A DNA stretch of 32,664 bases. Origin: an uncultured Alphaproteobacteria bacterium (GTDB lineage: Bacteria > Pseudomonadota > Alphaproteobacteria > Rhizobiales > Aestuariivirgaceae). This document shows, one piece after another, positions 1 to 32,664 of this stretch (position 1 is the first letter of the stretch; each line of letters begins with the position of its first letter). The translations under genes and the position numbers were made by a program. The stretch spans positions 1-32,664 of the forward strand of contig CALMZX010000126.1 of the NCBI GenBank assembly GCA_937870685.1, given 5' to 3'. The notes under the pieces are model-generated. The model was not told the origin of the DNA, did no database searches, and saw nothing but the letters and a program-made list of their open reading frames with translations.

Positions 1-1205
1 GCGCCCTGCGGGGCCGCCAGCACCTGATGCACGCCATGGCCGAGTTCATGGGCCAGCGTCATCACATCGCGCGGCTTGCCGAGATAATTGAGCAGCACAT
101 AGGGGTGGGCCGACGGCACCGTCGGATGGGCGAAGGCACCGGGCGACTTGCCGGGCCGCGCGGGCGCGTCGATCCAGCGCTTGTCGAAGAAGTCCCCGGC
201 GATCTTCGCCATGTCCGGATCAAATTCTCCGTAGGCGGACAAAACCATGTCCTTCGCCTCGCCCCAGGGAATTTCGCGGGTGTCCTCCTGCGGCAGGGGG
301 GCGTTGCGGTCCCAGTGCATGAGCTTGTCCTTGCCCAGCCACTTGGCCTTCATGCGGTAGTAGCGGTGCGAGAGTTTCGGATAGGCGGCACGCACCGCCT
401 CGACGAGGGCGGCGACCACCTCCGGCTCCACGCGGTTGGAGAGATGGCGGGCGTCGGCAATGTCCTTGAAGCCGCGCCACTTGTCAGAGATGTCCTTGTC
501 CTTGGCCAGCGTGTTGGTGATGAGCGTGAACAGGCGCAGGTTCGACTTGAAGGTGGCCGCCAGTGCTTCGGCACCTCTCCGGCGCACTGTTCCATCCGGC
601 GACTGCATCAGGTTCAGGGTGGGCTCGAGCGTCAGCTTCTCGCCATCGATCTCGAAACGCAGGTCGGCCATGGTTTCATCAAACAGGCGGTTGAAAGCAC
701 CCGCCGCCGTCTGCGACTTTTCGAGGAAGAGCTGCTCCAGCCTGTCGTCCAGCTGATAGGGCTTCTCCATGCGCAGGTTGTCGAGCCAGGGCTTGTAATG
801 CGCCAGCGCCGGTTCCTTCATCGCGGCAGTCAGCGCCGCGTCATCGATCTTGTTCAGATCAAGTTCGAAGAAGAGCAACTGGCCGGAAAGCTCCGTCAGC
901 GCGTTCGAGACATCGCCATAGAATTTGGCGCGGGCGGTGTCGGCGGTGTTCCCGACATAGTGGAGTTGGGCGTAGGAGCCGATGCGGCCCACCAGGTCCG
1001 AGAGTGATTCGTAGGCCGCAATGGCGCGGGCGAGATCAGCGGGGCTGGCACCGGCCAGTTTTCCGGCCCAGGCGCCCGCGAACTCCGCCGTCCGCTCGCG
1101 TGCGGCCTTCATGTCGGCGGCGAAAGCCGGCGAATCAGGTGCGGCATAGAGGTCGGCGAGGTTCCATTCGGGCAGATCGGCAAGGGCGGGCACGGCAGAG
1201 GTCAT
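1..1205 (-). CDS. pepF: M3 family zinc oligoendopeptidase (PepF-like), 3' end outside window
   Basis: Cytoplasmic metallopeptidase of the M3/oligoendopeptidase F family, which trims short peptides. The reverse-strand frame is open from the ATG at 1205 to the left edge, giving about 401 visible residues and no stop. The protein starts MTSAVPALADLPEWNLADLY, typical of this family, followed by a long helical N-terminal region. The zinc motif HELGH is at residues 386-390, just before the window ends, so the C-terminal third with the third zinc ligand is missing. An AAGGA ribosome site lies 7 bases before the ATG. The gene is divergent from the response regulator at 1418. Family members are usually about 600 residues, consistent with a truncated view rather than a broken gene. 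No signal peptide is seen. Confidence 0.93.
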   Translation of the reverse strand, partial: MTSAVPALADLPEWNLADLYAAPDSPAFAADMKAARERTAEFAGAWAGKLAGASPADLARAIAAYESLSDLVGRIGSYAQLHYVGNTADTARAKFYGDVSNALTELSGQLLFFELDLNKIDDAALTAAMKEPALAHYKPWLDNLRMEKPYQLDDRLEQLFLEKSQTAAGAFNRLFDETMADLRFEIDGEKLTLEPTLNLMQSPDGTVRRRGAEALAATFKSNLRLFTLITNTLAKDKDISDKWRGFKDIADARHLSNRVEPEVVAALVEAVRAAYPKLSHRYYRMKAKWLGKDKLMHWDRNAPLPQEDTREIPWGEAKDMVLSAYGEFDPDMAKIAGDFFDKRWIDAPARPGKSPGAFAHPTVPSAHPYVLLNYLGKPRDVMTLAHELGHGVHQVLAAPQG

Positions 1206-1292
1206 GGACGGGTCCTTTTTGTCTGCGCTGCATATGGCGGAGGCCCAAAGCCTTTACAACGGCTGCAATGCGCGTGGCGAAAATCCACATTT

Positions 1293-1370
1293 GTCCCCAA
1301 TTGGACAAGGCCGTTAAGGGGGAATTTACCCTTCGCTGCCACAAATCGGGGCACGTCCCCAAGCGGACAA
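1293..1370. promoter_or_regulatory. tandem 16-bp near-palindromic sites, probable regulator binding sites
   Basis: GTCCCCAATTGGACAA (1293-1308) and GTCCCCAAGCGGACAA (1355-1370) share 14 of 16 bases. Each is an inverted repeat of GTCC and GGAC arms. Their starts are 62 bp apart, close to six helical turns, which would put both on the same DNA face. Between them, 1316-1333 is a further imperfect palindrome with AAGGG and CCCTT arms. They lie in the gap between the M3 peptidase and the response-regulator gene, so autoregulation by that Fis-type regulator is a natural inference. A different regulator cannot be excluded. Confidence 0.6.
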
Positions 1371-1417
1371 GAGAAACCGCACCGATAAACACCTGTCTGT
1401 GAGATTGTGATTCCGGA

Positions 1418-2899
<1,482 letters not shown>

Positions 2900-2947
2900 C
2901 CGTTCGCGCGTCACGCAAAAATGAGCACGGGTGTTGCAGCCCGGTCA

Positions 2948-2976
2948 TTGCAAACGCACAACCGTGAGTCTATGAG
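2948..2976 (+). promoter_or_regulatory. putative sigma-70-type promoter for the L,D-transpeptidase gene
   Basis: TTGCAA at 2948-2953 and TATGAG at 2971-2976 are separated by exactly 17 bases. Transcription would begin near 2983, which supports the ATG at 2999 as the start and argues against earlier in-frame starts at 2921 and 2972. Confidence 0.45.
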
Positions 2977-2998
2977 ATTTCGCCCTGTTGGAGTCTCC

Positions 2999-4966
2999 AT
3001 GCACACGCGTGTCATCAAAGCCGCCGCCCTTGCCGCCGCCCTTGCGATTGCCACGCCGCCCGCACAGGCCGGCTTCTTTGACTCGCTGTTTGGCACGAAA
3101 GCCGAGCGCAAGGCCCGGGCCGAGCGCCGCCGCATTCAGGCTGAAGAGCGCCGCCGCTGGTGGCTTGAGGAAAATGGCGTGCGGGTCACGCGCGAGAAGC
3201 GCGTCACGAAGAAGGAAAAGCCCGGCAAGAAGCGCGCTGTTCCGATCTATGACGATCCGGAACCGATTCCCGGCTTTGGCATGGGCAATGTGGCCTATGT
3301 CCTGCCACGGTTGCAGCCGGTTGCCGACAAGGCCATGATCCCGCTCGCAGCTGAAGGTGTCGCCGGTGAAGCCGTGCGCATCGTGCTGTCGGATGCGAAA
3401 ACACCCATCAGGGCTGATGCGAAGGTCCGGGAGAGCGTGATGGCTCTCTACCGGGACAGCAAGTTCAAGCCGCTGTGGACCAGCAATGGCGCGGTGTCCG
3501 AGCGGGCAAAGACTGTGCTTGCAGTCTTGAAAACTGCGGCGCTGGACGGCCTGGAACCCGGGCGCTATCTGCCCGCCGGTTTTGCCTCGTTTGACGAGAT
3601 CGATGGCCAGATTGCCGGAAGCAACATCGCGGCTGCCCAGTTTGATGTGGGCCTGACGGTGGCCGTGGCTGCCTACGCCATGCATCTGAGCGGCGGGGCC
3701 TATGACCCCGGCAAGCTCTCGCTCTATCATGATGTGAAGCCCGAGGCGGTGGAGCCCGGAACGGCGCTCAAGGTGCTGGCCTACACGCCCTACCCGGCTG
3801 AATATCTCAAGACCCTCGAACCGAAACACCCGGCCTATGCCCTGCTCAAGGCGGAACTGGCCAGGATCGACACAACCGGCGTGGAACGGCCAGCGCCCTT
3901 CCCCACCGGCAAACGGGTGAAGGTGGGCCAGAAGGACGACCGTATTCCTGAGCTGCGCTCGCGCATGGTGGCGCTCGGCCACATGACGGCTGAGGACGCC
4001 GCCGTGGAAGCGGACAAGTCCGATGTTCTCGACAAGGCCCTGAGCAAGGGCGTCAAACTCTATCAGGCCAGTGTGGGTGTGGCGCAGACAGGCGCCCTCG
4101 ACCAGGCGACTGTCAAATCCTTCAATGGCGACAGCACCGGCAACGAGCGCGAAAAGATCGTTTCCAGCATGGAGCGCATCCGCTGGCTGCCGAAAACCCT
4201 GGGCGAGCGTCATGTCTTCGTCAATCAGGCGTCCCAGGAAGTGGTGGTCATGGACAAGGGCCAGCGGACCTGGACCAGCCGCGTCATCGTTGGCCGTCCG
4301 ACCACGCAAACCGCTGTTTTCCATGATGAAATGGAAACGGTCGTGTTCAACCCGACATGGGGCATGCCAGCCTCCATCCTGGTCAACGAATATCTCGGCA
4401 AACTGCGCCGCGATCCCGGCTATTTCGACCGCATCGGCTATCAGGTGGTCAACGCCAAGGGCAAGAAGGTTTCGTCCCGCTCGGTCAGCTGGGGCAGCGT
4501 CGGGCCCAATTCCGGCATTGGTGTCATCCAGCCAGCCGGGGATGGCAATGCCTTGGGCGAACTCAAGTTCCTGTTCCCCAACAGCCATTCCATCTACATG
4601 CATGACACCCCCAACCGGGAGCTGTTCAGCGAGAACCGCCGGGCCTTCAGCCATGGCTGCGTGCGCGTCCAGGACCCGCGGGAATTTGCCAAGGTTCTCT
4701 TGGGGATCACGGACGAAGAAGTGGAAGCCCGCCTTGCCGGTGGTGACACCGAAAACGTCAAGCTTCCCGGCAAGGTGCAGGTGCACCTGACCTACTTCAC
4801 CGCATGGCCCGATTCTGACGGAAAAATCCGTTACTATTCAGATATTTATGAGCGCGACAAGACGCTTGAGGGGGCGCGGGCCATTGTGGCTAGGGCCTAC
4901 GGCGGCAACAGTGGTGTCAAGATCGTCGAGGCTGCGGCAAAATTGACCGGGGTTTCGGCCGACTAA
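2999..4966 (+). CDS. murein L,D-transpeptidase, YcbB/LdtD-like
   Basis: Periplasmic enzyme that forms 3-3 cross-links in peptidoglycan or attaches proteins to it. With the start at 2999 (GGAG 5 bases upstream) the protein has 655 residues. It begins with a clear Sec signal peptide (MHTRVIKAAALAAALAIA, cleavage near PAQA/GFF). A strongly basic Arg/Lys/Glu-rich stretch follows at about 35-80. A YcbB-type scaffold region lies at about 140-300 and a peptidoglycan-binding-like segment at about 310-375. The YkuD catalytic domain is at about 403-600, with H535 in YMHDTPN and the catalytic SHGCVR at 551-556 (C554). Length and domain order match the YcbB class rather than short YkuD enzymes. The frame stays open upstream to 2921, but the promoter and signal peptide favour 2999. 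The next gene is another murein-type protein. Confidence 0.92.
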   Translation: MHTRVIKAAALAAALAIATPPAQAGFFDSLFGTKAERKARAERRRIQAEERRRWWLEENGVRVTREKRVTKKEKPGKKRAVPIYDDPEPIPGFGMGNVAYVLPRLQPVADKAMIPLAAEGVAGEAVRIVLSDAKTPIRADAKVRESVMALYRDSKFKPLWTSNGAVSERAKTVLAVLKTAALDGLEPGRYLPAGFASFDEIDGQIAGSNIAAAQFDVGLTVAVAAYAMHLSGGAYDPGKLSLYHDVKPEAVEPGTALKVLAYTPYPAEYLKTLEPKHPAYALLKAELARIDTTGVERPAPFPTGKRVKVGQKDDRIPELRSRMVALGHMTAEDAAVEADKSDVLDKALSKGVKLYQASVGVAQTGALDQATVKSFNGDSTGNEREKIVSSMERIRWLPKTLGERHVFVNQASQEVVVMDKGQRTWTSRVIVGRPTTQTAVFHDEMETVVFNPTWGMPASILVNEYLGKLRRDPGYFDRIGYQVVNAKGKKVSSRSVSWGSVGPNSGIGVIQPAGDGNALGELKFLFPNSHSIYMHDTPNRELFSENRRAFSHGCVRVQDPREFAKVLLGITDEEVEARLAGGDTENVKLPGKVQVHLTYFTAWPDSDGKIRYYSDIYERDKTLEGARAIVARAYGGNSGVKIVEAAAKLTGVSAD

Positions 4967-4988
4967 GGCCTTGGATTCTCCGGCCTTA
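4964..4988 (+). terminator. hairpin overlapping the L,D-transpeptidase stop codon
   Basis: TAAGGCC (4964-4970, containing the TAA stop) and GGCCTTA (4982-4988) form a perfect 7-bp stem with an 11-base loop. There is no clear T-run after it, so it may be an RNA-stabilising structure or a weak terminator. Confidence 0.35.
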
Positions 4989-5055
4989 ATCCCACATTAA
5001 TCATAATCGGGCAATGTCACTCCCATGGCGGGGCTGCCTCATCGCAGCCTTAATC

Positions 5056-5084
5056 TTGTTCGATGTCGGCAATAGGACTATGGT
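5056..5084 (+). promoter_or_regulatory. putative promoter for the DUF882 gene
   Basis: TTGTTC at 5056-5061 and TATGGT at 5079-5084 are spaced 17 bases apart. A start site near 5091 would leave a leader of roughly 65 bases. The match to consensus is only moderate. Confidence 0.35.
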
Positions 5085-5157
5085 GGCGGGGTAACTCCAC
5101 CTGCGTTCTGGCCTGATCTAGTGTGTGGGAGCCGGGCCGGTGCCTGGGGTGAGTTGC

Positions 5158-6834
5158 GTGGAACAGAATCGGGTAACGGACGTCGGACATCGCATTTCCT
5201 TGACAAAAAAGTTTGCCAAAGCTCTGGCCTCAATGGCCATTGTCGGAACGCTGGCCATTGGTGCCTGGTCGTTCGTTGATGCCGCGCCCTCGGTGGCTGG
5301 CGGCGAAACACGCACGATCTCGCTTTATCACGTGCACTCAAAGGAAAGCCTGACCGTTACCTACATGCAGAACGGGCGCTATGTTCCGTCGGCCATGAAG
5401 AAGCTCAACTATCTCCTGCGCGACTGGCGCCGCAACGAGCCGACGACCATCGATCCGCGCACCATCGACCTTGTTTGGGAACTGCATGCCGACCTTGGTT
5501 CGCGCAAGCCCATTCACATCGTGTCGGGCTATCGCAGTGCCCGCACCAACGCCTTCCTCAAGAAGATCGGTCGCAAGGTTGCGACCAAGAGCCAGCACAT
5601 CAAGGGCAAGGCCATCGACTTCTTCTTCCCGGACGTGCCCACCGCGAAAATCCGCAACAGTGCCCTTGTGCGCAAGGTGGGTGGCGTCGGCTTCTACCGT
5701 TCGGCGGGTGGCCCCACGGGCTTCCTGCATGTCGACTCCGGCAATGTCCGCCACTGGGGCCCCGGCATGGCGCCTTCGCAGATGGCGGGCCTCCTCAAGG
5801 ATGGCCGCAAGTATGTCGGCAAGCGCCTGACGGGCAAGGCACCTGCGATCGAATCCATGCAGGTCGCGTCCGAGGATGATGAAGATGAAAAGTCGGGTGG
5901 CCTCTGGGGCCTCGTGACCGGCAAGAAGGGCAAGAAGTCGAAGGCTGCGGACCCGTCCGTACCGCTTGACGCCTACGCCGGTGGCGAAATGGCCCAGTGG
6001 ACCGAAGATGCCGCTGCCGTGGGTGCTGACACCGTCAGCGCAGCCGCACCGCTTGATGACGCCATCGTTGACCAGCCGGTTGCCAAGGCCAAGCGCCCGA
6101 AGCTGGTTGATCCGGACAGCGCCAACACCGAAGATATGGGCACCGATTCCGCCGGCATGGCCTCCATGGCCCAGACTGCCATGGTGGAAGAACTTGCCGA
6201 GGGCACGCCGCAGCCTGCCTCCGCAGAAGGCAGTGATGTTGCCGACACAATCGTGAAGCCGCGCCTCAAGCCACGCGCCGTGACGCAGCTTGCCGCCGCC
6301 AACACGCTGGAAGACGGCGTGACGATCCAGCCGGCCAATGCGCCGCCGGAATCGCAGGTTTTCCGCAAGAAGCCGACCCCGGTTGTTGATCCGCTCGGCA
6401 CCGTGGCCGAAGCCGAGAGCATGCTGGAAGACGACTCGATTGAAGTCACTTCCAACATGGAAACCAAGACCAGCTTTGCCTCGCCGCTGCGTGATGAAAC
6501 CACACAGGAAGCGCCTGCCATCGAGCCTGCCATCGCTTCGCTTGATGGTGGCAGCGTGAGCTGGTGGAACCGCCTCTTCGCCAGCGCCAAGCAGATCCAG
6601 GAAAACGATCAGGTCGCCGCCAAGGTCGATGCCGATCTTGAGGAAGTGATGCCGCGCGCCGCGATCCTCGGCCCGGATGGTGACGGCATTGTCGGCTACA
6701 AGGCCCCGCAGGCCGCGTCCGGCAAGGGCGACATGCTGACCGTCAACCGCGAAGGCAAGGGCAACCTGCCGCCGATGAAACTGCGCCTGTCGCAGGCTGC
6801 GGCGCCCAGCGTGACCGACGCCTCGATCGAATAG
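5158..6834 (+). CDS. YcbK-like DUF882 / M15-type periplasmic protein with long acidic tail
   Basis: Probable peptidoglycan-associated protein of the DUF882 (peptidase M15_2) family. About 558 residues from the GTG at 5158. After a membrane-spanning signal segment (about 23-42) comes the M15-like fold at about 50-205. Its metal-site residues are visible as SQHIKGKAIDF (H147, D154) and GFLHVDSG (H191, D193), with SGYRSARTN before them. E. coli YcbK is only about 180 residues, so the remaining ~350 residues are extra. They are Ala/Pro/Asp/Glu-rich with no recognised domain and look disordered. The start is uncertain: in-frame GTG codons at 5125, 5140 and 5149 are alternatives, and 5140 has GGAG 8 bases upstream. 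Adjacent to an L,D-transpeptidase gene, so an envelope role is likely. The precise activity is not shown. Confidence 0.85.
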   Translation: MEQNRVTDVGHRISLTKKFAKALASMAIVGTLAIGAWSFVDAAPSVAGGETRTISLYHVHSKESLTVTYMQNGRYVPSAMKKLNYLLRDWRRNEPTTIDPRTIDLVWELHADLGSRKPIHIVSGYRSARTNAFLKKIGRKVATKSQHIKGKAIDFFFPDVPTAKIRNSALVRKVGGVGFYRSAGGPTGFLHVDSGNVRHWGPGMAPSQMAGLLKDGRKYVGKRLTGKAPAIESMQVASEDDEDEKSGGLWGLVTGKKGKKSKAADPSVPLDAYAGGEMAQWTEDAAAVGADTVSAAAPLDDAIVDQPVAKAKRPKLVDPDSANTEDMGTDSAGMASMAQTAMVEELAEGTPQPASAEGSDVADTIVKPRLKPRAVTQLAAANTLEDGVTIQPANAPPESQVFRKKPTPVVDPLGTVAEAESMLEDDSIEVTSNMETKTSFASPLRDETTQEAPAIEPAIASLDGGSVSWWNRLFASAKQIQENDQVAAKVDADLEEVMPRAAILGPDGDGIVGYKAPQAASGKGDMLTVNREGKGNLPPMKLRLSQAAAPSVTDASIE

Positions 6835-6853
6835 TCTCGCCATGAGATCAAAG

Positions 6854-6883
6854 AAAAAGCCCCGGTTTTCCGGGGCTTTTTTT
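6854..6883. terminator. strong rho-independent terminator, probably bidirectional
   Basis: AAAAAGCCCCGG (6854-6865), loop TTTT, then CCGGGGCTTTTTTT (6870-6883). The 12-bp stem has A-tracts and T-tracts on both sides, so it can end the DUF882 transcript on the plus strand and the exporter operon arriving on the minus strand (last stop at 6921). Confidence 0.92.
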
Positions 6884-6920
6884 GTTTCAGCGGGCGGGCG
6901 GCGCGCGCACCCTATCTTCA

Positions 6921-7613
6921 TCACCTGTCCGACAACCTGCCATCCCGGAGATGAACAAGCCGGTCGAAGCGGTTGAATATCTTTTCGTCGTGGGTCACCG
7001 TCACGATGCAGGCCTGTTGTTCTTCCGCCAGCCTCCGCAAGAGGTCCATGACGAGTTGGGCGCGGCTGCTGTCCAGTGCGGCCGTTGGTTCGTCGGCGAG
7101 GATGATGCGCGGCTTGTTTGCCAATGCCCGGGCGATGGCCACGCGCTGGGCCTCGCCACCGGACAGCAGCGCGGGTTTCACCTTGGCGCGGTGCCCCACT
7201 TCAAGATAGTCCAGCAGTTCATTGGCACGGGCGCGCCCCTTGGACGAAGGCCAACCAGCCAGATCAAGCACGACAGCCACATTCTCTTCCGCCGTCAGGA
7301 ATGGCAGCAGGTTATGGGCCTGGAAGATGAAGCCGATTTTCTCCAGCCGCAGCCTGCGCAGGTCCCCGCGAAGCCATTTGCCATCAAAGACCATCTCTCC
7401 ATCGAGCGCGACCTGTCCGGATGACGGATCGAGAATGCAACCGATGATGTTAAGCAAGGTGGTCTTCCCCGAGCCCGAGGGGCCGAGCAGCGCAATGACT
7501 TCCCCTGCCTTCACCTGCAGGTCCACGGCGCGCAGCGCGTCAACGCGCGTGTCGCCTTCGCCGTAGTGCTTGGCAACCGAAGCCACATCAATGAGAATGT
7601 CCGCGTGATCCAT
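6921..7613 (-). CDS. ABC transporter ATP-binding protein (MacB/LolD/DevA type)
   Basis: ATPase subunit of a three-part exporter, acting at the inner face of the cytoplasmic membrane. 230 residues with every key motif: Walker A GPSGSGKT 44-51, Q-loop Q98 in FIFQAHNLLP, signature LSGGE 150-154, Walker B IILADEP 170-176 followed by the D-loop TAALD, and switch histidine H208. The sequence class is that of LolD, MacB and DevA ATPases, which pair with FtsX-like permeases. It is the last gene of a minus-strand operon, starting 3 bases after the permease stop. A terminator follows at 6854-6883. The substrate cannot be told from the sequence. Confidence 0.93.
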   Translation of the reverse strand: MDHADILIDVASVAKHYGEGDTRVDALRAVDLQVKAGEVIALLGPSGSGKTTLLNIIGCILDPSSGQVALDGEMVFDGKWLRGDLRRLRLEKIGFIFQAHNLLPFLTAEENVAVVLDLAGWPSSKGRARANELLDYLEVGHRAKVKPALLSGGEAQRVAIARALANKPRIILADEPTAALDSSRAQLVMDLLRRLAEEQQACIVTVTHDEKIFNRFDRLVHLRDGRLSDR

Positions 7614-7616
7614 GCC

Positions 7617-8750
7617 TCAGCTTCCCAGTGCCGTGGCGGGATCAACCTTGAGTGCCACGCGGATGCCCAACCCGGACGACAGCAGGCAAACGACCGCGAT
7701 GATGCCGGCGAGCACGAGCACGTTGAACGGCTCCAGGACCACGCGGCGAGGGAAGTTGTCCTTGACCAGCAGAATAAGACCGAGCCCTATGGCCCATCCC
7801 GATGCCCCGAGGATCAGTGATTGCTGCACGATAAGACCGAGAATGGTTCGGTCAGGCGCACCGATGAGTTTCAGCGTTGCAATCTGTTTCAGTTTCTCCA
7901 TGGTCATTGTGTAGATGATGAGCGCAATGACAACCGCCGACACTGACAGCAGTATTCCCAGGAACAGTCCGATCTGTCTCCGTGCCCGGTCAACGACCGA
8001 TACTAGCAGCAGGCTCTCCTGTTCGGCCTGGGTAAGGGCCTGAAGATGCTTCCACTGCCTGACTGTCGATGTCAGCAGGTTGGCGTCAGCACCCGGTTCC
8101 AGCCGGGCGATGACAGCCGCGACATTGCCTTCCAATGCCGGAGATGTCCCCCTTGCGGCTTTCACCCGTGCAGCGGAGGGGTCAAGCGCCGTCTGCAGCG
8201 CGATTGCGTCGGCCAACACCACATAGACCGCCGGGTCGCCACCGGAATTCATCGCCTCTTCCACAAGTCCCACCACCGTGTAGCGGTCACGTCCCAGCCG
8301 CACGGTGTCCCCCGGCACCAGGCCCGATTTGCGGTCGGCCACCAGTTCGAAATGGTTCTTGCTGATGCCCCGCCCCGCCACGATGCGCGATGGCCCGCCA
8401 GGATGCCCGACTTCGTAGCCGATCAAATAGAGCCTGAGCGCCTTTCCGGCGTGTGAGGTTTCGACAGTGAGATAGACCAATGCGCCGGCCGACGCGACAC
8501 CAGGCATACGGGCCACTGCATCGCGCGCGTCAGGCGGGATGCTGGAGGCCTCGGCAAACGGGCCCTTCGTGCCAGCTTCAACCACCCAGACGTGGGCGCC
8601 CGGCGCCTTCACGATGGCGAGGGCATCGGCGACCAGCCCATTGTAGATTCCAATCATGGCGAGCACCACAGTCATCAGCAGGCCGAGGCCAAAACAGGTC
8701 AGCACGAAGCGGAAGAGTCCGTGACGGATATCCTTGAGTGCAAGATTCAC
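7617..8750 (-). CDS. FtsX/MacB-like ABC exporter permease (DevC-like)
   Basis: Membrane subunit partnering the ATPase encoded immediately downstream. 377 residues: one N-terminal membrane segment (about 14-36), a large periplasmic MacB-type core domain (about 40-255), then three membrane segments at about 260-283, 303-330 and 341-366. The stretch MTMEKLKQIATLKLIGAPD before the third segment is the usual coupling region of FtsX permeases. Four membrane segments with this spacing are diagnostic of type VII (MacB-fold) ABC systems, which act by mechanotransmission rather than classical channel transport. The start overlaps the adaptor stop by 4 bases, so the two are translationally coupled. Confidence 0.9.
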   Translation of the reverse strand: MNLALKDIRHGLFRFVLTCFGLGLLMTVVLAMIGIYNGLVADALAIVKAPGAHVWVVEAGTKGPFAEASSIPPDARDAVARMPGVASAGALVYLTVETSHAGKALRLYLIGYEVGHPGGPSRIVAGRGISKNHFELVADRKSGLVPGDTVRLGRDRYTVVGLVEEAMNSGGDPAVYVVLADAIALQTALDPSAARVKAARGTSPALEGNVAAVIARLEPGADANLLTSTVRQWKHLQALTQAEQESLLLVSVVDRARRQIGLFLGILLSVSAVVIALIIYTMTMEKLKQIATLKLIGAPDRTILGLIVQQSLILGASGWAIGLGLILLVKDNFPRRVVLEPFNVLVLAGIIAVVCLLSSGLGIRVALKVDPATALGS

Positions 8751-9895
8751 GGCACCGCCTCCACGATGTTCGCGCTGCGGCCTTCGCTGGCGTTCTTGGG
8801 CGGCAGGGCGACGATACGGCCTCCGTCCGGCAAGCCACCTTTCAATTCGACGCGGCCCCGGTCATCGCGAGGCCCGAACTCCAGTTCCTTCAATGACAGC
8901 TTGCCGTCCACCACCAGCCAAACCCGGCCTCTTGCGCCATCAAACCCCATGATCGCCACTTCCGGCACCATCAACGCCGCATCGCGTGTGGCAACCGTGA
9001 TGCGAACCTCCGCCTGCTCGCCCAGATACATTTCTGCCGGGCAATCGGCACATGCAAGCCAGACACGGCGCTCTTCATTCACCCTATCGCTTTCAAGGCC
9101 GATCCGCGAAACCGTGCCGGAGTAAGTCATGTCAGGCCTTGACCTGACGCGGATGCTGGCATGCTGTCCGAGCGCAAGAAGGCCCGCCCGTTCTTCGTCA
9201 ACATAGGCCTGCACCCAGATCGTATCCGGATCCACCAGCGTGAAAACGGGATCACCAGCCCTGACAACCGTTCCCAGCTCGGCGTGGCGGGCAACAATGC
9301 GGGCATCATAGGGCGCCACCAGCTTGCGGTGGGCAAGAAGTGTCTCTTCCAGACTGAGACCGGCCGCGGCCTCCTCTGACTGGGCCAGTGCCACGGCAAC
9401 GTCGGCTTCCGCCACCGCGAAATCGGCCCGCGCCACGGCAAGATCACGTTGCGATTCCTCGGCCCGCTGCACGGAAACAGCATCGCGCCGGGCGAGCGCC
9501 TGCTGTCGGTCGTTGGCCAGTTTGCGCTCATCCAGCACCGCCTGGGCCCGCTTCACCATTGCAGCAGTCTTTTCCAGCGCTGCCCCGGTGGATTGCCGGG
9601 CTGCCCGGGCGCGGGTAACACGCGCCTCCTGCTCGGTTGCATACAGGAGGGCGAGTTCCTGCCCCTTCTTCACGGAATCACCAGCATCCGCCGAAAGCGT
9701 GACAAGCGTTGCACCAACCTCAAAGCCGATCCGGCTGAGGATGCGGGCTTCGACTGTACCAAGGCCATAGACCCGGATGTCCACATTGGTTTCGGGTTCA
9801 ACCACAGTGACTGACAGCGGGCGCTCCATGACGAGGTAGCCCCCGGCTCCCAATGCTGCGACTGCAAGCAGTCCATAAATCCATCTTGCGCGCAT
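8747..9895 (-). CDS. HlyD-family periplasmic adaptor of an ABC exporter (DevB-like)
   Basis: Membrane-fusion protein that would link the FtsX-like permease to an outer-membrane channel. With the ATG at 9895 (GGAG 9 bases upstream) it has 382 residues. It has an N-terminal anchor (ARWIYGLLAVAALGAGGY), then a biotinyl-lipoyl half, a long Ala/Glu/Arg-rich coiled-coil hairpin (about 70-175), the second lipoyl half (VAPYDARIVARHAELGTVV), and beta-barrel and membrane-proximal domains. The frame extends upstream to 9922, but that would overlap the tetR stop at 9900 and has no better ribosome site. It lies 4 bases after tetR. No TolC-type gene is in the window, so the outer-membrane partner must be encoded elsewhere. 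Confidence 0.9.
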   Translation of the reverse strand: MRARWIYGLLAVAALGAGGYLVMERPLSVTVVEPETNVDIRVYGLGTVEARILSRIGFEVGATLVTLSADAGDSVKKGQELALLYATEQEARVTRARAARQSTGAALEKTAAMVKRAQAVLDERKLANDRQQALARRDAVSVQRAEESQRDLAVARADFAVAEADVAVALAQSEEAAAGLSLEETLLAHRKLVAPYDARIVARHAELGTVVRAGDPVFTLVDPDTIWVQAYVDEERAGLLALGQHASIRVRSRPDMTYSGTVSRIGLESDRVNEERRVWLACADCPAEMYLGEQAEVRITVATRDAALMVPEVAIMGFDGARGRVWLVVDGKLSLKELEFGPRDDRGRVELKGGLPDGGRIVALPPKNASEGRSANIVEAVP

Positions 9896-9899
9896 CAGT

Positions 9900-10499
9900 T
9901 CAGTCTCCGGATCGTGCAGCAATCAGTTGCAATTGCAGTTTCAAAATCCTTTTTCCTTCGTCGACCAGCGCGAAGTTGCGCGCGGAAAGCGACCAGCGAA
10001 TGGCCATTCCCTGCACCAGCGATGTGAGCAACACTGCGGCGTCCGCAACGGGCAAATCCTTCTGCAATTGGCCGGCCTTCTGCCCTTCGCCCAATTGCTG
10101 CACCAGCAAGGTGTGAAACGCTTTTAGCCGCAAACGGAATGCGGCCCGCAGGTCAGGGTTCGCGACATTGAGTTCGCGCGAGAAAAGCAGCATAGGCAAT
10201 GCTGGCATGTCACTTATCTGCGCCAGTTGGGCGGCAACCAAGGCTTCAATCCGGGCAATGGGAGTCGGGGCATTCCGCAACGCGGCTTGCCAGGCCGAAT
10301 CCATTTTCAGGCTCACGTGTCCGGCCACGGCCAGCCACAGATGCGCCATGGTCGGGAAATGGCGGAACACGGCTGCTTGGGTCACTCCCACGGTGCTGGC
10401 CACGGCCATGGACGTCACCCGGTCCGGCCCAAAGCGGTCGGCCAAATCAAGCACGACGGTCAAAATTTCAGACTTGCGGTCTTCGGCGGTTTTTCTCAT
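9900..10499 (-). CDS. TetR-family transcriptional regulator
   Basis: 199-residue DNA-binding regulator. The N-terminal helix-turn-helix (about 8-55) reads TSMAVASTVGVTQAAVFRHF, matching the TetR/AcrR pattern. The C-terminal ~140 residues are helical and would form the ligand and dimer domain. First gene of the exporter operon, 4 bases before the adaptor, so it probably represses its own operon until an exported compound binds. A partly palindromic AT-rich site lies just upstream of its start. The ligand is unknown. Confidence 0.9.
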   Translation of the reverse strand: MRKTAEDRKSEILTVVLDLADRFGPDRVTSMAVASTVGVTQAAVFRHFPTMAHLWLAVAGHVSLKMDSAWQAALRNAPTPIARIEALVAAQLAQISDMPALPMLLFSRELNVANPDLRAAFRLRLKAFHTLLVQQLGEGQKAGQLQKDLPVADAAVLLTSLVQGMAIRWSLSARNFALVDEGKRILKLQLQLIAARSGD

Positions 10500-10509
10500 T
10501 TCAATTTGC

Positions 10510-10538
10510 TAGTTATCACTTACTCACTATTGTGGCAA
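10510..10538 (-). promoter_or_regulatory. putative TetR operator/promoter of the exporter operon
   Basis: On the minus strand this 29-base AT-rich segment 11 bases before the tetR start carries AGTGAG, AGTAAG and AGTGAT as near repeats. TAGT and ACTA arms (10510-10513, 10526-10529) bound a partial palindrome matching at 6 of 10 positions. TTGCCA at 10538-10533 could be a -35 box. Arrangement and composition suit a TetR operator, but the symmetry is imperfect. Confidence 0.4.
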
Positions 10539-10573
10539 GCTGGGATTCTTCATCCGTCTTTTGGGGGGCGAAC

Positions 10574-10589
10574 CATTCGAGACCGAATG
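10574..10589 (-). terminator. small hairpin directly after gapR
   Basis: CATTCG (10574-10579) and CGAATG (10584-10589) form a 6-bp stem with a 4-base loop immediately after the gapR stop codon. There is no T-run, so any terminating role is uncertain. Confidence 0.3.
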
Positions 10590-10862
10590 CTACTCCGCCG
10601 CTTCGCGCGCCTCGGGCATGCCAAGGGCGGCGAGATAGACATCGAGCAGCGCCTCTTCTTCCTGGCGTTCGTCGGCGTCCTTTTTGCGAAGGGAAATCAC
10701 CTTGCGCAGGATCTTGGTGTCAAAGCCGTTGGACTTGGCCTCGGCATAGACCTCCTTGATGTCTCCGGCGATCGACTTCTTTTCTTCCTCAAGGCGCTCG
10801 ATGCGCTCCACGAGGGCGCGCAGCTGCCCCTGGGCGAAGGTGGTCTTGGTTTTCTCGGCCAT
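10590..10862 (-). CDS. gapR: GapR (DUF2312) nucleoid-associated protein
   Basis: 90-residue protein matching the DUF2312 family. Its Caulobacter member GapR binds overtwisted DNA ahead of replication and transcription and stimulates type II topoisomerases. Visible features are the long charged coiled coil ([21 protein letters not shown], about 15-38), [20 protein letters not shown] (about 48-67) and an acidic helix ending [14 protein letters not shown]. These match the family along its full length. It follows the DUF1244 gene by 20 bases and is probably co-transcribed. The acidic/alanine C-terminal tail is short. Confidence 0.93.
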
Positions 10863-10882
10863 AAATTGCGTGTCCTGACTGT

Positions 10883-11182
10883 TCAGTGGGATTTCGGCTT
10901 GTTGATTTCAAAGGCGGCCTTCTGGGCGGCACTCGCTTCGGTCTGGTGTTTCCCCTTGAACTCCTCATAGGGCATGCCATAGACGTGCTGGCGGGCCTCG
11001 TCGCGCGACAGCGCCACACCTTGCGCCTTGGCGGCATCTTCCAGCCAGTTCGACAGGCAGTTGCGGCAGAAGCCCGCGAGGTTCATCATGTCGATGTTCT
11101 GAACATCGGTGCGGGCGCGCAGGTGCTCGAGCAGGCGGCGGAAGGCGGCGGCTTCCAGTTCGGTCTGGCGGGACTTGTCCAT
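10883..11182 (-). CDS. DUF1244 family protein
   Basis: 99-residue soluble protein of unknown function, found mainly in Alpha- and Gammaproteobacteria. The family signature region is clear: [14 protein letters not shown] (C39 and C42), then [16 protein letters not shown]. Two cysteines spaced CxxC suggest a metal or redox site, but this has not been shown. The start at 11182 gives the family length; the frame continues upstream to 11503 without support. First gene of a two-gene unit with gapR. A possible promoter on the minus strand (TTGTGC, 17-base spacer, TATGTA at 11194-11189) would place the transcript start almost on the ATG. Confidence 0.87.
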
Positions 11183-11384
11183 GGGTCCTACATAGGAAGC
11201 CGGGGCGTCCGGCACAAATGCGGGGGTGGCGTCATCCACAGACTGTGCACAGGGTTTTTCGCCGCTCAAAAGCGCGGGCATTGCTTGAAAAACAATCGGT
11301 TCTTTCCGAGTTTTTAAGTTGACGGGCGTAGCGCAGAAATGAAATGTAGGGCTGATTCGGATGCAATTTTCCGGGAGACAGGGC

Positions 11385-11810
11385 ATGGTGCGACAGATGG
11401 CGGGTATCCTGGGGGCAATGATGCTCCTTGGGCTTGCTGCCGTGCCGGCCCAGGCTGACCTAAAGCTGTGCAACAACACCACCAGCCGGGTTGGCGTGGC
11501 CATCGGTTACAAGGACCGTGAAGGCTGGGCCACGGAGGGCTGGTGGACGTTCGATCCCGGCAAGTGCCTGCCGCTGCTCAAAGGTGACCTGATCGCCAAG
11601 TACTACTACGTGTACGCCGTCGACTACGACAAGGGCGGCTCGTGGGGCGGCAAGGCCATGATGTGCATCCGCGACAAGATCTTCACCATCCGGGGCTTCG
11701 ACAACTGCAAGGAACGCGAGTTCACGCAGGTGGGCTTCTTCGAGGTTGATACCGGCGAGGAAACCGACTGGACCATCTCGCTTTCGGGCGAAAAGACCCA
11801 AGCTCCCTAA
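11385..11810 (+). CDS. DUF1036 family secreted protein
   Basis: Small periplasmic or secreted protein, 141 residues, function unknown. Signal peptide MVRQMAGILGAMMLLGLAAVPAQA, then the mature domain beginning DLKLCNNTTSRVGVAIGYKD, typical of DUF1036. Tryptophan/glycine-rich stretches follow, with cysteines in pairs (LCNN, GKCLP, MCIRD, DNCKE) that may form disulfides. The ATG at 11385 is chosen because GGGAG lies 7 bases upstream; the earlier ATG at 11361 has no ribosome site. It sits 23 bases before pyruvate kinase, a pairing recalled from many Hyphomicrobiales genomes. Confidence 0.88.
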   Translation: MVRQMAGILGAMMLLGLAAVPAQADLKLCNNTTSRVGVAIGYKDREGWATEGWWTFDPGKCLPLLKGDLIAKYYYVYAVDYDKGGSWGGKAMMCIRDKIFTIRGFDNCKEREFTQVGFFEVDTGEETDWTISLSGEKTQAP

Positions 11811-11833
11811 CGGGCCAAGAAGGGCCATATCCC

Positions 11834-13267
11834 GTGCGCCGCAATCGTAAAGTGAAAATCCTGGCGACGCTGGGACCGGCCTCTTCGAGCCCGGAGATGA
11901 TCGAAAAACTGTTCGTCGCTGGCGTGGACGTGTTCCGCATCAACATGAGCCACACGAACCACGAATTGCTCACCACGCTTTATGGTCACATCCGCGCGGT
12001 GGAAGCCAAGCTCGGCCGCCCCATTGGCGTGCTGGCTGACCTTCAGGGCCCGAAGATCCGCATCGACACCTTCGCGGAGAAGGAAGTGCGCATCAACGCC
12101 GGTGACACCTTCATCTTCGACACCGACAAGACGCCGGGCGATGCCACGCGCGTGCACCTGCCGCATCCGGAAATCTTTGCCGCCGCCAAGGTGGGTGACA
12201 GCCTGCTGCTGAACGACGGCCGCCTGCGTGTGGAAATCATAGAGGCCACGGCCAACAAGCTCACCACCCGGGTGATCTTTGGCGGCGTCCTCTCCAACCG
12301 CAAGGGCGTGAACCTGCCCGACACGGTGATCCCCATTCCCGCACTCACGCCCAAGGACCGGGCCGACCTCGAAGCTGCCGCCACGATCGGCGCGGACTGG
12401 ATCGCGCTCTCCTTCGTGCAGCGCGCCGAAGACGTGGCGGAGGCCAAGAAGCTGGTCGCGGGCCGCGCCGCCGTGATGGCCAAGATCGAGAAGCCTTCCG
12501 CCCTCACCTGCCTCGACGACATTCTCAAGATCGCCGATGGCATCATGGTGGCGCGCGGCGACCTTGGCGTGGAGCTGCCGATTGAATCGGTGCCTGCCCG
12601 CCAGAAGCAGATCACGCGGGCCGCGCGGCGTTATGGCCGCCCGGTTGTCGTGGCGACGCAGATGCTGGAATCCATGATCGAAGAACCGGTGCCGACGCGC
12701 GCCGAAGTCTCGGACGTCGCCACCGCCGTTTATGAGGGGGCGGATGCCGTCATGCTCTCGGCGGAAAGCGCCAGCGGCAAGTGGCCGGAAAAGGCCGTGC
12801 AGACCATGGACCGCGTGGCGCAGACCGTGGAAAGCGACTCCCATTACGCAGGCATCATCCATGCCCAGCGCACCGACCCCGAGCCCACCGTGGCCGACGC
12901 CATTTCGGCTGCGGCGCGCACCATCGCCGAAACCCTGCAAGTGCCGGCCATCGTCTGTTACACGGGTTCCGGCTCCACGGGGCTTCGCATCGCGCGCGAG
13001 CGCCCCAACCTGCCGGTGCTGGCGCTCACACCCGTGCCCGGCACGGCACGCAGGCTGGCGCTCGGCTGGGGCATTCACACGGTGCTGACGGAAGACGCGC
13101 AAACCATCGACGAGATGTTCTCGAAGGCGGGTGAAATCGCCTGCCGCGAAGGCTTCACAAAGCCGGGTGACCGCATCCTGATTTCCGCTGGCGTCCCCAT
13201 CGGCACGCCGGGCACCACCAACATGCTGCGCGTCGCCACCATCGGCCGCGACGGCAAGGGCGTCTAG
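11834..13267 (+). CDS. pyk: pyruvate kinase
   Basis: Catalyses phosphoenolpyruvate plus ADP to pyruvate plus ATP, the last step of glycolysis. 477 residues with a GTG start and an AAGGG ribosome site about 10 bases upstream. The A domain has FRINMSH (R36) and ADLQGPKIR (69-77). The signature MAKIEKPSAL holds the catalytic lysine and E219 (216-220). ARGDLGVELP is at 240-249, with ATQMLESMIEEPVPTRAEVSDVATAVYEGADAVMLS following. The B domain is at about 78-165, and the C-terminal regulatory domain (about 345-477) is complete. It probably shares a transcript with the DUF1036 gene. It converges on acr3 with one base between the stop codons and no visible terminator. Confidence 0.97.
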   Translation: MRRNRKVKILATLGPASSSPEMIEKLFVAGVDVFRINMSHTNHELLTTLYGHIRAVEAKLGRPIGVLADLQGPKIRIDTFAEKEVRINAGDTFIFDTDKTPGDATRVHLPHPEIFAAAKVGDSLLLNDGRLRVEIIEATANKLTTRVIFGGVLSNRKGVNLPDTVIPIPALTPKDRADLEAAATIGADWIALSFVQRAEDVAEAKKLVAGRAAVMAKIEKPSALTCLDDILKIADGIMVARGDLGVELPIESVPARQKQITRAARRYGRPVVVATQMLESMIEEPVPTRAEVSDVATAVYEGADAVMLSAESASGKWPEKAVQTMDRVAQTVESDSHYAGIIHAQRTDPEPTVADAISAAARTIAETLQVPAIVCYTGSGSTGLRIARERPNLPVLALTPVPGTARRLALGWGIHTVLTEDAQTIDEMFSKAGEIACREGFTKPGDRILISAGVPIGTPGTTNMLRVATIGRDGKGV

Positions 13268-13268
13268 T

Positions 13269-14303
13269 TCACGCCCTGCCGGGTGCGTTGCCGTACCAGT
13301 CCTTCGAGTTGTTGACGATCCATACGACCGACAGCATCACCGGCACTTCAATCAGCACACCAACCACGGTTGCAAGTGCAGCGCCTGAGTTGAAGCCGAA
13401 CAGGCTGATCGCGGCTGCGACCGCAAGTTCGAAGAAATTGCTGGCGCCGATCAGCGCCGATGGTCCGGCGACGCAATGCTGCTCTCCTGCAAAGCGGTTC
13501 AGGAGATAGGCGAGACCGGCATTGAAATAGACCTGAATGAGGATCGGCACGGCCAGCAACGCAATCACCAACGGCTGCGCCAGGATCTGTTCGCCCTGAA
13601 AGCCGAAGAGCAGCACGAGCGTGGCCAGCAGCGAGAGAAGTGATACCGGCCCCAGCCGCGCGAGCAAGGCCTGCAAGGCCTGCTCCCCGCCCCGGCCCAG
13701 TGCCATCCGGCGCAGCACTTGCGCGACAATGACAGGAATGACGATGTAGAGCACCACCGAGAGGACGAGCGTGTCCCACGGTACGGTGATGGCCGAAAGG
13801 CCAAGCAGCAGGCCGACGATGGGCGCAAAGGCGAAGACCATGATGGTGTCGTTCAGCGCCACCTGCGACAGGGTGAAGTGGGGTTCGCCCTTGGTCAGGT
13901 TGCTCCAGACAAAGACCATGGCGGTGCAGGGCGCGGCGGCAAGCAGGATGAGCCCAGCGATGTAGGAACTGATCTGGTCTTCCGGCAGCCAGCCGCGGAA
14001 CAGGTAGCCGATGAAAAACCAGCCCAGCAGCGCCATCGAGAACGGCTTCACACCCCAGTTGATGAAGAGCGTGACACCGATGCCGCGCCAGTGTTCCTTC
14101 ACCTGCCCCAGCGCGGCAAAGTTGATCTTCAGCAGCATGGGAATGATCATGAGCCAGACGAGCACGGCGACAGGCAGGTTCACCTTGGCGATTTCAACAG
14201 CGCCGATGGCGTGAAACACTCCGGGCATGAGTTGGCCCAGCGTCACACCAGCCACAATGCAGAGGAACACCCAGAGGGTGAGATAGCGTTCAAACAGGTT
14301 CAT
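13269..14303 (-). CDS. acr3: ACR3-family arsenite efflux permease
   Basis: Inner-membrane carrier that exports arsenite, giving arsenic resistance. 344 residues, about ten hydrophobic segments. The conserved cysteine of the family is visible in AAAPCTAMVFVWS (C126), as is the acidic residue in VVGVLIEVPVML (about 315-326). The N-terminus NLFERYLTLWVFLCI is characteristic of ACR3. Last gene of the arsR-arsC-acr3 operon, 6 bases after arsC. The permease would export the arsenite that ArsC makes from arsenate. No arsH or aquaporin gene is present here. Confidence 0.95.
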   Translation of the reverse strand: MNLFERYLTLWVFLCIVAGVTLGQLMPGVFHAIGAVEIAKVNLPVAVLVWLMIIPMLLKINFAALGQVKEHWRGIGVTLFINWGVKPFSMALLGWFFIGYLFRGWLPEDQISSYIAGLILLAAAPCTAMVFVWSNLTKGEPHFTLSQVALNDTIMVFAFAPIVGLLLGLSAITVPWDTLVLSVVLYIVIPVIVAQVLRRMALGRGGEQALQALLARLGPVSLLSLLATLVLLFGFQGEQILAQPLVIALLAVPILIQVYFNAGLAYLLNRFAGEQHCVAGPSALIGASNFFELAVAAAISLFGFNSGAALATVVGVLIEVPVMLSVVWIVNNSKDWYGNAPGRA

Positions 14304-14309
14304 GGGATT

Positions 14310-14834
14310 TCACTCTTGCGGGATGCGTGTGGTGGCGCCGTCCATCTGGCCGATGTCGCGGAGTTTTCTGGAAAGCGCCAGCCGGTCCAGACTGGCCAGC
14401 GGCAGGTTGATGAAGGCGCTGATGCGGTTCTTCATGTGGCGGAAGGCGGTGTCGAAGGCGGCGCGCTTGACGAAATCCGGACCCTCGACAGCGGCGGGGT
14501 CTTCGATGCCCCAGTGACTGGTCATGGGGTGGCCCGGCCAGATGGGGCAGGTTTCGCCCGCTGCGCTGTCACACACCGTGAAGATGAAATCCATCTGTGG
14601 AGCGCCGGGCAAGGCCAGCTCATCCCAGCTCTTGGAGCGATAGCCTTCGGCGGGATAGCCGTGTTCGGCCAGGGTTTGCAGGGCGAAGGGATTGACCACG
14701 CCCTTGGGCTGGCTCCCTGCCGAGAAGGCGTTGAAGCGGCCGGCACCGTCCTGGCGCAGGATGCCCTCGGCGAGGACGGAGCGCGCCGTGTTGCCGGTGC
14801 AGAGAAAAAGGACGTTGAAGGTGCGGTCGGTCAT
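14310..14834 (-). CDS. arsC: arsenate reductase, low-molecular-weight phosphatase type
   Basis: Reduces arsenate to arsenite in the cytoplasm. 174 residues from the ATG at 14834. The phosphatase-type loop FLCTGNTARS has C12 and R18. Two further cysteines, C88 and C96 in TVCDSAAGETCPIWPG, occupy the place of the thioredoxin-relay pair of Staphylococcus-type ArsC. The spacing here is eight residues rather than seven, so the electron donor (thioredoxin or glutaredoxin) is not certain. The conserved aspartate lies in WGIEDPAAVEG. The ATG shares its A with the arsR TGA stop, so translation is coupled. A 27-base extension upstream is open but redundant. Confidence 0.93.
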   Translation of the reverse strand: MTDRTFNVLFLCTGNTARSVLAEGILRQDGAGRFNAFSAGSQPKGVVNPFALQTLAEHGYPAEGYRSKSWDELALPGAPQMDFIFTVCDSAAGETCPIWPGHPMTSHWGIEDPAAVEGPDFVKRAAFDTAFRHMKNRISAFINLPLASLDRLALSRKLRDIGQMDGATTRIPQE

Positions 14835-15184
14835 CAGCAGCAGGTTCCATCCACACAGCAAGAGGTGAGGTCAGAAATCAGCGGCGCGCAGACTTCCGGC
14901 TTGCCGTTGCAGCAGTCCTTCAGCAGGAACAGCATGACACTGCGGAAGCGCTCCAAATCGGCGCGGTAGATGATGCTGCGGCTGTGGCGCTCGCTGGCCA
15001 CGAGGCCAGCGCGGGCGAGAATGGCGAGATGCGCCGACATGGTGTTCTGCGGCACGTGCAACAGGCGTGCGATGTCACCGGCCGGCAATCCAGCGGGCTG
15101 GTGCTGGACCAGAAGCCGGAAGACCTCAAGACGGGTGTCCTGCGCAAGGGCGGAGAGAGCGGCGATGGCGTCACTTGATTCCAT
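14834..15184 (-). CDS. arsR: ArsR-family arsenic-responsive repressor
   Basis: 116-residue winged-helix repressor controlling the ars operon. The DNA-binding region is at about 30-75 (PAGDIARLLHVPQNTMSAHLAILARAGLV, wing RHSRSIIYRAD). It lacks the ELCVCDL metal motif of classical E. coli ArsR. Instead it carries seven cysteines in the last 26 residues (C91, C92, C99, C109, C110, C115, C116), as in the C-terminal-site ArsR types of alphaproteobacteria, so arsenite is expected to bind there. First gene of the operon. Its start codon lies inside an 8-bp inverted repeat that is probably its operator. Confidence 0.93.
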   Translation of the reverse strand: MESSDAIAALSALAQDTRLEVFRLLVQHQPAGLPAGDIARLLHVPQNTMSAHLAILARAGLVASERHSRSIIYRADLERFRSVMLFLLKDCCNGKPEVCAPLISDLTSCCVDGTCC

Positions 15185-15207
15185 ATATCCGGTATCATCG
15201 ATATATG
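15182..15207 (-). promoter_or_regulatory. probable ArsR operator overlapping the arsR start codon
   Basis: CATATATC (15182-15189) and GATATATG (15200-15207) are a perfect 8-bp inverted repeat with a 10-base spacer. The left arm contains the arsR ATG. A second inverted repeat, CAATCG/CGATTG (15211-15216 and 15222-15227), lies just upstream. Position and symmetry suit an autoregulatory ArsR site. No canonical ribosome site precedes the ATG, so a leaderless or very short-leader transcript is possible. Confidence 0.6.
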
Positions 15208-15249
15208 TGACAATCGCAAGACGATTGCGGTGGCGTGCTGTGGAGGAGA

Positions 15250-15855
15250 TCAGATGTCGGGCCGCGCCTTTTCCATCATCTTCACCTTCTCCTCCACGGC
15301 GCGCATATATGGGTTCATGGTGAGGGCTTCGCGGTAGGCGGCCAAGGCTTCGTCGGGCTTGTCCATGGCCTCGAGGATCATGCCGCGGCCAGAGAGCGCG
15401 CCGAAATGGCGGGGTTCCAGTTCCAGCACCTTTGCGATGTCGGCCAGCGACTTCTCATAGCGCTTGGCGAGGAAGTTCAGGGTGGCGCGGCGGTTCCAGG
15501 CTTCGGCATAACCGGGTTGCGCTTCCAGCAGGCGGTCGAGGATGATTTCAGCCGTCTCGTACTCCTGCGCGTTCATGGCCTTTGAGGCCTGCCCCAGCAA
15601 CACCTCGGCGGTGATGGAATCGTTGCGGGCCCAATTGTCCCAGATCTTCTTTTCCGCCGTGGCGGCGAGGGACTCCGCACCGTCGCGATGCAACTGGCCG
15701 AAGAGGCGGTCCAGTTCCTCGGCGCGCAGTTCGGCCGGCTTCTTGGGGGCAACCTTGACGGACGCAGACGCCTCCGCCGAGACATTCTCCTGCGCCAGCG
15801 CGGCAGGCACAGGCACCAGAAGGCTGAGCAGCATGAGAAGGCGAAGCGGGTGCAT
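15250..15855 (-). CDS. exported TPR-repeat protein
   Basis: 201-residue periplasmic protein with a signal peptide (MHPLRLLMLLSLLVPVPAALA, cleavage after AQ or ALA). About three tetratricopeptide repeats lie at roughly 95-190 (AQEYETAEIILDRLLEAQPGY, KRYEKSLADIAKVLELEPRH, DKPDEALAAYREALTMNPYM). TPR units bind other proteins; no enzymatic motif is seen. The ATG at 15855 is preferred because it sits directly before the signal peptide; the frame stays open upstream to 15927, which would run into the terminator of rpmJ. The specific role is unknown. Confidence 0.82.
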   Translation of the reverse strand: MHPLRLLMLLSLLVPVPAALAQENVSAEASASVKVAPKKPAELRAEELDRLFGQLHRDGAESLAATAEKKIWDNWARNDSITAEVLLGQASKAMNAQEYETAEIILDRLLEAQPGYAEAWNRRATLNFLAKRYEKSLADIAKVLELEPRHFGALSGRGMILEAMDKPDEALAAYREALTMNPYMRAVEEKVKMMEKARPDI

Positions 15856-15896
15856 CGGCAGACTATGGCACAGAAATGCTGTCACAAAAACGGCAA

Positions 15897-15921
15897 CCGC
15901 GCCGGACGGTGTCCGGCGCGG
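15897..15921 (-). terminator. rho-independent terminator of rpmJ
   Basis: CCGCGCCGGAC (15897-15907), loop GGT, and GTCCGGCGCGG (15911-15921) form a perfect 11-bp stem. On the minus strand it is followed by TTGCCGTTTTTG, giving a usable U-rich tail. It lies 25 bases after the rpmJ stop. Confidence 0.85.
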
Positions 15922-15946
15922 CGTCAACTCACCGTGAACGGTTGAA

Positions 15947-16072
15947 TCAGCCCTGGCGCGCCTTGAAGCGCGGGTTGGTCTTGTTGATGATGTAAACGCG
16001 GCCCTTGCGACGGATCAGCTTGTTGTCGCGGTGGCGCTTCATCAGGCCCTTGAGCGAATTGCGGACTTTCAT
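15947..16072 (-). CDS. rpmJ: 50S ribosomal protein bL36
   Basis: Small structural protein of the large ribosomal subunit, 41 residues, beginning [19 protein letters not shown] and ending [11 protein letters not shown]. It is the zinc-free form: none of the Cys/His ligands of the classical 37-residue bL36 is present. This is the usual form in alphaproteobacteria. The ribosome site AGGTGA lies 5-6 bases before the ATG. It is a single-gene unit with its own promoter (16122-16150) and terminator (15897-15921). Confidence 0.96.
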
Positions 16073-16121
16073 GGAAATCACCTATAGGAGCGGGAACCCC
16101 GCCCGTTGAAATTCGGGCTTC

Positions 16122-16150
16122 TCCTTAGTCAGGCCCCGAGGGCCTGTCAA
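16122..16150 (-). promoter_or_regulatory. rpmJ: probable rpmJ promoter with palindromic spacer
   Basis: On the minus strand TTGACA (16150-16145) and TAAGGA (16127-16122) are separated by 17 bases. The spacer contains AGGCCC-CGA-GGGCCT (16131-16145), a perfect 6-bp inverted repeat between the two boxes, which could be an operator. The leader then carries a GC-rich hairpin near 16088-16105 before the ribosome site. Confidence 0.6.
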
Positions 16151-16186
16151 CCACTGCCGCTGCCTCTTCCGGCCTTTGGACAAGCC

Positions 16187-16408
16187 ATGCCAGACTACGC
16201 CCTAACCCCTGAATTTTTAACAACTTTCGCCGTCTTCGCCGCCTGCCTCGCAGGCGTCGGCGCACTGGCCTGGCTGGAGAAACGGCCACGCGTCACCCTG
16301 CAACCCCGGCTCCTGCCCACAACACCACTCATGCTGGCAGCGGGATTCGTGGGGCTCTTGGCGCTGGTGCATCTGCTGAATCTGGCCGGGGTGCATACGG
16401 GGCGGTGA
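16187..16408 (+). CDS. small two-span membrane protein, conserved hypothetical
   Basis: 73 residues with two hydrophobic segments (about 10-30 and 46-68) joined by a short basic loop (LEKRPRVTLQPRLLPTTP). The ending LVHLLNLAGVHTGR resembles conserved hypothetical proteins recalled from other Hyphomicrobiales, which supports it being a real gene. The frame opens earlier at 16106, but the extra residues are proline-rich and overlap the rpmJ promoter. The ribosome site is weak. The TGA stop (16406-16408) overlaps the first bases of the composite repeat, so the repeat abuts the gene exactly. Function unknown. Confidence 0.68.
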   Translation: MPDYALTPEFLTTFAVFAACLAGVGALAWLEKRPRVTLQPRLLPTTPLMLAAGFVGLLALVHLLNLAGVHTGR

Positions 16409-16552
16409 CCCCCTCAGTCCTTCGGACAGCTCCCCCAGCGAAGCTGGGAGGAGCGCAAAGTCCTTCACTCATCCCAGCATTGCTGAGGGAGCGTGTTGTC
16501 CTACCCTCCTCCCAGCTTTGCTGGGGGAGGTGGCCGGAGGCCGGAGGGGGTC
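16407..16552. repeat. composite inverted repeat copy 1 (BIME-like), with extra central hairpin
   Basis: Two half-units face each other. The left half 16407-16456 begins GACCCCCTC, the right half 16503-16552 ends GAGGGGGTC. Each half has a small stem (GTCC-TTC-GGAC on the left, GGCC-TCC-GGCC on the right) and a larger stem CTCCCCCAGC/GCTGGGAGGAG. A 46-base centre (16457-16502) holds a degenerate third hairpin, CCCAGC-ATT-GCTGaGG. The left end overlaps the stop of the small membrane gene. The right half encodes the last 17 codons of the DUF559 gene. Confidence 0.9.
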
Positions 16553-16932
16553 CGCTCCGACACCCGCTTTTGGAATCGCGCTGGCTGTCCTTCGAGTGCC
16601 AGAAATATCCCGTCCAGCACATCGCCGAGGTTCTCGTACACATCGCTGTTGAGCACACGGTGCACAAAAAGCCCCTGCGTGGCCAGAAATGCGCTTCGGC
16701 GGGAATCGTGGCACACATCTGCCGCATCGCCGTGGGTGGCACCATCCACTTCGACCACCAGCCCCCGCTCCCGGCAGAGAAAGTCCACGATGTAGGGCCC
16801 GACCGGAACTTGCCGGATGAAGCGGAAGCCTCCGAGTGACTGCTTGCGCAATGCGCCCCAAAGGCGCTGCTCGGCAGATGTGGATTGTTTGCGGAGTGAA
16901 CGCGCAAATCTGCGGGTACTTTGTGCGTGCAT
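16501..16932 (-). CDS. DUF559 endonuclease-like protein (PD-(D/E)XK/Vsr-like fold)
   Basis: 143-residue predicted DNA endonuclease of the DUF559 family, which shares the very-short-patch-repair nuclease fold. Visible motifs are SAEQRLW (E21), GPYIVDFLC (D50), LVVEVDGATHG (E61, D63, H67), DSRRSAFLATQGLFVHRVLNSDVYENL and VLDGIF. The domain looks complete and uninterrupted. Residues 127-143 (RTPSGLRPPPPAKLGGG) are encoded by the inverted repeat at 16503-16552 and the stop TAG is at its inner edge. A good ribosome site (AAGGGGGA) precedes the ATG. The gene is flanked by near-identical direct copies of the repeat (16407-16552 and 16983-17090) and has no operon partner, so it looks like acquired cargo. 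Its target is unknown. Confidence 0.87.
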   Translation of the reverse strand: MHAQSTRRFARSLRKQSTSAEQRLWGALRKQSLGGFRFIRQVPVGPYIVDFLCRERGLVVEVDGATHGDAADVCHDSRRSAFLATQGLFVHRVLNSDVYENLGDVLDGIFLALEGQPARFQKRVSERTPSGLRPPPPAKLGGG

Positions 16933-16982
16933 GAGTGTCCCCCTTCAAGCATCAGACGGGAACACGGTCAGAATCCGTCGCT

Positions 16983-17090
16983 GACCCCCTCAGTCCTTCG
17001 GACAGCTCCCCCAGCGAAGCTGGGAGGAGCGCAATGCTCTACCCTCCTCCCAGCTTCGCTGGGGGAGGTGGCCGGAGGCCGGAGGGGGTC
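16983..17090. repeat. composite inverted repeat copy 2 (BIME-like)
   Basis: Same layout and orientation as the copy at 16407-16552. The left half (16983-17033) is identical to the left half there. The right half (about 17040-17090) differs from its counterpart by one loop base (TTC instead of TTT). The centre is only about 6 bases. Identity continues for about 7 bases past the right end (CGCTCCG). The pair brackets the DUF559 gene, and this copy ends 18 bases from the matB stop codon. Confidence 0.92.
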
Positions 17091-17108
17091 CGCTCCGCAG
17101 CCTGACTT

Positions 17109-18635
17109 TCACTTCCCCTTCCACCTCTCCCGCAGCACCGCCTTCTGCACCTTGCCCATGGCGTTGCGGGGCAGTTCTTGCAGCACGATGATCCGCTTGG
17201 GGCATTTGAAGGCGGCGAGGTGTTGGCGCAGGGTTGCGATCATCGCCGTTTCGTCCAGCACCGCGCCCGGCTTTGCCACCACGGCGGCCGTCACGGCTTC
17301 GCCGAAATCCGGATGCGGCACGCCGAAGACGGCTGATTCCAGCACGCCGGGCATGGCGTCGATCAGCAGTTCCACTTCCTTGGGGTAGACGTTGAAGCCG
17401 CCGGTGATGACGAGGTCCTTGGCGCGGCCGGAAATTGTCACATAGCCATCAGCCGAAATCCGCCCCATGTCGCCAGTGATGAACCAGCCATCGCCGGTGA
17501 AATCCTCCGCTGTCTTCTGAGGATTGCGCCAGTAGCCCTTGAAGACGTTGGGGCCTTTCACCTCGATCATGCCATCGGTCTCGGCAGGCAAGGCCGCATG
17601 GCTGGCGGGATCAGCCACGCGCACGGAGATGTGCGGCAGGGGAAAGCCCACCGTTCCGGCCCGGCGCTCGCCCGCATAGGGGTTGGAGGTGTTCATGCTG
17701 GTTTCGGTCATGCCGTAGCGTTCAAGAATGGCATGGCCGGTGCAGGCGGAAAATGCGCGGTGGGTTTCGGCCAGCAGCGGGGCGGAACCGGAAATGAACA
17801 GGCGCATATGGGCGGTGGCGGCGCGCGTGAGGCCCTCATGCTGCAGGAGGCGCGTGTAGAATGTCGGAACACCCATCAGGCAGGTGGCGCCGGGCATCAG
17901 GCGCATCACGTCATCGGCATCAAACTTGCGGCGGAAGAGTATGCGCCCGCCCGAGAGAAGCAGCGTGTTGGTGGCAGTGAAAAGCCCGTGGGTGTGATAG
18001 ACAGGCAGTGCATGAATCAGCACATCCTGCGGCGTGAAGGCCCAGGCCTCCACAAGCGCCAGCGCATTTGAAGCAAGATTGCCGTGGCTCAGCATCGCGC
18101 CCTTGGAACGGCCCGTGGTGCCGGACGTGTAGAGGATGGCGGCGAGATCTTCCCATGTTGAGGGGTGATCGGCGACCTCGCGTGTGGCACCCTCTACCAG
18201 CGTGCCACCGCCCACATCATCGAGCGTCAGAACGGTGGCCTTCACCCCGGCAGCGACGGACGCAAGCGACTCTTTCCGTTGCGGCGTCACCACCAGAACG
18301 GAGGGTTCCGCATCCCCGACGAAATACGTGACTTCGGCGGCAGTGTAGGCGGTGTTGAGCGGCAAGAAGATGTATCCGCCACGCACGCAGGCCCAGAACA
18401 GCGCGATGGCCTCCGGGCTTTTCTCCACCTGCACGGCAATGCGGTCGCCAGGTTTCGCCCCTGCGGACTGCAACGCAAAAGCCAGACGTCCTGCCAGCGC
18501 CCAGAACTGCGCGAAGGAAAAGCTGCGGCCATCATCGCAGGCGAGGAAGGGGCGCTCCATCTCCCCGCCCCGCGATGTGGCGAGTTCGGCGAGATTGCGG
18601 GCGGCGAGTGTGGCGTTCCAGCGGGTCATGGCCAT
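17109..18635 (-). CDS. matB: malonyl-CoA synthetase (MatB)
   Basis: ATP-dependent ligase of the acyl-adenylate-forming family, making malonyl-CoA from malonate and CoA. 508 residues from the ATG at 18635 (18629 is a possible second start). The P-loop YTSGTTGRSKG is at 169-179. YHTHG at 213-217, ERYGMTET at 305-312 and NTSNPYAGERRAG at 315-327 are as in rhizobial MatB; the arginines after NTSNPY are linked to malonate recognition. The hinge region FITGDMGR and the C-terminal catalytic lysine in PRNAMGKVQ are present. No matA or matC gene is adjacent. It lies 140 bases after the peroxiredoxin gene with a composite repeat in the gap. Confidence 0.9.
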   Translation of the reverse strand: MAMTRWNATLAARNLAELATSRGGEMERPFLACDDGRSFSFAQFWALAGRLAFALQSAGAKPGDRIAVQVEKSPEAIALFWACVRGGYIFLPLNTAYTAAEVTYFVGDAEPSVLVVTPQRKESLASVAAGVKATVLTLDDVGGGTLVEGATREVADHPSTWEDLAAILYTSGTTGRSKGAMLSHGNLASNALALVEAWAFTPQDVLIHALPVYHTHGLFTATNTLLLSGGRILFRRKFDADDVMRLMPGATCLMGVPTFYTRLLQHEGLTRAATAHMRLFISGSAPLLAETHRAFSACTGHAILERYGMTETSMNTSNPYAGERRAGTVGFPLPHISVRVADPASHAALPAETDGMIEVKGPNVFKGYWRNPQKTAEDFTGDGWFITGDMGRISADGYVTISGRAKDLVITGGFNVYPKEVELLIDAMPGVLESAVFGVPHPDFGEAVTAAVVAKPGAVLDETAMIATLRQHLAAFKCPKRIIVLQELPRNAMGKVQKAVLRERWKGK

Positions 18636-18654
18636 GGCATCAAAATTCGGAGTG

Positions 18655-18770
18655 GACCCCCTCCGCCCCCCAGATCAAGTCTGGGGGGCACCTCCCCCGG
18701 CAGAGCCGGGTGAGGGCAGACATGCGCTCCCCCAACTTGTTGGGGGAGCTGTCCGAAGGACTGAGGGGGA
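18655..18770. repeat. composite inverted repeat copy 3 (inverted order, three hairpins)
   Basis: Left half begins GACCCCCTCCG and carries an extended stem CCCCCCAGA-TCAAG-TCTGGGGGG (18666-18689), then CTCCCCCGGC-AGA-GCCGGGTGAG. The right half (about 18726-18770) is CTCCCCCAAC/GTTGGGGGAG followed by GTCC-GAA-GGAC and GAGGGGGAGC. The GTCC-type half is on the right here, so the element is inverted relative to the other three. It lies between the peroxiredoxin stop (18775) and the matB ATG (18635), 20 bases from the latter. Confidence 0.88.
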
Positions 18771-18774
18771 GCGG

Positions 18775-19257
18775 TTACAACTGTTCCAGAATCGTCTCGG
18801 CACCCGAGACATTTACGCCGGATTTTTCCTCGACGTTGAGTGTCTTCACGACGCCATTGTCCACGATCATGGAATAGCGCGAGGAGCGCAGTCCCATGCC
18901 GGCAACCGCGAGATCCTTCTCAAGGCCAACCGCCTTGGCGAAGGCGGCGTTGCCATCGGCGAGCATGAGGATCTTGCCATCGGCGCCAGAGGCCTTGGCC
19001 CAGGCGTTCATCACGTGCACGTCGTTGACGGAGGTGCAGGCAATGGTGTCCACACCCTTGGCCTTGATGGCATCAAAGGCGGCCACAAAGCCCGGCAGGT
19101 GGTTCATCGAGCAGGTGGGCGTGAAGGCACCCGGCACGGCAAAGAGCACGACCTTGCGGCCATTGAAGACCACGTCCGTCGCCAGTTTCTGCTGGCCGTC
19201 GGTGGTCATGGTGTTGAACTCGGCCTGGGGCAGCTTGTCTCCGGGCTTGATGGTCAT
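18775..19257 (-). CDS. Prx5-type peroxiredoxin
   Basis: Thiol peroxidase that reduces hydrogen peroxide and organic peroxides, probably with glutathione/glutaredoxin or thioredoxin. 160 residues. The peroxidatic cysteine is C49 in VPGAFTPTCSMNHLPGF, the hallmark of the Prx5/PMP20 group. A second cysteine, C74 in DTIACTSVNDVHVM, is in the position seen in many bacterial Prx5 proteins. GLRSSRYSMIVDNGVV supplies the conserved active-site arginine. No signal peptide, so cytoplasmic. It starts 33 bases after the DsbD-like gene, suggesting co-transcription of two thiol-redox functions. Confidence 0.94.
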   Translation of the reverse strand: MTIKPGDKLPQAEFNTMTTDGQQKLATDVVFNGRKVVLFAVPGAFTPTCSMNHLPGFVAAFDAIKAKGVDTIACTSVNDVHVMNAWAKASGADGKILMLADGNAAFAKAVGLEKDLAVAGMGLRSSRYSMIVDNGVVKTLNVEEKSGVNVSGAETILEQL

Positions 19258-19290
19258 GGGTCGCTCTCTCCTGTTGGGCTGCGGGAGGAC

Positions 19291-20064
19291 TTAACGGACC
19301 GTCAGCGTCTGCTCAAGGCCCCCGCCGTTGACGTCCAGCGTGATACGCAAGGGCTTGCCGCGCAGTTCATCCGGTGACTTTGCGCCGTGAACGATGCAGC
19401 GGGCAAGCCTGCCCTCGTCCGACCACAGCGGGGCGGTGAAGAAGTGCGAGGGATTGCCCTCGATGAAGACATCCCGCGCGGCAGATGTCAGCGCCACGTC
19501 GACAAAGACCTTGCCGCCATCTTCTCCGGCCGTGACGGCAGCGACAGCCTCGCCGGGCGTGGGCACACGCGCCTGCCATTGCATCAGCAGGCCCGCATCA
19601 CGCGTGGCCATGGCGAGCGGCTCCAGCGCCAGCGTCTCCTGAACGGCCACCGGAATGCAGACGGTTTCACAGACACCGATGAAGGCCGAAAGCGAAGCCG
19701 CCACTGGTTTCGTGGGGTCAACAGGGGCCAACACCCAGGGAAACACCACTTCGTCCTTGTAGCCGATGCTCTCGCCATCACCGCCCGTCATGCGCGCGGG
19801 CAACGGACAAGCGAAGGTGAAATCCGCGATGTTGGCACCTTGCACCGCGATCTCAGGGGGAATGCCGCCAGCCCCAGGCACGCGCCAATAGGTCTTCCAG
19901 CCCGGCGCCATGCGCACGTGCAGCCCGCCCAGATGGCGCACGCCATCAAACCCGGCAGACATGAAGCGCACATCATGGGGCTTTGCATCCGCTCCGGCGC
20001 GGCTGGCGGCGAGAAGAGGCAGGAGGCCCAGCAGCAGGCGCCGGGAAAGCTGAGACGTGTTCAT
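19291..20064 (-). CDS. periplasmic DsbD-alpha-like protein
   Basis: 257-residue exported protein resembling the N-terminal alpha domain of the thiol-disulfide transporter DsbD, standing alone without the membrane and gamma domains. The signal sequence has SRRLLLG (residues 7-13), which is Tat-like though not a full consensus, followed by LLPLLAASRAGA. The sequence HLGGLHVRMAPGWKTYWRVPGAGGIPPE is typical of the family. The redox pair is probably C132 and C136 in GVCETVCIPV. It could receive electrons from an unlinked CcdA/DsbD membrane protein; that partner is not here. It lies upstream of the peroxiredoxin gene and diverges from yqgE. Confidence 0.85.
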   Translation of the reverse strand: MNTSQLSRRLLLGLLPLLAASRAGADAKPHDVRFMSAGFDGVRHLGGLHVRMAPGWKTYWRVPGAGGIPPEIAVQGANIADFTFACPLPARMTGGDGESIGYKDEVVFPWVLAPVDPTKPVAASLSAFIGVCETVCIPVAVQETLALEPLAMATRDAGLLMQWQARVPTPGEAVAAVTAGEDGGKVFVDVALTSAARDVFIEGNPSHFFTAPLWSDEGRLARCIVHGAKSPDELRGKPLRITLDVNGGGLEQTLTVR

Positions 20065-20159
20065 GGTCGGAAGATAGCGGTGCGGCGCGCCACGTGCCAG
20101 TCACCTCCGCGTCAACCCTTTCCTTTGCGGAATGGCGCCTGGCACACTATCTTTGCCCC

Positions 20160-20741
20160 ATGACCAGCTTCACCAGCCTTGCCGGAAAACTGCTGATCGC
20201 CATGCCCAGCATCAGCGATCCCAATTTCGAGAAGTCCGTGGTGTTTCTCTGCGCCCATTCGGAACAGGGGGCCATGGGCTTCGTGGTCAACAAGCCGGCC
20301 CCGCTCACGGTTTTTTCCGACCTGATCGAGAAGACGGAGCTGGCAGGCAAGCTGGACGAGGTGCCGCAGGAGGTCATGGAAATCCCCATTCGCCTCGGCG
20401 GTCCTGTGGAAACCTTTCGCGGCTTCGTGCTGCACAGCCCGGACTATCCCCCCGATGACACAAGCCTGATGATCGGCAGCAGCCACGTGGTCTCCGCCAC
20501 GCTGACGGTGCTCACCGACATCGCCATGGGCAAGGGTCCGGCACAGCGGATGATTGCGCTCGGTTATGCAGGCTGGTCACCGGGGCAACTGGAAAACGAG
20601 ATCCTGCACAATGGCTGGCTGCACTGTGACGCCGATGCCAGCATCATCTACGCGCCGGACCTGGAAGCCAAGCACGGCATGGCGCTTGCCAAACTCGGTA
20701 TCGATCCGCGCATGCTCTCCAGCGAAGCCGGGCACGGCTGA
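20160..20741 (+). CDS. yqgE: YqgE/AlgH family protein (UPF0301)
   Basis: 193-residue cytoplasmic protein of the YqgE/AlgH family. The family is widespread, structurally known, and of unclear function despite the AlgH name. It begins MTSFTSLAGKLLIAMPSISD. Characteristic stretches are FEKSVVFLCAHSEQGAMGFVVNKP (about 22-45), IRLGGPVETFRGFVLHS, MIALGYAGWSPGQLENEI and NGWLHCDAD. The frame is open from 19983 but the family start is at 20160. The stop is 2 bases from the convergent stop of the phosphodiesterase gene. Confidence 0.93.
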   Translation: MTSFTSLAGKLLIAMPSISDPNFEKSVVFLCAHSEQGAMGFVVNKPAPLTVFSDLIEKTELAGKLDEVPQEVMEIPIRLGGPVETFRGFVLHSPDYPPDDTSLMIGSSHVVSATLTVLTDIAMGKGPAQRMIALGYAGWSPGQLENEILHNGWLHCDADASIIYAPDLEAKHGMALAKLGIDPRMLSSEAGHG

Positions 20742-20743
20742 AC

Positions 20744-23700
20744 CTACTTGCGCTTCCTGCGGCCCCTGGATGGCGCAGGCTTGCCGCGTGGCTTTGTCTT
20801 CACCTTGACACGCAGCTTCACCTTGGGCTTCGGGCGGGGCGGTGCGGCAGACCGGGGATTTTCAGCGGGGACGGCAGCCTTGCGGTCCATGGCAAAGATG
20901 GATGGCAGTTCCTCGGGCTCAGGATCGGGCTCAAAATCCGGCAGCGGATCGGCCTGATAGGGATAGTCCGCCTCGAACATGGCATCGTCAGCTGCGGGCG
21001 GCTCGAACATGTCTTCTTCCGGCCGGCGTGACCGGGGTGCCAGCGGGGCGCGGCCCGGCACGGGTGCCGGCGGTTCAAATGCAACGACCGCATCATCGGT
21101 GCGAAACTCTTCCGGCAAGGGTGCGTGCACGCGCGGCAGCACCGTGAGCAGAGCTTCCACCTCGCGTGGCGGCAGGGGCTCGGCAAAGTGGTAGCCCTGC
21201 CCCAGGTCGCAGCCCAGCGCCAGAAGGCGCGAGGCCTGTGCCTCGTTCTCGATGCCTTCCGCCACGACCAGCATGCCAAGGCCATGGGCCAGTGCCACCA
21301 CCGTGTCGAGGATCACGCCGCCCCTGCCCTCCATCGCTTCCGCCACGAGAAAAGAGCGGTCGATTTTCAGTGTATCAAAAGGCAGGTCACGGAGGCTGGC
21401 GAGGCTGGAGAAGCCGGTGCCGAAATCATCGCAGGCCACGCCGACGCCAAGCGCCTGCAGCCGCTGCAGGAAGTTCCGCGCCCGGTCAGGATAGCGCATG
21501 GCCACTGACTCGGTGATCTCGATTTTCACGGTGTTGGGGCGCACGCCCTCGCGCACGATGAGTGCGCGCAGGTGATCGATGAAGGCAAGGTCGTTCAGTT
21601 CGTCGGCTGACAGGTTGATCGCCATGTAGACCGGGCGTTCGCGTGTCAGCACACGCTGCCAGATGCCCATCTGGCGCAGGGCCTCGCCCATCACGACCGC
21701 GGTGATATCGCTGATCAGGCCGGCCTGTTCCGCGAGACCGAGGAACTTGGAGGGCGGCAACAGGCCTTGCACGGGGTGGTGCCAGCGAACCAGCGCCTCA
21801 AGCCCTGCCACCTCGCGTGATTCCAGATGCACGATGGGTTGGTAGAGCACTTCGATCTCGCCGTCATTGATGGCGCGGCGCAGGTCCTGCTCCAGGTCCA
21901 CGCGGGCGGTGCGCTCGTCTTCCAGCCCTTCCTCAAATTCGCGCACACCGGCCTTGCCCTGTTTCTGCGCCTCATGCAGGGCGGAGGCCGCCTGGGCCTG
22001 CAGTGCCTCCGCGCCGTGTCCTTCGCCTGAAGACCGCGACATGCCAATGACCGCGGAAAGGAACACGCTGCGCTCGCCCAGCGGAACAGGCTCGGCGATG
22101 GCACGGCGGATGTCATCGGCGAGTTGCGCCACATCGCGGCCGTCGATGCTTTCCACATGCATGACGGCAAATTGGCTGCCGGTGAGGCGCGCCGCCGTTT
22201 CGTCGCCCTGCAGGCAGTCGGCAATGCGCTGGCCGGCGATCATCAGCAACTGGTCACCGAGGTCATGGCCGAGGCCGTCATTCAGGGTCTTGAAGCGCTC
22301 CAGCGCCACCAGCAGCACGCGCACGGGCCGGGCCAGCGGCTTTTCGATTTCGCGCGCCAGCCGGTCGGCAAAAATGGCGCGGCTCGGAAGGCCCGTCACC
22401 GGGTCATGCACGGCATCGGTGATCAGGCGGTCTTCCACCACCTTGGTGCGGGTGATGTCGGTCAGTGTGCCGATCACACGGTCGGTCTTGCGGTTGGGTC
22501 CGGCCAGCGCACGCACCCGCAGCGCAAACCACCGGTCCGTGCCAGAGGCCTCGCGCAGGCGCAGTTCGATCTCGTGGAAGCGGCCCGGTTCCAGATGCTG
22601 GTTGGCCAGCAGCGCCTGATAGACGGGTTCATCATCCGGGTGCAGGATGGCGCGGAAGGCGGTACCGGGCGATTTCCGCCAACTGGCCGCATCATAGCCC
22701 AGCGTGGTTGCGAGATCGGGGCCGATGTCGATGCGGTCGTCATTGGGCCGCCAGTCCCAGACGAAATGTTCGGCACCCGCCAGCGCAAGGCTGCGGCGGC
22801 TTGAATCGGTCATCAGCGGCTTGGCCATGAAGCCTTGCGTGAAAGCGAAGCTCACCAGCGTGAAGGCCATCAGGGCGAGGACCAGGGCCAGGCCGGCGAC
22901 CAGCACGACGTGATGATATGTCTCGGCCCTCGCCGCACCGGCAAAAGCAGCTGCCAGCACCGTCCAGCTGACGATGGCAAACCACACCAGAATGCCCTGC
23001 CGCACCACATCGGTGCCGGACTTGCGCACCATGAAGCCGGTCACAAGCCCGGCCAGGGCCATCAGGGAGAAGCCCGCGCGTGACACCTGTGTCGCCTTCT
23101 CCGGATCGAAGGTGGCGTAGACGACATTGGCGAGAGCGATGAGAATGATCGCCAGCACGGACAGTGCCGCAAGGATGCCGCGCTGGCGGATGGCATTGAA
23201 GGCCACCATGCAGAGCGACAGTGTGAAGAGCATCAGGCTTTCCACCAGCGCGCGCAGCATGTCGAAGGGCATGCCGCGGATGGGCAGGCGCGGCAGCAGC
23301 CGCACGAGGTAGCCCGCTTCCAGGCCCATGAAGCCTGCCGACGCCACGGCGAAAAGTGCAGCGGCAACAAGGGCACCGTGACTGCGGATGCCATAGAGCG
23401 CCAGCATGCCAAAGGCGAGCAGCAGCGCCACCGCGATCACCGCGCCATTGACGAAAGTCAGCGATGTCTCGCGCGCACTGAAGGCCTGCTGGGTGAAGAG
23501 CTGCACGTTCTGGCCTGCACTGCCGCCTTCCAGCGCGAAGGTGACGTTGGCCATGGGCTTGATGCGGAAGGTGGCGGCCACGCCGGATTGCGAGATGGCG
23601 CGTTCCAGCGTCTGCTGCCCGCTCGACAGCACCACGCCATCGGGACGCTGTCCGAAGGGCTGCAGGGGAAACAGGCCTGAGGCGGCAAAGCGCTGTTCGT

Positions 23701-24025
23701 CAACCAGCAGCACCAGCTTGCGTTCGGTGGGCGACGAGTTGCGGATGTTGAAGATGGTCCAGCTGTAGTCCGGTCCAGGCCCCCGGGCACGCAATTCCAG
23801 CACGACGCGTGATGCCCCTTCGGTTTCACCGGGCACTTCAATGGCCAGGTTCTGGCGCTGGGCGGCGATGGGTGTGCCCGTGCCGGTCAGGTCAAACGAG
23901 GAGAAGACGGCGGGAATGTCGGTCACCACCTGGGCGCGCGCGCTGCCGGGCGCAAGGCACAGAAGGGTGAGGACAAGGGCGACAAGCCCCGCCATCAGCC
24001 GACACCTCTGCGCCCCGCGAATCAT
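20744..24025 (-). CDS. membrane c-di-GMP phosphodiesterase: 7TM-sensor, PAS, degenerate GGDEF, EAL
   Basis: 1093-residue inner-membrane protein expected to degrade c-di-GMP. Signal peptide about 1-31, then a periplasmic 7TMR-DISM-type sensor (about 35-180). Seven or eight membrane segments lie at about 188-398, and a PAS domain at about 408-525 (WDWRPNDD, HPDDEPVYQ). The GGDEF domain (about 535-690) keeps FKTLNDGLGHDLGDQLL, but its active loop reads TGSQF (615-619), so cyclase activity is unlikely. The EAL domain (about 712-960) is intact: EALVRW 743-748, NLS 804-806, EITES 836-840, DDFGTG 866-871, KIDRSF 887-892, EGIE 923-926, GQGY 942-945. The C-terminal ~130 residues are a Pro/acidic linker ending in a very basic tail (KPKVKLRVKVKTK to GRRKRK), an unusual addition. 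No ligand is known. Confidence 0.93.
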   Translation of the reverse strand: MIRGAQRCRLMAGLVALVLTLLCLAPGSARAQVVTDIPAVFSSFDLTGTGTPIAAQRQNLAIEVPGETEGASRVVLELRARGPGPDYSWTIFNIRNSSPTERKLVLLVDEQRFAASGLFPLQPFGQRPDGVVLSSGQQTLERAISQSGVAATFRIKPMANVTFALEGGSAGQNVQLFTQQAFSARETSLTFVNGAVIAVALLLAFGMLALYGIRSHGALVAAALFAVASAGFMGLEAGYLVRLLPRLPIRGMPFDMLRALVESLMLFTLSLCMVAFNAIRQRGILAALSVLAIILIALANVVYATFDPEKATQVSRAGFSLMALAGLVTGFMVRKSGTDVVRQGILVWFAIVSWTVLAAAFAGAARAETYHHVVLVAGLALVLALMAFTLVSFAFTQGFMAKPLMTDSSRRSLALAGAEHFVWDWRPNDDRIDIGPDLATTLGYDAASWRKSPGTAFRAILHPDDEPVYQALLANQHLEPGRFHEIELRLREASGTDRWFALRVRALAGPNRKTDRVIGTLTDITRTKVVEDRLITDAVHDPVTGLPSRAIFADRLAREIEKPLARPVRVLLVALERFKTLNDGLGHDLGDQLLMIAGQRIADCLQGDETAARLTGSQFAVMHVESIDGRDVAQLADDIRRAIAEPVPLGERSVFLSAVIGMSRSSGEGHGAEALQAQAASALHEAQKQGKAGVREFEEGLEDERTARVDLEQDLRRAINDGEIEVLYQPIVHLESREVAGLEALVRWHHPVQGLLPPSKFLGLAEQAGLISDITAVVMGEALRQMGIWQRVLTRERPVYMAINLSADELNDLAFIDHLRALIVREGVRPNTVKIEITESVAMRYPDRARNFLQRLQALGVGVACDDFGTGFSSLASLRDLPFDTLKIDRSFLVAEAMEGRGGVILDTVVALAHGLGMLVVAEGIENEAQASRLLALGCDLGQGYHFAEPLPPREVEALLTVLPRVHAPLPEEFRTDDAVVAFEPPAPVPGRAPLAPRSRRPEEDMFEPPAADDAMFEADYPYQADPLPDFEPDPEPEELPSIFAMDRKAAVPAENPRSAAPPRPKPKVKLRVKVKTKPRGKPAPSRGRRKRK

Positions 24026-24069
24026 TCCGGCATCGTAGCCCGGAGAGGCGTTCCGTGCGCAGGTGAATT

Positions 24070-24090
24070 CAGCGGGAAAACCGCTGTTTT
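24070..24090 (+). other. small hairpin between the GNAT and phosphodiesterase genes
   Basis: CAGCGG (24070-24075), loop GAAAA, CCGCTG (24081-24086), then TTTT. It resembles a terminator in plus orientation, but no plus-strand gene precedes it. On the minus strand, where transcription runs, there is no T-run, so its role is unclear. Confidence 0.3.
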
Positions 24091-24109
24091 GCCAGCTTGC
24101 GCGCCCGTG

Positions 24110-24679
24110 TCACGGACTGACCTTGGCGTAGAGCAAATGGTCTTCCCAGCGTCCGGCAATTTGCAGGTAGGCGCGGGCAAAACCCTCCCGTTCGAAGCCC
24201 GCCTTTTCGAGGAGGCCGATGGATGCGGCATTGCGCGGTAGGCAGGCGGCTTCCACCCGGTGCAGGGCAAGGGCGGAGAAGGCGTGCGGCAGCAGCAGTG
24301 CCAGCGCCTTGGCCATGTGGCCCTTGCGGGCATGGGGTTCGCCGGTCCAGTAACCCAGTGTTGCCGTCTGCGCCACGCCGCGGCGGACATTGGAAAGTGT
24401 CGCAGCACCCACAAGCGTGTCGCCTGCAAAGATGAAGTAGGGATAGCACAGGTCTTCGCCACGCAGTTCGCGGTAGCGGCGGATGCGGTGACGGAAGGCT
24501 GAAGGGGCGAGTTCGTCTTCCGGCCATGTGGGCTCCCACGGTTCGAGGAAGCGTCGGCTCTGGGCCCGCAGTGTTGACCACTGGGCAAAATCGTCCACCA
24601 CGGGAAAGCGCAGGCTGATGCCCTGGCCCGAAATGACGGCGCCATCAGAAAGGCGGCGGAAATGTCCGAAGAAGCCCAT
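24110..24679 (-). CDS. GNAT-family N-acetyltransferase, RimJ-like
   Basis: 189-residue cytoplasmic acetyl-CoA-dependent acetyltransferase. The fold is recognisable: GISLRFPVVDDFAQW near the start, WEPTWPEDEL, then the acetyl-CoA binding segment in YWTGEPHARKGHMAKALALLL (about 110-130). HRVEAACLPRNAASIGLLEKAGFEREGFARAYLQIAGRWEDHLLYA at the C-terminus is characteristic of RimJ/RimL-type enzymes. Those acetylate protein N-termini, but many relatives have other substrates. It starts 12 bases after the M16 peptidase and ends the run of genes on this strand. Confidence 0.9.
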   Translation of the reverse strand: MGFFGHFRRLSDGAVISGQGISLRFPVVDDFAQWSTLRAQSRRFLEPWEPTWPEDELAPSAFRHRIRRYRELRGEDLCYPYFIFAGDTLVGAATLSNVRRGVAQTATLGYWTGEPHARKGHMAKALALLLPHAFSALALHRVEAACLPRNAASIGLLEKAGFEREGFARAYLQIAGRWEDHLLYAKVSP

Positions 24680-24691
24680 CGGCCTCTCCCG

Positions 24692-25957
24692 TCAGGCCTT
24701 CCTGAACCGGGAAGCGATGGTGTTGTGGCTTTCCAGCGCCGACAGCTGCCCCACGGCGCTGAGCGAGGGCGAGTGGCCGGAGAAAATGCCATATGCCAGC
24801 GCCTTCACATCCTCGGGCGTCACGGCGCTGATGCGCTCCACCAGCGTGGACATTTCCGGCACGCTGCCAAAGGCGAGGTACTGCCGCGCGATCTGGTCGG
24901 CGCGCGACGAGGCGCTCTCAAGGTTCATGACAAGGCTGGCCTTGAGCTGGGCCTTGGCGCGGTCCACCTCTTTCACTGTCACCTGCTCGCCCATGGACAT
25001 CATCACCTTGGAGGTGAGGTCGATCAGTTCCGGGGTGTGTTCCGGCGAAGTGGCGGCATAGACGCCGAGTTGGCCCACATCCTCGTAGGATGTGCCGTAG
25101 GAGAACACGCTGTAGCAGAGGCCGCGCTTCTCGCGCACCTCCTGGAACAGCCGCGAGGACATGCCGCCGCCCAGAATGGCCGAGAGAACCTGCATCTGGT
25201 AGATGCGCGGGTCGCGGTAGTTGGGGGCGTTGAAGTTGAGCACGATGTGCGTCTGGTCGAGCGGCTTCTGCTCGGTTGCGGCACCCGCCGCGAAAATGGG
25301 GGAATGACGCTGCGGGGCATGGCCTTCGGCAAGATGGCCGAAGTGCTTGGCCGTTTCGCGGGCGAAGGCCTTGTGGTCGATGTTGCCTGCGGCACAGACG
25401 ACAATTCGCGACGCCCAGTAGTTGCGGTCGCGCCAGGCCGTCATCTGGCCCCGGCTCATGGTTTCGATCAGGCTGGCAGGACCGAGGATGGAGCGGCCCA
25501 GCGGATGGTCGCCAAAGCTCGCGGACTGGGCGAGGTCGAAGACGAGGTCGTCGGGCTGGTCCTTGGCGGCGGCGATTTCCTGCAGGATGACGTCGCGCTC
25601 ACGCTCCAGTTCATCTTCGTCGAGGGTCGAGTTCAGGAAAATGTCGGAGAGGATGTCGAGGGCAAGCTGCCAGTCATTCTTGAGGACGCGGGCATAGTAG
25701 GTTGTGGTTTCCATGCCGGTCGCGGCATTGATTTCGCCACCGGCGCTTTCGATTTCCTCGGCGATGCCCTGCGCGGTGCGGCGCCTGGTGCCCTTGAAGG
25801 CCATGTGTTCGAGGAAATGGGCGATGCCGTTTTCTTCCGGCAGTTCGTCGCGGGCTCCCGCCTTGACCCAGATTCCGAGTGCGACGGTTTCCAGGTGCGG
25901 CATGGTGTGTGTCAACACATGCAGCCCGTTCTCCAGCCGCGAGACCTCAACAGACAT
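24692..25957 (-). CDS. M16-family zinc peptidase
   Basis: 421-residue pitrilysin-type metallopeptidase, close to mitochondrial processing peptidase beta subunits and to alphaproteobacterial homologues. The inverted zinc motif HFLEH is at 47-51, with the third ligand E127 in ERDVILQEI, exactly 76 residues later as in active family members. GGGMSSRLFQEVREKRGLCYSV (about 270-290) is the conserved second-domain motif. No signal peptide, so cytoplasmic. The full family length is present. It follows thrC by 11 bases and precedes a GNAT gene by 12. The thrC-M16-GNAT order is recalled from other Hyphomicrobiales. Confidence 0.94.
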   Translation of the reverse strand: MSVEVSRLENGLHVLTHTMPHLETVALGIWVKAGARDELPEENGIAHFLEHMAFKGTRRRTAQGIAEEIESAGGEINAATGMETTTYYARVLKNDWQLALDILSDIFLNSTLDEDELERERDVILQEIAAAKDQPDDLVFDLAQSASFGDHPLGRSILGPASLIETMSRGQMTAWRDRNYWASRIVVCAAGNIDHKAFARETAKHFGHLAEGHAPQRHSPIFAAGAATEQKPLDQTHIVLNFNAPNYRDPRIYQMQVLSAILGGGMSSRLFQEVREKRGLCYSVFSYGTSYEDVGQLGVYAATSPEHTPELIDLTSKVMMSMGEQVTVKEVDRAKAQLKASLVMNLESASSRADQIARQYLAFGSVPEMSTLVERISAVTPEDVKALAYGIFSGHSPSLSAVGQLSALESHNTIASRFRKA

Positions 25958-25968
25958 AAACCCTCCCC

Positions 25969-27357
25969 TTACAGCGGGGCGCGGGCCTTGATGTGGTCCT
26001 TCACCGCTTCCACGCTGTTGGGAAGCACTGTGAAACTTTCCTGGGCCGTCATCAAGTGTTCAAATCGTTGGGGTAAACCGGGCCTTAGCCCTGCGGCTGC
26101 CTGGACCGCGTCCGGGAACTTGGCAGGGTGGGCGGTGGCCAGCGTCACCATGGGCGAGGTTCCGAGGTGCCTGCGGGCCACGGCCACGCCCACAGCGGTG
26201 TGCGGATCGAGCAGTTCGCCGGTTTCGGCGAGGATGGCGCGGATCGTTTCGGCCGTTTCCTTTTCCCCGGTGGCATCTGAATCAAACTCGTCACGGATCG
26301 ATTGCAGGGCGCTGGTGGCCAACGAGAAGGCCTGCGACTGCTTGAGGCCGTCCATGGCGCGCAGCACGGCTGATGCGTCCCGGTTGTTGGCGAGGAAGAC
26401 CAGGCGCTCGAAGTTGCTGGAGACCTGGATGTCCATGGAGGGGCTTGTCGTGGCATGGACGCCCTTCACCTCATAGCGCCCGGATTTCACGGTACGGTCG
26501 AGGATGTCGTTGGCGTTGGTGGCGATCACCAGCCGGTCAATGGGCAGGCCCATGCGCTTGGCCATGAGGCCCGCAAAGACATTGCCGAAGTTGCCGGTGG
26601 GCACGGTGAAGGAAATGGCGCGGTCGGGCGCACCCAGCGCAAGGCCTGCATAGATGTAGTAGGAGATCTGGGCCATGACGCGGACCCAGTTGATGGAGTT
26701 GACGCCGGCAAGGGTCATTTCATCGCGGAAGGCGTGGTCGTTGAAGAGAGCCTTCACGATGGATTGGCAATCATCGAAGGTGCCTTCCAGCGCGATGTTG
26801 TGGACATGGGGAGCACGCACCGTGGTCATCTGGCGGCGCTGCACGTCCGACACACGGCCATGGGGGTGAAGGATGTAGATCGAGGCGTTGCGGCTGTGGC
26901 GGAAGGCCTCGATGGCGGCCCCGCCAGTATCACCCGAGGTGGCACCGACGATGGTGGCGCGGCTGCGCGAGCGTTCCAGTGACCAGTCCATGAGGCGGGC
27001 GAGCAACTGCATCGCCACGTCCTTGAAGGCGATGGTCGGCCCGTGGAACAGTTCCAGCAGGAAGTGGTTTGCATCGAGCTGCTTCAGCGGCGTCACCGCC
27101 TTGTGGGCGAAGGTGGCGTAGGCCTCGTCCACCATGCGGCGCAACTCGCGGTCCGGGATCGCGCCTGCGGCGAAGCGGCTGGCCACGGCATAGGCCACAT
27201 CAGCGAAAGGCTTGCCGCGCAGCTCCTTCAGTTCGACCACCGAGAGCACCGGCACCTGGTCCGGAACATAAAGCCCGCCATCACGGGCAAGCCCGGAGAT
27301 CATGGCTTCTTCGAAGGAAAGCACGGGAGCCGTGCCGCGGGTGGAGACGTATTTCAT
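25969..27357 (-). CDS. thrC: threonine synthase
   Basis: PLP enzyme converting O-phospho-homoserine to threonine, the last step of threonine synthesis. 462 residues, the long gammaproteobacterial/yeast-like type. It starts MKYVSTRG and has the family signature LELFHGPTIAFKDVAMQ, where K112 binds PLP. GATSGDTGGAAIEAFR is the phosphate-binding loop, and TVPTGNFGNVFAG follows at about 250-262. The C-terminus is complete. The ribosome site is poor. A composite inverted repeat occupies 27382-27485 just upstream, between SURF1 and thrC, and may influence expression. Confidence 0.96.
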   Translation of the reverse strand: MKYVSTRGTAPVLSFEEAMISGLARDGGLYVPDQVPVLSVVELKELRGKPFADVAYAVASRFAAGAIPDRELRRMVDEAYATFAHKAVTPLKQLDANHFLLELFHGPTIAFKDVAMQLLARLMDWSLERSRSRATIVGATSGDTGGAAIEAFRHSRNASIYILHPHGRVSDVQRRQMTTVRAPHVHNIALEGTFDDCQSIVKALFNDHAFRDEMTLAGVNSINWVRVMAQISYYIYAGLALGAPDRAISFTVPTGNFGNVFAGLMAKRMGLPIDRLVIATNANDILDRTVKSGRYEVKGVHATTSPSMDIQVSSNFERLVFLANNRDASAVLRAMDGLKQSQAFSLATSALQSIRDEFDSDATGEKETAETIRAILAETGELLDPHTAVGVAVARRHLGTSPMVTLATAHPAKFPDAVQAAAGLRPGLPQRFEHLMTAQESFTVLPNSVEAVKDHIKARAPL

Positions 27358-27381
27358 GATGACACTTTCGAATGCGGAGCC

Positions 27382-27485
27382 GCCCCCTCAGCCCTTCGGG
27401 CAGCTCCCCCAGCAAGCTGGGTGAGCGTCAATCCTCTGCCCTCCCCCAGCTTGCTGGGGGAGGTGGCCGAAGGCCGGAGGGGGTC
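27382..27485. repeat. composite inverted repeat copy 4 (BIME-like)
   Basis: Left half (27382-27430) is GCCCCCTCA, stem GCCC-TTC-GGGC, then CTCCCCCAGC/GCTGGGTGAG. The right half (about 27437-27485) is CTCCCCCAGC/GCTGGGGGAG, stem GGCC-GAA-GGCC, then GGAGGGGGTC. The small left stem is GCCC/GGGC where the other copies have GTCC/GGAC, a compensating change. It lies between the SURF1 stop (27525) and the thrC ATG (27357), 24 bases from the latter. Confidence 0.9.
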
Positions 27486-27524
27486 TTCCGGATGGCAGGG
27501 CAATAGAGGGGCAGCCGGGTGACT

Positions 27525-28223
27525 TCAAGTTTTGTTGCGCCGCCACAGGAAGACCCCCGTCACCGCCAGCAGCGCCGCCGCCAGCCCGAACCAGGTGATG
27601 GCGTAGCCGAGGTGGTTGTTGCGCAAGCTGGCCTTGGGCGGATCGACCTGCAGTCCTTCCGTTCCGGGCGTTCCCGGCAGAAGATCAATGACGGCATAGT
27701 TGGGGTCAAGATGGGTGGCCCCGAACTGCGCCGTCATGGCTACCACGTCCCACCAGTACCAAAGGTTCTTGTCCGGCTGGTTGTCGACATCAAAGCGTCC
27801 GCGGCCTTCGGCGTGCCAGTGCAGGAGGCCGGTGATCTCGATCTCGCCCTGGGGGGGCGGCGGCAAGGGCTGGCCGTCCGCGAGGCGGCCCCGGTTCACC
27901 AGCACGGGCGAACCATGCGGCTGCTCGAATCCATGGACCAGCTGCCAGCCCGGCCCGCCGTTCACCACGGCAATGACCCGCAGGGGCTCGCGCGCCGCAA
28001 AATGACCCAGTGCCTTCACCTTGCGGAATTGCGTGTTCCCACCGTTGATCTCCAGGTTGAGGGCCTCGTCCAGCGGGATGGCTTCCGCCGCCATGCCGGC
28101 CTCGATGGCGGCAATCAGCTTTTCCTTCCATGCCAGACGCTTGACCTGCCAGACGCCGAGCGACAGCAGGATGGCGAGGCCTAGACCTGACGCAAGCAGA
28201 ACGGGCCAGAGGCGTGGCTTCAT
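27525..28223 (-). CDS. SURF1 family cytochrome oxidase assembly protein
   Basis: 232-residue inner-membrane protein that helps insert heme a into subunit I of aa3-type cytochrome c oxidase. Topology matches SURF1: one N-terminal membrane segment (about 6-24) ending LGVWQVKRLAWKEKLI, a periplasmic domain with GPGWQLVHGFEQPHGSPVLVNRG, and a C-terminal membrane segment (NHLGYAITWFGLAAALLAVTGVFLW). The ATG overlaps the DUF983 stop by 4 bases. Belongs with the oxidase cluster to its right. Confidence 0.93.
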   Translation of the reverse strand: MKPRLWPVLLASGLGLAILLSLGVWQVKRLAWKEKLIAAIEAGMAAEAIPLDEALNLEINGGNTQFRKVKALGHFAAREPLRVIAVVNGGPGWQLVHGFEQPHGSPVLVNRGRLADGQPLPPPPQGEIEITGLLHWHAEGRGRFDVDNQPDKNLWYWWDVVAMTAQFGATHLDPNYAVIDLLPGTPGTEGLQVDPPKASLRNNHLGYAITWFGLAAALLAVTGVFLWRRNKT

Positions 28224-28591
28224 TTCGCGATGCGTCCTTCATGGGCGTTGGTCTTCCATTGCTGGGCGAGCAGCATGCCCTTCACCGGGCGCAGCATCAG
28301 TGTGGGGATGATGATGAGCGTGGGAATGGCGATCAGCACATGCACCCACCAGGCCGGACGGTAGGCCACCTCGATGCCGAGGATGGAGCCCACACCCACC
28401 ACACAGGCAAAGAGCATCACGAACCAGGCCGCGCCGTCTCCAGCATCGGCAAAGGAAAAATCCAGCCCGCAGGACGGGCACGACTTCGCCACCTTGAGGT
28501 AGCCCGCAAAGAACTTGCCCCGGCCACAGCGCGGGCAGGTTCCGGCAAGGCCTGCTTTCACGGGCGAGATGTCGGGGTAGTAGTTGTCCAT
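28220..28591 (-). CDS. DUF983 family membrane protein
   Basis: 123-residue protein with an N-terminal zinc-ribbon-like pair of CxxC motifs (C19/C22 in CPRCGRGKFF and C38/C41 in CPSCG), followed by two hydrophobic segments (about 54-74 and 83-101). DUF983 genes commonly sit in alphaproteobacterial cox clusters between ctaE and SURF1, as here, so an oxidase assembly role is likely but unproven. A GAGGG ribosome site precedes the ATG. The inverted repeat TTCGCGG/CCGCGAA and a hairpin lie in the 116-base gap upstream. Confidence 0.88.
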   Translation of the reverse strand: MDNYYPDISPVKAGLAGTCPRCGRGKFFAGYLKVAKSCPSCGLDFSFADAGDGAAWFVMLFACVVGVGSILGIEVAYRPAWWVHVLIAIPTLIIIPTLMLRPVKGMLLAQQWKTNAHEGRIAK

Positions 28592-28662
28592 GATTTTCCC
28601 TCTTGCGGATGTTTCGCGGAACGTTGGCTGTGCAAGAGCCGCGAAGGGACTTTCTCAAACAG

Positions 28663-28687
28663 AAATGGCCGGGAAACCCGGCCATTT
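28663..28687 (-). terminator. perfect hairpin between ctaE and DUF983
   Basis: AAATGGCCGGG (28663-28673), three-base loop, CCCGGCCATTT (28677-28687): an 11-bp perfect stem. On the minus strand it is followed by CTGTTTG, a weak U-tail. It begins 21 bases past the ctaE stop, so it may end or attenuate the cox transcript before DUF983-SURF1-thrC. Confidence 0.65.
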
Positions 28688-28707
28688 CAAGAAGCGGTTG
28701 GCGTGGC

Positions 28708-29568
28708 TCAGTGACCCGCGGGGATCGCCGCGCCGTAGGACCCCCAGATGTAGATGGCGGCAAAGAGGAAGAGCCAGACCACGTCCACGAAGTGCCAGTA
28801 CCAGGCGGCGGCTTCGAAACCGAAGTGCTGTTGCGGGGTGAAGTGACCCTTCATGGCGCGGAACAGGCAGACGATGAGGAAGATGGTGCCGATGATCACG
28901 TGGAAGCCGTGGAAGCCGGTGGCCATGAAGAAGGTCGAGCCATAGATGTTGCCGTCGCGGAAGGCGAAGGCCGCATGGGCATATTCATAGGCCTGCACGA
29001 TGGTGAAGATCACGCCGAGCACGACCGTCAGGATCAGGCCGTTGATCAGGCCCTTTCGGTCGTTGTTCAGGAGCGCATGGTGGGCCCACGTCACGGTGGT
29101 GCCGGAGGTCAGCAGGATCAGCGTGTTGATGAGCGGCAGGTGCCACGGATCGAAGATCTTGGTGGCTTCACCGCCCACGGGTGCCGGTGGCCAGACGCCG
29201 CCGGTTGCCGCCACGCGCGCGGCCTGGATGGCTTCGCCGCTGAACAGGCTGGCATCGAAATAGGCCCAGAACCAGGCGACAAAGAACATCACTTCCGAGG
29301 CGATGAAGAGCAGCATGCCGTAGCGCAGGTGCAACGAGACGACCGGCGTGTGGTCGCCCTTGTGGGCCTCGATGATGACATCGCGCCACCACATGAACAT
29401 GGTGTAGAGCACGAGCGCGAGGCCGATGAGCGCCACGATGGAGGTGCCGCCATGCATCCAGACGATGGCGCCGATGGCGAGGATCAGCGCCGACATGGAG
29501 CCCACGAAGGGCCACGGCGACGGATCGACGAGATGGTAGTCATGGTTCTTGGCGTGCGCGTCGGCCAT
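28708..29568 (-). CDS. ctaE: cytochrome c oxidase subunit III
   Basis: 286-residue inner-membrane subunit of aa3-type cytochrome c oxidase, with seven predicted membrane segments. It stabilises subunit I and its proton uptake. Recognisable regions are [18 protein letters not shown] at the N-terminus, [37 protein letters not shown] with the conserved glutamate, [15 protein letters not shown], and the ending [21 protein letters not shown]. Full length. It follows ctaG by 11 bases. Confidence 0.96.
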
Positions 29569-29579
29569 GGGTTCGCTCC

Positions 29580-30158
29580 TTAATTGGTCTTGAGAGCCGC
29601 CTGGTCGTTGGCGGTCTTGTTGGTGGCGGGATAGAAAGTATAGGACAAGGTGATCTCGCGGATGCTCCGGGTATCAGGGTCCTGCAACAGGGCGGGATCA
29701 ACGAAAAACTGCACCGGCATCTCGACCCGCTGACCCGGCTTCAAAAGCTGCTCGGTGAAGCAGAAGCACTCGATCTTGTTGAAGTAGACACCCGCTTCCG
29801 GCGGCGTCACGTTGAACACGGCAGTGCCGGTGGAATCGGCAGTCGTGTTGTTGGTGGCAACGAAATGCGCCAGCACAGGTTCGCCGATGCGCACGTCCAT
29901 GGTGGCCTGCGCGGCATGAAAGCCCCAGCCCAGTTCGTGCGCCACATTGGCATCGAAACGCACGGAGATCATTTTGTCGGTGGCGGGGGCGCTCGTGCCC
30001 TCGGCGCGCTGCGTGGTGCCACCAAAGCCCGTGACCTGGCAGAACAGCGTGTAGAGCGGAACCGAGGCATAGGCGAGGCCGAGCATGGTCACGGCAACGC
30101 CTGCGGCAATCCCGGCGACGCGCCTGTTCTTGCGGTTCATGTCCGGAGTTGGTGTCAC
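29580..30158 (-). CDS. ctaG: cytochrome c oxidase assembly protein CtaG/Cox11
   Basis: 192-residue copper chaperone delivering copper to the CuB centre of subunit I. One membrane anchor (about 13-37) with C40 just after it, then a periplasmic beta-barrel domain. The copper motif is [12 protein letters not shown] (C131 and C133). FFVDPALL and ITLSYTFY near the end are typical. The GTG at 30158 overlaps the TGA of the small upstream gene by 4 bases, so it is taken as the start; the ATG at 30140 (MNRKNRR) is the alternative. Confidence 0.94.
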
Positions 30159-30310
30159 AGGGCGCGTTCCCCCACGGAGCCACCAAGGCGCACCAGCGTG
30201 CTGACGAAGAAGATCACCATCAGCGCGGCCAGCACAATGGCCAGCACGATGGAGCGCTTGCGGCGGCGGGCCATGTCTTCGGGCGAAAAGGGCTGCACGG
30301 GTTCAGCCAT
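30155..30310 (-). CDS. small single-span protein of the cox cluster (CoxF-like)
   Basis: 51 residues, [20 protein letters not shown] then one membrane segment (about 21-42) and a short tail. It lies between ctaB and ctaG, where other alphaproteobacteria also carry a small membrane protein sometimes called CoxF. The ATG shares its A with the ctaB TGA, and its own TGA overlaps the ctaG GTG, so all three are translationally coupled. This coupling and the conserved position make it a real gene despite its size. Molecular role is unknown; oxidase assembly is inferred. Confidence 0.82.
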   Translation of the reverse strand: MAEPVQPFSPEDMARRRKRSIVLAIVLAALMVIFFVSTLVRLGGSVGERAL

Positions 30311-31254
30311 CACAGCAGTCCTCCGAAAGCCGGAAGCCCGGTCAGCTTTTCCACGAGGATCAAGGCAAACAGGGCAAAGAGCCAGAGAATGGAGAACCCG
30401 AACAGCGTCTTGCAAGCCTTGTCTTCGGCCTCGCGGGTTGCGGCGCGGTAGACGGTCACGGCATCGCGCAGGAACTTGGCCGTGAGGATCACGGCGCCTG
30501 CGGCGTAGAGGTAACCCGCCGTGCCCGTGGCCAGCGGCAAGGCCGCCGTCGGCAGCAGCAGCAGCGAATAGATGAGAATCTGCTTCTTGGTTTCTGCGCG
30601 ACCCGCCACGTTGGGCAGCATGGGCACGCCAGCCTTTTCGTAATCGCCCTCGCGGAACAGGGCCAGGGCCCAGAAGTGCGGCGGCGTCCACATGAAGATG
30701 AGCAGGAACAGCGCAATGGCGCCGGCATCAATGGTGCCGGTCACGGCGCACCAGGCGATCATCGGCGGGAAGGCGCCTGCGGCGCCGCCGATCACGATGT
30801 TCTGCGCGGTGCGGCGCTTCAGGCCCATGGTATAGACAACGACGTAGAAGAAGATGGTGAAGGCGAGCAACAGCGCCGCGGGCACCGACACCAGCAGACC
30901 CAGCATCAGGACGGACGCGGCGGAGAGCGCAAGGCCATAGCCCAGGGCTTCGCCGGGTTCGACCGCGCCGGAGGGAATCGGGCGCTTGGCCGTCCGCTTC
31001 ATGACAGCGTCAATGTCGGCATCGTACCACATGTTGAGGGCACCCGACGCGCCACCACCCAATGCGATGCAGAGGATGGTGACAAAGCCGAGCCACGGGT
31101 GGATGTGCCCCGGAGCGGCGAACAGGCCAACGACGGCCGTGAAAACCACAAGCGACATCACCCGCGGCTTGAGCAGCGCGATGTAGTCGCCAGCGGTTCC
31201 CTGGCCGCCGGAGGCGGTCAGGGAACGTGCCGTATGGGCCGTGCCCGTCGTCAT
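30310..31254 (-). CDS. ctaB: heme O synthase (protoheme IX farnesyltransferase)
   Basis: 314-residue inner-membrane prenyltransferase adding a farnesyl group to heme b to make heme O, the precursor of heme a for the oxidase. It has the UbiA-family aspartate motif [21 protein letters not shown] (N74, D78, D82), a second acidic loop at [15 protein letters not shown] (about 197-211), and about eight hydrophobic segments. It starts 19 bases after ctaD. Complete. Confidence 0.96.
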
Positions 31255-31273
31255 GCGAATGTTCCTGCCGCCG

Positions 31274-32664
<1,391 letters not shown>

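Follow-up and report, generated by a model that had tools for sequence, protein, structure and literature searches.

Results

The window, by which we mean the whole stretch of 32,664 nucleotides analyzed here, contains a compact unit between a small membrane protein gene (16187..16408, plus strand) and an AMP-binding, matB-like gene (17109..18635, minus strand). The unit spans 16407..17090 and consists of a left composite palindrome (16407..16552), a nuclease gene (16501..16932, minus strand, 143 codons), and a right composite palindrome (16983..17090). The membrane protein gene ends with a stop codon that overlaps the unit on its left, and the nuclease gene takes approximately its final 16 codons and its stop from the left repeat. 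The encoded protein is a DUF559 (Vsr-like PD-(D/E)XK) nuclease: the Pfam profile PF04480 scores 106.1 bits on the open reading frame (curated cutoff 20.6) and matches the domain at 16594-16917 on the minus strand. DUF559 is the only family-assigned gene of the unit, and no transposase was seen in it. Our Pfam search found no HUH Y1 transposase domain; for the unit it gave only DUF559 and a match to MTES_1575 below the cutoff. No tRNA was found as an insertion site, and nothing in an Rfam scan of the window reached gathering scores.

Sequence comparison and DNA folding identify both repeats, neither of which is assigned a strand, as composites of the same type, type A. A type-A composite opens with a CCCCCTC head, which is followed by a small hairpin and a larger one with the arm CTCCCCCAGC; a spacer then leads into the mirror image. 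The first 52 bases of the two elements, counted from 16407 and 16983, are identical, and the identity reaches one base beyond this on the left. From TACCC at 16504 to past 16552, the right halves are the same except for a single loop base (16519, T versus C). A preliminary description had placed the DUF559 gene between two near-identical composite repeats with right halves one loop base apart, and both observations held. The left element is 38 bases longer than the right, with an added spacer that contains a third small hairpin. Each element is predicted to fold as one long hairpin, at -53.0 kcal/mol for the right element (shuffle mean -22.8, z -10.9) and -54.2 kcal/mol for the left (shuffle mean -27.5, z -8.4). 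The extra small hairpin of the left composite (CTCATCCCAGCATTGCTGAGGGAG, 16460-16500) looks like another copy of the larger hairpin that has decayed. In both elements, CTAC lies just 5' of the mirrored large hairpin (16500-16505 and 17040-17045).

The window holds two further type-A elements, one beside a peroxiredoxin gene (18686..18769, minus strand, 84% identical to query positions 3-91) and one a complete composite (27383..27485, plus strand) that has none of this genome's DUF559 matches at its site. In the 3.29-Mb draft genome as a whole, type A occupies at least 40 separate places, four of them in the window (40 of 44 candidates were scored and then merged). No compared locus outside this genome shares type A at an E value of 1e-6. 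The draft genome has only one other DUF559 match, which is likewise bracketed by two composite palindromes; these follow the same plan as type A but differ from it in sequence (CCCTCACC...CCTCTCCCGC-GCGGGAGAGG). The bracketing of this second gene led us to consider the gene family as a whole rather than a single locus. The same genome carries one RAYT-like Y1 gene (G000:C2:3339-3653, L212).

We compared an AF2 model of the DUF559 protein (pLDDT 86, with lower confidence in the repeat-encoded tail) with known structures. The top Foldseek match was NGO0050 of Neisseria gonorrhoeae (3hrl, 3.2e-7), which is also a profile relative of the DUF559 protein (E 4e-36). The best fold match outside the family was the homing endonuclease I-Bth0305I (3r3p, Foldseek 6.9e-5, TM 0.72 by target length), for which profile comparison gave an E value of 2.1e-4. 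Weaker Foldseek matches were PvuRts1I (4.8e-3), then mitoribosomal chains, then Vsr (1cw0, 0.013). Toxin B-subunit chains appeared in the profile comparison at a chance-like level (E > 0.2). Seven residues (E21, D50, E61, D63, H67, D76, and R79) are invariant among 77 DUF559 sequences, and some of the acidic and histidine residues among them we take to be catalytic, as in Vsr. The DUF559 domain is under purifying selection, with dN/dS between 0.03 and 0.36 in 16 of 17 pairs and a 17th pair that has no synonymous change.

We examined the surroundings of DUF559 genes across 199 genomes of the order, 98 of which have PF04480 matches. The matches listed, which stop short of the weakest ones, comprise 150 loci, 142 of them testable, with at least 300 bases on each side; 336 open reading frames of 300 to 750 bases, from 74 of the 150 regions, served as controls. 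One test compared the left flank with the right by Smith-Waterman alignment and called similarity at a score of at least 44 over 600 bases, a threshold picked after a first pass that found flank similarity at 22 of 31 loci, nearly all among the best-scoring DUF559 matches. By this test, 46 of 74 DUF559 loci had similar flanks, compared to 4 of 336 control frames from the same regions (74 testable of 80 regions, each up to 20 kb). Across all testable loci of the order the count was 94 of 142. Two similarity hits (L075 and L097) pair coding sequence rather than repeats, and both of these loci also carry class palindromes.

Of the 142 DUF559 loci, 128 have a CTCCC-arm palindrome no more than 300 bp away on one side or both, compared to 14 of the 336 control frames; for palindromes on both sides, the numbers are 84 loci and a single control. 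Overall, 137 of 142 DUF559 loci passed one or the other repeat test, as did 17 of 336 control genes, leaving five loci with no repeat by either test. DUF559 genes thus have such repeats as neighbors far more often than control genes do, a check that the preliminary description had proposed; the outcome that would have spoken against it, DUF559 genes no closer to the repeats than random genes, did not occur, and no relative was seen to keep the DUF559 gene at the site of the window without the repeats. Where both sides could be classified, they carry the same palindrome class at 71 of 86 loci; shuffling would yield 18 and never gave more than 30. In most bracketed units the CCCCTC heads face the gene. 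On the left side, heads face the gene in 69 of 114 cases (18 outward, 11 both, 16 ambiguous), and on the right side in 63 of 102 (9 outward, 10 both, 20 ambiguous).

The bracketing extends beyond the order. Among the matches listed for other orders and classes of the phylum, 24 of 39 loci have bracketing similarity. A wider set of named loci (80 kept of 581, reduced to 75 by leaving out four too near a contig end and one, L293, with a run of N) gave 55 of 75. Controls beyond the order gave 1 of 89. At L330, the match is a long repeat of another kind. The positives, many of them metagenome bins, include Planctomycetota, Gastranaerophilales, Chloroflexi, Omnitrophota, Rickettsiales, Gallionella, Thiobacillus, and Pseudomonas. 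Judged by eye, the aligned repeats beyond the order mostly retain CCCTC/CTCCC arms.

At L072, L095, L046, and L071, palindromes occur on one side only, and pairs of these loci are collinear over kilobases between species; these are possibly settled copies. The DUF559 domains of L040, L050, L108, and L119 sit in open frames of 509 to 1,503 codons, which may be spurious frames in GC-rich DNA or fusions.

We counted dispersed copies with the pattern TCTCCC-N(2-14)-GGGAGA, chosen to capture the two most common classes; type A falls outside it. The 199 genomes of the order comprise 88 with a strong DUF559 match, 101 without, and 10 with weak matches only, which we set aside. The median was 36 places in genomes with DUF559 and 2 in genomes without, and at least 10 places were found in 73 of 88 and 8 of 101, respectively. 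Copies per Mb correlate with the number of strong DUF559 genes (rank correlation 0.79 in the order), and the DUF559 side has more copies in 17 of 18 mixed families and 12 of 15 mixed genera. Outside the order, where 17 of 170 genomes had weak matches only and were set aside, the medians were 27 places with DUF559 (n = 35) and 1 without (n = 118), with at least 10 places in 24 of 35 and 19 of 118 genomes. Repeat number, which the preliminary description had proposed to test, thus follows DUF559 presence within the order, its mixed families, and its mixed genera, and again outside the order. Fewer than five palindromes were found despite DUF559 in 7 of 88 genomes in the order and 6 of 35 outside it.

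Y1 genes (RAYT or IS200) occur in 30 of the 199 genomes of the order. We considered them as a driver of copy number and rejected them, since they make no clear difference among the genomes without DUF559 (median 0.67 copies per Mb with Y1 versus 0.52 without, p 0.21). In three genomes of one genus (G108, G159, and G179), the class-c hits adjoin IS200-like Y1 genes rather than DUF559; a CTCCC-armed palindrome (ACCTCCCCCTCTGGGGGAGGT) lies about 99 bases from the gene copies compared.

Because the flanking copies by which a class is defined enter its own count, we used a cutoff of at least three places. Among the 17 genomes with a class-d palindrome next to DUF559, class d reaches this cutoff in 14, compared to 9 of 60 genomes with other DUF559 classes (2 of 39 fully read) and 1 of 101 genomes without DUF559. 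Class c reaches it in 12 of 17 genomes with class-c DUF559, four of the five that fall below having none, compared to 4 of 60 genomes with other classes (1 of 38 fully read) and 3 of 101 without DUF559. In two of these last three genomes, the copies are IS200 ends.

The palindromes fall into seven classes, defined by the arm of the larger hairpin and set by eye after viewing the loci. We labeled 91 rows of a DUF559 tree (112 domains, 108 columns, many weak forks) with their class. The tree requires 21 class changes; across 1,000 shuffles the mean was 49.2 and the lowest value 41. The nearest labeled neighbor from a different family has the same class in 61 of 91 cases (20.9 expected, maximum 36 in 5,000 shuffles). 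Where one genome has two DUF559 genes, their class is the same in 14 of 42 pairs, made up of 7 among the 10 close pairs and 7 among the 32 distant ones. Because the tree has few changes, neighbors agree across families, and same-genome pairs agree in only 14 of 42 cases, class tracks the protein more than the genome. As far as the sequences can tell, DUF559 lineages pair with their own palindrome classes; linked inheritance of the gene and its flanking repeats would explain part of the tree signal.

The preliminary description had suggested aligning the interval between the membrane protein gene and matB in close relatives. We read 30 matB loci of 46 places listed. Eleven relatives carry the small membrane protein gene; in nine of these matB follows immediately, with neither repeat nor DUF559, and in the other two the gene is followed by other sequence. 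None of the relatives read at these 30 loci has DUF559 at the site.

Two other genera provided orthologous sites at which the unit is present in some genomes, each sorted by eye. For the site in genus g58, we read 30 loci of 76 genomes with a match, and the flank is 91 to 100% identical. The unit is intact at four loci and broken at three; five loci hold a composite of the same type that lacks the gene, and four hold a single or remnant palindrome of the same type. The remaining loci are composites of other types (eight), empty sites of 39 bases (four), and edge or ambiguous cases (two). Four of the five gene-less composites match the unit over about 70 bases of its left end and 46 to 48 of its right end, with the gene-bearing middle absent, and the fifth retains the left end only. 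Next to the search anchor (L338-L367), different species carry at least three palindrome types, and the g58 site accordingly looks like an insertion hotspot.

For the site in genus g33, we read 30 loci of 79 genomes with a match (77 to 100% identical). Here the unit is intact at four loci and broken at one; a clean single palindrome occurs at one locus (L373), remnants at three (L376, L382, and L383), and a probable gene-less composite at one (L389). Eight loci are empty, at 59 to 63 bases, three have short palindrome-free gaps, five carry other inserts, and four lack the left anchor. Sites with one repeat and no DUF559, which the preliminary description had proposed to look for, thus exist at the orthologous g58 and g33 sites and were not found at the site of the window. 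By eye, and with fuzzy boundaries, filled and empty g58 and g33 sites show no clear target-site duplication. One genome (G066) contains two units; between positions -95 and +86 relative to the domain, they are 94% identical. Since the flanks beyond this stretch are unrelated, the homology ends at the outer palindrome ends. Judged from these alignments, the unit has been gained or lost as a whole and, in one genome, duplicated as a unit.

Discussion

We consider it probable that the DUF559 gene and its flanking palindromes belong to a single mobile element, a "REPtron," with a Vsr-type nuclease in the position that a RAYT transposase would occupy. The association, the class pairing, the dispersal, and the presence or absence of whole units are evident from sequence comparison; that the nuclease is the mover is what we infer from them. 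The best reading is a selfish system resembling RAYT/REP and run by an unrelated Vsr-type nuclease. Under this model, DUF559 would recognize the palindrome class it travels with, as duplex, cruciform, or single-stranded hairpin, and would cut in or beside that cognate palindrome. Host repair would then copy the unit into a new site, a gene-less palindrome pair could be copied in trans by the same route, and deletion between the two palindromes would leave a single palindrome as a scar.

A common kind of bacterial repeat may owe its spread to DUF559, as its missing engine. A broader claim seems to us evenly balanced between true and false: that DUF559 nucleases are the missing mobilizers of a RAYT-less superfamily of CTCCC-armed palindromes in many phyla, and that they represent a new class of mobile element, whose single Vsr-fold nuclease mobilizes both itself and non-autonomous palindromes by class-specific recognition and needs no transposase, integrase, or reverse transcriptase. 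If DUF559 drives the repeats described here, these orphan repeats gain an enzyme and a widespread family of unknown function gains a job. There would then be a second, independently evolved REP-type system to compare with RAYT/REP, and the class-specific pairs of protein and palindrome offer a ready set for biochemistry.

An alternative that we judge unlikely is homing, in which the nuclease cuts pre-existing palindromes spread by another process and repair copies only the DUF559 gene into them. The homing endonuclease I-Bth0305I is indeed the best fold match outside the DUF559 family (Foldseek 6.9e-5, profile E 2.1e-4), and single palindromes occur at g58 and g33 sites where relatives hold the unit. 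However, the palindromes are absent from most DUF559-free genomes, so no independent spreader is visible, and many unoccupied sites are free of palindromes (nine at the site of the window, 4 of 30 at g58, and 11 of 30 at g33). In addition, at both of its ends the unit has terminal and subterminal bases in common with four of the five gene-less composites. EDxHD, or Vsr-like, homing endonucleases such as I-Bth0305I resemble the present system in nuclease fold (3r3p) and as lone nuclease genes that may behave selfishly. They differ in that the DUF559 unit of the window is intergenic, bracketed by dispersed palindromes, and without intron or intein, and in the gene-less derivatives of the unit at the g58 site.

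It is quite improbable, in our estimate, that DUF559 is passive cargo, with a host process or RAYT genes spreading the repeats and recombination between repeats carrying the gene. The preliminary description had offered two ideas, that the nuclease may promote spread or maintenance of the repeats as RAYT transposases do, or that direct repeats may let the gene enter and leave by recombination. Direct repeats do bracket the gene of the window and could recombine, and its genome has one RAYT-like Y1 gene. Against this, Y1 genes (30 of 199 genomes) leave copy number unexplained, other genes are seldom bracketed in the same way (4 of 336), and palindrome class tracks DUF559 lineage. Because class tracks lineage and dispersed copies concentrate with the matching class, we favor the RAYT-like idea over passive recombination, which has less support; class tracking and matched dispersal support the former, with the nuclease as its presumptive mover.

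A host-kept, Vsr-like mismatch or hairpin nuclease that handles palindromes would also follow repeat-rich genomes. T:G mismatch nicking and a link to cytosine methylase are the marks of the Vsr mismatch endonuclease, and one of the weaker fold matches is Vsr itself (1cw0, E 0.013). In the accessible part of one report, a Caulobacter protein with a DUF559 domain, VsrA, is linked to the SOS response in cells without cytosine methylase and needed for that response in the methylase mutant (PMC12907096), a result that fits a role in mismatch repair. Such domestication is nevertheless highly improbable as an account of the present data, as a repair gene need not be bracketed by repeats, class specific, present or absent as a unit, or duplicated together with repeat ends. 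The palindromes fold as strong hairpins, but we rejected the idea that they simply serve the DUF559 gene as terminators or regulatory hairpins, which has next to no probability given their placement on both sides of 84 of 142 DUF559 domains, compared to 1 of 336 control genes, and their dispersed copies elsewhere in the genome.

The REPtron reading invites comparison with known repeat systems. MITEs and their autonomous transposons likewise combine a unit that carries the gene with copies that have lost its interior and kept its termini, but the unit of the window carries DUF559 and no transposase was seen in it. RIME and Bru-RS of Rhizobiales, which belong to the same bacterial group, are intergenic composite palindromes like those of DUF559, a likeness that holds by description rather than letter by letter. 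They differ in that no encoding gene is linked to them among the matches listed in our literature search, as far as the accessible text of those sources goes. According to the accessible part of PMC3733652, some of the common small palindromic repeats of bacteria are reported without a dedicated enzyme, and CGTC-tagged REPs, which are common alphaproteobacterial palindromes, are reported without associated transposase genes. In the latter respect they resemble the DUF559 palindromes. Their tag and the start of their stem (AT), as given there, differ from the CTCCC arms of DUF559 palindromes, and DUF559 therefore may or may not serve them. Judged by title and the start of the abstract, none of the DUF559 papers concerns repeats, and no link of DUF559, Vsr, or homing endonucleases with palindromic repeats or REP appeared among the matches listed, in a search with most subscription papers and all preprints outside its scope.

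The closest likeness is to RAYT (TnpA-REP) and its REPs and REPINs. Both systems have a small gene between palindromes, several palindrome classes, and composites of two inverted units, and the cognate palindromes both bracket DUF559 and are dispersed genome-wide. In both, class abundance goes with the cognate gene; for RAYT, the part of PMC3686654 available to us states that REP classes appear to depend on their cognate RAYT for high abundance. The enzymes differ, since DUF559 is a PD-(D/E)XK Vsr-type nuclease rather than an HUH Y1 transposase. The motifs differ as well: the accessible text of PMC8266576 describes a role for GTAG in RAYT-type REPs, whereas GTAG occurs within 12 bases 5' of only 1 of 219 nearest DUF559 palindromes and in a 24-base far-side window of 10 of 219. 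Because the HUH domain is missing and GTAG lies 5' in only 1 of 219 cases, the DUF559 system is, by analogy, one that works like RAYT/REP but is no member of it. CTAC does adjoin the large hairpin in the elements of the window, although the RAYT arrangement has its tetranucleotide on the opposite side.
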